NCBI GenBank assembly: GCA_012719545.1
Contig: JAAYAD010000020.1
Coordinates: forward strand, 1 to 64,000
Reading direction: 5' to 3'
Origin: Clostridiaceae bacterium
GTDB taxonomy: Bacteria > Bacillota > Clostridia > DSM-8532
Length of the DNA: 64,000 nt
Shown piece by piece: positions 1-64,000 of the stretch (position 1 is its first letter; each line of letters opens with the position of its first letter). The translations under genes were made by a program, and so were the position numbers. The notes below the pieces were generated by a model, which was given only the letters and a program-made list of their open reading frames with translations, was not told the DNA's origin and did not search any database.

Positions 1-1676
1 ATTTCTTCAGCAACTACTGCAAAGCCTCTTCCTGCATCCCCAGCCCTTGCTGCTTCAATTGCTGCGTTAAGAGAGAGCAAATTGGTTTGTTCGCTGATTC
101 CTGTAATTACATTCACTACCTGGATAATCTCCTTGGCGCCCTCGCTTAATTGCTTGATTTCTTCATAAATTATATTGGAGGATTCAACGGCATTTTTATT
201 CTTCTCGTTTAACTTATCAATGGTATTTACAGCATAGTCCCTTGAGCTTTCGGTCTGCCTTACTGAATCCATGATATCATCAATTTTTTTAATAACATGG
301 TTGATATTTTGGGCCAAATTTTCCATTAAGGCATTGCCGTTTTCAGCCTGTTTAGCCTGTTCAGTAGAACCCTGGGCCAATTCGCTTATGGCTGTGGATA
401 CCTGGGCTGCTGCCGCTGCAGAAAGCTCGGAGGAATTTTTTATAACGATAGTATCGCTTTCAACCCTGTCGGCCACATTCTGCGTCTGCATGATAAGATT
501 ACGGATATTTTCCGCCATTTTATTAAAGCTGACTGAAAGTTTTCCTATTTCATTTTTGCCGGTTACCGGAGATGATACTGTAAGGTCTCCCTGTTCAAAC
601 CTTCCCATCAGGTTCATTATAAGTTTCAAAGGCTTTGATATGCGGAATGCAATGAAAAGACCGACAAATGCGGATGCGAGAATGCAAAGTACCAATATTC
701 CCAAAATTCCGGTCTTTACCACTTCCATTTCATTCATCAGGGCTGAGACAGGTTCCTTGGTCACAACCTTCCATCCAGTCTTTGCAGTTGCATAGCTTAT
801 TACCTCACCGGAATCGGTAAAGTTATCGGAGATTGCTTCCCCGAATATCCTGTCCGTATATCCTGCCTCAAAAGTGTTTCCCAGAACGTTCTTATCCCTG
901 TGGACAATTATTTTTTTGTCGGAGTCAAGAAGCATTATTTCTCCAGTTGAATCCGAGATTCTCTGGTTAAACATGGAACTGAATTTATTGTAATCAACAT
1001 ATATTGCCAAAGTGGCTAATGGTTCCAGGGTCTTTGTGTTGCGAAGCTGCCTGGTCAGGATTAGGTATTCATAAGAATTACCAAGTCCTGTTACCCAGGC
1101 AACCTTCCCATCCTGCCCGGCTGCTATGTCTGCCAGAGCCTTTCGGTTCTCTTCAGTATTCTCTTTAAGTTTGCCAATGGTTGTAGCATCAGTACCTGAG
1201 CCTATAAATTTCCCGTCAGGCTTATATATGTAAATTCCGTCTACATCACTGTTGGAAAAACTTATGGAATATATTGTACGCTTTATTGTCTCGTCATCCT
1301 TGATTTTTTCCATGTCATTGGCATAATCCTTTTTGCCGAGAATGGACAAAACTTCTTCGTTGGATGTCAGTATCATTGATACGTTTTCCAGTTGCTTTAT
1401 TTTTGTGTCGATATTGATGGCAACCTGTTCCACCATCTGTTTTGAATAGATCCCAACCTTGTCCTTGACTGTTTTTTCCGCATTGAAATAAGAGAAAGTG
1501 GCAATTATGCTCAGCGGAACAATACTTATAATTAAAAAAGAGATAATCAATAGCTGAGCAATACCGATATTGTTGAAAATACTCTTTCTTTGAATTTTGT
1601 GTTCCTTTGCGGCTTTCTCTTTCTTCTTTTTCTCCAATACTTTTTCCTGTGCAAGTTTTGATGGTTTGTTTCGCAT
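1..1676 (-). CDS. Methyl-accepting chemotaxis protein, C-terminal part outside window (partial)
   Basis: Reverse-strand reading frame starts at CAT 1674-1676 ([36 protein letters not shown]...), N-terminal TM, long sensor region, HAMP-like and signalling-domain sequence running off the left edge. Listed + ORF 271..795 is its shadow. Confidence 0.85.
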
Positions 1677-1725
1677 TATTCTAACCCTCCTGTATGGAAA
1701 AAATACAACTAAACAGGTGGCTTTG

Positions 1726-3333
1726 TCAATCCAGAGCTTTCAGGCTGTCCCTGTACTGGGATGCGGTTAAACCGGTATATTTCTTAAATATCTTATAGAA
1801 ATATTTTTCATCCTGGAATCCAACCTTAAAGGCTATTTCATAGTTCTTAAGCCTTATATCCTTAAGAAGCTCCTTTGCCATTAAAACCCTGTACTTATTA
1901 AGATAATCTATAAAGTTTACTTTCATCTCGTTTTTAAATAGAAAGCTTAAGTAAGCCGGTGAAATATAGAGGGCATCAGCTGCTTCCCTGAGGCTTATAT
2001 CCTTGTGGTAATTACTGTGTATGTAATCAAGAGCTTTTTGAATAAACTTGTTGACAGGCGTGTTTTTATGGATTTGATGCATTATATCTTCAATAAGTTT
2101 GGTTATTATATTGCTCATCATCTCAAGAGTTTTGGAATTGGCAATATCGTCCATGGTTTTAAATATTATTTTCTGGATTTCAGCCGAGTCAATATTTTTT
2201 TCTGCGCAGAACCTCATCATGTTATTAAGAAGCATAGTTCCCGCTTTTTTTATAAAATGACAGTTTGCAAGCTGCCCTTCATCAAAGCTTCCAAAAAATT
2301 CATTTACAGCATTTTTAGCTTTCGATATATCACCGGTTTCAATGGTTTTAAATATCCTTGCTTCTTCAGAAAAAGGGTACAGGTAATGCAGGTTTTCTTC
2401 AGACATTTCTTCTTCAAAAAGAGTAACCTTTTTATTGCCTAGAAAAAGACCCGCCTCCAGGGCTGCCAGAGCCTGGTTGTAGGATTTATGAGCCTGAAGG
2501 GGAGAGGGCACAATTTTTCCTGCTCCAATGACAAAGGGGAATTCAAAATTGTCCTGAAGATAATTAAATATTTTATTTATTAACTCTAAAAATTTATCCT
2601 GCTCCAATGACTCGTTAGCAGAAATTAAAACAATATCATCATCCTTTACAAACACTTCAAAAGGACATGTGCTGTCTTTTTCATTATTGATTCCCTCAAT
2701 AACGTGTAACAGAAGGAAGTCAAATTCTTCATTTGTATAGCGGGTATAGAAGTCATCCTTGTCCTCAAGCCTGATTACAGCCACACCGCAGGCTGCTTCA
2801 GGCAAATTTATGTTGTAGTTTGGACTCTCATTAAAAAAGGTTGAAGGTTTTTTTAGCTTGTTGGAAACAAGGTCGCATAAAAGTCGTACCCTCAATAAAT
2901 CAGTGTACTTGCTGAAAAGAGAGTGGTACTGGCTAATGATATTTTTCCTGTTCTGCTCCTCAATAACAAGGTTTTTTGCCCTCAGTACAGCCTGTAAGAT
3001 TTCTTCAGCCGAGCAGGGCTTAAGCAGATAATTATTGGCTTTAAGCTCAATGGCTTTCTGGGCATATTCGAAATAATCATAGCCGCTTAAGATTATAGTC
3101 TGCATATGTATGCCAAGGTCTTTTACCGCCTGAATCAGACTTAACCCGCTTATATAAGGCATTTGAATATCAATAATTGCAATATCGGGTCTAAGCTCTT
3201 TAATAAGCTCCAGGCCGTCCCTGCCGTTATATGCAACCCCGCAGACCTCAATGTCGTACTTATGCCATGCAATATAATTCTTGATTCCGTTTACATGCTC
3301 GTACTCGTCATCAATTATAATCAGCTTGTACAT
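1726..3333 (-). CDS. Response regulator, REC + AraC-type HTH (YesN-like)
   Basis: N-term [21 protein letters not shown]...[15 protein letters not shown] (receiver) and C-term AraC HTH ([29 protein letters not shown]...). Confidence 0.93.
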
Positions 3334-3338
3334 AAGGG

Positions 3339-5168
3339 CTAATTCCTTTCAATATTAAATTTTGGTGAAGTAGGTATACTGATGTAAACAGTGGTGCCCT
3401 GGTCAGGCTCACTTTTAATGTCCAGCGAATAGTCACCACCGTAATATATTGCCAGGCGGTTAATAACATTTTTTATGCCGTACCCTCCTTTTGAGGGAGA
3501 GGCATCATCAATATCAGGGTTAAGAAGTTTTTTAAGTTTTTCCTGAGAGATGCCCGTGCCGTTGTCCTTAATAACAAAATGTATCTTGTCGTCTTTTAAA
3601 AATCCGGCTACCCAAATCTGAGTTATCCGGTCATTGGTTTCGGCTCCGTGGATGATGGCATTTTCAACGAAGGGCTGCAATATGAGCTTGGGTATTTGAT
3701 GGTACAGGATATCAGAGCTGAAATCTATATCATATTTTAGTTTATTCTTATACCTTTTTTCCTGAAGCAATATGTAATACTCAATAAATTCCTTCTCCTG
3801 GCTTATGTAGAAAAATTCCTTGCCAACATTTAAGGCAAGCCTGAATACCTTGGAAAGGGCATGGATCATCTCCTGGACGCCTTTGTTGTCGCCGCCTACT
3901 GCCTTCCAGTATATAGCGTCCAGAGTGTTATAGAGAAAATGGGGATTAATTTGTGCCTGAAGGGCCTTTAGCTCTGCGATTCTTTCTTCAATTTCAAGGG
4001 CGTAGACCTGGCTTAAGAGATTATTTATGTAAGATATCATTTCGTTGTAATCCTGGCCAAGCTCCCCAATTTCATCATTGTATTTAAAGGTGACCTTTTC
4101 CTGAAAATTGCCTTTCTTAACACGGGCCATGGATTCAACCAGATTTTTTATTGGCTTTGTAAGCAGGGATGAGGTAAAGGTGGTGAAATAAAAGCCCAAT
4201 ATAAGTGCCAGTATAAATATGACAATTACAATTACGGGTACATATCTTAAATTAATTGCATAGCTTTTAAGGGGAACTACGCTCAGTATCTTCCAGCCGC
4301 TTCTTAAGGATATATACGTCAACAGATGTTCCTCACCGTTATATGGATAAATTCTTGTGCCCTCGGGAAAATCCAATGCATCCTTGGGAATATGTGTAAC
4401 CATATCATACACATTTAAACCCTGTTTCATGTTTGATTTGTACAGGAAGGGCTCATTTTGCGAATTAAGAAAAATGACAGTGCTGTTTTCAATACCAAGG
4501 ATATTGTCAAAAAGGTCGCTTAAGGAGGACAAATTAAGAGAAATCATCATAAAGGCCTTTGCAGAATAGTCATTTAGTTTAAGAAGTGTGCGGAACATTG
4601 ATATTTTATCGCTTTTGTTGTTGAGAATAAAACTGGTGTCGCTTTTAGGTATGTACTCCCAGAAGGGTGCGCCTTTGTAAGAAAGGGCTTTCTGGTAAAT
4701 GGCCGTATTTTTTATGCTTTCAAAGCTTGGGATATTGCTGCTTTTATCCGATGCTACATAGTAGCTGAAGCCATTATTGGCATAAATACTTATGAAGCTG
4801 ATGTAATTTTTCGAAACCAGAAGATGGTTAATGATATATTTTATATAGGACTGATCGCTGAAGTTGAGGGCTATTTCCTCCTCCGAATAGGAGATGGCTC
4901 TGTTCACCGTATGATCGGTGCCTATAAAGGATGACATGTCTTCAATGTCTTTCAGCATATAATCTATGCTTGTCCCAATTTGTTTCAAATCCCTCTGGTT
5001 GATTGCGGCAAGACGGTTGGTTATGGTTTCCTGGTATAACTTATATGAAGTGGCGCCGATAGAAACTGCAACTATAAATATTATAGTGCAGTTGACTAGT
5101 ATCATTTTGGTTCTGATACTTGAGTTCATAAATTTGCTTTTAATGTAATCAAAAATGTTAATATTCAT
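3339..5168 (-). CDS. Sensor histidine kinase, YesM family (HAMP, His_kinase, HATPase)
   Basis: QAQINPHFLYNTLDAIYWKA motif and C-term ATPase GGYGIKNVINRL. Start at 5168 (MNINIFDY, preceded by AAGGTG) preferred over the ORF-track start at 5189. Confidence 0.92.
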   Translation of the reverse strand: MNINIFDYIKSKFMNSSIRTKMILVNCTIIFIVAVSIGATSYKLYQETITNRLAAINQRDLKQIGTSIDYMLKDIEDMSSFIGTDHTVNRAISYSEEEIALNFSDQSYIKYIINHLLVSKNYISFISIYANNGFSYYVASDKSSNIPSFESIKNTAIYQKALSYKGAPFWEYIPKSDTSFILNNKSDKISMFRTLLKLNDYSAKAFMMISLNLSSLSDLFDNILGIENSTVIFLNSQNEPFLYKSNMKQGLNVYDMVTHIPKDALDFPEGTRIYPYNGEEHLLTYISLRSGWKILSVVPLKSYAINLRYVPVIVIVIFILALILGFYFTTFTSSLLTKPIKNLVESMARVKKGNFQEKVTFKYNDEIGELGQDYNEMISYINNLLSQVYALEIEERIAELKALQAQINPHFLYNTLDAIYWKAVGGDNKGVQEMIHALSKVFRLALNVGKEFFYISQEKEFIEYYILLQEKRYKNKLKYDIDFSSDILYHQIPKLILQPFVENAIIHGAETNDRITQIWVAGFLKDDKIHFVIKDNGTGISQEKLKKLLNPDIDDASPSKGGYGIKNVINRLAIYYGGDYSLDIKSEPDQGTTVYISIPTSPKFNIERN

Positions 5169-5206
5169 GTTAGAACACCTTATGGACATTATACCGGGAA
5201 AAGATT

Positions 5207-5232
5207 CGCATGAAGTTAGCGCATGAAGTTAG
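5207..5232. repeat. Tandem 13-bp direct repeat CGCATGAAGTTAG x2 upstream of the yesM-like gene
   Basis: Read directly: cgcatgaagttag cgcatgaagttag ttag. Confidence 0.85.
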
Positions 5233-5394
5233 TTAGTATAATATTATATTATAACATTTTTTTGAAGCGCTGCAGGTTATAACTTTATCAATAAAAATCA
5301 TAAACCATTTAAAAATATTGTCTACTTATTCCCAGAAAAAATAATGCTATATTAAAAGCGAGGTTATACCTAGCCATTTAAGGAGGGATTTTAT

Positions 5395-6741
5395 ATGAAA
5401 TTGCTTAAGAAAAGTCTTGCTGCCGTATTGGCAATAGCATTGCTGCTTGGCATGTCAGCATGTGGAGCAGAAAAAGCGAGCACATCACCTACTCCTGAGG
5501 CAAAGACACCTGAGACAACACCTGAGCCTGGCAAGGAACAAATTACCATCAACTTCTTTTCAAACCTCCCCGACAGAACTGCAGGGCAGGGTCTTTTGGA
5601 GCAGACAATCATAGATAACTACATGAACGAAAACCCCCATGTAACAATTAAGGTTGAAGCACTTCAGGATGAGCCCTATAAGCAGAAATTCCAGTCCTAT
5701 GTAGCAAGCAATAATCTGCCTGATATTTTCAACGTTTGGGGCCAGCCTGCATTCTTCCAGGCAGTAATGGAAAAGGGATATGCTGCTGAGCTAAATCCCG
5801 ACGACTATAAGGACTACGGTTTCTTCGAAGGTTCCACAACCGATTTCAGCTACAACGGAAAATTATACGGACTTCCCAGAAACCAGGATATGACAACTGT
5901 GTTTATCAATAAAGCCATCTTTGAAGAAAACAATGTAAAAATACCTACTACATACAATGAGCTTGTAGAAGCTGCAAAGGCTTTCAGAGCCAAAGGCATT
6001 CAGCCTCTTTCCATCAACGGAAGGGACAAATGGATACTCAACCTGTTCTTCCAGGACTTAGTAATAAAGGTCAGCGGAAATCAGCGCACAATTTATGATG
6101 CTTCCACAGGAAAAACCTCCTTTGCATCCGATCCTGATATAAGAAAAGCAGCTGAACTGTTTAAAGGGCTTGTAGATGCCGGCCTCTTCCAGGATTCCTT
6201 TACATCTGCTGATTACGGCGCTGCACAGAACCTCTTCCTCCAGGAGCAGGCAGCCATGTTCTACATGGGCGCATGGGAAGTAGGTATGGCAAGCAATCCT
6301 GACAACTCCGAGCATTTCAGACAGAACGTCGCTCTTATTCCGTTTCCTGTAGTTGAAGACGGAAAAGGCAAAGTTACAGACGTATGCGCATGGAACGGCG
6401 GCGGCTATGCGGTATCTGCATCATCTCCCGTTAAGGACGAAGCCATTAAGCTTCTCAACTACATGATGCATCCTGACAACTGGCCCAAGATTGGCTGGCA
6501 GAAAGGACTTGTTGTTCCTGGACAAAACTATAAGAATTACATGACCGGAAATGAAAATGTTCTCCAGGTTCAGCTCACCGATATTCTTAATTCCGCTACT
6601 TCTATGAGCGGTACGCCTTGGAACGACTTCAACCCCGGCGACTGGAAGTCCAATGTTGAAAACCTCATTCAGGAATTTGCAGCCGGCATTACTACAGTTG
6701 ATGAGTTCCTGACTGCTCTTGATAATGTAGTTCCCAAATAA
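5395..6741 (+). CDS. ABC sugar transporter, extracellular solute-binding lipoprotein
   Basis: Lipobox LLGMSACG; SBP_bac_1-like (IFNVWGQPAFFQAVMEKGYAAELNP...). Followed by two permease genes. Confidence 0.93.
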   Translation: MKLLKKSLAAVLAIALLLGMSACGAEKASTSPTPEAKTPETTPEPGKEQITINFFSNLPDRTAGQGLLEQTIIDNYMNENPHVTIKVEALQDEPYKQKFQSYVASNNLPDIFNVWGQPAFFQAVMEKGYAAELNPDDYKDYGFFEGSTTDFSYNGKLYGLPRNQDMTTVFINKAIFEENNVKIPTTYNELVEAAKAFRAKGIQPLSINGRDKWILNLFFQDLVIKVSGNQRTIYDASTGKTSFASDPDIRKAAELFKGLVDAGLFQDSFTSADYGAAQNLFLQEQAAMFYMGAWEVGMASNPDNSEHFRQNVALIPFPVVEDGKGKVTDVCAWNGGGYAVSASSPVKDEAIKLLNYMMHPDNWPKIGWQKGLVVPGQNYKNYMTGNENVLQVQLTDILNSATSMSGTPWNDFNPGDWKSNVENLIQEFAAGITTVDEFLTALDNVVPK

Positions 6742-6756
6742 AATCCAGATTTTAAG

Positions 6757-6784
6757 CCGAGCAGGGAGAAAAATCCCTGCTCGG
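6757..6784 (+). other. Intercistronic stem-loop (11-bp perfect stem, no U-tract)
   Basis: CCGAGCAGGGA-gaaaaa-TCCCTGCTCGG between SBP and permease genes. Confidence 0.7.
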
Positions 6785-6869
6785 TTCTAATAAGAAATAT
6801 CAAATCCTTTATTTAAAACAGTCTATGGAGGCAAACAGGACTCCTGTATATAACATGGAGGACAGCTAG

Positions 6870-7748
6870 ATGGACAAAATAAGACGAAATAAATTTGTGA
6901 TATTTTTCCTTGTTTTCCCCGGTCTTTTGGTCTTTACCTTTGCAGTACTCTATCCCATATTTATGAGTGCATTTTATGGCATGACCGACTGGAAGGGAAT
7001 TGGCGAATTTAATATTGTCGGTTTTGAGAACTACAGAAAAGTAATATTTGAGGACAAGGTTTTCAGAACGTCACTGTTAAATGCGGCAGCCCTTGCTTTC
7101 TTTACAGTTTTTATCCAGCACCCCATTGCTATGTTCTTTGCAATTATTACCGACAAGATAGGCGGAAAGCTGGAATCCTTTTTCAGAGCCGTATTCTTCA
7201 TTCCTTGCGTCATATCAATTGTTGTAACCTCAAAAATGTGGGTAAATGTTCTGAATGCCAATTACGGACTTCTTAACAAGTTTCTTGAGGCTATTAATCT
7301 GAAATTTTTAAAGCAGGACTGGCTAGGACATAAGGATATAGCACTTTTTTCAGTGATTTTCGTTATCATGTGGCAAGGCTTTGGCTATGCCTACCTTATA
7401 TATTATTCCGGAATCAAGGGTATTCCTGAGGAACTTTTGGAAGCCGGAAGAATTGATGGCGCAAACAGCTGGCAGCAGTTTATAAAAATAACTCTTCCAA
7501 TGCTTAAACCCGTAATACTGGTCAATGTATCCATAGCAATTACAGCTTCTTTAAAGCAGATGGAGCCTATTTATCTTATGACAAACGGCGGGCCTGGCAC
7601 AAGAACCCAGTTTGTTGCTAATTATCTTTATATGCTGGCCTTCAATGCGCAGAAATATGGCTACGCAAATGCTATTGCTGTTGTATTCGTAATAGTCTGC
7701 CTTATAACCACTGTAGTTGTGCAAAATATATTCAAGTCAAAGGATTAA
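6870..7748 (+). CDS. Carbohydrate ABC transporter permease (MalF/UgpA type)
   Basis: Multiple TM; EAA loop EELLEAGRIDGANSWQQFIKITLPMLKP. Confidence 0.93.
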   Translation: MDKIRRNKFVIFFLVFPGLLVFTFAVLYPIFMSAFYGMTDWKGIGEFNIVGFENYRKVIFEDKVFRTSLLNAAALAFFTVFIQHPIAMFFAIITDKIGGKLESFFRAVFFIPCVISIVVTSKMWVNVLNANYGLLNKFLEAINLKFLKQDWLGHKDIALFSVIFVIMWQGFGYAYLIYYSGIKGIPEELLEAGRIDGANSWQQFIKITLPMLKPVILVNVSIAITASLKQMEPIYLMTNGGPGTRTQFVANYLYMLAFNAQKYGYANAIAVVFVIVCLITTVVVQNIFKSKD

Positions 7749-7766
7749 AGAAGGAGGGAATGGGCT

Positions 7767-8636
7767 ATGACTTCTACCCGTTACGCGTCCCCTTCATATA
7801 ATGGGAAAATAAAAGCGAAGGCTTTCAGATATATACAGATACTATTATGCACTTTGTTGACCATAGGGTGTGTTTTTCCTCTCATATGGCTTGTGGATTT
7901 TTCTCTGGTAAAGGCCAATGAGCTTTTCGGAAAGAACTTTCTTGTATGGCCTAAAAAGCCTCATTGGGAAAACTATTATCTTGCGCTGACCGATGGCAAG
8001 GTTCCCCAGTATCTTGTAAACAGCGTTATTGTAACTTTTGTAAGTGTTGGACTTATTGTGCTGTTATCAGTTATGATGTCCTATGGCTTTACACGCATGA
8101 AATGGAAAATGAGTAAAGTGTTCTTAAACATTGTGCTTCTGGGCTTCATGATACCGATTCATGCCACACTATTGTCCAATTTCATAACCTTTTCAAGGCT
8201 AAACATACAGGACAGCCCCATAGCGCTGATTATTCCGTATGTAGCCTTTAACCTGCCTCAGGCTACCTTTATAATGACAGGATTTATGGACACAATTCCC
8301 AATGCCATAGAGGAATCGGCATTAATGGACGGGTGCGGAATTATCAGGCTTCTTTTCACCATTGTTTTCCCTGTACTAAAGCCTGCGATTATGACCGTTA
8401 TTATTACCTCGTTCATAAATGTCTGGAATGAATTTATAATGGCGGCAACATATCTTACAAGCGACAGATTCAGAACTCTCCCCTTCTCAATTTATAACTT
8501 TGCCGGCATGTATTCATCCAACTATTCGGCACAGTTTGCCGTAATGACCTTGTCCGCCCTGCCTTCCTTAGTTGCGTATGTAATACTAAATAAACATATT
8601 ACCAAGGGTATTGCGGCAGGTGCTGTAAAAGGTTAA
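7767..8636 (+). CDS. Carbohydrate ABC transporter permease (MalG/UgpE type)
   Basis: Multiple TM; EAA loop NAIEESALMDGCGIIRLLFTIVFPVLKP. Confidence 0.93.
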   Translation: MTSTRYASPSYNGKIKAKAFRYIQILLCTLLTIGCVFPLIWLVDFSLVKANELFGKNFLVWPKKPHWENYYLALTDGKVPQYLVNSVIVTFVSVGLIVLLSVMMSYGFTRMKWKMSKVFLNIVLLGFMIPIHATLLSNFITFSRLNIQDSPIALIIPYVAFNLPQATFIMTGFMDTIPNAIEESALMDGCGIIRLLFTIVFPVLKPAIMTVIITSFINVWNEFIMAATYLTSDRFRTLPFSIYNFAGMYSSNYSAQFAVMTLSALPSLVAYVILNKHITKGIAAGAVKG

Positions 8637-8663
8637 GCCGTAACCTCTTTCCTCCTTATACAC

Positions 8664-8698
8664 AAAGGACCTCCGGTCTAAAATACCGGAGGTCCTTT
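8664..8698 (+). terminator. Intrinsic terminator of the ABC operon
   Basis: AAAGGACCTCCGGT-ctaaaat-ACCGGAGGTCCTTT. Confidence 0.85.
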
Positions 8699-8821
8699 CA
8701 ATTTATTTTAAAATTTTGATTGGTATCACAGCAATAGAAAATCCTAAGATATATAATTCAGCTAGAAAGTAAGAAAACCCGGGTAACATCAATTAAAAAA
8801 TATAAAAGGAAGGAAAAGAGA

Positions 8822-9541
8822 ATGAAAAAGTTTGATATAAATCAGAAACTTGGAGATATAGCAGCTGAATTTCCGAAGGCGGCAGAGCTTTTCAGGGAAT
8901 ACAAAATTGATTATTGCTGCGGAGGAAACAGAGCCTTAATAGAAGCCATTGAGGAAGGTAATCTCAATGGTCAGGAAATTGTTGACAAATTGAATGATTT
9001 ATACAATGAATATGCCAGTAAGAATGAACTGGAAAGGAACTGGCAGGAGGCACCGCTGAATGAGCTGGTGGATCATATACTGAATAAGCACCATGCATAC
9101 CTTTGGGCAGAGCTTCCCAATATAAGTGAACTTACAACGAAGATACTCCGAGCTCATGGGACAAATCATCCGGAGATTTCAAAAGTACATAAACTGTTCC
9201 ATAACCTTAAAATGGAGTTGGAATCCCATCTGGTAAAAGAGGAAGCCCAACAGTATCCGGCAATCAGAAAATATGAAGAAAGTAAAGTCAAAAATGACCT
9301 TGACGAAGCTATAAGAGTTATTATGGAGCTTGAGGATGAGCACACAGGTGCTGGGGATATCCTTAAAAAACTCAGAAAAATAACTGATGACTATACTGTA
9401 CCGGATGACGGCTGCCCAACTTACAAACAGACCTATGACAAGCTTCAGGAACTGGAATCGGATATGTTTGAGCATATTCATCTGGAGAACAATATATTGT
9501 TCCCAAGACTCTTTAATTTGACCAATAATTCAATGAGATGA
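8822..9541 (+). CDS. ric: Iron-sulfur cluster repair di-iron protein (RIC/ScdA/YtfE family)
   Basis: N-term ScdA-N YKIDYCCGGNRAL; hemerythrin-like HH..E pattern (LNKHHAYLWAELP, HLVKEEAQQYPAI, EHTGAG, HIHLENNILFPRL). Confidence 0.9.
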   Translation: MKKFDINQKLGDIAAEFPKAAELFREYKIDYCCGGNRALIEAIEEGNLNGQEIVDKLNDLYNEYASKNELERNWQEAPLNELVDHILNKHHAYLWAELPNISELTTKILRAHGTNHPEISKVHKLFHNLKMELESHLVKEEAQQYPAIRKYEESKVKNDLDEAIRVIMELEDEHTGAGDILKKLRKITDDYTVPDDGCPTYKQTYDKLQELESDMFEHIHLENNILFPRLFNLTNNSMR

Positions 9542-9616
9542 ATAATACCTGATTCAAATAAGTTTGCCCAATAACAAGCAGATTTCAATACCAACGGATG
9601 ACGCATCTTCTGAAAC

Positions 9617-9654
9617 AAGACTTCCCTGGCATGAACATGTCACAGGGAAGTCTT
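9617..9654 (-). terminator. Hairpin overlapping the tag stop codon, probable terminator
   Basis: AAGACTTCCCTG...CAGGGAAGTCTT, 12-bp stem. Confidence 0.65.
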
Positions 9655-10236
9655 TATTTCATTGTATCTAAAGCAGCTTACAAGATGATCATTTATTAAT
9701 CCGGTTGCCTGTAAATGGGCGTATATAATGGTGCTTCCAAGGAATTTAAATCCACGGGATTTAAGATCTTTGCTTACTCTGTCTGATAGCTCAGACCTTG
9801 CGGGCAGTTGATGAATGTTTTCCCAGCAGTTTACTACAGGCTTATAATCTACAAAGGACCAGATGTAATTGTCGAAGCTTCCGAATTCCTTCTGTACTTT
9901 TAAGAACTGGCGGGCATTGTTAATGGAGGCTTCAATCTTTCTTCTGTTTCTTATTATGCCGCTGTTCTGCAAAAGCTCATTTATTTTGTTTTCATCATAC
10001 CGGGCGACTTTTTCCACATCAAAACCGTCGTAAGCTTTTCTGTAATTTTCTCTTTTTCTTAAGATGGTAAGCCAGCTAAGCCCCGCCTGGGCAGACTCAA
10101 GAACCAGAAATTCAAAGTGTTTTTTGTCATCATGAACGGGGATACCCCATTCTTCGTCATGATATCTGACATATAACTCATCGGTTCCGCACCAGGGGCA
10201 TCTGTTAAGACCGGTCAATTTTTTCACTCCATTCAT
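9640..10236 (-). CDS. tag: DNA-3-methyladenine glycosylase I
   Basis: RCPWCGTDELYVRYHDEEWGIPVHDDKKHFEFLVLESAQAGLSWLTILRKRENYRKAYDGFD is the characteristic Tag N-terminus. Confidence 0.94.
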   Translation of the reverse strand: MNGVKKLTGLNRCPWCGTDELYVRYHDEEWGIPVHDDKKHFEFLVLESAQAGLSWLTILRKRENYRKAYDGFDVEKVARYDENKINELLQNSGIIRNRRKIEASINNARQFLKVQKEFGSFDNYIWSFVDYKPVVNCWENIHQLPARSELSDRVSKDLKSRGFKFLGSTIIYAHLQATGLINDHLVSCFRYNEIKTSL

Positions 10237-10446
10237 ATTGGTTATAACTTATTTATATCTTAAGTATATCAGTATTCCAACGTGTTTTTATAGTTCGGCC
10301 CAAATTTTAAGCAATAATTCTACTCTACATTTTCAGCCTTTGTAATAAGACAAAAGTGTCGTGGCAATTGGGTTAATTTGTGTCAGACAATACTTTACTG
10401 TATAATAAATTTTTAGAAGGTCCGGTGAAATACGGAGGTAAGAACT

Positions 10447-11880
10447 ATGAAACTAAAACGAATACTTCCGGCCGTTTTCCTTATATTTGTGTTTTTAGCG
10501 GCTCAACAGGCAATTTATGCAAATTCAGCCCCGATTTACACCGAAGGATATCCCACCGGTGAAGTCATGGCTATTGACAAGGATTGCCCGATAAAAGTTG
10601 AAAATGAAAAACTTTCTTTTGATCTTTCAGAAGATAAAGTTTTTGCTGGAACAATTTTTGGCAAAGTCAAGGCATCCTACAATATGGTGAACCCGACAAA
10701 CAGGGAAATGTCTGTAAAGATGGTTTTTCCACTGGTCAGCAGTTATTATTACCTTTACGGGGATGAAATTTTAGTTGCGGCAGACGGAAGGAAGCTGGAC
10801 TATGAAATCTTTATGGGAGATACATTGGACAACTATGGAAGACCCTCAGATGGAGAATCCGGATATGATTTCAGCCTGGATAAGATTTTGGAAACAATTT
10901 CTGAGAAATCTTACAGGGCATTAAATTTTTCTGAGACCGAAACAGGAAAGCTTTACAGAATAAATGTCCTACCCGTAAATGAAGAAAGAATTAATTTTGC
11001 TGTAAGCTTTGACCATGACGGCAATAAAAGCAAAGTTTTGACCACGGGTTTTAACAGGTTTGAACGTCGGGATTCCTATACAAGAATAGCTGCATGGTGT
11101 TATGAGCCGAAGACTTTGGAGATCTTCGTTCTTGGCCAGGATTTGGATTTTGATATTAAGGTTTACACTGATGGAGAACTAAAGAAACCTACTGAGAATT
11201 ACACGTATGATATAAAAACTGAAACAGTGGAACTAAAATCCTACCTTATCGGCATTGCAAAATCATACCTGAAAGAATTAGCAGGAGAAGATGGGGAAGC
11301 TAAAGATTATCAATATTCTGATGACCTGATTTACAACCTTTATGCCAGGGCTCTGGACAGGGCTTTTAATTCCAATGACGGATTCAGTTTCTGTGAAGAT
11401 ATCTGGTCCTGTGTCTATAATGCCGGAATTTTCGCTCTGGTATATGATGTTGATTTCCCTGCCAATTCACACAAAACCGTGACTGTTTCCTATACTGCAC
11501 GAGCCACCATGGACAGAAGAAAGACACAGGGACCATTATACACCTTTAATTATATTATTAATCCCGCCAGAAACTGGGCAGATTTTGGTACCCTTGATAT
11601 TGAAATTACTACTTCTGAAAGGGCTCCGTATATTGTTGACAGCAGTATAGAGTTTACAAAAGAAAAAGATCGACTGTACAGGGCACATCTGGATTCACTG
11701 CCTCAAAAGGATCTTGTCTTTTCAGTGTACCAAAAAGAAGCAATAACCCTGGCGGACATAGCTTTTGCCAACCGTTACGAATCTTTGGTAATTATTTTTG
11801 TAATCATTGTTTTAGCGGCAATGATTATTTCTGCAGTATACCTGATAAAGAAGCTTAGAGTTAAAAACAGTGGAAAATAG
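10447..11880 (+). CDS. Secreted/membrane-anchored protein of unknown function (signal peptide, C-terminal TM)
   Basis: Signal MKLKRILPAVFLIFVFLAAQQAIYA and C-term TM SLVIIFVIIVLAAMIISAVYLIKK; RBS GGAGG upstream. Confidence 0.75.
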   Translation: MKLKRILPAVFLIFVFLAAQQAIYANSAPIYTEGYPTGEVMAIDKDCPIKVENEKLSFDLSEDKVFAGTIFGKVKASYNMVNPTNREMSVKMVFPLVSSYYYLYGDEILVAADGRKLDYEIFMGDTLDNYGRPSDGESGYDFSLDKILETISEKSYRALNFSETETGKLYRINVLPVNEERINFAVSFDHDGNKSKVLTTGFNRFERRDSYTRIAAWCYEPKTLEIFVLGQDLDFDIKVYTDGELKKPTENYTYDIKTETVELKSYLIGIAKSYLKELAGEDGEAKDYQYSDDLIYNLYARALDRAFNSNDGFSFCEDIWSCVYNAGIFALVYDVDFPANSHKTVTVSYTARATMDRRKTQGPLYTFNYIINPARNWADFGTLDIEITTSERAPYIVDSSIEFTKEKDRLYRAHLDSLPQKDLVFSVYQKEAITLADIAFANRYESLVIIFVIIVLAAMIISAVYLIKKLRVKNSGK

Positions 11881-12010
11881 TAAAGCTTTTTGCTGTAGCG
11901 TGCTGATGGTATTCAGCGCAACATTTCTTTCGTGGTTTATTCTGTCTTAGCTATGTAAATACAAGATTAAGTTTGGAACATCTGACAAGGCAAATACCAT
12001 TACTAAATAT

Positions 12011-12039
12011 TAAGCGGGCTTCATCCGGAAGTCCGCTTA
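12011..12039. terminator. Possible bidirectional terminator between convergent genes
   Basis: TAAGCGGGCTT-catccgg-AAGTCCGCTTA stem with one G-U pair, flanking A/T tract. Confidence 0.6.
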
Positions 12040-12081
12040 AATTTTGGAGGCTGTTCAAATTATGCAGAGCCTTCAATAGGC

Positions 12082-12486
12082 TTACACACAAGTAAAGGAC
12101 TGAATATCTCTTAAATCCATTCCAAAGAACACCCAGTTAAATCCGGTCCATCTGAATCCGCCTACTGATCTGGGGCCTACAAATGTGGGGAAAATCCAGA
12201 ATGGTCTATCCCGGTAAGGCCATATAAACGTAAACCTGAACAGACAGTTTCTGATATTTCCCGGATCAACGGCAAATACTCCGGCAGGCTGCCTTGGAAT
12301 AAAAGAAGGCGGAGGCCCCGGAGGAGGATTAAACTGAGGACCTTGCTGAAAAGGCGGGAATGGGACGCCGCCCGGGGTGAAGAACCTTAATATATCTAAA
12401 GGTGAACGCCTGTTCCTGTCTCGATCCCGGTCACGTCTGTCACGGTCTCTGTCCCTATCTCTGTCTCTGTCAAACTGCTGGAACAT
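12082..12486 (-). CDS. Hypothetical protein with N-terminal Arg-Asp repeat and Pro-rich segment
   Basis: MFQQFDRDRDRDRDRDRRDRDRDRNRRSPLDILRFFTPGG...; preceded by an AAGGAGG-like RBS on the minus strand. Confidence 0.65.
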   Translation of the reverse strand: MFQQFDRDRDRDRDRDRRDRDRDRNRRSPLDILRFFTPGGVPFPPFQQGPQFNPPPGPPPSFIPRQPAGVFAVDPGNIRNCLFRFTFIWPYRDRPFWIFPTFVGPRSVGGFRWTGFNWVFFGMDLRDIQSFTCV

Positions 12487-12674
12487 ACTGTACCTCCTTT
12501 CAAGCTTGTTATTTTTGGGGATGCAGCCTTGAATCCGAGTGGGCTTATAAATACTGAATCAAAACCGCATGGTCCCTGATACAATATATGGTCAAGCCTG
12601 AAACTCCGGTACAAGCTGTAAATCTATGTATTACCGCCTTCTTATAAACGGAAATATACTTGCAAAACAGATGG

Positions 12675-12938
12675 CTATAAAGATGAAACCACCTCTCTTA
12701 ATGCATTAAGAGCAGTACAAATGTTATTTTCATCAGAGACCGGAATGGTAATGGTGTTCTGATTTATCTGCGGCTCTGAACTCAGTTCCTGAAGTGAAGG
12801 CGTACTCATCCAGAATAACTGAAAATATTTGCACCACAATGGAGACGGATAATCGTCCAGTTCACCGTTAATGTAGTAACACCATTTCCTTTTGTCCAAT
12901 TTGTACTTTCTTAATACAGAGACATGTCTTAACTTCAA
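12675..12938 (-). CDS. Small hypothetical protein
   Basis: 87-aa ORF with AAGGAAG-like RBS upstream; no family recognised. Confidence 0.5.
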   Translation of the reverse strand: MKLRHVSVLRKYKLDKRKWCYYINGELDDYPSPLWCKYFQLFWMSTPSLQELSSEPQINQNTITIPVSDENNICTALNALREVVSSL

Positions 12939-13010
12939 CTTCCTTTCTCCTTCCTGTAAATTACTTAGAGCGCACAGGAAAGATTATATGTACAAAGGCA
13001 AAATAATAGA

Positions 13011-13030
13011 CCGGGTATTTCCATACCCGG
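13011..13030 (-). terminator. Terminator downstream of glgB
   Basis: CCGGGTAT-ttcc-ATACCCGG followed on the minus strand by a T-rich tract. Confidence 0.65.
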
Positions 13031-13044
13031 CCGGACAAAACTGG

Positions 13045-15273
13045 TCAATCCTTTTTTATTTCTGGTCGTAGAATAACTGTGGCTAGCGGAGGAATTCGAA
13101 GCTTTATGGAATAGGGTTTATTATGCATGCCCTGCTTTTGAGCTTTTATGGGCTTGGTATTTACAACATTGCTGCCGCCGTACTTTTCACTGTCGGTATT
13201 GAATATTTCCGTGTAGACAGTGTCCAATGGAGCACCAATACAATAATCCTCAAATGCTCTTGGCGTAAAATTGCATATGAAAATCAGCATATCGCGCCAG
13301 TCCTTACCCTTTCGGATAAAGGAAAGGATGCTGTTTTCAGGGTCGCAGTCAATCCATTCAAAGCCGGAATTGTCGGAATCGACTTCATATAAGGCTTTCT
13401 CGCTGCGGTACAAGTGGTTCAGGTCTGAAACGCATAGGCTCATCTTCTCATGCATGGGATAGTCCAGCAGGTGCCAGTCAAGGCTTTCTTTGTATTTCCA
13501 CTCGATGAACTGGCCGAACTCCCCTCCCATAAAGAGAAGCTTCTTTCCTGGGTGACCAAAGTAAAAGCCATAAGCGCATCTGAGCCCCGCGAACTTCTGC
13601 CAGTAATCTCCCGGCATTTTATTTAAAAGTGAACATTTCCCGTGAACCACCTCATCATGGGAAAGCACCAGGACAAAGTTCTCGCTCCAGGCATACATGA
13701 AGGAGAAGGTAATTAAATTATGATGGTACTTCCTGTATATAAAATCCGTGCTCACGAATTTCAGAAAATCGTTCATCCAGCCCATGTTCCACTTATGGGA
13801 GAAGCCCAGACCCCCGTCATGAACTGGCTTTGTCACATTGGGCCAGGCAGTTGATTCTTCGGCTATCATCATTACATTGGGGAAATATTTATAAACAACT
13901 GTATTAAGCTGCTTTATAAATTCCACCGCTTCAAGATGTTCACGGCCGCCATACTGGTTTGGTATCCACTCGCCGGGCTTTCGGCAGTAGTCCAGATACA
14001 GCATTGAAGCAACGGCGTCCACCCTTATACCGTCTATATGGTATTTGTCAAACCAGAAAACGGCATTGGAGATTAAGAAGTTCTTAACCTCGGATCGGCT
14101 ATAATTAAATACATGGGTTCCCCATTCAAGATGCTCGCCTTTTCTTTTATCCTCGTACTCATAAAGGGCGGTTCCGTCGAATCTGGCAAGACCGTGTCCA
14201 TCCTTGGGAAAATGAGCCGGAACCCAGTCCAGAATAACTCCTATGCCATTCTGATGGCAGGTATCGACAAAATATTTGAAATCCTCAGGTGACCCATAAC
14301 GGCTTGTAACTGCATAATATCCTGTTACCTGATACCCCCAGGAACCGTCATAGGGATGCTCCATAACGGGCAATAGCTCAATGTGGGTATAGCCCATGCT
14401 TTTTACATAGGGAATAAGGGTATCGGCTAGCCTCCTGTAAGAGTACGGCTTAAAGCCGGTTTCAGAATCGGGGCTGTCGTCAGGCTCCTGCCTCCAGGAA
14501 CCCAGATGCACTTCGTAAATATTGACTGGCTTGTCAAAGACGCTTTCCCGGCTTCTTTCATTCATCCAGTCCTCGTCGCCCCAGACATAATTGTCGGCGT
14601 ATACAACCGATGCGGTATTGGGCGGCCTCTCGGCGAAAAATGCATAAGGATCTGCTTTTATATAAAGTTCCCCTGAGGGGGTCTTAATTTCATATTTGTA
14701 GATGTCTCCTTTGGCAAGGCCGGGTATAAAAAGCTCCCAGACTCCGGAGCTTCCAATCATGCGCATCTGATGGATGCGGCCATCCCACTGGTTAAAAGAG
14801 CCAACTACGCTGACTCTTTGAGCGTTTGGCGCCCATACTGCGAAGGAAGCGCCCGAAACTCCGTTAACCTCACGCAAATGACAACCTAGCTTTTCATATA
14901 TCTTGTGATTATTTCCCTCATTGAAAAGATAAAGGTCGTAATCCGAGATAGTAGGCAAAAAGCAGTAAGGGTCTATTACTGAATAAGTATGGTTGTCAAC
15001 GGTTGTATGCTCAAGGGCATAGCTAAAGAAGTTGTCACGTTCAGGGATATGGCATTCAAAAAGCCCTCGTTTATCAACCAGCTCCATATCATAGGACTTG
15101 TTTGTCTGGATGTCTTTCACCACGACTCTTTTGGAGCGGGGATTAAAGACTCTTACAACCACATATCCGTCAACCATATGCATGCCCAATATGGCATGGG
15201 GATTTTTAGAACGGCCTTCCATCAGCTCATCAATAGCAGCCTGATTCAACGAAGCCATGCTGTACCTCCGCAA
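13045..15273 (-). CDS. glgB: 1,4-alpha-glucan branching enzyme (GH13)
   Basis: CBM48-like N-term; GH13 motifs GIGVILDWVPAHFP, DGIRVDAVASMLYLDY, MIAEESTAWP, LVLSHDEVVHGK. Confidence 0.96.
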   Translation of the reverse strand: MRRYSMASLNQAAIDELMEGRSKNPHAILGMHMVDGYVVVRVFNPRSKRVVVKDIQTNKSYDMELVDKRGLFECHIPERDNFFSYALEHTTVDNHTYSVIDPYCFLPTISDYDLYLFNEGNNHKIYEKLGCHLREVNGVSGASFAVWAPNAQRVSVVGSFNQWDGRIHQMRMIGSSGVWELFIPGLAKGDIYKYEIKTPSGELYIKADPYAFFAERPPNTASVVYADNYVWGDEDWMNERSRESVFDKPVNIYEVHLGSWRQEPDDSPDSETGFKPYSYRRLADTLIPYVKSMGYTHIELLPVMEHPYDGSWGYQVTGYYAVTSRYGSPEDFKYFVDTCHQNGIGVILDWVPAHFPKDGHGLARFDGTALYEYEDKRKGEHLEWGTHVFNYSRSEVKNFLISNAVFWFDKYHIDGIRVDAVASMLYLDYCRKPGEWIPNQYGGREHLEAVEFIKQLNTVVYKYFPNVMMIAEESTAWPNVTKPVHDGGLGFSHKWNMGWMNDFLKFVSTDFIYRKYHHNLITFSFMYAWSENFVLVLSHDEVVHGKCSLLNKMPGDYWQKFAGLRCAYGFYFGHPGKKLLFMGGEFGQFIEWKYKESLDWHLLDYPMHEKMSLCVSDLNHLYRSEKALYEVDSDNSGFEWIDCDPENSILSFIRKGKDWRDMLIFICNFTPRAFEDYCIGAPLDTVYTEIFNTDSEKYGGSNVVNTKPIKAQKQGMHNKPYSIKLRIPPLATVILRPEIKKD

Positions 15274-15369
15274 CTTGAGAAATATTTAATTAGGGTTATT
15301 CCTATAATAATTTAATTCCCTATATGAGACAACTTACCCAAAAAAATTGCGGAAAATTTTATTGAAGGC

Positions 15370-17669
15370 CTAATTTATACCGTAATACTTGAGAGTGCGG
15401 TAAATAATTGCCGCACATTCGGCTCTGGTTGCTGCATCCTGCAATGCAAGGCGTTTACCTTGCTTACCCGATATTATCCCGGTGTTTATAAAGGATGCTA
15501 TAATGTGAGATTCACTTGATGTTACCTGCCCACGGTCGGTAAAGGAATCTAGAATCTCAGTTGAAGAAGAGAAGATAGGGATTCCCAGGCAATTTAAGGT
15601 ATCGTTCAAAAGAAGCACAATATCCCTGCGGGTCATGACCTTGTCGGGGTAAATCCTGTCAAGGCGGTCAGGATGGATAATGCCCATGGTGACAGCCGTG
15701 GAAAGATCCTGATAATATGCATGGCTGGCAGACAGGTCGCTTATAGTGAAAAGTCCCTTTTTTTGATAGCCTATATTAAAGCTTCTCAGTATCCACCTAA
15801 CAGCCTCGCCTTTTGTTATTGTTGCATCAGGTCGGAAATACCCGTTATTCCACTGGACAGCATTACGCCCGTAAAGGGTATAAATGGCATCATGAGCCCA
15901 TTTGTGTGAGGCGATATCCTTAAATTGCGCTATATTTGGAATATTAACGCTAACAACTACCGGAGCCGTTTCGCCGGCAGTGTTGAATGCTGTTATTTCG
16001 TAGCGGGATGTGGAGCCTGGCACCGGAGAATCGTCCACATACTTTTCAGAATCTTTGTCAACGTATGCCAAAAGTCGCCTGGTTCCGTTGTCAGCGGTAC
16101 GATATATGTAATATCCGTCTTCAGTGGAGCTCATATCTTCCCAGGTCAGGATTACACGATCAGACCCGGACAGAGCTGCCTTAAAATTTCGGGGCTTTTC
16201 AGGAACAGTTCCATAAAAATGGAGCTCTTCACTGTAAGTGCTGAGGCCGTTTCTGTTGGCTCGCAGCCGGAAATGATATTGGCTCATGGGCGAATAAACA
16301 ACTGTAGCCATCAATGTACCTTTTGATACTGTTTTAAAGTCCTTCCACTCACTGAAAATATCCTGGCGGTATTCAAGGGTGTAGGTTGTATCTTCAGGTA
16401 CCTCATCGCTGCTGAATAAATAAAGGAATTCGGCCGAAGTGATATATACAAGATTACCGGGCTTGGGAGGCTGGATTAAGTTGACGTTTTCAATTCTGGA
16501 AAAAGCAGAAAAGGCTGTTTCTCCTCTCAGAGCGCGCACCTTGTACTGGTAGTTTTGGCCATCACCTGCGTTTATATCTATGAATGAATCAGAATTACGG
16601 GGCAACAGAGAAATAAGTTCCCACATTCCTTGCCCTTTTCGCCATACTTCAAAGCCTGTTTCCTCCTCATATGGATACTCCCATGTAAGGGCTGTTCCGC
16701 CTGAAGCAAGAGCATAGGCTGTAAAATCCCAGGGAGCGGGTACAGTTTCGGTAATAATGTCAATTTCCGCTGTATATTCGGAGTAGACTCCCTTGCTGGA
16801 TGCCATGCGCAGCCTGTATGTGTAGGTTTTTCCTTTTACCAGGTTCTTATCCACATACGTGCCAGATTCCTTTGAACGATATATAACTGAAAACTCACCT
16901 GCTATATTCTTTCTTTCAAGGATATAGGTTGCATCGTCAGAGCCGGATATATCCCATTCCAGTCTTATTGCTGTGTCGGAAATTGCGTAACCGGTTAAGG
17001 GGGTAGTTAACGGAAAGGCTGTCCTTGTTGATATACCACTATTGGAAGGCACATTGTAGGATTCGTTGCCGTTTGTGTATTGTGCTCTTATGCGGTAATA
17101 ATATAAGGTTCCTTCTTTAACTGAGGTATCTCTCCATGTTGATTCTGTAACGGGAAGAGTAGCCATCAAATACCACTTGCTGCTTCCTTCTGCCCGCCTT
17201 TCTATTAGTATTTTATTGGCCGGAGCTTTAGCTCCCATTAAGGGGGGATATTCCCAACTCAGGTCTATCTGATTGCTATATGTTTGAGAAAGAGTAAGAT
17301 TTATTGGATAATAAACAATAGCCTCAGCCTCACCGGTATAAGGACTTTTGTCTTTACCATAATATGTATAGGCACGGTATGTATATATATGGCCGTTTGA
17401 AATGCTATAATCCTTGTACGAAGTTGCTCCTTTATAAAGAGTAGCTATAGGGTAGAATTCTCCCTGGTCTACTTTTTTTTCAATGACTGTATAATAATAT
17501 GAACTCTCATTATTCTTCCAGCTTAGGGATATGTAGCTGTTATAAACTGCAGCTTTAAAATCTACCGGACCATTTAATTTATTATCAGCTGCAGCGGTTA
17601 ATACAATATTTCCTGGATATACCAATATCAAAACTAATAATACAGCTATTATTTTCTTTAAAGTGTTCA
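15370..17669 (-). CDS. Secreted protein with several fibronectin type III domains and C-terminal SLH region
   Basis: Repeated FnIII-like blocks (LSWKNNESSYYYTVIEKK..., LTWEDMSSTEDGYYIYRTADNGT) and SLH-like C-term (FKDIASHKWAHDAIYTLYGRNAV...TRAECAAIIYRTLKYYGIN). Probable TTG start at 17669 (LNTLKKIIAVLLVLILVYPGNIVLTAAA signal peptide) with GGAGG-like RBS; the listed ATG 17811 lies upstream of a terminator hairpin. Confidence 0.8.
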
Positions 17670-17747
17670 AGGCTGACCTCCGGGTATTAAATTCTAAATT
17701 AATACATTTGGATATACGTCTATAAATTATTATCGGCATTTTTAGGT

Positions 17748-17774
17748 AAAAAAAAAGCCGGCACTGATACCGGC
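17748..17774 (-). terminator. Intrinsic terminator inside the leader of the FnIII/SLH gene
   Basis: Minus strand: GCCGG-tatcagtg-CCGGC followed by T8-9. Confidence 0.8.
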
Positions 17775-17784
17775 GACAAGTAAA

Positions 17785-17930
17785 GGGGGTCAAAATGTAT
17801 TGTGAGGTCATTTACATTATTAACCGACTGCAAATTTTTTATACAGCATGCTATAAAAAATTTTGCCATTAATGACCCTAACTGAGTCAGATTTGGATGT
17901 GCATTTCCACATAAAGGGTCTGTGTCATTG
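17785..17930 (-). promoter_or_regulatory. Candidate structured 5' leader RNA (attenuator-like)
   Basis: Minus-strand GGGTCATT (17871-17878) can pair with GACCC (17926-17930), AATGACC (17806-17812) or TGACCC (17787-17792), plus a 14-bp hairpin at 17830-17865, all upstream of the terminator. Confidence 0.4.
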
Positions 17931-18005
17931 CTAGGATTTATTTGTTGTAATAAGCCTCATGATGTATAATAAAATGTAAAGTATTATGTTAAGGTCAGGT
18001 ATAGT

Positions 18006-19085
18006 ATGGACAAAGAAATATGGATGAAACCTAAAGTTAGCACCAATATAGGCGGTTCTGCCCTTCTTGAGGGCGTAATGATGCGTGGAAACAACCGTAT
18101 GGCTGTGTCGGTAAGAAAGGCCACGGGTGAAATATATACTGAAACTGTGCCTTCTGTTCCCTGGACAAAGAAGAACAAATTGATGGGGCTGCCCTTCATT
18201 AGGGGCGCAGTTTCCATGCTGGAGTCAATGATTACCGGAATGAAGGCGCTGATGGATTCAGCCGAGCAGGTTGATTTGGACGATGGTGAAGAAGAAAGCA
18301 AGTTTGACATATGGCTTAAGAATAAGCTTGGCAATAACTATATGACCTATTTGCTATACAGTTCCCTGGTTATTGCCCTTGCTCTGGGAATTGGCCTTTT
18401 TATGCTTCTTCCCAACCTTATTGCAGACTTCTTTCTGGGGTTGACCAGTATTGACAAAACAACCGGCTTAGGAGCCTTTGCCGCCAATTTCATAGAAGGT
18501 ATCCTTCGCATTGTCATATTCCTGGGCTATATTGTGATTATTTCAAAGAACAAAGAGATAACAAGGGTGTTCCAGTACCACGGAGCAGAGCATAAAACCA
18601 TTTATGCCTATGAAAACGGGGAAGAGCTTACGGTGGAAAATGTCAAAAAACATACTACCCTGCACCCCAGGTGCGGAACTACCTTTATGTTCCTGGTAAT
18701 ATTCATAAGCATTATAGTTTTTGCCTTTACAGGATGGCATAACAGGCTTGTAAATCTCATAATCCGTCTTTTAATGCTGCCTGTTATTGCGGGAATTTCC
18801 TATGAGGTGTTGAAGCTTGCTGCCAAAACCGACAATAAGTTGATTCGGGCAATCAGTATACCGGGCCTCATGCTTCAGAAAATAACAACAAAGGAGCCTG
18901 ACGAGTCCATGATTGAGGTAGCAATTGCCTCACTTAAGGCGGTCCTTGATTTGCCGGAAAATCAGAGTGGGGAGGTTAACGCCTCCAACGCATCAAATGA
19001 GTTGGCTGAAAATAGTACGGAAATTTCGGCTTCTCAAAATTCTTTTGACGACTCAGAAAAAGAGGCTGTTGCCGCAAAGGACTAA
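18006..19085 (+). CDS. DUF1385 family membrane protein (YqhQ-like)
   Basis: GGSALLEGVMMRGNNRMAVSVR and YHGAEHKTIYAYENGEELTVENVKKHTTLHPRCGTTFMF. Confidence 0.93.
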   Translation: MDKEIWMKPKVSTNIGGSALLEGVMMRGNNRMAVSVRKATGEIYTETVPSVPWTKKNKLMGLPFIRGAVSMLESMITGMKALMDSAEQVDLDDGEEESKFDIWLKNKLGNNYMTYLLYSSLVIALALGIGLFMLLPNLIADFFLGLTSIDKTTGLGAFAANFIEGILRIVIFLGYIVIISKNKEITRVFQYHGAEHKTIYAYENGEELTVENVKKHTTLHPRCGTTFMFLVIFISIIVFAFTGWHNRLVNLIIRLLMLPVIAGISYEVLKLAAKTDNKLIRAISIPGLMLQKITTKEPDESMIEVAIASLKAVLDLPENQSGEVNASNASNELAENSTEISASQNSFDDSEKEAVAAKD

Positions 19086-19165
19086 AAAAACTCTTTAATA
19101 ACTGTTTTAAGGATAAAAAACAAGCTAATAGCACTTTTTATGTAGAATAAAGCGGAGATAAAGGC

Positions 19166-20074
19166 ATGACAATACAGCAGATATTAAGAGATGCCGGAAG
19201 CTATTTGAAAGAAAGAAATATTGAAGACCCGTCCAGAGAGGCAGGTCTTCTTTTATCGTGGTATCTTAAAAAAGATTTAGGGTATCTGTATGGACATATG
19301 GACATGGAACTGGATGAAAACGCAATTTCCGGATTCATGTCATTAATTGAAAGACGAGGCCGCCATGAACCCTATGGGTATATTACCGGTCAATGCGAGT
19401 TTATGTCCCTTACCTTTGAAGTCAATCCTGCTGTGTTGATACCAAGGGCAGATACAGAGATTTTGGCCGAAGCTGCTCTTTTTGCTTTGGGTAAATTCAC
19501 CCTTAGCGCTTCTGAAGCCCAAATCCCCGTCCTTCCCAAAAAGGAAACCTACCGGGGGCTGGATATGGGCACAGGCTCAGGATGCCTTGCAATAAGCATT
19601 GCAAAGTATATGCCTTCCATAATAATGGATGCGGTGGACATATCGGAAGAAGCCCTGAATACTGCAAGAAGAAATGCCATAAGGCATAAGGTGATAAACC
19701 GAGTTAATTTTTTCAGGTATGATATTCTTTCAGATTCCTTTATTTCCCGTTATACAGAGGGTAATAAGTATGACATTATAGTATCAAATCCTCCATATAT
19801 ACCAGACGGGGATATTCCCACCCTTATGCCATCTGTAAAGGATTATGAGCCATATAATGCCTTAGCCGGCGGAGAAGACGGGCTTATATTTTACAGGGCT
19901 ATTGCAAAGCTTTCTGAAAAGCTTTTGGCTGATGATGGCATTTTAGCCGTTGAATGCGGCTTTGACCAGGCAGAAAATATTCGGGACATATTTGCCCGGG
20001 AAAAATTAAAGTCTGTTTTCCTTAAAGATTTTTCTGGAATAAATCGCGTAATAGTTGCCATAAAACAGGTATAA
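19166..20074 (+). CDS. prmC: Peptide chain release factor N5-glutamine methyltransferase
   Basis: DMGTGSGCLAISIAKYMP and NPPYIP motifs. Confidence 0.94.
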   Translation: MTIQQILRDAGSYLKERNIEDPSREAGLLLSWYLKKDLGYLYGHMDMELDENAISGFMSLIERRGRHEPYGYITGQCEFMSLTFEVNPAVLIPRADTEILAEAALFALGKFTLSASEAQIPVLPKKETYRGLDMGTGSGCLAISIAKYMPSIIMDAVDISEEALNTARRNAIRHKVINRVNFFRYDILSDSFISRYTEGNKYDIIVSNPPYIPDGDIPTLMPSVKDYEPYNALAGGEDGLIFYRAIAKLSEKLLADDGILAVECGFDQAENIRDIFAREKLKSVFLKDFSGINRVIVAIKQV

Positions 20075-20166
20075 CCTTTCCTGATTCTGACTATACTCTG
20101 CATAAGGAGACCTTTGCCGGATAGTCCATACCGGCCTGGTCCTGTGTATTATACTCTTAACCTATT

Positions 20167-20469
20167 TTGAAGGGAATGGTGAGTATGTCGGAACAGGCTG
20201 CTTCCAGGCAAAAACTTGATATAATAAGCTTTATCAAAAATCTTGGCAGTTCCAGGGCACAAATGGCTGAAAGGATCCGGAAAGAAGAATACTTCAACCT
20301 TGTTAAGGAAAGTGTTCAGGATGCATATATGGAATGGCAGAATGCCCTGGCAAACTTTGAAAATGCGGAAGGAAAGGATATGATTGATTACTATGCCTAC
20401 CGCATCAAAGCATCCCAAATCCGCTACAACTACCTCTTAAAGAAAGCAAAGGAAGCTCAGAATCAATAA
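20167..20469 (+). CDS. DUF2508 family protein (YaaL-like)
   Basis: Small charged protein ending DYYAYRIKASQIRYNYLLKKAKEA, directly upstream of bofA. Confidence 0.7.
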   Translation: MKGMVSMSEQAASRQKLDIISFIKNLGSSRAQMAERIRKEEYFNLVKESVQDAYMEWQNALANFENAEGKDMIDYYAYRIKASQIRYNYLLKKAKEAQNQ

Positions 20470-20632
20470 AAACTCCGTCCCGGTTACGAATGTTTCTGTT
20501 ACCTCATGTATATAAATTAATTAGGGTATAGACCTATGAATTCTTTAAGACGGCTATCCCTTGAGGTTAAGCGAATGCTTTCCAATAGTGATAACCGTTT
20601 ATTGTTTCTATATATGAAAGGATTGCACTTTT

Positions 20633-20896
20633 ATGGATAAAGGACTTGTTGTACTTGGATGGATACTGGGGGTATTGATTATATTTGCCTTCGGCAAGGC
20701 AATGATGTTCCCCTTAAAAATTGTTGCCAGACTTGTCATCAACGGAATACTTGGCGGCATCGCCATTTTTATTATTAATCTTATTGGCGCTCCCCTGGGG
20801 TTCACCATTTCCCTCAATCTTGCGTCTGCTCTTGTTGCGGGAACCCTGGGATTGCCAGGAATAATACTTCTCGTCATTCTCAAATATCTTTTATAG
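20633..20896 (+). CDS. bofA: Pro-sigma-K processing inhibitor BofA
   Basis: 87-aa two-TM protein, FPLKIVARLVINGILGGIAIFIINLIGAPLGFTISLNLASALVAGTLGLPGIILLVILKYLL. Confidence 0.9.
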   Translation: MDKGLVVLGWILGVLIIFAFGKAMMFPLKIVARLVINGILGGIAIFIINLIGAPLGFTISLNLASALVAGTLGLPGIILLVILKYLL

Positions 20897-20976
20897 GCTT
20901 GTACAAACATAATGCATTTTCCAAAAACATATAATGTGTAAGCGGCAACGGAAGACCATATGGGATTATAAAGAAA

Positions 20977-21981
20977 GTGGGACGTGATAGAGAAATGCTG
21001 GAATACAAAGATTTGATTGAGACCGCATATGGTATTCGTATATCATCCATTAAGCCTAACAGAGCCGGATACATTCTTGATACCGACAAGGGGAAAAGGT
21101 ACCTTCGTCATTGCCAGTGCTCAGAAAACAGGATTTTATTTGCCCATGACGTTAAGGAATATCTGGTTTCAAACGGTTTTACAACCGTTGATACATATTT
21201 CCTGACCCAGGACGGAAAGCCTTATTTGGAGATTGACGACAGGCTCTTTACAATAACCCCCTATTTTGACGGAAGAGAATGCGAATTTGGCGATGACAAC
21301 GATGCAGTGATGGCATCTGTCGCTCTTTCCCAATTGCATAAAGCAAGCAAGGGTTTTAAGCCCAGAAAAGGTATATCAGTTCCAAGCGATCTTGGGAAGC
21401 TTCCCGAAAGCCTTAACAAACGCTATGACGAGATTATCAGAATGAGAAGAAAGGCAGAGCGTGAACGCGGTACTTTTGATTACATATACCTGGATTGTGT
21501 GGATAAATTCATTGCACTGGCAGAAGAAAGCCTGAAATTGCTGGAGGGTGTAGAATACCCCCGGCTTGTAAAAAAAAACCTTCTCGAAGGAGGAATATGC
21601 CACCACGATTACTCGTACCAGAATATTCTCATTAAGGGCAATACCACATATATTACAGGTTTTGAGTACTGCATGGAGGAAATCCGCATATATGATCTGG
21701 TAAACCTCATCAGAAGAAAAATGAGAAAGTGCAGTTGGAATCCTGAAAAGGCCAAAATGATACTTGAGGCATATTCACGTATTGAACCCATAAGCAGTGA
21801 CGAAAAAGCGGTAATGAAAGCAATGCTCATGTTCCCGCAAAAATTCTGGCGTGTTGCAAACAGATACTACAACTCCAGAAGAAGCTGGGTTCAGAAAAAC
21901 TTTACCAGTGCTCTGGAAGAGGTAGTATCCGAATACAACGACCATGTCCGGTTTATGAAGGAGTTTGACAATCTGTTCTGA
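20977..21981 (+). CDS. CotS-family spore coat protein / APH-like kinase
   Basis: APH-like fold, ICHHDYSYQNILIKGNTTYITGFEYCMEEIRIYDLVNLIRR. Confidence 0.88.
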   Translation: MGRDREMLEYKDLIETAYGIRISSIKPNRAGYILDTDKGKRYLRHCQCSENRILFAHDVKEYLVSNGFTTVDTYFLTQDGKPYLEIDDRLFTITPYFDGRECEFGDDNDAVMASVALSQLHKASKGFKPRKGISVPSDLGKLPESLNKRYDEIIRMRRKAERERGTFDYIYLDCVDKFIALAEESLKLLEGVEYPRLVKKNLLEGGICHHDYSYQNILIKGNTTYITGFEYCMEEIRIYDLVNLIRRKMRKCSWNPEKAKMILEAYSRIEPISSDEKAVMKAMLMFPQKFWRVANRYYNSRRSWVQKNFTSALEEVVSEYNDHVRFMKEFDNLF

Positions 21982-22006
21982 GTAAGCTTAAAAAGAGCTT
22001 ACTCAG
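21978..22006. terminator. Terminator hairpin between convergent genes
   Basis: CTGAGTAAGCT-taaaaag-AGCTTACTCAG, 11-bp perfect stem. Confidence 0.65.
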
Positions 22007-22034
22007 GCTGTTTAAGTACTAAGCGTGCTTAAGC

Positions 22035-23705
22035 TTAAAATAATCCGGTTATTACTCCATTTTCATCGATATCAATTTTATTGGCTGCAGGAACCTTAGG
22101 AAGACCCGGCATTGTCATTATGTCCCCTGTCAGTGCCACAACAAAGCCAGCTCCTGCAGACAATCTTACTTCTTTTACAGTTAATTCAAAGCCTCTGGGA
22201 CGACCCAGCAATGAAGGATTGTCGGAAAGAGAATACTGGGTTTTGGCCATGCATACGGGAAGCTCTTTAAAGCCCATGGCTTCAATGGATTTTATCTCAT
22301 TTAAAGCCTTGTCAGTGAAGACAACCCTGTCTCCGCCATATATTTCCCGGGTAATCAGCTCTATTTTTTCCTTTATGGAAAGGCTCAGGTCATAGAGGGG
22401 CTTAAAGTTGGAAGGCTCATTTTCAATTATGGAGCAAAGCTTTTCGGCAAGTTCTATACCACCTTCTCCGCCTTTTTCAAACACACGGGATACGGCTACA
22501 TCAACACCAAGCTTTGCGCATCTTGACTTGATTAACTCTGTCTCTTCCTGAGTATCGGAGGCAAAATGATTAATGGAAACCAGCACCGGAACCCCGAACT
22601 TTTTGAGGTTTTCCAGGTGCTTTTCAAGATTTTCTATACCCTTTCCAAGAGCCTCCAAGTTTTCTTTTGAAAGTTCCTCTTTTTTAACTCCGCCATTGTA
22701 TTTCAAAGCTCTTACTGTTGCCACAATGACAACGGCATCGGGCTTGATGTTTCCATAGCGGCACTTAATGTCAAAGAATTTTTCCGCTCCAAGGTCAGCA
22801 CCGAAACCGGCTTCTGTTATGACGTAGTCGGCAAGCTTCAAAGCAAGCTTGGTTGCCTTAAGGCTGTTGCAGCCGTGGGCTATGTTGGCAAAGGGTCCGC
22901 CGTGCATTAAGCATGGGGTGTTTTCCAGAGTCTGTACAAGATTTGGCTTAATGGCGTCCTTTAATAAAAGTGCCATAGCCCCATGTACATTAAGATCCCG
23001 TGCTGTTACAGGCTCACCGTTGTAATTATAGGCCACAACTATCCTGCCAAGACGCTCTTTAAGGTCTGTCATGCTGGTGGCAAGGCACAAAATTGCCATA
23101 ACTTCGGAGGCTACCGAAATGTTAAAGCCATCTTCGCGGGGAAAACCGTTTGCTTTGCCGCCAAGACCAACCACTATCTGGCGAAGGGCTCTGTCATTCA
23201 TGTCCATGCAGCGCTTCCACAAAATACGCCTGGCATCAATTCCAAGGCTGTTTCCCTGATGTATGTGATTGTCAATTGCCGCAGCCAAAAGATTGTTTGC
23301 CGTTGTAACTGCATGTATATCCCCGGTAAAGTGAAGGTTAATATCCTCCATGGGAACAACCTGTGAATAGCCACCTCCGGCAGCTCCGCCCTTGATGCCC
23401 ATAACTGGACCCAGGGATGGCTCTCGCAACGCGATTATTGCCTTCTTGCCTATTTTAGCCATGGCCTGGCCTAATCCGACGGTTGTGGTTGTCTTGCCTT
23501 CACCTGCAGGAGTGGGGTTGATGGCGGTTACCAGAACCAGTTTTCCATCAGGCCTGTCCTTTAATTTATCATAAAGCTCATCTTTTATTTTTGCCTTGTA
23601 ATCACCGTAGAGCTCAAGATACTTTCTTTCAATACCAAGCTTAGCCGCTACGTCTTCAATAGGAAGAAGCCTGGCCTTTTGTGCTATTTCTATGTCAGTC
23701 AGCAT
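22035..23705 (-). CDS. fhs: Formate--tetrahydrofolate ligase
   Basis: [60 protein letters not shown]. Confidence 0.97.
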
Positions 23706-23854
23706 GAAAACAAATCCCCTTTCGCTATATATCAGGAATAGTATTGGGCGTTGGAAGACATACTATGCTTGTCCATTCAATACCACAACTATTAGTATAT
23801 TAGAGAGCGGCTAGGGAAGCAACCATGCTTTATTTACCTGATAAAAAATAGCTC

Positions 23855-23928
23855 TTGACAAGTACTTAAGCCCTTTTATATAATATTTAGTTTATTTATT
23901 GACATTGGGCGACAAATTATGATATAAT
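23855..23928 (+). promoter_or_regulatory. Two tandem sigma-A-like promoters upstream of veg
   Basis: TTGACA(23855-23860)-18-TATAAT(23879-23884) and TTGACA(23899-23904)-18-TATAAT(23923-23928). Confidence 0.75.
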
Positions 23929-23956
23929 TTTAACCACTGAGAATAGAGGTGGTAGA

Positions 23957-24217
23957 ATGGATAGAAATACGATATCCCAGATACGTAAGGAGCTTGAAAG
24001 CTGTGTTGGTAAGCGCATCCAGCTTAAAGCCAACAAGGGACGCAAGAAGACATGCATTAAGGAAGGAATCGTTGAAAATGCTTATCCAAGCATCTTTACT
24101 GTGATTCTGGGAAATGACGTTAATTCTGGTCGGAAAGTTTCCTACAGCTACACTGATATTTTGACCCATACTGTTGAAGTTAAGATTATGTCATCTACCT
24201 GCGACAAAATTGCGTGA
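23957..24217 (+). CDS. veg: Veg family protein
   Basis: 86 aa, IRKELESCVGKRIQLKANKGRKKTCIKEGIVENAYPSIFTVIL. Confidence 0.94.
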   Translation: MDRNTISQIRKELESCVGKRIQLKANKGRKKTCIKEGIVENAYPSIFTVILGNDVNSGRKVSYSYTDILTHTVEVKIMSSTCDKIA

Positions 24218-24260
24218 CACCTTAGCACAATTCAATTAATACAAGCATAATTTATCCTGG

Positions 24261-24286
24261 CAGCCGTATTTTGCGGCTGTTTTTTG
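24261..24286 (+). terminator. Intrinsic terminator after veg
   Basis: CAGCCG-tattttg-CGGCTG followed by a T-run. Confidence 0.8.
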
Positions 24287-24335
24287 TTGTTCTGGAGAGG
24301 ATTGAAACCGCACGAATGTGGGCGAATACAAGAAA

Positions 24336-24362
24336 AGGCTATTGGCGAGAAGCCCATAGCCT
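24336..24362 (-). terminator. Possible terminator downstream of gap
   Basis: Minus strand AGGCTATGGGC...GCCAATAGCCTTTTCTT. Confidence 0.55.
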
Positions 24363-24430
24363 AATTCTCTTAATAGTCCTATCAAAAAAACTCTCAAGCG
24401 TTCCGATTATCTCTACTTTGTCAAATGCTG

Positions 24431-25447
24431 TTAGAAGCCCTTTTTTGCTACAAATGCAGCCAGATCTGCTAAGCGGTTTGAGTATCCCCATTCGTTGTCA
24501 TACCATGCCAGTACCTTAACCATGTTATTCTCAATGACCATGGTGGATAATGCATCAATGGTTAAAGATGCGGGATCGCCCCGGTAGTCGGCAGAAACCA
24601 GAGGTTCCTCGGAATAATTCATAATTCCCTTAAGCTCCCCTTCAGCTTTTTCCTTTAATACCCCATTAACCTGCTCTTTAGTGACAGGCTTTCCTGTTTC
24701 TATGACCAGATCTACAATGGATACCGTCGGAGTGGGAACTCTGAAGGAGTATCCGTTAAGCTTTCCGGACAATTCAGGAAGTACTACCCCTATGGATTTG
24801 GCTGCACCGGTTTTGGTAGGGATGATGGACAGGGCGGCTGCTCTTGCACGTCTTAGGTCATTATGGGGCAGATCCAGGATTCTCTGATCGTTGGTATAGG
24901 AATGGATGGTGGACATCAATCCTTTCTTGATTTCAAACTCCTCGTGAAGCACCTTGGCAAGCGGTGCAAGGCAATTTGTTGTGCATGATGCATTGGAAAT
25001 AACGTGGTGACGGGTTGGGTCATACTTGTCCTCGTTAACACCTAAGACAATGGTTATTTCCTCGTCGGTTGCAGGTGCGGATATAAGCACTTTACGTGCG
25101 CCGCCTTTTGTTATATGAAGCTCTGCTTTTTCTTTTTTAGTAAATAATCCGGTAGCCTCCAGAACAATATCAACACCGAATGATTTCCAGTCGATGGATG
25201 CCAGGTCTTTATGGGCCAGGATTTTGATTTCTTTTCCGTTTACAATAAGGGTATCATCCCTGGCTTCAACCTGACCGTTGAATCTGCCATAAACCGAGTC
25301 GTATTTCAATAAATGGGCCAAAGTTTTTGCATCGGTCAAATCATTAATGACCGCAACATCCAATTCATCCTGATACTTTTCCATAATTACCTTGAAGGCA
25401 TTACGTCCTATTCTTCCAAATCCATTGATTCCAATTTTAGTTTTCAT
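24431..25447 (-). CDS. gap: Glyceraldehyde-3-phosphate dehydrogenase
   Basis: KIGINGFGRIGRNAFK, SNASCTTNCLAPLAKV, WYDNEWGYSNRL. Confidence 0.97.
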   Translation of the reverse strand: MKTKIGINGFGRIGRNAFKVIMEKYQDELDVAVINDLTDAKTLAHLLKYDSVYGRFNGQVEARDDTLIVNGKEIKILAHKDLASIDWKSFGVDIVLEATGLFTKKEKAELHITKGGARKVLISAPATDEEITIVLGVNEDKYDPTRHHVISNASCTTNCLAPLAKVLHEEFEIKKGLMSTIHSYTNDQRILDLPHNDLRRARAAALSIIPTKTGAAKSIGVVLPELSGKLNGYSFRVPTPTVSIVDLVIETGKPVTKEQVNGVLKEKAEGELKGIMNYSEEPLVSADYRGDPASLTIDALSTMVIENNMVKVLAWYDNEWGYSNRLADLAAFVAKKGF

Positions 25448-25550
25448 AACGGGTACCTCCTTGTTTTTTAGTACAGTTTCATTATAATGGGGAGTATAAT
25501 ATAAATAAAATGCATATATCTTATATTGTGTATAACGTGGAGTTATATGT

Positions 25551-26444
25551 ATGAATCTGGAGTTTTATAAAACCTTTTACTATGTGGCAAAATACGAAAA
25601 CATCTCAAAGGCGGCTGAACACCTGTATATTACGCAGCCGGCTGTCAGCAGAGCCATAAAGCAGCTGGAGGATGAGCTGGGGTGTGCCTTGTTTTTACGA
25701 ACTCCCAAGGGAGTCAGGCTTACTCAGGAAGGCGAAATATTATATACTCACCTTCATCAGGCGTTTAACTTCATCGAGACTGCCGAGAAGAAGATTGACA
25801 GTGTAAAAAATGTCCAGAGTGGTGAGATTCGAGTTGGTGTCAGTGATACACTGTGCAAGTATTATCTGGTTCCTTATCTGAAGCTGTTTAATACGCTGTA
25901 TCCAGCCATAAAGGTACATGTTACCTGTCCCAACACGCCAGGGATCATTAGCCTTCTCAAACAAGGTAGCATTGATATAGGAATTATCAATATGCCTTAC
26001 ACTGATGACAGGCTTAACTATAAAAGCCTGTTGGAAGTACAGGATTGCTTTGTGGCAGGGCAAAAGTTCAAACACCTGTCTTATAAGCTGCAGCCCCTCA
26101 ATGAAATTGTTAAGTATCCAATGCTTCTGTTGGAACAAAGCAGCAATTCCAGACAGTATATCGATCAATACTTTTTAGCTCATTCAACATTAGTAAAACC
26201 GGCTTTTGAGCTGGGAAACATGGATCTGTTGGTGCATTTTGCAAAATTCGATTTTGGTATTGCATGTGTCATTAAGAACTTTGTTGAGGATGACATTCAG
26301 CAAGGTGCCTTATATGAAATTAAACCCATTGAGAAAATTCCTCCCAGAACTATTGGCGTTGCATGGCTCAAAGATATGCCTCTTTCAGCCGCAGCCATCA
26401 AGCTTATCGACATACTCGATTATCAGGTGACTTCAGATATATAG
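25551..26444 (+). CDS. LysR family transcriptional regulator
   Basis: FYYVAKYENISKAAEHLYITQPAVSRAIKQLEDELGCALFLRTPKGVRLTQEG. Confidence 0.95.
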   Translation: MNLEFYKTFYYVAKYENISKAAEHLYITQPAVSRAIKQLEDELGCALFLRTPKGVRLTQEGEILYTHLHQAFNFIETAEKKIDSVKNVQSGEIRVGVSDTLCKYYLVPYLKLFNTLYPAIKVHVTCPNTPGIISLLKQGSIDIGIINMPYTDDRLNYKSLLEVQDCFVAGQKFKHLSYKLQPLNEIVKYPMLLLEQSSNSRQYIDQYFLAHSTLVKPAFELGNMDLLVHFAKFDFGIACVIKNFVEDDIQQGALYEIKPIEKIPPRTIGVAWLKDMPLSAAAIKLIDILDYQVTSDI

Positions 26445-26549
26445 CAGCAGAAAAATCTCCAAACTATAGAAAAACGCTTGTCATACAACGGTAACTAACT
26501 TCATATCAATAGAACTGAAAGGTTAGGGTTAAATAGAGGAGGGCCCAAG

Positions 26550-28082
26550 ATGGAGTTAGTAAAAAAGCCGGTTAGATCATATAGGACCATAGAAACCAGG
26601 GAACCGGAGGAGATGTTCGAGCACAGCATTATTGTTCCAGATATTAAACCCGATGTAAAAACCATTCTGTTGGCGGATGCCGAAGCATTTGTAATTAATG
26701 TGGAGAAAACGGGCCGGATGATTGAGGTAAGCGGCGAAATACAATATAGAATCTTGTATTTGGCGGATACTCCTGAGCCTAGGATCGAAAGCATTAATGC
26801 AAGGTATCCATGGTCATTTTCACTGCAGAAGCCTAAGACAGAGGGAGATGTAGGGGTATTCCCAAGATGCAGGTGCCAGCATACCGAAGTGAATATTGCC
26901 AATGGCAGAAAGCTGGTATGCCGGACAGTCACATCCCTCATATGCCGATTCTACGAGATAAAGAGTGATGAAATAGGAAGAGAAATACTGGGTGAAAATG
27001 TATTTTTGAAGACCTCACCGGTTAACGTTATATCCCTAAAGCAGAACACCAATAATGTTGTTAAGGTATCCGACATACTCTCTTTGCCTTCAGGAAGCCC
27101 TGCAATAAAGGAGATACTCTTTTCCAGAGTCAACCTGGGCAATGCCGAAATCAATTACAGGGATGATGACGTCTTCCTTGAGGCAAAGGGAACGCTGTTT
27201 GTTCTGTACAGAAGTGATACCATGGATGAAAGCTTTGAGTCCGTGGTTCTGGAATTCCCGGTAAGAACATCTGCCGGTATTGATGCTGCTGAAGATGCCA
27301 TCATCTTTGCAACCAATGTCCTTAAGGATTGGGAGCTTAGAATTGTTGAAGATGATGACGGGCTCAACACAAGGCTTTCTATAGCAATGGAGGTAGAAAT
27401 AGACGCCCAGACGGTTGCAAATGAAGAGCAGGTATTTATTGAAGATGCATATTGCTGTGACTGCCAGATGAATCTCAACAAGTCGAAAATAAATGTTATT
27501 ACCGACGAGCGGGATTTCCGCGAGGATCATGTGCTTACCCAGAGAATAAGACTGGACAGTCTGGATGATTACCTGGATGAGGTATTGATGGTCTTTGCAA
27601 ATGAAAGAAATACCGCATCCATGATAAATGGCGACAAGCTTAACATCCAGGGTACAATTGGGGCAAATATCCTGTACTGCACACGTCAAAAGCAATACCA
27701 GGGATTTATGTCTGAACTTCCCTTTACCCACAGCATAAATCTTCCTGACAGCGGAAACTGGCAGGTTATTCAGTCCGGCTTTACCATTGAGGATGTAAGG
27801 TTCGACATTGCAGGAAGCGATGAAATAGAGCTTTCCATAAAGGTTAAGATAAGGGCCAGGGCCTGCAGGATTGAGGAACTGCTGTGTGTGGACGGAATCA
27901 ATGCAGTTAAGGACGATAATCCCAGAAAAGCTCCAATTATAGTTTACTTTGCGCAACCCAACGATACCTTATGGGACGTTGCCAAGAACTACAGGGTTCC
28001 AATTTCAAAACTGGCATCCGACAATGGCCTTGAAGCGGATGCAAAACTGGAAACAGGAAAGCGCCTTTTCATAATGGCATGA
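26550..28082 (+). CDS. DUF3794 (SPOCS) + LysM protein, SipL-like spore morphogenetic protein
   Basis: Repeated SPOCS-like segments and C-terminal LysM (IIVYFAQPNDTLWDVAKNYRVPISKLASDNGLEADAKLETGKRLFI). Confidence 0.88.
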   Translation: MELVKKPVRSYRTIETREPEEMFEHSIIVPDIKPDVKTILLADAEAFVINVEKTGRMIEVSGEIQYRILYLADTPEPRIESINARYPWSFSLQKPKTEGDVGVFPRCRCQHTEVNIANGRKLVCRTVTSLICRFYEIKSDEIGREILGENVFLKTSPVNVISLKQNTNNVVKVSDILSLPSGSPAIKEILFSRVNLGNAEINYRDDDVFLEAKGTLFVLYRSDTMDESFESVVLEFPVRTSAGIDAAEDAIIFATNVLKDWELRIVEDDDGLNTRLSIAMEVEIDAQTVANEEQVFIEDAYCCDCQMNLNKSKINVITDERDFREDHVLTQRIRLDSLDDYLDEVLMVFANERNTASMINGDKLNIQGTIGANILYCTRQKQYQGFMSELPFTHSINLPDSGNWQVIQSGFTIEDVRFDIAGSDEIELSIKVKIRARACRIEELLCVDGINAVKDDNPRKAPIIVYFAQPNDTLWDVAKNYRVPISKLASDNGLEADAKLETGKRLFIMA

Positions 28083-28181
28083 TGCATTTTTAAGGTAAAG
28101 CTTTCCAGACAATACAACATCTAAAAGCCTTGAACAACAATAAAATAAGCCATCACATAATGTATTTTTATCAAATTTTGC

Positions 28182-28212
28182 GTGCCTGAAAATATTGAAT
28201 CAGGCACTTTTT
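28182..28212 (+). terminator. Intrinsic terminator between sipL-like gene and ispE
   Basis: GTGCCTGA-aaatattgaa-TCAGGCAC-tttttatt. Confidence 0.75.
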
Positions 28213-28269
28213 ATTGCTCTTTTTTTGCATTTTGTATATAATAAACTAAATGATTTGCAAGGAGAAAAC

Positions 28270-29142
28270 ATGGATGCAATAACCCTGTTAACGCCTGCAA
28301 AAATCAACCTGTCAATAGACGTGTTGAAAAGACTTGACAACGGGTATCATCAGGTTGAGATGATTATGCAGGCTGTTGGCTTATACGATACGGTGACAAT
28401 CGAAAAAAGAGACAAAGGGATATCAATAAGCTGCTCGGTGCCTTATGTGCCATGCGGCAGCAGAAACATTGCATGGAAGGCGGCTCAGGCCTTTTTCGAC
28501 GTTTGTTCCGAAAAGGGCGGAATACATATTGACATAAAGAAAAACATCCCTGTTGCTGCAGGTCTTGCAGGGGGAAGCACCAATGCCGCGGGTGTTTTGA
28601 AAGGCCTTAACCTTTTGTATGGAAGCCCCCTGGGCAAAGAAGAGCTGCACAGGCTTTCATCAAAGCTGGGAGCTGATGTGGCCTTTTGTTTGGACGGAGG
28701 CACTCAGCTTGCAAGAGGCATTGGTGATGAACTTACGGTTCTTCCCGACTTTGCTGATGTAAACGTGGTGCTGGTAAAACCGCCATTTTCAGTTTCTACA
28801 GCCTGGGTATACAAAAATCTTAACCTTAATGATTTGGGTAACCGGCCCAGAACAGAATTGCTTCTAAAAGCCGTATCGGACCATGATGTCCATACCGTTG
28901 CAGGGAATATGGAAAATGTACTTGAAAGCGTTACTGTAAGGAAATATCCCGAGATAAAACGGATAATGGACTTGCTTTTGGAATACGGCGCTTTGGGAAG
29001 CCGCATGAGCGGAAGCGGGCCAACTGTTTTCGGAATTTTTGACAGCTCAGACAGTGCAGCCCGAGCCTTTGAGCATTTTAAAAAACGCTATGAACAGGTA
29101 TTTCATGTGAAGACTATAGGAAGAGGTGAGTATAAGGCATGA
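28270..29142 (+). CDS. ispE: 4-diphosphocytidyl-2-C-methyl-D-erythritol kinase
   Basis: MDAITLLTPAKINLSIDVLKRLDNGYHQVEMIMQ; GHMP motif PVAAGLAGGSTNAA. ATG at 28270 with GGAG RBS; track start 28195 lies within the terminator. Confidence 0.95.
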   Translation: MDAITLLTPAKINLSIDVLKRLDNGYHQVEMIMQAVGLYDTVTIEKRDKGISISCSVPYVPCGSRNIAWKAAQAFFDVCSEKGGIHIDIKKNIPVAAGLAGGSTNAAGVLKGLNLLYGSPLGKEELHRLSSKLGADVAFCLDGGTQLARGIGDELTVLPDFADVNVVLVKPPFSVSTAWVYKNLNLNDLGNRPRTELLLKAVSDHDVHTVAGNMENVLESVTVRKYPEIKRIMDLLLEYGALGSRMSGSGPTVFGIFDSSDSAARAFEHFKKRYEQVFHVKTIGRGEYKA

Positions 29143-29840
29143 TAAAGGTGCCTAAGCTTAAAACTGACAGCTATCAACCATTAAGAGATGTAATATTTGA
29201 AACTCTGAGAAAGGCAATTGTAAGCGGGGAAATCAAGCCGGGGGAACGCCTCATGGAGGTTGCTCTTGCCGAGCAGATGGGAGTTTCCAGAACTCCGGTG
29301 AGGGAGGCCATAAGAAGGCTTGAAGCCGAAGGCCTTGTTACAATGACACCCAGAAGGGGAACTCACGTATCAGAAGTATCCATTAAAGACATGATAGATG
29401 TTCTGGAGGTTCGCGCGGCCCTGGACAAGCTTGCAGCCGGACTTGCCGCAAAGCGCATTAAGCCCAGCCAGATGAAGGCTCTGGAAAACATCCATAAGCA
29501 GTTTATAGCCTATGTTGAGAAAAACAATATTGAAGGTGCTATAAGAAAAGACATAGAGCTTCATGATGTCATATATTCAGCAACAGGCAATTCCAGGCTT
29601 GTTTCGGTAGTTTCATCCCTGAGAGAGCAAATCTACAGGTTCAGGGTGCTTTATATGTCGGACAATATTATTGCAGAGAACGTGCAGCATGAGCACGAGG
29701 AAATGCTTGCGGCTCTGCGTGCAAATGACGAGAAACTGGCCTCCGAGCTTGCCGAAAAACACATAAGAAATCAAATGGAGACAATAATAAAGATAAAGGG
29801 TGTTAACGAAGGTAAAACTGCAAAAGATAACGGGAGATAG
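29139..29840 (+). CDS. GntR family transcriptional regulator (FadR subfamily)
   Basis: Winged HTH GERLMEVALAEQMGVSRTPVREAIRRLEAEGLVTMTPRRGTHV plus FCD domain. Confidence 0.94.
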   Translation: MIKVPKLKTDSYQPLRDVIFETLRKAIVSGEIKPGERLMEVALAEQMGVSRTPVREAIRRLEAEGLVTMTPRRGTHVSEVSIKDMIDVLEVRAALDKLAAGLAAKRIKPSQMKALENIHKQFIAYVEKNNIEGAIRKDIELHDVIYSATGNSRLVSVVSSLREQIYRFRVLYMSDNIIAENVQHEHEEMLAALRANDEKLASELAEKHIRNQMETIIKIKGVNEGKTAKDNGR

Positions 29841-29843
29841 TTC

Positions 29844-31352
29844 ATGTTATTTAATTCTCTGCACTTTCTGATATTCTTCCCTGTGGTTACTGCTGCATAT
29901 TTTATGCTTCCCACATTAAGGGCAAGAAACATGATGCTCCTTGTGGCAAGCTATTATTTCTACATGCAGTACAAGCCCGAGTATGCCATACTCATGCTTA
30001 TATCCACACTGATAGATTATTTGGCTGCCAACGGCATGGCAAAGGCAAAAGATAACAAGGCTTATAAGAATTTTTGCCTTTGCATGAGCCTTGTGGGCAA
30101 TCTTGGCATGCTCTTTTTCTTTAAATATTTCAATTTCTTCAACAGGAACGTGGCAACCCTCCTGTCCTTTTTTAATGTTCCCTATCAGCCCTTGAGCCTA
30201 GACATCCTGCTTCCTGTGGGAATATCCTTTTATACCTTTCAGACCTTAAGCTATACCATTGACGTATACAGAGGGGATATTGAGGCCGAAAGGGACTTTT
30301 TTACCTTTGCCCTTTACGTGTCCTTCTTTCCCCAGCTTGTGGCAGGGCCTATTGAACGCTCCACAAATTTGTTGCCTCAGTTTTATAGATACTATGACTT
30401 TGACGCCAAACGAGTATCTTCAGGCTTAAGGCTCATGCTTTTCGGGTTCTTTAAAAAGGTTGTTATAGCCGACCGGCTTGCTGTTATAGTCAATACCGTA
30501 TACAACAATTACACATCCTATAACGGAGTTTATTACATCATTGCGGCAGTGGCTTTTGCCTACCAGATTTTCTGCGATTTTTCAGGCTATTCGGACATAG
30601 CCAGGGGCTGTGCCCGCATTATGGGCTTTGAACTTATGGTTAACTTTGAAAGGCCCTATTACTCAAAAAGCGTCACTGAATTCTGGCGCCGCTGGCACAT
30701 TTCCCTTTCAACCTGGTTCAGGGATTACCTGTATATACCCCTGGGCGGCAGCAGAAAAGGCTATATAAGAACTCTTCTCAACTTATTTATAGTATTTCTG
30801 GTCAGCGGGCTATGGCACGGAGCAAGCTGGACCTTTGTAGTCTGGGGTGCATTAAACGGCATAGCCATTGTCTTTGAAAAAATAGTTGGCATTGGAAAAA
30901 GAGCCGGTAAAAAGGACTACATGGAGAAAAAGGCGCTGGAAAGGCACCAGAAGCCTTTTTATATCAGGTTGTTAAGCTTTGCTGGCGGACTTATTCCATT
31001 GGCCCTTACTTTTGTATTTATAAACTTTACATGGGTATTCTTCCGCGCCCAGACTCTGGAACAGGCATTTTACATGCTTCCTAGGTTCCTGGAAGGGCTT
31101 AATGCCTTTAATCTGAAGGAATTTTTAAGTACCAGGATGATACTTGGATTGGACTACTGGGAATTCTTCACCGCAATTATAAGCGTAGGATTATTGGAAC
31201 TGGTGCATCTTTTCCAGAGTGTTGCAAGCCCTTCAAAGGTTCTTGGAAGGATGCCTGCAATAGCAAGGCTCGCTGTATATGCCTTCTGCCTGTCACTTGT
31301 CATATGGCTTGCGTGGACCGAGTCCCAGACATTTATTTACTTTGCGTTTTAG
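29844..31352 (+). CDS. MBOAT family O-acyltransferase (AlgI-like)
   Basis: SVTEFWRRWHISLSTWFRDYLYIPLGGSRKG and FLVSGLWHGASWTFVVWGALNG. Confidence 0.95.
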   Translation: MLFNSLHFLIFFPVVTAAYFMLPTLRARNMMLLVASYYFYMQYKPEYAILMLISTLIDYLAANGMAKAKDNKAYKNFCLCMSLVGNLGMLFFFKYFNFFNRNVATLLSFFNVPYQPLSLDILLPVGISFYTFQTLSYTIDVYRGDIEAERDFFTFALYVSFFPQLVAGPIERSTNLLPQFYRYYDFDAKRVSSGLRLMLFGFFKKVVIADRLAVIVNTVYNNYTSYNGVYYIIAAVAFAYQIFCDFSGYSDIARGCARIMGFELMVNFERPYYSKSVTEFWRRWHISLSTWFRDYLYIPLGGSRKGYIRTLLNLFIVFLVSGLWHGASWTFVVWGALNGIAIVFEKIVGIGKRAGKKDYMEKKALERHQKPFYIRLLSFAGGLIPLALTFVFINFTWVFFRAQTLEQAFYMLPRFLEGLNAFNLKEFLSTRMILGLDYWEFFTAIISVGLLELVHLFQSVASPSKVLGRMPAIARLAVYAFCLSLVIWLAWTESQTFIYFAF

Positions 31353-31363
31353 AGGCTTAAAAT

Positions 31364-32482
31364 ATGAGCAGGAAAGATAAAAACATAAGCAAGGGAAAAG
31401 AAATAGTTCTCTTTTTTATAAAAGGAATCTTTGTTCTGGTTCTGGCACTGCTTCCGGGCGTTATTGCCATGCTTAAATACGACCCTTATATGTTTCTTGG
31501 CTTACAGCCCGAACCTCATATTTATATACCTAACGAGCGATTCCAGATTCCCGGGCTTGCCCGGAATGAGGAATATGACACGGTGATTCTTGGCACCTCC
31601 ATGATTGAAAACTTTTCAGAAAGGTATGCCAGTGACAAGCTTAATGCCAATGTCATAAGGCTTCCCATCAATGCCTCATATATTACAGAACAGAGAATGG
31701 TTCTGGACATAGCCATGAATCACAAGGATGTAAAGACCGTGCTTTGGGCCATAGATTACCGTACGGTGGATATAAAATATGGGGATATCTACTCAAAGAA
31801 CAATGTTGTCTTTCCAAAGTACATGTACGATGAAAAGCTGATAAATGACTGGCGCTATATTGTAGACCACAATAATTTTTTCTGGGCGTTAAAACAGTAT
31901 CAGATGAGAAAGACGGGAGTAAACCCCTTTGATTATATGGTAACCGACAGGGAGGTTCTCAACACCTGGAACTGGAAAACTTTCAGCCGTAAATTGATTG
32001 CCCAGGATTACAAGGATCTATATGAGGGCAAAAAGAGCATTTATGACAAGATAAACAATTTGCCGGCTGAGGAAGCAAAGAAAACCATAGACGAGGAACT
32101 GATAAAAAGCATTGAAAAATATCCTGATACCAAATTTGTGCTTTTCTTCGCGCCAAAATCAATACTGTGGTTTAAGCTTCTGGACCAGCAGGGCATTCTT
32201 GAAAAGAAGCTGGATGTTTTAACATACGTTGTAGACAAAGCATCAAGTTTGCCCAACTGTGAGGTATACAACTTCCAGAATGTATTTGAGATTACTGAGA
32301 ATCTGGATTTATACCTTGATATTACTCACTATAACAATAAGGCTAATAATTATATGATTGATTCCTTTGCAGAGGGGCGGCATAAGACAGATCCCCAGAG
32401 TTTCAGAAAGGACAATGCAGAACTTATAGAAAGAGTACGTTCTGCTGAAATTGAAGAGCTTGCCCAAGAATGCCTCAAATGA
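31364..32482 (+). CDS. Membrane-anchored SGNH-like protein, putative O-acetylation partner of the MBOAT
   Basis: One N-terminal TM; TVILGTSMIENF (block-I-like) and LYLDITHYNNKANNYM (D..H-like); adjacent to the MBOAT gene. Confidence 0.6.
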   Translation: MSRKDKNISKGKEIVLFFIKGIFVLVLALLPGVIAMLKYDPYMFLGLQPEPHIYIPNERFQIPGLARNEEYDTVILGTSMIENFSERYASDKLNANVIRLPINASYITEQRMVLDIAMNHKDVKTVLWAIDYRTVDIKYGDIYSKNNVVFPKYMYDEKLINDWRYIVDHNNFFWALKQYQMRKTGVNPFDYMVTDREVLNTWNWKTFSRKLIAQDYKDLYEGKKSIYDKINNLPAEEAKKTIDEELIKSIEKYPDTKFVLFFAPKSILWFKLLDQQGILEKKLDVLTYVVDKASSLPNCEVYNFQNVFEITENLDLYLDITHYNNKANNYMIDSFAEGRHKTDPQSFRKDNAELIERVRSAEIEELAQECLK

Positions 32483-32525
32483 TATACTTTCTTTGATTAC
32501 CGGAAAAAGTTGGTGTAATAGAGTT

Positions 32526-33800
32526 ATGGAATCAATGAAAACAAGAAAGATTACAGTCTTTTGCCTTTTGTTAATCATAGTCCTTGCCCTGGTTTTGCGA
32601 GGGCTTGCTTTTTTGGAATTCAAAAACCACATGAATCTACAGTATGACCCCAGAAATTACTGGCTTATGTCCCATCAGCTAGTGGATGATGGAATATACG
32701 GTTATTTTTATGACGGAAATCCCTTTGGCGGAAAGCCCGGGGTATCCAATGCCCGCGTTATGCCGGGATATCCTGTTCTTCTGGCAATTGTATATAAGAT
32801 AGTTGGGGACAAATACTTACAAATTACAGCTGTAAGGCTGATTCAGATAATGATGTCAACTGCGTCCTGCTTTTTGGGTTTTTACCTTGTAAAAAGACTG
32901 TTTAAAAAGGACGGAATAGCTCTTCTTACCGCACTTTTCATGGCTGTTTATCCTACATATATATATTCTTGCATTCAACTGCTTACAGAAGTTATGGCGC
33001 TTTTTACCATGCTTTTGTATTTATGTGCCGTCTACCATGCAATGGATTCAGGTAAAGCAAGCCATAATATTATTGCTGGTATTCTTTTTGGACTTCATAT
33101 ACTGGTAAGGCCAACTATTCTTCCGCTTTTTGTTCTGCCATTTATTTTTGCTTTAATAACCAACTGGATAAATAAAGGTTCATCCCGTAACAAGTTCGCC
33201 TTTAGAAGGGTCTGCAGACTGTTTATATTGCAGCTTGCAGGATTTGTCCTCATTATGCTTCCCTGGTGGATTAGAAATATCGTTACATTAGGCTCCTTTA
33301 TTATAACTGCCAAAGCATCGGGAAATCCTTTACTTGGAGGAACATATCCCTATTTTATTGACTATTTTGCTGACGTTACAGATGATATCAGGGGCAATAA
33401 TGAAAAACAGATGGCTCTTGGAATTAAAAGAATAATTGAGGGCTTTAAAAATGATTTCTGGCTCTATCTTAAATGGTTTACAATAGGCAAGATTGAGTAC
33501 ACTTTCCAGAAGCCCTATCTTTACAATATGCATACACATACAAATGCCCATTTTATATCCCACTTTTTTATTGTTATTACAGGGGCATTAGGAGCACTAT
33601 GGCATTCCATAAAAAGCCTTAAGGGCCTTTGGTTCTACTTATATGGCCTTGCAATTTTAGCCCTGCAGCTTCTTTTCATACCTGACCCAAGGTTTGCCTA
33701 TCTTATATTCTTCTTTATCATGGCGGGAGCTGCGCATTTTATTAGTTCTGTTTTTGAGCTTATTACAGGGAAATCTAAAAGAGGGCAGGCAAAAGCGTAA
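32526..33800 (+). CDS. Glycosyltransferase family 39-like membrane protein (GT-C)
   Basis: Multi-TM, N-terminal loop FKNHMNLQYDPRNYWLMSHQLVDDGIYGYF...MPGYPVLLAIVYK. ATG at 32526 preferred over the track start. Confidence 0.8.
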   Translation: MESMKTRKITVFCLLLIIVLALVLRGLAFLEFKNHMNLQYDPRNYWLMSHQLVDDGIYGYFYDGNPFGGKPGVSNARVMPGYPVLLAIVYKIVGDKYLQITAVRLIQIMMSTASCFLGFYLVKRLFKKDGIALLTALFMAVYPTYIYSCIQLLTEVMALFTMLLYLCAVYHAMDSGKASHNIIAGILFGLHILVRPTILPLFVLPFIFALITNWINKGSSRNKFAFRRVCRLFILQLAGFVLIMLPWWIRNIVTLGSFIITAKASGNPLLGGTYPYFIDYFADVTDDIRGNNEKQMALGIKRIIEGFKNDFWLYLKWFTIGKIEYTFQKPYLYNMHTHTNAHFISHFFIVITGALGALWHSIKSLKGLWFYLYGLAILALQLLFIPDPRFAYLIFFFIMAGAAHFISSVFELITGKSKRGQAKA

Positions 33801-33801
33801 G

Positions 33802-34512
33802 ATGAAAACATTAATCATAATCCCTGCTTACAATGAAGCTGAAAATCTACCCAAACTTTTTAAGGCTCTTAAGGATACCGGGGAAGATTTTGATATACTG
33901 ACAGTTAATGATTGCTCAACAGATGATACTGAAAAGGTATGCCGGGAGTATGGCATAAATGTAGTAACCCTGCCCGTCAATTTAGGTATAGGTGGAGCGG
34001 TTCAAACCGGGTATATCTATGCCTTGAGAAACGGGTACGATATTGCTGTTCAGGTTGACGGCGACGGTCAGCACGATCCTCAGTTTATCAAGCACCTTGT
34101 AAACAGGGTTAAGGATGGCTGCGACCTTTGCATTGGCTCAAGATTTATTGAAAACGAGGGATTCCAGTCGTCCAGGGTAAGGCGTATAGGCATACGTTAC
34201 TTTTCATGGCTAATTAATCTTCTTATGAAAACAAGGATTACCGATCCAACTTCAGGCTTCAGGGCTTGCAGCAAAGAGGTTATAAAGCTTTTTGCAAGTT
34301 ACTATCCCAAGGATTATCCTGAGCCTGAAACTGTGGTTATGGTATTAAGAAACAAGCTTAAGGTATCTGAAATGCCGGTAATTATGAAACCAAGGGAAAA
34401 AGGGGTATCATCCATTACAAATTTCAAGGCTGTATATTACATGATTAAGGTTACTCTGGCTATTTTGATTTCATCCATTTCAAAGAAAAGTGTGGTGAAA
34501 GAAAATGACTGA
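33802..34512 (+). CDS. Glycosyltransferase family 2 (DPM1-like polyprenyl-phosphate glycosyltransferase)
   Basis: KTLIIIPAYNEAENLPKLFKAL...QVDGDGQHDPQFIKHL...DPTSGFRA. Start at ATG 33802. Confidence 0.9.
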   Translation: MKTLIIIPAYNEAENLPKLFKALKDTGEDFDILTVNDCSTDDTEKVCREYGINVVTLPVNLGIGGAVQTGYIYALRNGYDIAVQVDGDGQHDPQFIKHLVNRVKDGCDLCIGSRFIENEGFQSSRVRRIGIRYFSWLINLLMKTRITDPTSGFRACSKEVIKLFASYYPKDYPEPETVVMVLRNKLKVSEMPVIMKPREKGVSSITNFKAVYYMIKVTLAILISSISKKSVVKEND

Positions 34513-34870
34513 AGCCAATATAAATTACTCCCTTAATATAATTCTTATAATAGCTTCGGTATGCTTTTTCATTTTTATTGTTAATATGGTCAGGACAAAG
34601 AAGCTTGAGTTAAAGTATGCCCTTACATGGCTTCTTACCAGCTTTAGCTTTGTGGTTATGGCTGTCTTTCCCCAAACCATTTATTTTGTGGCAAAGATAC
34701 TTCATATAGAGCTTCCCGTAAATGCATTGTTCCTGTGCGTTATATTCCTTCTGCTTCTCATGGTATTTGCACTAACCGTTGCCGTGTCACGCCAGGCAAT
34801 CAGGATAAAAAAGCTTATCCAGGAAATCGGACTTTTAAGGGAAGAAATCAGGAAAAATAGTTTACAATAA
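34505..34870 (+). CDS. DUF2304 small membrane protein
   Basis: Three predicted TM; VNMVRTKKLELKYALTWLLTSFSFVVMAVFPQ; overlaps the GT2 stop codon. Confidence 0.8.
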   Translation: MTEANINYSLNIILIIASVCFFIFIVNMVRTKKLELKYALTWLLTSFSFVVMAVFPQTIYFVAKILHIELPVNALFLCVIFLLLLMVFALTVAVSRQAIRIKKLIQEIGLLREEIRKNSLQ

Positions 34871-35082
34871 ATAACAATATGAAATTTTTGAAATAACATC
34901 CAAACTCTTATCTTGAATTTTAATGCTCAGAGAGGTATAAAAATAACAGTGGGGGGAGAAATGGGGACGAGCAGAATTGCAGTCCCCTTGATTTTGTCAT
35001 AGAACTGAAAAATTACAGGTGTTTACGCTCATATTCAAATATGTTAGTATAAATTGCATAATACTTGACTGGGTGTATTAGA

Positions 35083-36894
35083 ATGAGTAAGAAAACAAAG
35101 AAATTAAAACAGTTAAGACAAGAGCATACAGGATTTTTTCAAATACTGCCCGTAGCCTTTATTTTATCTGTGATTCCTTTAATCGTATATTTAAATGTAG
35201 TAAAGCTTACGCCAATTGAAATAGAAAATTGGCAGGGCAACAGTACATATACGGATTTCTTTAATTACTGGAAAAGCCAGTGGCTCTTAATAGGCACAGT
35301 TTTTGCGGTGATTTTTTTTCTTATATATGTTTTGATACGCAAGCTAAACCTGCAAAAGAGTTTCATTTTTGTACCTGCTATTATATATGCTTTGTTTGTC
35401 ATCTTATCAACAGTATTTTCCGAACATCGCCACGTTGCTTTAAAAGGCTTTGTTGCCCGATATGAAGGAATGATTACGCTCCTTTGCTACATTGCTCTGT
35501 TTATTATAACATTTACTATTGTAAAAGAAGAGAAGCAAATGCAGTTTTTACTTGGAGCTCTGTTGATTTCTTCTGCAATTATGGGAATAATCGGATTCTT
35601 CCAGTTTATTGGTATGGACATATTCAGAACAGACTTTGGAAAGCGCCTGATTCTTCCAGAACAATACCATGAAATTGCAGATACTATAGCTTTCCGGTTT
35701 GAGGAATCTATGGTTTTCTCAACATTGAGTAATCCAAACTATATTGGAAGTTATATGGTTCTGGTAATACCCTTGGCTTTTATATTCTTCCTGCACCTAA
35801 AGAATATTTATTTAAAGGTTGGTTCGGCGATTTTAACGGCAATTCTTGCCGTAAACCTCTTTGGAAGCCGTTCCCGTGCCGGCCTTGTTGGTTTTTGCAT
35901 ATCTGTGTTGTTAGCTTTGATTGTCTTTAGAAAGCACATTTTCAGAAGAAAAGTAATAGCAGTGGTTTCTCTTCTTAGTATTGTGATTTTGTTCTTTGGA
36001 GCAAATTATGCTTTAAACGGGGCACTCACAAAGAGGATTATTTCAGAGTTTAATCAGGGAGATGAAGTGCAGTTCTTTGACTTGCAGGATATTATTATTG
36101 AGGATAATAAGGTATCCATTGTAAGCTCAACAGAAACTCTTATTATAAAGAACATAGACGGCAACCTGTCTTTCTATGATAGAGAAGAAAATGAACTTAT
36201 TTTTGACGCGGAACGAATTAATGATGGCATGAAAGTTACATTTAAGGATATCAGGTACGGCGACTATGTTCTAAATATTAAGGGAAACAATATAATTATC
36301 AACCAAAAACAGGTTCAATTTACATTAGTGGCTTACGAAGATAGCTTTGTATTGGTTGGAGTAAACGGAGATGAAACAAATAGAATAGAAAAAGTACCGT
36401 CTTGTGGTTTTAAGGGTAAAGAGAGACTTGGCTCAGCGCGTGGATACATATGGTCGAGAACTCTCCCAATGCTCAAAGATACTTTATTTATTGGTTACGG
36501 GCCTGATACTTATGCCATCAAATTTCCCCAGAATGATTATATTGGAAAGATAAGGGCATATGGAAAAACTACAATAATTGTGGACAAGCCTCATAATATG
36601 TTCCTGCAAATAGCGGTGAATACGGGTGTGCTTTCTTTGATTGCCGTGTTGGTTCTTTGGGGCTATTACATTATACAATCCATAAGATTATATATCAGCA
36701 ATATGGATAACAGCTTTATCCGCTTAACAGGAGCCGGAATCTTTATTGCCATAAGCGGATACCTTACAGCAGCCTTCTTTAATGACAGTGTTGTTGGAGT
36801 AGCACCGATATTCTGGGTTCTTTTAGCTTTGGGGTTTGTATGCAATAAAAATGCTCTAAATCAGCCAAAACATAATTGTGAGGTCTTCAAATGA
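35083..36894 (+). CDS. O-antigen ligase-like (WaaL/Wzy_C) membrane protein with large extracytoplasmic insertion
   Basis: Multi-TM; NLFGSRSRAGLVGF; GYGPDTYAIKFPQ...VDKPHNMFLQIAVNTGVLSLI. Confidence 0.85.
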   Translation: MSKKTKKLKQLRQEHTGFFQILPVAFILSVIPLIVYLNVVKLTPIEIENWQGNSTYTDFFNYWKSQWLLIGTVFAVIFFLIYVLIRKLNLQKSFIFVPAIIYALFVILSTVFSEHRHVALKGFVARYEGMITLLCYIALFIITFTIVKEEKQMQFLLGALLISSAIMGIIGFFQFIGMDIFRTDFGKRLILPEQYHEIADTIAFRFEESMVFSTLSNPNYIGSYMVLVIPLAFIFFLHLKNIYLKVGSAILTAILAVNLFGSRSRAGLVGFCISVLLALIVFRKHIFRRKVIAVVSLLSIVILFFGANYALNGALTKRIISEFNQGDEVQFFDLQDIIIEDNKVSIVSSTETLIIKNIDGNLSFYDREENELIFDAERINDGMKVTFKDIRYGDYVLNIKGNNIIINQKQVQFTLVAYEDSFVLVGVNGDETNRIEKVPSCGFKGKERLGSARGYIWSRTLPMLKDTLFIGYGPDTYAIKFPQNDYIGKIRAYGKTTIIVDKPHNMFLQIAVNTGVLSLIAVLVLWGYYIIQSIRLYISNMDNSFIRLTGAGIFIAISGYLTAAFFNDSVVGVAPIFWVLLALGFVCNKNALNQPKHNCEVFK

Positions 36895-37898
36895 ATAAGC
36901 CCTTAGTGACAGTTTTATTGGCATTATATAATCCGAACATGATCTGGTTGAAAGAACAGTTGGTTTCCATAAACAACCAAACTTATGAAAATATTGAGCT
37001 ATTGATTTGTGACGACTGTTCTTCGTCAGTTGATGAAACAACAATAGAAGTACTTCTTAAAAAACATATAACACGTTTTCCTTACAAGTTTTTTAGGAAT
37101 GAAACCAATCAGGGAGCAAACAGGACTTTTGAACTTCTGACAATGAAAGCATACCATCATCCTTGCAATCAGGCTAATCAGAATAGGAATGAAGACCATT
37201 ACTTTGCTTATTGCGATCAGGATGACATATGGGAAAGCAATAAAATTAATACTCTTATTGACTCTATAATTAAAAATAATGCTGTTCTTGTATACAGCGA
37301 TATGTCAATTATTGACTCCAACGGCAAACAAGTATCCACTAGCATTACCAAGTACAGGAAGAGATTCAAGTACTATGAAGGAAAAGAAGTATGGAAGAGG
37401 ATTCTTGTTCGCAACTTTATAAGTGGTTGCTGCATGCTAGTAAGGGCGGATATAGCATATAAAGCAATTCCTTTTGAATATGGTATGCAGCATGACAGAT
37501 GGCTTTCATTTGTTGCGTCAATTAACGGACAAATAACCTTTGTAAATGAACCACTTGTTAGATACAGGCAACATAATAGTAATCAGACAGGTATCCTAAA
37601 AGGAGTATTTGATAAGCAATCATATATAGAAATACGTTTAAAAAAACATTTAGAAATGCTGCAATCAGTGAGAAACAGGATGAACGAAAAACAGGAAGTC
37701 CAAAGCTTTTTAAATATCTACATAGAACATGTTGAGACTCGTTTAAAATATGCTTCAGGAAAAGCCTCAGCCTTTATAAAGATGTTAGGCTATATAAAGT
37801 ACAACATTCCTACTATCCTCTTTGAAATTATTGCTCTTAAAATGCCGGATAAGATTTTCAAGAGGATAATTAGGATAATAATAGAAAAAAACTTGTAA
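36891..37898 (+). CDS. Glycosyltransferase family 2
   Basis: PLVTVLLALYNPNMIWLKEQLVSINNQTYENIELLICDDCSS...YFAYCDQDDIWESNKI. Confidence 0.93.
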   Translation: MNKPLVTVLLALYNPNMIWLKEQLVSINNQTYENIELLICDDCSSSVDETTIEVLLKKHITRFPYKFFRNETNQGANRTFELLTMKAYHHPCNQANQNRNEDHYFAYCDQDDIWESNKINTLIDSIIKNNAVLVYSDMSIIDSNGKQVSTSITKYRKRFKYYEGKEVWKRILVRNFISGCCMLVRADIAYKAIPFEYGMQHDRWLSFVASINGQITFVNEPLVRYRQHNSNQTGILKGVFDKQSYIEIRLKKHLEMLQSVRNRMNEKQEVQSFLNIYIEHVETRLKYASGKASAFIKMLGYIKYNIPTILFEIIALKMPDKIFKRIIRIIIEKNL

Positions 37899-38009
37899 AA
37901 AAGCTGAGGGAAAGTGGGAAATCAGGTTAATGATTGTTACATTGTGTCAGTTTATATATAATAATATGGAAGGATTATAGTAATAAAAATCTTGTTGGGG
38001 GCATGGAGT

Positions 38010-38912
38010 ATGGGCATTAATTATAATAGTTCAATTAAAGGAATAATTCTTGCGGGGGGCTCGGGCACTCGTCTTTATCCCCTGACAATGGTAACTAGTA
38101 AGCAGCTTCTCCCAATATATAATAAGCCAATGATTTATTACCCTCTTTCTATACTTATGCTTGCAGGCATAAAGGACATTCTTATAATTTCGACACCGCA
38201 CGATTTACCTAACTTTAAAAAACTGTTTGGTGATGGTTCTCAATTTGGGATAAGCCTGAGCTATGCAGAACAGCCTTCACCGGATGGACTTGCCCAGGCC
38301 TTTATAATTGGCGAGGAATTTATTGCTGGCCATAGAAGTGCAATGATACTTGGCGACAATATTTTTTATGGAAACGGGCTAAAAGGTATGCTGAAAAGAG
38401 CAGCATCCAGTAAAGCCGGCGCCACAATATTTGGTTACTATGTTGAGGATCCTGAACGCTTTGGAGTCGTAGAATTTGATGAAAATGGAAGAGCAATTTC
38501 TTTAGAAGAAAAACCTAAAGATCCAAAATCAAATTATGCAGTTACAGGTCTATATTTTTATGATGAGAGAGTATGTGAATTCGCCAAAACGCTTAAGCCC
38601 AGCGCAAGAGGAGAACTTGAAATAACCGATTTAAACCGTATTTACCTGGAAGAAGGAACTCTTGAGGTAATAACACTTGGAAGAGGGTTTGCCTGGATTG
38701 ATACAGGTACCGTTGATTCGCTTACTGAGGCATCAGACTATATTAAGACAATAGAAACCAGACAGGGACTTGTTATAGCTGCATTGGAAGAAATAGCCTA
38801 TTCACAGCAATGGATTGATAAAAAAACATTGCTGTCCTCTGCTGCCAGGTACGGCAAATCTCCATATGGGCAGCACCTTAGGAATGTCGCTGAAGGGAAA
38901 ATAAGGTATTGA
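38010..38912 (+). CDS. rfbA: Glucose-1-phosphate thymidylyltransferase
   Basis: [38 protein letters not shown]...GDNIFYG. Confidence 0.96.
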
Positions 38913-38924
38913 TGAGAGGTACAT

Positions 38925-39485
38925 ATGAAAATAACATTAACTAAAATAAAAGATTTATTCATTATAGAACCTATATTATTTGGAGATAACAGAGGTTGGT
39001 TTTTTGAGAGCTATTCAAAACTTAAACTTTCTGAGCATGGCATAGAATGTGATTTTGTACAGGACAACCATTCATTTTCTGCTCTGAAAGGAACTTTAAG
39101 AGGCTTGCATTTTCAATTAAACCCTAAAGCCCAGGCGAAACTTGTGCGGTGTACAAGAGGTTCCATCTTGGATGTAGCCGTTGATTTGCGAAAAGGATCG
39201 CCGACTTATAAGCAGTGGGTGGCAATCGAGCTCTCAGCTGATAACAAGAAACAGCTATTTATACCCAAAGGCTTTGCGCATGGTTTTGTTACACTTACCG
39301 ATAATGTAGAGGTGCAGTATAAAACAGATGAATATTATGCTCCTGAATATGACAGAAGCATAGCCTACAATGATGAGGAACTAAATGTACAATGGGGCAT
39401 AGACAATCCTATCCTGTCGAATAAAGATAGAAACGCTCCTTCACTTAAAGACAGTGACGTGAATTTTATATATCAGGAGGTATAG
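38925..39485 (+). CDS. rfbC: dTDP-4-dehydrorhamnose 3,5-epimerase
   Basis: FFESYSKLKL...VQDNHSFSALKGTLRGLHFQ...KLVRCTRGSILDVAVDLRKGSPTY. Confidence 0.96.
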   Translation: MKITLTKIKDLFIIEPILFGDNRGWFFESYSKLKLSEHGIECDFVQDNHSFSALKGTLRGLHFQLNPKAQAKLVRCTRGSILDVAVDLRKGSPTYKQWVAIELSADNKKQLFIPKGFAHGFVTLTDNVEVQYKTDEYYAPEYDRSIAYNDEELNVQWGIDNPILSNKDRNAPSLKDSDVNFIYQEV

Positions 39486-39488
39486 CAA

Positions 39489-40508
39489 ATGACCATTCTT
39501 GTAACAGGATGAGCCGGCTTTATTGGTGCTAATTTTGTCAAATACATGCTTAAACAGTATACAGAGTATAAAATAATATGTCTGGATGCTTTGACTTATG
39601 CTGGAAATATGGAAACTTTATCCGATGTTTTGGATAATCCTCAATTTATGTTTGTCAAAGGAGATATTGCAGATCAGGTCATAGTATTTAGTCTCTTTGA
39701 ACAGGAAAAGCCTGACATAGTAGTCAACTTTGCAGCTGAATCCCATGTGGATCGTTCGATTGATAACCCAAGAATCTTTTTAGAAACCAATATAATAGGT
39801 ACACAGGTATTAATGGATGCCTGCAGGAAATACGGTATTAAAAGATTCCATCAGGTCTCTACTGACGAAGTATATGGTGACCTTCCCCTTGACAGACCTG
39901 ATTTATTCTTTACAGAGGATACCCCGTTGCATACTTCTTCTCCTTATTCTGCATCGAAGGCTTCTGCTGATTTGCTGGTTCTTGCATATTACAGAACTTT
40001 CAAGCTGCCAGTGACAATATCACGCTGTTCAAATAACTATGGCCCCTATCAATTCCCAGAAAAACTTATACCGTTAATGATTACAAGGGCATTAGCAGAT
40101 CAGCCACTGCCTGTATACGGCAATGGTGAAAATGTTCGGGACTGGCTTTATGTGGAAGACCATTGTTCAGCCATTGATTTGATAATCCACAAAGGACGTG
40201 AAGGTGAAGTATATAATATTGGCGGGCATAATGAAAAGACCAATTTAGAAGTGGTAAAAACTATTTTAAGGGTATTGAACAAACCAGAGAGCCTCATCAC
40301 TTACGTTAAAGACCGGCCCGGACATGACTTACGCTACGCAATTGATCCATCGAAGATACACAATGAATTGGGCTGGCTTCCGGCAACAAAATTTGATGAA
40401 GGGATTAAAAAAACTATTGAATGGTATTTGGATAACAAACCTTGGTGGGAGCATATAGTCAATGGTGAATACCGGGACTATTATGATAAAATGTACAGCA
40501 TCAAATAA
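39489..40508 (+). pseudogene. rfbB: dTDP-glucose 4,6-dehydratase with in-frame TGA at codon 8 (39510-39512)
   Basis: ATG ACC ATT CTT GTA ACA GGA TGA GCC GGC TTT ATT GGT = MTILVTG*AGFIG; the remaining frame is intact to 40508 (VNFAAESHVDRSI, YSASKASADLLV). Confidence 0.85.
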
Positions 40509-40695
40509 TGAGCTTTTCTGGATGTTGGATTTACATACTGCCATATGTTATATAGTAGTATAGAATATATTAAGAGGCGACCACTGGTCGCCTTGCAATT
40601 ACAAGCATTAAGTTTTCTAAATACTTGTATTCTTATCAAAGAACGTATTTTGTATGTTTAGTATGTTGTTGGAGTAGAGTCTTTTAGGAGCAACT

Positions 40696-41550
40696 ATGAA
40701 AATACTTGTGACAGGAGCCAAAGGGCAATTAGGTTATGATGTAATAAAGGAACTTAATAAGCGAAAAATAGAGTGCTTGGGTGTTGACAAAGAAGATTTT
40801 GACATAACTGATAAAACAGCAACAATGTCTTTTATTGAACTCTATCGTCCAAGCAGTGTTATTCACTGTGCGGCATATAACTTTGTTGACAGAGCTGAAG
40901 ATGAACCTGAACTTTGCTTTAGAGTCAACACATCCGGTACCATAAATGTGGCAGAAGCATGTAAAAGCTGTAATGCAAAAATGCTTCATATAAGCACTGA
41001 CTATGTTTTTGATGGAAAAAAGGAAGGCCTTTACGAGCCGGATGATACAGTTAATCCGCTGTCTGTATATGGTATTTCAAAGGCTAAATCAGAGCAGGGA
41101 GTTCAGGATATATTGGAAAAATATTTTATTATTCGCACATCTTGGTTGTTCGGAACTGCGGGGCAAAATTTTGTAAAAAAAATGCTGATGCTTTCAAAAA
41201 ATAACAAGATGTTAAATGTAGTATATGACCAGGTAGGTAGTCCAACATATACCGCAGATCTGGCTCCACTATTGGTAGATATTGCATTGAGCGAAAAATA
41301 TGGAATATACCATGCAACAAACGAAGGCTTTTGCTCATGGGCTGATTTCGCAGAAGCAATTTTTAATTTTGCTAATATCAGATGCGATGTTCGTCGAATT
41401 AGCGGAACAGAATATCAGGCTAAAGCTGTAAGACCCAAGAACTGTCGTCTTTCGAAATCAAAACTGTTAAAAGCAGGGTTTGACAATTTGCCTCCATGGG
41501 AAGAGGCTTTAAAACGTTTTTTGCAGTCTGAAGGATTATGTGTTAAATAG
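40696..41550 (+). CDS. rfbD: dTDP-4-dehydrorhamnose reductase
   Basis: KILVTGAKGQLGYDV...HISTDYVFDGKKEGLYEPDDTVNPLSVYGISKAKSEQ. Confidence 0.95.
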   Translation: MKILVTGAKGQLGYDVIKELNKRKIECLGVDKEDFDITDKTATMSFIELYRPSSVIHCAAYNFVDRAEDEPELCFRVNTSGTINVAEACKSCNAKMLHISTDYVFDGKKEGLYEPDDTVNPLSVYGISKAKSEQGVQDILEKYFIIRTSWLFGTAGQNFVKKMLMLSKNNKMLNVVYDQVGSPTYTADLAPLLVDIALSEKYGIYHATNEGFCSWADFAEAIFNFANIRCDVRRISGTEYQAKAVRPKNCRLSKSKLLKAGFDNLPPWEEALKRFLQSEGLCVK

Positions 41551-41561
41551 GTGTTAATTTT

Positions 41562-42341
41562 ATGAATTATATTAAAAGAGTTTTTTCGTTAAGAAAGTAT
41601 TCATTTCTGTTGGCTCAGTTAGTAAGACGTGACTTTAAAATAAAGTACAGGGGCAGTGCATTGGGGGTTTTATGGAGTGTACTTAACCCTTTACTTAATA
41701 TGATTGTACTCAGTATTGTGTTTAACCAGGTATTCAAGGCTGTGGGTAATTATAAAATGTATTTGCTATCAGGACTTGTTATTTTTAATTTTTTTAGTGA
41801 AGCTACTAACTCGGCAATAGGAGCTGTTATTAATAACTTCGGATTGATTACCAAGGTGTATTTTCCAAAGATAATTCTGCCGTTTTCTAAAACATTATCT
41901 AGCGGCATAAATCTTGTGTTCTCTGTTTTGGTATTTCTGATTTTAGGTAATATATTGGGATTAAAGGCATGGTGGGGATATCTGCTAATACCCTATGTTC
42001 TGTTGTGCCTGCTAATCTTTTCAAGTGGTGTCTCCTTTATTCTGTCAGCGCTTCAGGTATTTTTTAGAGATGTGCAATATTTGTACGGTGTCCTGCTCAC
42101 TATCTGGATGTATTCGACTCCTATCTTGTATCCGATAGATATCATACCTGAGAATTTAATTGCATTGTTTAAGGTAAACCCACTTTATATCTGCATTGAC
42201 TTTTTACGGCAGATTACCTTGGAATCAATCATACCTCCGATCCAAAGTTTTTTATATTGTGCTTTTTGGGCACTGGGATCATTCGTTGTTGGTGTTGTTT
42301 TCTTTGTGCAAGCACAAGATAAATTTATATATTATAGTTAA
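41562..42341 (+). CDS. Polysaccharide ABC exporter permease (Wzm/TagG-like)
   Basis: LVRRDFKIKYRGSALGVLWSVLNPLLNMIVLSIVF. Confidence 0.93.
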   Translation: MNYIKRVFSLRKYSFLLAQLVRRDFKIKYRGSALGVLWSVLNPLLNMIVLSIVFNQVFKAVGNYKMYLLSGLVIFNFFSEATNSAIGAVINNFGLITKVYFPKIILPFSKTLSSGINLVFSVLVFLILGNILGLKAWWGYLLIPYVLLCLLIFSSGVSFILSALQVFFRDVQYLYGVLLTIWMYSTPILYPIDIIPENLIALFKVNPLYICIDFLRQITLESIIPPIQSFLYCAFWALGSFVVGVVFFVQAQDKFIYYS

Positions 42342-42358
42342 TGGTGTTGGAGAAAACT

Positions 42359-43087
42359 ATGATAACAGCAGAAAATATAGTAATGGAATTTGATTTGAAT
42401 AGGGGAAAAGTACGTTCGCTGAAAGAACGGCTTTTTGCAAAGGTCGATAATGAGTTAAAGGTGAAAAAACCTTTCCGCGCGTTAAATGGCGTGAGTTTGC
42501 ATGTAAATAAAGGTGAGATTTTCGGTATAATTGGCAACAATGGTGCAGGGAAATCCACCTTGTTAAAAATATTATCCGGTATCATGAAACCGACATCAGG
42601 CTATGTAAAGGTGAAAGGAACAATAGCTCCTATGATAGAGTTGGGTACAGGTTTTGACTTTGAACTCTCTGCTTTGGAAAATGTCTATCTGGGAGGAGCG
42701 GTATTGGGTTACAGCAAGAAGTTTATTGATTCAAAGGTAAAAGAAATCTTTGATTTTTCGGAACTATGGGATTTTAAGGATGTACCTATAAAGTATTTTT
42801 CATCCGGTATGGTGGCGAGACTGGCGTTTTCCGTCTCTACTATCGTGGTTCCGGATGTATTGATAATTGACGAGATCTTGTCTGTCGGCGACATGGCTTT
42901 TCAGAAGAAGAGTTATGAGCGGATGCAGGAATTAATGTTTGGCGGATCTACGGTTATCTATGTCTCACATGATATACACTCTTTGTATAAGATGTGCAAT
43001 AATGTACTGTGGCTGGAAAAAGGAGAGGTCAGAGCCATTGGACCAGCTAAGCAAGTCTGTGATGAATACATGCAAACAATCAAATAA
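42359..43087 (+). CDS. Polysaccharide ABC exporter ATP-binding protein (Wzt/TagH-like)
   Basis: Walker A GNNGAGKSTLL; YFSSGMVARLAFSVST; VLIIDEILSVGD. No C-terminal carbohydrate-binding extension. Confidence 0.93.
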   Translation: MITAENIVMEFDLNRGKVRSLKERLFAKVDNELKVKKPFRALNGVSLHVNKGEIFGIIGNNGAGKSTLLKILSGIMKPTSGYVKVKGTIAPMIELGTGFDFELSALENVYLGGAVLGYSKKFIDSKVKEIFDFSELWDFKDVPIKYFSSGMVARLAFSVSTIVVPDVLIIDEILSVGDMAFQKKSYERMQELMFGGSTVIYVSHDIHSLYKMCNNVLWLEKGEVRAIGPAKQVCDEYMQTIK

Positions 43088-43099
43088 CTGGAGGGATAA

Positions 43100-43939
43100 T
43101 TGTTGAAAAAGGTACTGGTAACTGGCGCTGGTGGGTATATAGGAAGACATACGGTAAAGGCATTGCTGGACCAGGGAGCGCATGTAATAGCTACTGATTT
43201 CAATCTTGACGAAGTAGATAACAGGGCTGAAAAAGTAAAAGCCGATATTTTTTCAGGGAATAAAGAAATTTTTTATGAGATGGGTTCTCCCGATGCTTGT
43301 TTACATATGGCATGGAAAGATGGGTTCATACACAATTCCAATGCGCACATGCAGTTGCTGTCAAAGCATTATGAATTTATTTACAATATGATTGAAGGCG
43401 GTTTGAAGCAAATTGCGGTTATGGGTACAATGCATGAAATCGGCTATTATGAAGGAGCAGTTGATGAAAACACTCCTTGCAATCCAATAAGCATGTATGG
43501 TATTGCAAAAGATGCTTTACGCCGAAGCACATATCTTCTGGCTAAAAACAAGAATGTAATCTGGCAATGGCTGAGGGCTTATTATATATATGGTGATGAT
43601 GAAAGAAATAATTCAATATTTGCTAAAATTATTCAGGCTGAAAAGGAAGGATTATTAGAATTTCCTTTCAACACTGGTAAAAATAAATATGATTTTATAA
43701 GAGTTGATGAGCTGGCAAGAATGTTAGCTGCCTGTGTGATGCAAACAGAAGTCAATGGTATAATTAATTGCTCTTCTGGAAATCCGGTTAGCTTGGCGGA
43801 GCAGGTAGAGGCATTCATAAAAGAACATAATTTCAAAATTAAGTTGAAATATGGGGCCTTTCCTGACAGACCTTATGACTCACCTGCCGTGTGGGGGGAT
43901 ACGTCTAAAATTCAAAAAATATTGCAGAGAATGTCATAA
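43100..43939 (+). CDS. NAD-dependent epimerase/dehydratase (extended SDR)
   Basis: KKVLVTGAGGYIGRHTVKALL; YxxxK in MYGIAKDALR. TTG start at 43100 or 43103. Confidence 0.9.
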   Translation: MLKKVLVTGAGGYIGRHTVKALLDQGAHVIATDFNLDEVDNRAEKVKADIFSGNKEIFYEMGSPDACLHMAWKDGFIHNSNAHMQLLSKHYEFIYNMIEGGLKQIAVMGTMHEIGYYEGAVDENTPCNPISMYGIAKDALRRSTYLLAKNKNVIWQWLRAYYIYGDDERNNSIFAKIIQAEKEGLLEFPFNTGKNKYDFIRVDELARMLAACVMQTEVNGIINCSSGNPVSLAEQVEAFIKEHNFKIKLKYGAFPDRPYDSPAVWGDTSKIQKILQRMS

Positions 43940-44021
43940 ATATTATTTGAGTTTTGCAAAATAAGATGTATTGCTTTAATGATTTTTTAATGAGTTACAC
44001 AGTTATTAGAAAATTAATAAG

Positions 44022-45230
44022 ATGAGGTACATAAAAGTGAAGAACATAGTTGTGGTTGGAACAGGCTTTTCCGGGGCGGTAATAGCAAGAAAAATTGCTG
44101 AAGAATTAGATCTACCCGTAAAGGTAATTGAAAAACGCAGACATATTGCAGGAAATATGTATGATGAGATGGATGAGAACGGAATATTAGTGCAAAAATA
44201 CGGACCTCATGTCATCGTAACAAATCGCTGGTTAGTTATTGAATATCTCATGCAGTATTCAGAGATGTTTAAACACATCGTAAAGGAATTAAGTTTTATT
44301 GACGGCAAATATGTGCGTTTACCGTTTAATTTTGAAACTGTTCAGCAGCTCGTCGGCGAAAGGCATGCTGAAAATCTTATTGCTAAGTTTCGTAAAGAAT
44401 ATTGTGGACGTGACCGTGTTCCGGTACTTGAGCTTGTAAATAATCCGGACCCGGATATCTCCGCTTATGGCAATTTGTTGTTCGAAAAAGCATATCGTCC
44501 ATATTGTGCAAAACAATGGGATGTTCCTGTTGACTCATTAGATAAGTCAATAATGGATAGAGTACCCATGGCTATGAGCTATGATGAGCGATACATGAAC
44601 AAAGACTTTCAGTTTTTGCCCAAGTATGGCTTTACCGCATTGTTTAATAACATGCTTAATCATCCGAATATCTCTATTAGCCTAAATGATGACGCGTTAA
44701 ATCATATTACCCTGGATAGTGATAACAACAAAATATTCTTTGATGGAGAAGAACTGGACCTGTTGGTCTATACCGGTGCATTAGACGAGCTATTTAATAT
44801 GAAATACGGAGAGCTGCCATATCGGTCGTTAAATATCCAGTATGAGTGGTTTGACAAGGAACAAGTCTATCCGGAAAAGATAATATCATTCCCACAGGCT
44901 GATGGATATACCAGAAAAACGGAATATAAGTTTATGATGTATGATAATTCAAAGGCCAAAGGGAGTGTCATTGCTACGGAGTACCCAACCGCATATGTCA
45001 AGGGTGAGGAGCTTGCACCGTTTTATCCCGTTATAACAGACGATACAAAGAAACGCCATAATATGTATTGTGAGGAAGCAAAAAGATATAAAAATCTTTT
45101 TTACTGCGGTCGTCTGGCTGATTTTAGGTATTATAACATGGATGATTGTATTTTACATGCATTTGAAGTTTTTGAGGAAATCAAAAATTACATCAATAAG
45201 AATGGAAAAACAGGAGGAGTCGAAAGATGA
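44022..45230 (+). CDS. glf: UDP-galactopyranose mutase-like flavoprotein
   Basis: NIVVVGTGFSGAVIARKIAEE...IEKRRHIAGNMYDE...GPHVIVTN...LPYRSLNIQYEW. Confidence 0.85.
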   Translation: MRYIKVKNIVVVGTGFSGAVIARKIAEELDLPVKVIEKRRHIAGNMYDEMDENGILVQKYGPHVIVTNRWLVIEYLMQYSEMFKHIVKELSFIDGKYVRLPFNFETVQQLVGERHAENLIAKFRKEYCGRDRVPVLELVNNPDPDISAYGNLLFEKAYRPYCAKQWDVPVDSLDKSIMDRVPMAMSYDERYMNKDFQFLPKYGFTALFNNMLNHPNISISLNDDALNHITLDSDNNKIFFDGEELDLLVYTGALDELFNMKYGELPYRSLNIQYEWFDKEQVYPEKIISFPQADGYTRKTEYKFMMYDNSKAKGSVIATEYPTAYVKGEELAPFYPVITDDTKKRHNMYCEEAKRYKNLFYCGRLADFRYYNMDDCILHAFEVFEEIKNYINKNGKTGGVER

Positions 45231-47197
45231 AGCAGCCTGGGAATGCTAATATGCAGCATAAAACACCTGTTTCCGTGTCAAAGACAAATAGTTCCGACAA
45301 TGCTGTAAAGAGAATAGCGATTTATGTTATATATGACAGGGATGGAATTCTTGACGGTTTTCGAAAGTATTATTTGGAGGAGCTCCGTAAGGTAACTGAT
45401 TATATAGTTGCTGTTGTCAGTGGTACAATAACTCCGGAAAGCCGGGATGAATTGGAAGAATTAGCTGACGATGTTTTTGTCCGGGAAAATAAGGGGCTTC
45501 TTGCCGGCAGTTGGATTGACGGTATTAAGCATATAGGCTGGGACACACTGTACAAGTATGATGAGCTGTTAATGCTCAATGATAGTTTTTTTGGTCCGTT
45601 TTTTCCACTTACCGAAATGTTTAGTGCAATGGAAAAGTCAGATGCTGATTTTTACGGCGTTATGAAAAATTTTGAAGAAAAAGCATATACGCAAATCGCC
45701 GGAAGACCATTAAAACACGGATGGTTCAGAGGGTCTATCTGTTATTTTTATGTAATTAGAAAAAGACTGCTGCATTCTGCTGAATTCCGTAAATATTGGG
45801 ATACACAGCCTGAAATTAAGGAACACTGGGATACAATTTTTTTTGCAGAGATAGATTTTTTTGATTATGTAAAAGATGCTGGTTTTCGTATAGATGCATA
45901 TCAAAGCGACAATTTAAAGGGTTATCTTTTTGATAACCTTAGTCACAATATGGAGAAATTAATACGATATGACAGGATTCCATTTGCACGAATACGTCCA
46001 TTCTGTACCGATATGACAGATCAAAGATTACAGATTAACTATGGAAAGGATCCTCGTCAGGCATTAGAGTATATTGATAAGTTTACAGATTATGATGTCA
46101 ATTTGATATGGGACTATATCCTTAGAACCAAAAACCTGACACATATTTATAATCAATTGCAGCTTGAATATGTAGTGCCTAAAGATAGTGTAGAAAAGCC
46201 ATTCACTTATAGTAAAAAAATTGCTGTAATACTACATATTTACTATGATGATTTAGTGGAGGAAATCGCCGGATATTGTGAGAATTTTATTCCAGATACG
46301 GACTTCTACATTACAACTACAAGTCATAAAACAGAAAAGATAATCATTGAAGAGTTTGGAAAAAGAAAGCTGAATTTTACTTGTAAAATAAGACCAAATG
46401 TCGGAGTTGCAATGTCCACATTATGGGTCACATATGCTGATATTGTTACTAAGGACGAATATGAATACATTTGCTATTTTCATGACAAGAAGTCACCTTA
46501 TACACATTTTGGTATCCATGGCGAGCAATTTGCTACGAGGTGCTATGAAAATCTCTTTGGTACAAAGGAAATTGTAAAAAATATTATTAATCTTTTTGAA
46601 GATAACCCGAGACTTGGTGTATTAGGACCACCTTTGGTTTATCATGGTGATTATTTTTCTGGTAGTTTGAGAAGTTGGGCTGGAAATTATCAGAACACGA
46701 TAAATTTAGCAAAGAAACTAGATTTAAATGTTGACATTAATCCCAATGTAGTACCTGTAGCACCATATGGAGATATGTTCTGGTTTCGCGCAAAAGCATT
46801 GAAAAAAGCAATCGGCCACAAATTAACTTATGAGGATTTTGATGTAAAGTATTCCCCTGATTGTACGTTTATGCACGCTGTTGAGCGCATATATGGTTTT
46901 GCTGCTCAAGATTCAGGATATTATTATGCTGATGTCATAAATACTGACAATGCCAGAAGTGACCTAATTAATTATCAGTATATGATATACAAGCTTTGTG
47001 AAATTATGTTGCAGAATTCTCACTATCCCTATAGTTTTGAGGCAGCCAAGGCAATCTTACGACAGTATAAAGGGCAGCCTCAGCTGGAGAACTTTGCAAG
47101 AAGATTTCTTCGAAATCTGATTAATAATCCAAAGACCCATAAGTTCGGCATGTTCCTTTGGAAGACCTATAGGAAGATATTTAAAAAGAAGCAATAG
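45227..47197 (+). CDS. Rhamnan synthesis protein F-like (RgpF)
   Basis: RIAIYVIYDRDGILDGFRKYYLEELRKVTDYIVAVVSG...YDELLMLNDSFFGPFFPL...VLGPPLVYHGDYF. Confidence 0.9.
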   Translation: MKQPGNANMQHKTPVSVSKTNSSDNAVKRIAIYVIYDRDGILDGFRKYYLEELRKVTDYIVAVVSGTITPESRDELEELADDVFVRENKGLLAGSWIDGIKHIGWDTLYKYDELLMLNDSFFGPFFPLTEMFSAMEKSDADFYGVMKNFEEKAYTQIAGRPLKHGWFRGSICYFYVIRKRLLHSAEFRKYWDTQPEIKEHWDTIFFAEIDFFDYVKDAGFRIDAYQSDNLKGYLFDNLSHNMEKLIRYDRIPFARIRPFCTDMTDQRLQINYGKDPRQALEYIDKFTDYDVNLIWDYILRTKNLTHIYNQLQLEYVVPKDSVEKPFTYSKKIAVILHIYYDDLVEEIAGYCENFIPDTDFYITTTSHKTEKIIIEEFGKRKLNFTCKIRPNVGVAMSTLWVTYADIVTKDEYEYICYFHDKKSPYTHFGIHGEQFATRCYENLFGTKEIVKNIINLFEDNPRLGVLGPPLVYHGDYFSGSLRSWAGNYQNTINLAKKLDLNVDINPNVVPVAPYGDMFWFRAKALKKAIGHKLTYEDFDVKYSPDCTFMHAVERIYGFAAQDSGYYYADVINTDNARSDLINYQYMIYKLCEIMLQNSHYPYSFEAAKAILRQYKGQPQLENFARRFLRNLINNPKTHKFGMFLWKTYRKIFKKKQ

Positions 47198-47288
47198 CTA
47201 TATTTTTTTAAGATATCTTCATATATGGTCATTTATTAAAGATATTGTTGACTTAACTTATCTTAATACTTACATAGAGGGGATTGCC

Positions 47289-48713
47289 ATGGTTTTTTCA
47301 TCCACCATTTTTCTCTTTGGTTTTTTGCCAGTTACATTAGCATGCTATTACCTTATTAACCCTAAGTTTCGTAATGTTTTTTTAACGTTGGCTTCTATAT
47401 TCTTTTATGCTTGGGGTGAGCCCAAATTTGTTTTTCTCATGCTGGATTCTATACTGGTGAATTATATATTTGCCTTGTTGATTGACCATTATAGGAACAG
47501 CAAGATTTTGGTAAAAGCTCTATTGGCTTTAATGGTGTTGTGTAACGTCACATTTTTCTTTATATTTAAATACCTTAACTTTACTATTGCAAGCTTGAAT
47601 TCTTTTTTTGGCCTTAAATTGTCTCAGACAAACATTGTGCTGCCTATAGGGATATCCTTCTTTACTTTCCAAATCATGTCCTATGTATTTGATGTTTATC
47701 GGAAGAAGGGAGAGGTACAAAAGAATCCTCTTAATGTGGCACTATATGTTTCATTGTTCCCGCAGCTTATTGCAGGGCCTATTGTGCGATATGAAACTGT
47801 CGCAAAAGAAATTAATTGCCGCAATGAGAATATCGAAGACTTTAGCGCGGGGGTTTGCAGATTCATAATTGGACTTGCAAAGAAGGTTATTTTATCAAAT
47901 ACCGTTGCAGTTGTAGCTGATCATGCTTTTGGATATATGGATTTTTCCACTCTCTCTGTTTCAATGGCCTGGCTGGGTGTTATTTGTTATGCTTTGCAGA
48001 TTTATTTTGATTTCAGCGGATATTCCGATATGGCAATCGGATTGGGATTAATGTTCGGATTCCACTTTTTAGAGAATTTTAACTATCCATATATGTCACG
48101 TTCTGTTTCAGAGTTTTGGCGCAGATGGCATATGTCGTTAGGCACCTGGTTCAGGGATTATGTGTATTTTCCTATGGGCGGCTCGCGCGTAAAATCGAAG
48201 TTAAAATTAATTTTTAACCTATTGGTGGTATGGACATTAACAGGCATATGGTACGGCGCCAGCTGGAATTTCTTGATGTGGGGCCTGTTTTACTTTGTAT
48301 TGCTGGCAATTGAAAAGTTAACTGGTTTTCCTGAAAAGTATCCCAAGTCTTGGGTGCGCAACCTGTATTGGATTCCCACAATGCTGTTTGTTATGCTTGG
48401 ATGGGTTTTATTCCGCGCGCCGGATTTGTCTCATGCAATTAATTATACGGCGAGTATGTTTGGTTTGATTAATAATCCGTTAAGTTCTACTGATGCGGTT
48501 TTTTTATGGCAGGATAATAGATTTTTTATTCTAATAGGTATATTGTTTAGTTTTCCGGTTGTCAAAACGTTTGTGAAACATTTGAAAGACTATGTTTTAT
48601 ATAATAAAATTTCAAAGGTATTGACACCGTTATTGTATGGGGCATTGCTCTTTATAACTTGCGCCTATATTGTCAACAGCACTTACAATCCTTTTATTTA
48701 TTTCAATTTTTAA
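47289..48713 (+). CDS. Second MBOAT family O-acyltransferase (AlgI-like)
   Basis: MVFSSTIFLFGFLPVTLACYYL; SVSEFWRRWHMSLGTWFRDYVYFPMGGSR. Confidence 0.95.
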   Translation: MVFSSTIFLFGFLPVTLACYYLINPKFRNVFLTLASIFFYAWGEPKFVFLMLDSILVNYIFALLIDHYRNSKILVKALLALMVLCNVTFFFIFKYLNFTIASLNSFFGLKLSQTNIVLPIGISFFTFQIMSYVFDVYRKKGEVQKNPLNVALYVSLFPQLIAGPIVRYETVAKEINCRNENIEDFSAGVCRFIIGLAKKVILSNTVAVVADHAFGYMDFSTLSVSMAWLGVICYALQIYFDFSGYSDMAIGLGLMFGFHFLENFNYPYMSRSVSEFWRRWHMSLGTWFRDYVYFPMGGSRVKSKLKLIFNLLVVWTLTGIWYGASWNFLMWGLFYFVLLAIEKLTGFPEKYPKSWVRNLYWIPTMLFVMLGWVLFRAPDLSHAINYTASMFGLINNPLSSTDAVFLWQDNRFFILIGILFSFPVVKTFVKHLKDYVLYNKISKVLTPLLYGALLFITCAYIVNSTYNPFIYFNF

Positions 48714-48744
48714 GGTCTTTTGGATTGACTATGGAGTGATTAAG

Positions 48745-50229
48745 ATGGGAACTCGCACTAAGAAGGTCATTGCAGCTATTTTTTTGGCTATGTTGTATTT
48801 ACCTTTGGTATTTATAAACCATATACCCAATAAAGTCTCTGAACTGGAGAAACGCTCTCTGGCTAATTTCCCTGTTTTTTCTACACATGAGGGGAAATTA
48901 GCTTCCGGTATTCGCAGCTCATTTGAAAACTGGCTAAATGATAACATCGGATTCAGAGATTTGTTCGTATCGGTTTACAGTAATATACAGTACAATATAT
49001 TCGGCCGTTCGCCAAATAGTATGGTAGAGCTTGGAAAAGACGGCTGGATGTATTACACACAGGATAGAAATCTGAAAATTGCAAGCGGTGAATATGTTCT
49101 TTTGCAAAAAGAGCTTGAGTCAATTTTAAAACAACAGCAGCGAATAAATGATAAGCTGAAATCACAAGGGATTGAGTATGTGTTGGTTTTGCCGCCCAGT
49201 AAAGTGAGCATTTATCCAGAATACATCCGCAGCGGAGATTACCAAGTAAGAGAGATCCCTGTGGACCAGCTTGCTCAGTATATTCAAACACATTCAGATA
49301 TAAAGGTTATTCCATTGAAGCAGGCTCTTTTGGAAGCCAAAAAAGAAGGACAGGTTTTTTTTAAGACAGACACTCATTGGACCCAGTATGGGGCATACAT
49401 GGCCTACCGTGAGATTATCAAAAAATTAAATGAGTTTGGTCTGATAGATGATGCACCGGAAGAGGTAATATTTGAACCTTCCGAATACCAGGGTGAGATG
49501 GGTGGCCTTATGGGCAATTCGAAGCTTGTTCCGCCTGAAAAAACTACTATAAGTGTTATTTTGGAAAAAGATGCACGCAGGGTTGAAGAAGGGGAGCTTT
49601 ACCAGTCCTTTCATAATATTTTAAAACAGTATAATGTTTATAAGCCATGTTACTTATATGAAAACGCAAAAAAGGATAATACCCTCTTAATGTATGGAGA
49701 TTCCATGTTTGGAACATGGAATGCCACCGAACTTTTAGCAGAACACTTTAATACCATGGCTTATGTATGGGGTGGAGATATCCAGCAGGAATATATTGAT
49801 ATACTGAAACCTAAAGTGGTGATATATGAAATAACTGAAAGATATTTAGATATATTGAAATATAGGAACAGGAATTTTGCAGACAGGCTTGATGACTTTC
49901 AGGCTGAAATCATTGCCCACGATGCACCTACAGTTATTGACCGTAAAAACACATATAGTATAAATATTACAGTTAAAAATACCAGCTCTGATTCCTGGAG
50001 TGAAGAAAAGATGGTTCGCCTATCCATTTGGCAGGATGGCATGGATTATGGTCACAGACTTTATCTGCCTGATGGCATAGAAGTAGCACCCGGCGAGCAA
50101 TACACATTTCATCTGGGAGCTTTTGTTGCACCGCCTAATGATACCACATACCTTGAATTTGTTATGTGCCAGGAGGGAATTACATACTTTGGTGAAAGAG
50201 AACGTGTGGATATTACGGTAATTAATTAA
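48745..50229 (+). CDS. AlgX/AlgJ-like SGNH O-acetyltransferase partner
   Basis: VFFKTDTHWTQYGAYMAYREI and LLMYGDSMFGTW motifs; start ATG 48745. C-terminal beta-rich domain. Confidence 0.88.
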   Translation: MGTRTKKVIAAIFLAMLYLPLVFINHIPNKVSELEKRSLANFPVFSTHEGKLASGIRSSFENWLNDNIGFRDLFVSVYSNIQYNIFGRSPNSMVELGKDGWMYYTQDRNLKIASGEYVLLQKELESILKQQQRINDKLKSQGIEYVLVLPPSKVSIYPEYIRSGDYQVREIPVDQLAQYIQTHSDIKVIPLKQALLEAKKEGQVFFKTDTHWTQYGAYMAYREIIKKLNEFGLIDDAPEEVIFEPSEYQGEMGGLMGNSKLVPPEKTTISVILEKDARRVEEGELYQSFHNILKQYNVYKPCYLYENAKKDNTLLMYGDSMFGTWNATELLAEHFNTMAYVWGGDIQQEYIDILKPKVVIYEITERYLDILKYRNRNFADRLDDFQAEIIAHDAPTVIDRKNTYSINITVKNTSSDSWSEEKMVRLSIWQDGMDYGHRLYLPDGIEVAPGEQYTFHLGAFVAPPNDTTYLEFVMCQEGITYFGERERVDITVIN

Positions 50230-50242
50230 GTGTATAAATATT

Positions 50243-51061
50243 TTATCTCCATTTCCTGAAATACCATGCAGCAGATTTAACGTTAATCCACATAAGTTTC
50301 AGGTTCTTATGCGCGCCGCGTTGCCAACCGTGGATTACATAGTTATAGGGAAAGAAGATGGTTTTTGAAATCTGGTTAACTCTTCGGGTAATGTCGGCAT
50401 CCTCTAAATATAAGAATATGTGGTCATCAAAGCCTTTGACCTGTTTAAAGATTTCAGTTCTGAAAAACATGAAACAGCCGGTTGCGTATTCGACTTCGAA
50501 TGGTTTATCGTAGCCGGTTTCTTTCATGGTGAAATAGTCCTGGCGCTTTTTGAAGTTGTTTGGAAAAACAAGCCGTATGAAAAGATCCACAATGGTCGGA
50601 TTGCGTTTGCACAGATATTGTATTCTGCCATCAGGGTATTTTACCAATGGAGTCAGCAATCCAATCTCATGATGTTCTTCCATGTATTGATACATTTCAT
50701 ATATGACGTCATTAACAATTGATATGTCGGGATTTACTACTAAGTGGTATTTGGAATCAAGCTGACCTAAAATTACATTATGGGCGGCACCAAATCCAAT
50801 GTTTTTCTTATTTTGTATTAAAACAATGTTGCCATGACATTTTTGCACCTGATTAACAGTGTAATCCTGAGAATTATTATCTATAACATATAATATGTAC
50901 TTAAACTTGTTTTCAATATGAGAGACGATGCTATTTACAGTATTCTCAATAATATCTTCGTTATTGTATGTCACAATGGATAGCGAAATATCGTACATTG
51001 AAAATTCTCCTTTCTCGCGCCATTTAAGTTTATCATATATTAAAGGCATAGATAATATCAA
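50243..51061 (-). CDS. Glycosyltransferase family 2 (rhamnosyltransferase-like)
   Basis: ISLSIVTYNNEDIIENTVNSIV...NIGFGAAHNVILGQL...LYLEDADITRRV. Probable start is the internal ATG of MYDISLSIVTYN. Confidence 0.92.
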   Translation of the reverse strand: MILSMPLIYDKLKWREKGEFSMYDISLSIVTYNNEDIIENTVNSIVSHIENKFKYILYVIDNNSQDYTVNQVQKCHGNIVLIQNKKNIGFGAAHNVILGQLDSKYHLVVNPDISIVNDVIYEMYQYMEEHHEIGLLTPLVKYPDGRIQYLCKRNPTIVDLFIRLVFPNNFKKRQDYFTMKETGYDKPFEVEYATGCFMFFRTEIFKQVKGFDDHIFLYLEDADITRRVNQISKTIFFPYNYVIHGWQRGAHKNLKLMWINVKSAAWYFRKWR

Positions 51062-51158
51062 ATTAAGGATACGTCATATTTTTGTTATTGTTGACATGAA
51101 ACTGCACAACACTTAAAATGAATTAGTACTATATGATTCCGATTATATAAATATTGAG

Positions 51159-52583
51159 GTGGGAGAAGTGACCCACATACTTAGAAGAATCAAAAGATTC
51201 TATAAGGTACTTATATTGTTTACTGACATTATATTATTATATATTTCATATATTTTCACATATCTTATCAGATTTAGCGGTGAGCTTCCTCAATTTAACG
51301 TCATTCCATTTTTAAATGCGAGCCCCTATATATTAATTGCTGCCGTTATATTTATAGACCTGTATAAAGTATTGTCTTTTTATAGAAAAAGCGTATACGA
51401 TGTACTGAAATCTGTTGCTCTTGTGGTCATACAGTTAGGTATAACAACAATTGCTGTCACATATATGCTACAGGGTTTCTCTTTCCCAAGGACTGTCCTG
51501 GTTCTCACCCCTGTAATCCAGTTTATACTGGTTGGCGGATTCAATGTGATGCTTTTATTTTTGAGCCGGCATTTGGCTTCCGATAAGAAGATAATGATTA
51601 TAACCACAGACTATGGCACGGCAGATGTAATTATCCAGAAGATTGACAGCTTTTTAAAGAATGAAAAAGTTGGGAAAAAACTTATACTTGATCTTTCCCA
51701 GGAGAAAATTATTATGAGGCGGCTTAAAGAGATGGATGAGGTATATCTTTCTGCCGACGTTCCACCTGAATTTAAAGCTGAAATCATAAGACGCTGCATG
51801 GGCAGGAAGCAAGTGATTTATGTTGTTCCTCATTTGTTTGAAATATCGCTTATTAACGCAAGACTTTTGCATCTTGAAGATACCCCAACATTCATGGTGG
51901 GTACTCTTGGCCTTACTGCAGAACAAGCATTTGTTAAGAGAATTTTTGATGTTACATTATCACTTATTGGTATTATTATCTTAAGTCCTTTGCTGTTGAC
52001 TATTGCAATATTGGTCAAATCTACATCCAAAGGACCTGCATTTTATAAGCAGGAGAGAATAACTAAAAACAATAAAAAATTTACATTGATTAAATTTAGA
52101 ACTATGAAACTTGGAGCTGAGGATTTAACTGGGCCGGTTCTTTCAGAAGAGAATGATCCTCGGGTAACTTGGTTAGGAAAGATACTGAGAAAAACCAGAA
52201 TTGACGAATTGCCGCAGCTTATAAATGTAATAAAAGGTGATATGAGCTTGGTTGGACCCAGACCTGAGAGACCATTCTTTGTAGAACAGTTTATTCAGGA
52301 CCTGCCAGAATACGAACATAGGTTTTCGGTAAAAGCAGGTATTACAGGATATGCGCAGCTTTTTGGTAACTATAGTACTTCTCCGGAAGACAAATTAAGA
52401 TACGATTTGATGTACATAAGAAATTACTCGTTGCTTCTGGATATAAAACTTATTTTTAAAACAATCAGTGTCTTATTTTCACCCGGAAGTTTTTATAAAA
52501 AACATGGTGTTATATCAAATTATTCAGAAAATACAGGCAGAAATCTGTCAAGGAAGCTCCATGCCAGAAGAAAAGCTATATGA
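51159..52583 (+). CDS. Polyprenyl glycosylphosphotransferase (initiating sugar transferase)
   Basis: N-terminal TMs; C-term YKQERITKNNKKFTLIKFRTMKLGAED...KTRIDELPQLINVIKGDMSLVGPRPERP. Non-ATG start. Confidence 0.94.
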   Translation: MGEVTHILRRIKRFYKVLILFTDIILLYISYIFTYLIRFSGELPQFNVIPFLNASPYILIAAVIFIDLYKVLSFYRKSVYDVLKSVALVVIQLGITTIAVTYMLQGFSFPRTVLVLTPVIQFILVGGFNVMLLFLSRHLASDKKIMIITTDYGTADVIIQKIDSFLKNEKVGKKLILDLSQEKIIMRRLKEMDEVYLSADVPPEFKAEIIRRCMGRKQVIYVVPHLFEISLINARLLHLEDTPTFMVGTLGLTAEQAFVKRIFDVTLSLIGIIILSPLLLTIAILVKSTSKGPAFYKQERITKNNKKFTLIKFRTMKLGAEDLTGPVLSEENDPRVTWLGKILRKTRIDELPQLINVIKGDMSLVGPRPERPFFVEQFIQDLPEYEHRFSVKAGITGYAQLFGNYSTSPEDKLRYDLMYIRNYSLLLDIKLIFKTISVLFSPGSFYKKHGVISNYSENTGRNLSRKLHARRKAI

Positions 52584-52688
52584 TATAAATAAAATGGTAA
52601 GTAATAAAATGTAGTGCTATAAGGTATGATTTTAAAATCATCTAAAAGATATGGACAAAACTTTGATGTATATGATAACATTACATAT

Positions 52689-52760
52689 GCCGTCTTTGCT
52701 TAGGCGGCGCTATCCTTGCTCTGCATTAGCTTGCAGGGCCGAATGAGTCCAGAAGGAGGT
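52689..52760 (+). promoter_or_regulatory. Candidate structured rpsF leader (S6:S18-binding type)
   Basis: GCCGTC-tttgctta-GGCGGC hairpin; CTGCA-ttagct-TGCAG hairpin followed by GGGCCG just before the RBS. Confidence 0.35.
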
Positions 52761-52763
52761 GAC

Positions 52764-53054
52764 ATGGTCATGAATAAGTACGAGACCGTATTTATCATTG
52801 CTCCAACCCTTGATGAGGAAAGTGTGAAGGGCCTTGTTGAAAAGTTCAGCAATCTGGTTTCTTCTCACGGTGAACTTGAAAAGGTTGAGGAATGGGGCAA
52901 GAAGAAGTTTGCTTATGAAGTCCAAGACCATAAGGAAGGCTACTACGTTCTGATGAACTTCTCTGCAAATCCGGATTTTCCTGCGGAACTTGAAAGAAAC
53001 TTCAAGATTACCGACGGAATCTTAAAATATCTGGTTGTAAGAAGAGATGCTTAA
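52764..53054 (+). CDS. rpsF: 30S ribosomal protein S6
   Basis: MNKYETVFIIAPTLDEESVKGLVEKF...YVLMNFSANPDFPAELERNFKITDGILKYLVVR; RBS GGAGGT. Start could be 52770. Confidence 0.97.
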   Translation: MVMNKYETVFIIAPTLDEESVKGLVEKFSNLVSSHGELEKVEEWGKKKFAYEVQDHKEGYYVLMNFSANPDFPAELERNFKITDGILKYLVVRRDA

Positions 53055-53104
53055 TCCTTTGATTTTAGCTTCTGTGAAGCTAATTGGTACAGGTGGTGTA
53101 TTGA

Positions 53105-53545
53105 ATGAACAAAGTCATTCTTTTAGGAAGGCTGGTTGCCGACCCCGAAACACGTTATACTCAGAGCAACATTGCAATGACACGCTTTAAAATTGCTGTC
53201 AATCGACCTGGAAAGCCACAGGAAGGTCAGCCAACTGCAGATTTTTTTAATCTAACTGCTTGGAGATCTACTGCTGAGTTTGTCGCAAAATATTTTAAGA
53301 AAGGTCAGCAGGTGCTGGTGGAAGGCTATCTTCGCAATAATACCTGGACTGATCAGCAGGGAAATAAGCGTTATAGCGATGATATCCATGTTGAGCAGGT
53401 ATATTTTGCGGACAGCAAGCGTGACAGCTCTAATAACGTGTATGCCGCACCTCCTGTTACTGTTCCGCCGTTCCAGGCTGAAAGCTTTGAAAGCGGCGAT
53501 GGGTTCTACGCGTTAAGTGAAGACGACGAGGACCTTCCATTCTAA
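53105..53545 (+). CDS. ssb: Single-stranded DNA-binding protein
   Basis: MNKVILLGRLVADPETRYTQSNIAMTRFKIAVNR...; acidic tail DEDDLPF-like (SEDDEDLPF). Confidence 0.97.
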   Translation: MNKVILLGRLVADPETRYTQSNIAMTRFKIAVNRPGKPQEGQPTADFFNLTAWRSTAEFVAKYFKKGQQVLVEGYLRNNTWTDQQGNKRYSDDIHVEQVYFADSKRDSSNNVYAAPPVTVPPFQAESFESGDGFYALSEDDEDLPF

Positions 53546-53576
53546 TTCTTTATCCGTCATTATTACACGCAAATTC

Positions 53577-53610
53577 AAACCTTCTGCCTACGGCTTGAAG
53601 GTTTCTTTTT
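53577..53610 (+). terminator. Intrinsic terminator after ssb
   Basis: AAACCTTC-tgcctacggctt-GAAGGTTT-cttttttatt. Confidence 0.8.
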
Positions 53611-53796
53611 TATTCATAAATCAAGTGAAGCGGATAATATCCAGCCATTTTGGATATCCATATATAGGCAAAAGAGATTTAATAATGTTCAGCAAGATTA
53701 CTGTTTAAATAATGTGATTACACGGCACGAGGAGGCAAATCAATATTTAAATATGCCGACAAATATATCTAAATTGGGTATTAAGGAGGATAGCCT

Positions 53797-54765
53797 TTGA
53801 AAATAGGCAATTTAGAACTTTCGGGAAATATATTTCTTGCACCCATGGCAGGGGTTACGGATATTCCTTTTAGATTGTTATGCAAAGAACAGGGAGCTTC
53901 ACTGGTTTATACAGAAATGATAAGCGCTAAAGCTTTGCATTATAACGATAAGGAAACCATAGAATTATCTGAGACACACCCCGATGAAAGACCGGTGGCT
54001 GTACAGATATTTGGCTCAGAGCCTGAGATTATGGCTGAGGCTGCTCAATTTTTTTCTCATAGAAATGATATTGCATTAATAGATATAAATATGGGTTGTC
54101 CGGCACCCAAGATTGTAAAAAACGGTGAAGGGTGCGCTCTGATGAATAAGCCTGAACTTGTAAGAAATATTGTAAGGGAAGTTGTTAAGGCATCTTGTAA
54201 GCCCGTTACCGTAAAAATTCGTAAGGGATGGGACGATAACAGCATAAATGCAGTGCTAATTGCATCTATTTGTGAGGAGGAAGGAGCTAAGGCCGTAACA
54301 GTTCATGGAAGAACAAGAGAGCAGTTCTATTCCGGGAAAAGTGATATTTATATAATTAAAGAAGTAAAAAAGAGTCTCTCTATACCTGTAATAGGAAATG
54401 GTGACATAAAAGAGCCCGAAGATGCTGTAAAAATGTTTGAAATAACAGGCTGTGATGCCATTATGATAGGAAGGGGAGCTCAGGGTAATCCCTGGATATT
54501 TAAAAAAATAATTAATTATTTAAATAATGGGGTAAATACTGAGAAGCCAGATAAAGAAGAACTGCTTGCTACAATATTAAGACATTATGCGTTAATGGAA
54601 GAATATAAGGGAGAAAGGAAAGCCATTTTGGAAATGAGAAAGCACATAGGTTGGTACCTCCATGGCCTTAGTGAAAGCGCAAAAATCCGTGCCCAAATAT
54701 TTCAAATGAACGATAAAAAAGAAGTGTTTGTTGCCCTGAAAAATTATTTAAATAATCTAAAATAG
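53797..54765 (+). CDS. dusB: tRNA-dihydrouridine synthase (DusB-like)
   Basis: NIFLAPMAGVTDIPFRLLCKEQGASLVYTEMISAKAL...DINMGCPAPKIVKNGEGCALM. Confidence 0.94.
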   Translation: MKIGNLELSGNIFLAPMAGVTDIPFRLLCKEQGASLVYTEMISAKALHYNDKETIELSETHPDERPVAVQIFGSEPEIMAEAAQFFSHRNDIALIDINMGCPAPKIVKNGEGCALMNKPELVRNIVREVVKASCKPVTVKIRKGWDDNSINAVLIASICEEEGAKAVTVHGRTREQFYSGKSDIYIIKEVKKSLSIPVIGNGDIKEPEDAVKMFEITGCDAIMIGRGAQGNPWIFKKIINYLNNGVNTEKPDKEELLATILRHYALMEEYKGERKAILEMRKHIGWYLHGLSESAKIRAQIFQMNDKKEVFVALKNYLNNLK

Positions 54766-54858
54766 AATTTTACTATACCGAAATAATTAAAGAATTATTA
54801 CATAGAAATTATTACTGCTTAAATAAGTTACATTTTGTTTACACCTGTGTTGGCATTA

Positions 54859-54887
54859 TTGACCCCCCATATTCTGGGTGATATAAT
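54859..54887 (+). promoter_or_regulatory. Sigma-A-like promoter of the S-layer-type gene
   Basis: TTGACC-17 bp-TATAAT. Confidence 0.75.
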
Positions 54888-54950
54888 CTAAAACGAATTC
54901 ATGATAGATTGGAAACCCTTTCTATCTTGAATCAATAAAGCAAACAAAGC

Positions 54951-55009
54951 CGGATTGTAAATCAAGGAAGCAGGTGCAGTCCGACTTTGAAAATTATAAA
55001 ACCTGCTTC
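54951..55009 (+). promoter_or_regulatory. Candidate H-type pseudoknot in the 5'UTR of the S-layer-type gene
   Basis: Stem A CGGATTG (54951-54957)/CAGTCCG (54977-54983); stem B GAAGCAGGT (54967-54975)/ACCTGCTTC (55001-55009); interleaved. Confidence 0.45.
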
Positions 55010-55035
55010 TAATAACAAAAGGGAGGATTTTCATC

Positions 55036-57942
55036 ATGAGAAACCTTAAAAAAGTTTTCGCAGTTATCCTTACCGTTGCACTTCTTGCATCGTTAATGGT
55101 ACCTGCACTCGCAGCTGTTTCCCATGAAGCAGAAGCTCTTAAGCTTCAGAAGATTGGGTTAATGGCTGGTGGACCTGCTGACCTCAAATTAGATGAGGGC
55201 GTAACAAGAATCCAAGGTCTCGCATTTGCTATCAGAGCTGCTGGTAAAGAAGCAGAAGCACTTGCTATGACCGATGAAGAAGTAGCTGCTGAACTTGCCA
55301 AGTTTGTGGATTCTTCTGAAATCCCTGGCTGGGGCAGAAAGTATGCTGCATATGCTATTAAGCATGGCATCACTGTTGGTGTTGGCAACAACAAGTTTGC
55401 TGCTCTTGATCCTATCAGTGGCACATCATTCCTCGTGTTCCTTCTGAAGTCCGGTATGGGCTATTCAAGCGTAACTACAGCTAATGTTATTGAAGTAGCT
55501 GTTGACGCTGGAGTTCTTACAGCTGGTCAGGCTGTAACCATAGGTTCAAAGGCTGCTCTTATCCGTGATGATGCTGCTGTTATTCTCTATGGTGCAGCAA
55601 TGAACGGTGTTAACGCTGACGGAAAGAGCTTCATCCAGTCCCTCATTGATGCTGGCTTTGTTTCCAAAGAAGTTGCTATAGAAGCTGGTTTTGTTGAGGA
55701 AGAAGCTCCTGAGGCTTTTGAAGTTGTAAGCGTAACTGCTGATAACCTTATTCAGGCTGTAGTAAAGTTCAATCAGCCAGTTGACGCAGAGACTGCAGGC
55801 GATGCAGATAACTATAGCTTCGCTACTGCTGACAAGATTAAGATTAAAGAAGCTGCTGTATCTGAAGATAAGCTGAGTGTAACTCTTACATTCGAAGCTA
55901 AGGTTGAACAGCAGAAGAAAGCTAAGCTTACAATAAATGGCGTTAAGAGCGCTAATGGCGAAGTTGTGAAGAAGACTACTGAGGAAGTTTACTTCTTAGA
56001 CAATACTATTCCTGAGATTGTTAGCGTTGAAGTAATTGGTATTTCAACAATCAAGGTTACATTCTCAGAGCCAATGGATCCTGCCAAGGTTACTAAGAAC
56101 GATTTCAAAGTAAACAACGGCAAATTCTATGTTCAGTCTGTTACCGGTCAGAAGAATAACACTGAGTTCCTGGTTAAGCTTTATACTTCTCTGAAGACTG
56201 GAGAACTTCCTTTTGAAGTTAAGGTTGGACCTGCAGACTATGCAGGATTTACAGCTATGGGATTAATCACTACATTAGATGTAGTTGAGGATGACGAAGC
56301 TCCTGTAGTTGTTGGTTACAAAGATGCTAAGCCCAATTCAGTAGTATTGATTTGGAGCGAAGACATCGAGCCTAATGGTTCTTATGATGCTGAAGACTAT
56401 TATCACACAAATAAGAACAATAAGGTTAGCTCACAGCCTGAAATCGAAGGCAATGAAATGAAACTGGTATTTGACAATGACCATAAATTGCCTAATGGTA
56501 CAGCATATGTCTATGTTTTGAAAGACGCTGTAAAGGATTACTGGAACAATAAGAACGCACAGCAAATGGTTAAGATTGAAGTAACTGTTGATGAAACTGC
56601 TCCAACTGTAACCGATGTAAAAGTTGATTCAGAGAAGCAGATAACTCTTACATTTGACGAAGAGTTAGATGCGGATTCAGCAAAAGATAAAGGTAACTAT
56701 ACTTTACTTGATGCTGAAGGTAAAGAAGTATCTAAGCCTTTCAGACTGTCGAATCCGATTGCTATTTCTTCTAACTTGAAGAAAGTGACCCTCTACTTCA
56801 AGGATAACTTAGAAGGCGACTATACATTGGTTATCGACGGTGTTAAGGATACTTCTGGAAATGAAATGGACAAAGTAGCTGTTGAATTCACTGTTGACGA
56901 CTTAACACCTCCTGATTTCAATAAAGTAACTGCTGTTCTTTACAAATATGTACAGGGTGGAAAGGTTGTAGAACAGTATATTATTGTCAACTTCTTTGAC
57001 AACATGGCAACAGAAGGACAGTATTCTGTTCTGGATGCTTCTAAGTATGTTATCAAATCTTACCGTTTAGAAGAAGTTGAGGACGCTGTTATTACACTTG
57101 AAGCTAATGGAAAATCAGTTAAAATTGAAATTCCTCACAGAGATATGTTTGCTGCTACAGCTGATGTAACAGAAGGTAAAGACTATATTAATCTTGATGC
57201 TGGTAACTCAATAGTAATTGCTAGAGTAGCAGATGAAGCAGGTAACTATACACCTCAATTAGTTTCAACTGATGTTAAGAACATAACACTCGCTTCTGCA
57301 TCTACAATAGATATTGAAAAAGTTGAGTTGACAGGAGCGAAAGAGGTTAAGGTTTACTTCGCTGACGATTTAGCTAAGTTTAACGCAGATGATCTGCAGT
57401 TTGCTACTGGTACAACAACAAATGATGTTCTCGCAATCGAAAAGGTATCAACAGAGCTTAAGGATGGAAAGACTGTAGCTACCTATACATTGAATAAGGA
57501 ATTCAAGTATGATGCAAGCAATCTGTATGTTAGCGTTGTAGATGATGAATCCGAAAATGTATATGGTGAAAAATTAACACCTGGTACTACATTGACTCCT
57601 GGTAATGCTAAGATTCATGATAAACTTGCTGCTGCATTGAAGAAGGACGCTAATGATAAAGACGATGTAACAGCTACTGGTCTGAACATCACATTGAACT
57701 TTACTGAGGCACTTGATGCCGGTACAATTACAGTATTGACATTCTCAGTAGACGGATTTAAAGTTACAGGAGTAAACGTAACTAATGGACCGACTGGTGG
57801 TGTAATTGTTCTTACAGTTGTTGAGGATGCTTCAACTCCTACAGCAACAGAAGTTCCTTCTGGTACAGCTATTGTTCAGCAGGCTGCATTCAGGGGTGCT
57901 GACCAGAATACTGTTACTGGTATTGAAACAAAAGTAAAATAA
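55036..57942 (+). CDS. S-layer-type protein: signal peptide, N-terminal SLH-like region, multiple Ig-like domains
   Basis: MRNLKKVFAVILTVALLASLMVPALAA; SLH-like repeats; repeated TVTDVKVDSEKQITLTFDEELDADSAKDKGNYTL-type units. Confidence 0.88.
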   Translation: MRNLKKVFAVILTVALLASLMVPALAAVSHEAEALKLQKIGLMAGGPADLKLDEGVTRIQGLAFAIRAAGKEAEALAMTDEEVAAELAKFVDSSEIPGWGRKYAAYAIKHGITVGVGNNKFAALDPISGTSFLVFLLKSGMGYSSVTTANVIEVAVDAGVLTAGQAVTIGSKAALIRDDAAVILYGAAMNGVNADGKSFIQSLIDAGFVSKEVAIEAGFVEEEAPEAFEVVSVTADNLIQAVVKFNQPVDAETAGDADNYSFATADKIKIKEAAVSEDKLSVTLTFEAKVEQQKKAKLTINGVKSANGEVVKKTTEEVYFLDNTIPEIVSVEVIGISTIKVTFSEPMDPAKVTKNDFKVNNGKFYVQSVTGQKNNTEFLVKLYTSLKTGELPFEVKVGPADYAGFTAMGLITTLDVVEDDEAPVVVGYKDAKPNSVVLIWSEDIEPNGSYDAEDYYHTNKNNKVSSQPEIEGNEMKLVFDNDHKLPNGTAYVYVLKDAVKDYWNNKNAQQMVKIEVTVDETAPTVTDVKVDSEKQITLTFDEELDADSAKDKGNYTLLDAEGKEVSKPFRLSNPIAISSNLKKVTLYFKDNLEGDYTLVIDGVKDTSGNEMDKVAVEFTVDDLTPPDFNKVTAVLYKYVQGGKVVEQYIIVNFFDNMATEGQYSVLDASKYVIKSYRLEEVEDAVITLEANGKSVKIEIPHRDMFAATADVTEGKDYINLDAGNSIVIARVADEAGNYTPQLVSTDVKNITLASASTIDIEKVELTGAKEVKVYFADDLAKFNADDLQFATGTTTNDVLAIEKVSTELKDGKTVATYTLNKEFKYDASNLYVSVVDDESENVYGEKLTPGTTLTPGNAKIHDKLAAALKKDANDKDDVTATGLNITLNFTEALDAGTITVLTFSVDGFKVTGVNVTNGPTGGVIVLTVVEDASTPTATEVPSGTAIVQQAAFRGADQNTVTGIETKVK

Positions 57943-57989
57943 TGTTTGCATAGCATGAAATTAATTTTGTACAGCAATTAAACAACAGA

Positions 57990-58026
57990 GGCCCCATAAG
58001 TACTAGTTACTTATGGGGCCTTTTTT
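57990..58026 (+). terminator. Intrinsic terminator of the S-layer-type gene
   Basis: GGCCCCATAAG-tactagtta-CTTATGGGGCC-TTTTTT. Confidence 0.9.
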
Positions 58027-58028
58027 GG

Positions 58029-58063
58029 GGTTCTACGTCAATTGTTGGGGTGGAACAAAGTAA
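58029..58063. repeat. 35-bp direct repeat, copy 1
   Basis: GGTTCTACGTCAATTGTTGGGGTGGAACAAAGTAA. Confidence 0.9.
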
Positions 58064-58087
58064 GATAAGGGGGGTGCGGATATTTTT

Positions 58088-58122
58088 GGTTCTACGTCAA
58101 TTGTTGGGGTGGAACAAAGTAA
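58088..58122. repeat. 35-bp direct repeat, copy 2 (identical)
   Basis: Same 35 bp repeated 59 bp downstream. Confidence 0.9.
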
Positions 58123-58702
58123 AATAAAATGTAATGCTATATTATACCAGCAAAGCATTAGTTTGGTTACTGCATATTTTTTATACACTTTTAGTCATAG
58201 TGTGTTATATAGCTTAATCATTTTAAATTTATCATAAGCATTGAGGCTAATTGTTTAAATTTTTGTTAAAACCTTCAGTTCACAACAGGCTTAAGAAATA
58301 CAGAAGAAATCAAGTTCTAATGTTTTCGACAATTCGATAGTACGAACCAATTTTCCATAGGTGCTTATGTTCTATAATTTGGATATTTAGGTCAAGTGTG
58401 ATAGTTGCAGTTAGGTCCGAAAACCAAGCATTGAAAATATGCTGAAGATTACGTAAATATGTCTTTCAGAATAAATATACTCTTGATTTATCTGAATCTA
58501 ACTCAGCGTGTTTTATGTCCAAGTAATGTTTATGATATCTCCTTTAAGATGTCAGACAAAAATTATTGGTTTTATATTCTGCTAAAAGTACACAGGAATC
58601 TAATATAGCTCAGCGTTTCATTATTACTCTTATTTATTATAGCTGTTCCTACGATAGAATCAGTTTTCGTCTAAACTGAAGATTTTTTGAAACAGAAAGA
58701 GT

Positions 58703-58737
58703 TCAAAAAAGTCCGAACATCTGTCCGGACTTTTTTG
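58703..58737 (-). terminator. Terminator downstream of the second SLH gene
   Basis: AAAAAAGTCCGgacagatgttCGGACTTTTTT on the minus strand. Confidence 0.85.
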
Positions 58738-58763
58738 TGATATTAAGCATGTCAAAAATTCTT

Positions 58764-61061
58764 TTATCTCTTACCTAGCTTAACAGTAATTGATCCGCCA
58801 TTTCCTGAATCATCAGTACTACTGTTGCCAAAAATATCTGTTACCTTATCCCATAGTAGAATATAAGATTTTTCAAAACTCAGATTATCAAATAAAAGTA
58901 TAAGGGTGTGTGAATCTATAAAAATAACGCCGGTAGGAATTCTTCTTACAGTATTGCTACCCTTAGCATATACCAGTCTGTAGTTATCTACCGATAAATT
59001 AGGAAAAGCTGTTGCTATTTCTTCAGAGAAGCTTAGCTTTATTGCATTGCTTCCCACAATTATAGCATCGTTTATCGTGGGAGTCTCATAATTATTTTTA
59101 TTTCCTGAAAAAGTGTCAATAGCATCGTCTTTGGATATACTTGCAATATAAAATGGCAAAGATCTTGAGATACTAAGCTTATAAGATTTATCAGTAAGGC
59201 TGACATTTGCGGGAAGTAGCATGATTATCCTGTACATTGAGCTATCCAGTGGTGTATAAATTACCTGTACGGGATTACACAATTTGGAACCAGACTTATT
59301 CAATATCGTATAATATGATGGCATTTCTGCATAGGAAGGGACTAGAGGCTTATCGACAATTGCTAAAACTACTCGACTGTTTATTGCTTCAACATCTAGT
59401 ATTTCTAATTGACTTGTTTTTGGATATTCAGCGTTGAAAGTATATCTTTTATTTGAAATTGAAGATTTTTTAGTTATGTCAGGTAAGAAATTAATGTATA
59501 GTTCATACTTTTCTGCTGACTCTAAGCTGTTTTTTAACCTTAGCATGACAGCACTGTTCTTATATTCACCTGCTTCAACTAACGCAACTTTATCTATGGA
59601 AATAGAAGTGTTGTTTGGTTTATAGATCATGTAATTAAGGTTTTGTCCTGCAAAATAAGAATCGATCTCCTTAGAGAAATGCACCTCTATGGTGTTTTTA
59701 TCTAATGTGATAATTTCGATTACATCTAGTTCATCAGGATTGTCATCTGGTATATTACTATTTGAACCGGGAATAGCATAAAAATCAATACTTTCATCTA
59801 CATTCTCGTTTAAGAATGTACCGTATCTGCTTACTAAATCACCATCTATCTTTAATGTATATTTAGTGCCTGGCACTAAAATATCATCGTTAAGATAAAT
59901 TGCTACACCATCTCCAGTATTGAGGCATTTTACAGAGATGTTCTGGAAATCGCCGCTAACCACAGTAATGCTATCTTTTAGGATGGTATAGTATCCAGGA
60001 TATTCAGCATTGCTGTTTACAGGGTGTGTAAAATAGACATTAATTACGTTGCTACTTACTGCTTCAGCAGCACTTATTCTGAAAAAGTCAGAATCAATTT
60101 GATTAGCACCATATCCTTTAAAAGTTCCGATTACTTTGTCGGTAATATTCCCATCAGCGCTGATTATACCTCTTATTACGACTGTATAGCCAACATCTTT
60201 CTTCTGGGATGATGTCTCAAGTATTATTGAATCGCTAGTCTGGGACAAAATACTTGATTTAAGCTTTTTACTATCATTTTCGGTTTCATATATCTCGATG
60301 TTGTTATTAGTAAGCTCTTTTATATCAGTATTAAATTTAATCATTATGCGGTTTTTACCAACGTTTGTAATACTGTCTATACGTACGGATATGGCTGATT
60401 TATCAATCAATCCTGCGTCTACAGCATCCTTTATGTCTATGGCATTTATTTCGACCAATCTTTCAACCAATGTAGAATCAGTGCCCCTAATCTTGCATGA
60501 AAGAGCATTGAACATTATATTTACAGCATCAGCCATGGTGAAATTTATATTATCTGTAGTTTTAGTAATGTATGAAATGTCTTTTACAAGGCCGACCGAA
60601 AAGGCTGTTGAATATAGATTGTTCCATGTAAAGTCAACACCGGATTTATAACCAAGTACACCAAATAATATAACAAGGAATGCCTTTTCACTTGCATATC
60701 CATTAGGATTAAACATTCCATTGCCTACACCTGAGATTATGCCCTGACTGGTACAAAAACCTACATAGGGGGCATAATCCATATATTCTGGCACATCAGT
60801 AAAGTTTGTCTTTCTTAACGACTGAGAATTTGCGTTTATATAATCCTCAGCGCCTAACAGGCGTGCTGCATAAACCACTGCTTCAGCTCGTGTAATCTGT
60901 TTATCAAGATTGATAATGGAATTAAAGTCGGTAATAATGGACATTTTGTTAAGATGCTCAGCTTTTTGTCCTGCTGTGAGTGAATTTGCTGCTGCGGGGT
61001 AAGAATTAATAGTAAAAAGCAGGGAGAAAACAAGCAGGAAAGCAAGAACCCGTTTAAGCAT
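58764..61061 (-). CDS. Second S-layer-type protein: signal peptide, SLH domains, Ig-like domains
   Basis: MLKRVLAFLLVFSLLFTINSYPAAA; TRAEAVVYAARLLG; GISGVGNGMFNPNGYASEKAFLVILFGVLGYKSG-type SLH blocks; Ig-like repeats. Start MLKR at 61061 preferred over 61070. Confidence 0.87.
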   Translation of the reverse strand: MLKRVLAFLLVFSLLFTINSYPAAANSLTAGQKAEHLNKMSIITDFNSIINLDKQITRAEAVVYAARLLGAEDYINANSQSLRKTNFTDVPEYMDYAPYVGFCTSQGIISGVGNGMFNPNGYASEKAFLVILFGVLGYKSGVDFTWNNLYSTAFSVGLVKDISYITKTTDNINFTMADAVNIMFNALSCKIRGTDSTLVERLVEINAIDIKDAVDAGLIDKSAISVRIDSITNVGKNRIMIKFNTDIKELTNNNIEIYETENDSKKLKSSILSQTSDSIILETSSQKKDVGYTVVIRGIISADGNITDKVIGTFKGYGANQIDSDFFRISAAEAVSSNVINVYFTHPVNSNAEYPGYYTILKDSITVVSGDFQNISVKCLNTGDGVAIYLNDDILVPGTKYTLKIDGDLVSRYGTFLNENVDESIDFYAIPGSNSNIPDDNPDELDVIEIITLDKNTIEVHFSKEIDSYFAGQNLNYMIYKPNNTSISIDKVALVEAGEYKNSAVMLRLKNSLESAEKYELYINFLPDITKKSSISNKRYTFNAEYPKTSQLEILDVEAINSRVVLAIVDKPLVPSYAEMPSYYTILNKSGSKLCNPVQVIYTPLDSSMYRIIMLLPANVSLTDKSYKLSISRSLPFYIASISKDDAIDTFSGNKNNYETPTINDAIIVGSNAIKLSFSEEIATAFPNLSVDNYRLVYAKGSNTVRRIPTGVIFIDSHTLILLFDNLSFEKSYILLWDKVTDIFGNSSTDDSGNGGSITVKLGKR

Positions 61062-61488
61062 AATAGTCACGCTCCTTATCTTTTGTTTATACCATCAGCT
61101 TAATTATACCAATAATCGACATATATTAACAGATATAATATTGCTTTAGCAAGAAAAATCAAAATTTTGCAAATCTAAATTTCAGAGTGGACAAGGGAAA
61201 AAAAATCAACTAAAATTGATGATTGTCGCATGAAAAAATCATGTATTTGCCCTGTAAATTAAATAGACCTATTAATAGGAGAATCCTGTGTTTATATAAT
61301 AATTTAGATATAAGTAGTTGATTTAGCATAAGCAATTGATATTATCCTTTTTAAATTCGAGACTAGGGTAATGAAAATTTTACAAATTCAATGAATGTTG
61401 ATACTTATTGACATCATATCAATATAAACCCATCAAAAGATAAAACCATTACAAATTATTAAGAAGTTAAATATTTTTATCCCCATAA

Positions 61489-61518
61489 TTGACTCAATAT
61501 ATTGTGGTGTGGTATTAT
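61489..61518 (+). promoter_or_regulatory. Sigma-A-like promoter of nrdD
   Basis: TTGACT (61489-61494)-18-TATTAT (61513-61518). Confidence 0.6.
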
Positions 61519-61539
61519 AAAATAAACAAAATATAGGGA
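61492..61539 (+). promoter_or_regulatory. Tandem NrdR-box-like sites
   Basis: Cores CAATATATTG (61495-61504) and CAAAATATAG (61527-61536), 32 bp apart. Confidence 0.55.
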
Positions 61540-61545
61540 AAATAT

Positions 61546-61570
61546 TCCGTGCCATAAAGTATGGCACGGA
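61546..61570 (+). other. Perfect 11-bp stem, 3-nt loop in the nrdD 5'UTR
   Basis: TCCGTGCCATA-aag-TATGGCACGGA. Confidence 0.8.
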
Positions 61571-61647
61571 TAATTATGAAACGGGTGAAAATCCTGTTTT
61601 ATTTATCTAAGGACGAAAGAAAAGGTTTGGGATTGGAGGAATCGCAT

Positions 61648-63969
61648 ATGATTACCAAGATTAAGAAACGCGATGGAAGAGAAGTTCCCTTTAACATTGA
61701 GAAAATTGCCAACGCCATTTATAAAGCTGCAAAGGCGGCGGGAGGAAAGGATTATGAAACTTCCCTGGCTCTTGCGGAAAAGGTTGTTGATTACATAGAA
61801 AAAGAGCTGAACTGTAAAGTTCCCTCCGTTGAAGAAATTCAGGATATCGTTGAGAAAGTGCTTATTGAGACTGGACATGCCAGGACTGCTAAGGCATTTA
61901 TTCTGTACAGGGCTGAAAGAACCCGCGTCCGTGAGATGAATACCCGCCTCATGAAGATTTATGAGGAACTTACCTTTAAAGAAGCTAAGGATAACGATTT
62001 AAAGCGTGAGAACGCAAACATTAACGGCGATACTGCCATGGGAACCATGCTTAAATATGGTTCTGAGGGTGCAAAGCAGTTCAATGAAATGTTTGTGTTA
62101 AAGCCTGAGCATTCAGCCGCCCACAGGGAAGGGGATATTCATATCCATGACATGGATTTTCTTACACTTACCACAACCTGCTGCCAGATTGATATTGAGC
62201 AGCTTTTCAAAAACGGTTTCAGTACAGGTCACGGATTTTTAAGAGAGCCAAACGATATAAGGAGCTATTCGGCTCTTGCTTGCATTGCCATCCAGTCCAA
62301 CCAGAATGATCAGCACGGAGGACAGAGCATACCCAACTTTGATTACGGTATGGCAAAGGGTGTTGCCAAAACCTATGCCAAACTCTACAAAAAGAATCTT
62401 GCAAAAGCTTTGAACCTCCTGACAGGTTTAGAAGATGCAGATGCTTTGGTCACTGAAATAAGCGATAAAATAAAGGATGAACATGGCCTTATTCCTTCCA
62501 TGAGCAGCCTTGACCAGTACAAAAAGCATGAAGCTGCGCTTCTTAAGAATAAATTCGGCGATGAAAATATAGTTAAAAAAGCTCAGGATTTTGCTGCCAA
62601 AGCTGCATTGAACGAAACCAACAAGGATACATACCAGGCTATGGAGGCCTTTGTACATAATCTCAATACCATGCACAGCCGTGCGGGTGCTCAGATACCC
62701 TTTAGCTCCATTAATTACGGTACCGATACATCCCCTGAGGGCAGGATGGTAATTGAGAACGTGCTTCTTGCTACAGAAGCAGGACTTGGAAATGGCGAGA
62801 CACCGGTATTCCCAATCCATATATTCAGAGTTAAAGAGGGCATTAACTTTAACCCCGGAGACCCCAACTATGACTTGTTTAAGCTTGCCTGCAGGGTAAG
62901 CGCCAAGAGGTTATTTCCCAACTTCTCCTTCCAGGATGCACCCTTTAACCTTAAGTATTACAAGCCTGGACATCCTGAAACCGAGATTGCCTACATGGGA
63001 TGCAGAACAAGGGTAATAGGAAATGTCCATGATCCTTCAAGGGAGATTATTTTTGGAAGAGGTAACTTAAGCTTCACCTCCATAAATCTTCCGAGAATTG
63101 CCCTTAGAAGCAATAAGAATATAGATTTCTTCTTTGAGGAACTGGATAAAAAGATTGATCTTGTAATAAACCAGATGCTTGAAAGATATGAAATTCAGGC
63201 AAGAAAGAAGGTTAAGAATTTCCCCTTCCTCATGGGACAGGGAATCTGGATAGATTCGGACAAGCTTGGCTGGGACGATGAAATAAGGGAAGTATTAAAG
63301 CACGGTACTTTAAGCATGGGCTTTATAGGACTTGCTGAATGCCTTAAGGCTTTAACCGGAAAGCACCACGGCGAATCCGAGGCATCCCAGAACCTTGGTC
63401 TTGAAATTATAGGACACATGAGAAAGCGCATGGACGATGCAAGCCAGAAATATAAAATGAACTTTACTCTCCTTGCTACTCCTGCAGAAGGTATAGCTGG
63501 CCGCTTTGTAAAGATGGACAGGCAAATTTACGGATGCATTGAGGGAATAACTGACAGAGAATACTACACCAACAGCTTCCACATACCTGTTTATTACAAG
63601 ATAAGCGCATTTGATAAAATAAGGCTTGAAGCTCCATATCATGAGCTTACCAACGCAGGGCACATTACATATGTGGAGCTTGACGGAGATCCTACTCAGA
63701 ACCTTGATGCCTTTGAGAAGATTGTAAGGGCTATGAAAAATGCCAATATTGGTTACGGCTCCATAAATCACCCGGTTGACAGAGACCCTGTTTGCGGATT
63801 TACAGGAATCATTGGGGATACCTGTCCGAATTGCGGCAGAGAAGAAGGAAATATACCTTTTGAGAGAATCAGGCGTATTACAGGATACCTTGTAGGAACC
63901 CTTGAACGGTTTAATGACGCCAAGAAGGCAGAGGTTAGGGACAGAGTCAAGCATTCGGTAACCTTCTGA
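61648..63969 (+). CDS. nrdD: Anaerobic ribonucleoside-triphosphate reductase
   Basis: ATP-cone N-term (MITKIKKRDGREVPFNIEKIANAIYKAA); VCGFTGIIGDTCPNCGREE; glycyl-radical region RITGYLVGTLERFNDAKKAEVRDR. ATG 61648 has a GGAGGA RBS; track start 61561 lies in a hairpin without RBS. Confidence 0.96.
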   Translation: MITKIKKRDGREVPFNIEKIANAIYKAAKAAGGKDYETSLALAEKVVDYIEKELNCKVPSVEEIQDIVEKVLIETGHARTAKAFILYRAERTRVREMNTRLMKIYEELTFKEAKDNDLKRENANINGDTAMGTMLKYGSEGAKQFNEMFVLKPEHSAAHREGDIHIHDMDFLTLTTTCCQIDIEQLFKNGFSTGHGFLREPNDIRSYSALACIAIQSNQNDQHGGQSIPNFDYGMAKGVAKTYAKLYKKNLAKALNLLTGLEDADALVTEISDKIKDEHGLIPSMSSLDQYKKHEAALLKNKFGDENIVKKAQDFAAKAALNETNKDTYQAMEAFVHNLNTMHSRAGAQIPFSSINYGTDTSPEGRMVIENVLLATEAGLGNGETPVFPIHIFRVKEGINFNPGDPNYDLFKLACRVSAKRLFPNFSFQDAPFNLKYYKPGHPETEIAYMGCRTRVIGNVHDPSREIIFGRGNLSFTSINLPRIALRSNKNIDFFFEELDKKIDLVINQMLERYEIQARKKVKNFPFLMGQGIWIDSDKLGWDDEIREVLKHGTLSMGFIGLAECLKALTGKHHGESEASQNLGLEIIGHMRKRMDDASQKYKMNFTLLATPAEGIAGRFVKMDRQIYGCIEGITDREYYTNSFHIPVYYKISAFDKIRLEAPYHELTNAGHITYVELDGDPTQNLDAFEKIVRAMKNANIGYGSINHPVDRDPVCGFTGIIGDTCPNCGREEGNIPFERIRRITGYLVGTLERFNDAKKAEVRDRVKHSVTF

Positions 63970-63982
63970 AAGGGATGACAAA

Positions 63983-64000
63983 ATGAGCAACATGGTAAGA
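63983..64000 (+). CDS. Start of a downstream CDS, possibly the NrdD-activating enzyme (partial)
   Basis: ATG AGC AAC ATG GTA AGA after AAAGGGA; identity inferred only from position after nrdD. Confidence 0.35.

Follow-up and report, generated by a model that had tools for sequence, protein, structure and literature searches.

The rfbB (rmlB) gene of an uncultured Clostridia bacterium carries an in-frame TGA at its eighth codon. This raises the question of whether the sampled strain has lost dTDP-glucose 4,6-dehydratase, decodes the codon as an amino acid, starts translation downstream of it, or has an ordinary glycine codon that was misread during assembly. The window is the whole stretch of DNA that was analysed, 64,000 nucleotides at the start of one contig (G000:C78:1-64000). 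It belongs to a 2.95 Mb assembly, a draft in 102 contigs that is probably a MAG and is estimated to be 99.99% complete and 2.14% contaminated.

Organization of the rfb operon

The rfb genes lie on the forward strand. The intact genes rfbA (rmlA), for glucose-1-phosphate thymidylyltransferase (38010-38912; TIGR01207, 484.8 bits, cut-off 360.65), and rfbC (rmlC), for dTDP-4-dehydrorhamnose 3,5-epimerase (38925-39485; TIGR01221, 235.2 bits, cut-off 155.75), precede rfbB (39489-40508). They are followed by an intact rfbD (rmlD), which encodes dTDP-4-dehydrorhamnose reductase (40696-41550; TIGR01214, 303.2 bits, cut-off 224.05). When searched through its one internal TGA, rfbB scores 501.9 bits against TIGR01181 (cut-off 365.1), and its nearest homologs are 84% identical. 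These family scores bear out the initial annotation, which had identified the gene as rfbB of the rhamnose pathway and the other rfb genes as intact. The order rfbA-rfbC-rfbB-rfbD is common to congeners G004 and G011 and to loci L085 and L008. A foreign contig is ruled out by this order and by the nearest homologs, which belong to the same genus.

The rfbD gene is divergent, with 58-59% identity to the G004 and G011 copies (59% to G004); rfbA, rfbC, and rfbB are 77-87% identical. The rfbB-rfbD spacer is 187 nt long and contains a perfect hairpin at 40574-40594. It may be that rfbD is a replaced gene with its breakpoint directly past rfbB, and the loci compared included no closer donor. The same polysaccharide locus encodes an RgpF-type rhamnan synthesis protein (PF05045, 453 bits; 45227-47197), which likely uses dTDP-rhamnose.

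The interrupted rfbB frame

Across 39475-39512, the sequence reads AGGAGG, 8 nt, and ATG (39489), then ACC ATT CTT GTA ACA GGA TGA GCC GGC. The AGGAGG at 39475-39480 is the rfbB ribosome-binding site. The frame translates as MTILVTG*AGFIGANFVKYMLKQ... (asterisk, stop) and ends at the stop codon at 40506-40508. It contains 339 codons, of which only the TGA at 39510-39512 is an internal stop, and it is open from 39513 onward, just as the initial annotation had described the ribosome-binding site, the MTILVTG* frame, and the uninterrupted run to 40508. The catalytic motifs [ST]DE and YxxxK, as described in PMC8987622, are present in the translation as STDEVYG and YSASK. Because of the TGA at codon 8, no continuous rfbB frame contains TGxxGxxG, the dehydratase NAD motif (PMC8987622).

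No second rfbB exceeds the TIGR01181 cut-off in the 99.99% complete assembly, which answers the proviso in the initial annotation that another copy might sustain dTDP-rhamnose synthesis. The nearest paralogs are one CDP-glucose-dehydratase-like protein and two GalE proteins; all fall well short of the cut-off, and those names suit them better than rfbB does. A viral-contig scan found no second copy of the rfb locus. The gene thus has the form of a nonsense inactivation, in which an in-frame stop removes an essential part and no spare copy is available.

Codon 8 in rfbB homologs

Codon 8 could be read in 87 of the 89 rfbB homologs compared. It encodes Gly in 84 and Ala in 3, and a stop in none of the 87; the TGA recurs in none of the 89. 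The position accepts small residues only. The motif runs T6-G7-x8-x9-G10-x-x-G13, so the TGA replaces G8, the first x. It therefore lies inside the NAD glycine motif, as initially proposed, but outside its three signature glycines. The initial annotation had also placed the TGA where a GGA glycine codon was expected. The glycine is well founded, whereas the codon varies among relatives (GGA 34, GGC 29, GGT 19, GGG 3) and is GGC, GGT, and GGG in the nearest three homologs; an ancestral GGA is thus a parsimonious but unobserved state.

Age of the stop and selection on rfbB

The remainder of rfbB is undamaged. Of 136 alignment columns with at least 97% conservation among homologs, none is altered. 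From this lineage, dN is 0.134 to the outgroup L085 and 0.170 to the outgroup L008; the same two distances are 0.152 and 0.175 when measured from G004, and 0.146 and 0.154 from G011. All pairs compared are saturated at synonymous sites. There is no dN excess relative to the sister lineages and no decay that would indicate relaxed selection, although neutral evolution over even a few percent of the divergence time should have left excess amino-acid changes. The stop is therefore either very recent or absent from the organism, two of the options that the initial annotation had named. It also follows from the complete lack of decay that there is no positive sign that rfbB was ever non-functional.

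Other in-frame stops in the genome and genus

The rfbB stop is less unusual than it looks because other single TGAs occur in the genome and the genus. A search that read through stops reported 232 family matches from the same genome, and in-frame stops interrupted two of them, rfbB and the gene for an ABC ATPase on contig C21. The ABC ATPase TGA (L201:3203-3205, equivalent to G000:C21:3203-3205, forward strand) lies inside Walker A, within FFG*NGSGKT, at a position that is Arg in the three nearest homologs. As at the rfbB site, the codon before it is GGA and the two codons after it are NNC GGC. The rmlA gene of congener G006 has one TGA near its C-terminus (L202:2017-2019, on G006:C20, minus strand), within EEIAW*REFIS. 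This position is variable but is Arg in all eight closest homologs, and the gene adjoins an intact rfbB. The probability that three of three stops are TGA by chance is near 0.01, given 23% expected from codon usage. The TGA/GGA pattern is best treated as a curiosity because it is post hoc, comprises three cases, and involves differing replaced residues.

A homology scan of about 1.1 Mb of the genome, covering about 86,000 codons, yielded rfbB and the C21 ABC gene as the only convincing stops; its other stops were antisense or upstream artefacts. No further convincing in-frame stop was found in a homology scan of 0.76 Mb of G004, and a codon-composition scan of 803 kb returned only apparent neighbouring same-frame genes. 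A search of the literature on stop codons in assembled genomes found nothing useful.

Competing explanations

It is very unlikely that UGA at codon 8 is read through or recoded as Gly, Sec, Trp, or Arg to give full-length RfbB. Such decoding would suit the seemingly unbroken purifying selection on rfbB, the finding that the three single in-frame stops seen in the genus are all TGA (about 23% expected), and the placement of both TGAs of this genome after GGA in nucleotide-binding loops. Against it, the genome has no SelA and no tRNA-Sec match that reaches the cut-off, and the RNA after the TGA folds worse than its shuffles (-4.4 kcal/mol versus a mean of -7.9; z +1.5), leaving no stem-loop; selenocysteine is rejected on these grounds. 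Reassignment of UGA (tables 4 or 25) is rejected because RF2 (prfB) is present at 530 bits, TGA terminates 213 of 834 predicted ORFs, and a UCA anticodon occurs in none of the 40 tRNAs read among 41 genes (all but C27:85545-85628). The RF2 gene (L124; G000:C100:189-1229) appears as one open frame that lacks the usual in-frame TGA frameshift site. Variants of tRNA-Trp(CCA) linked to UGA readthrough have a 4-bp anticodon stem, A9C, or G24A (PMC13092985); the single tRNA-Trp(CCA) here is ordinary, with a 5-bp anticodon stem (GCGGU/ACCGC), A9, and G24, and leaky decoding by it is rejected. Ribosome bypassing at a GGA-stop is rejected as well, since the alignment shows no extra sequence near codon 8 relative to homologs, leaving nothing to bypass. 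Homologs carry solely Gly or Ala at codon 8, and the residue in the closest relatives is Gly for rfbB but Arg for the ABC ATPase and rmlA sites, so a single UGA meaning does not fit. The readthrough option raised by the initial annotation is consequently unsupported. A narrower proposal, that this genus tolerates GGA-UGA in nucleotide-binding loops through context-dependent decoding and that genes with an early TGA (rfbB codon 8, ABC Walker A) give full-length protein, is more improbable still. Equally improbable is a harmless stop with a working product from ATG 39546, which begins the sole start-codon-bearing in-frame ORF past the stop (39546-40508, forward strand, 320 aa); no in-frame ATG, GTG, or TTG lies between the TGA and this codon. 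The ORF is open and conserved and scores 465.9 bits against TIGR01181, but it is matched only from profile position 19, and no AGGAGG-like site lies upstream of it. Because profile positions 1-18 are missing, the product would, judging from the fold, have neither the first Rossmann strand nor any of the TGxxGxxG loop; the initial annotation had likewise predicted that reinitiation would remove beta-1 and this loop.

The main rival to a nonsense allele is a consensus error, which fits the data nearly as well and has an appreciable but lesser probability. Codon 8 would then encode Gly in the organism and RfbB would work, the T having come from a miscalled consensus base or from a variant of a minority strain. 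The single-letter change, the lack of decay elsewhere in rfbB, the 102-contig draft with 2.14% estimated contamination, and the failure to find an independent copy of the locus for comparison are all consistent with an error. The assembly is not generally noisy, however, given so few stops in the homology-covered sequence, where rfbB and the ABC gene stand alone. The explanation we consider probable is an isolated, very recent nonsense substitution in rfbB that abolishes dTDP-rhamnose synthesis in the sampled strain. The gene has a stop, an intact remainder, a single copy, and none of the known recoding machinery at its disposal; we infer that the base is real and that the phenotype is rhamnose-negative.

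Consequences of a nonsense allele

If codon 8 mutated to TGA in the sampled strain, translation initiated at 39489 would be terminated by RF2 once a 7-residue peptide had been made. Reinitiation at 39546, if any, would yield a protein with neither the first Rossmann strand nor the NAD loop. Without the dehydratase, dTDP-glucose would remain undehydrated and no dTDP-L-rhamnose would reach the rhamnan-type (RgpF-like) machinery of the locus, so the polysaccharide encoded around rfbB would contain no rhamnose. The predicted outcome is a rhamnose-negative surface-polysaccharide allele.

Of 14 genomes in the genus, 4 have an rmlA match above the cut-off and a fifth has a truncated one, so the rhamnose pathway is optional at the genus level. 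Salmonella in culture survives when this activity is lost (PMC12136496), whereas in mycobacteria RmlB is essential (PMC8987622). For annotation, the rhamnose pathway of this genome should be recorded as broken at rfbB, or the assembly flagged for a check, and the in-frame TGA should not be read as recoding. If real, the stop is one more surface-polysaccharide loss allele in a natural population.

Comparison with known systems

The locus resembles characterized RmlB/RfbB (TIGR01181; PDB 6bi4, 1bxk, 1kew) in its family score through the stop, its STDE and YxxxK motifs, and its rfbACBD operon, and structures including 6bi4 and 1bxk span nearly the whole rfbB frame. It differs in that table 11 reads codon 8 as a stop. 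With the UGA-to-Gly code of Absconditabacteria and Gracilibacteria (table 25) it shares a TGA at a Gly position, but here TGA is a normal stop, RF2 is present, and no tRNA(UCA) was found. Selenocysteine insertion likewise involves an in-frame TGA, but SelA, a tRNA-Sec over the cut-off, a stem-loop, and homologs with Cys at the site are all lacking here. Recent nonsense pseudogenes of surface-polysaccharide genes offer a further parallel. The rfbB allele is putative and could be a sequence error, unlike these pseudogenes, but it shares with them a single stop, an otherwise intact gene, and a dispensable sugar pathway.
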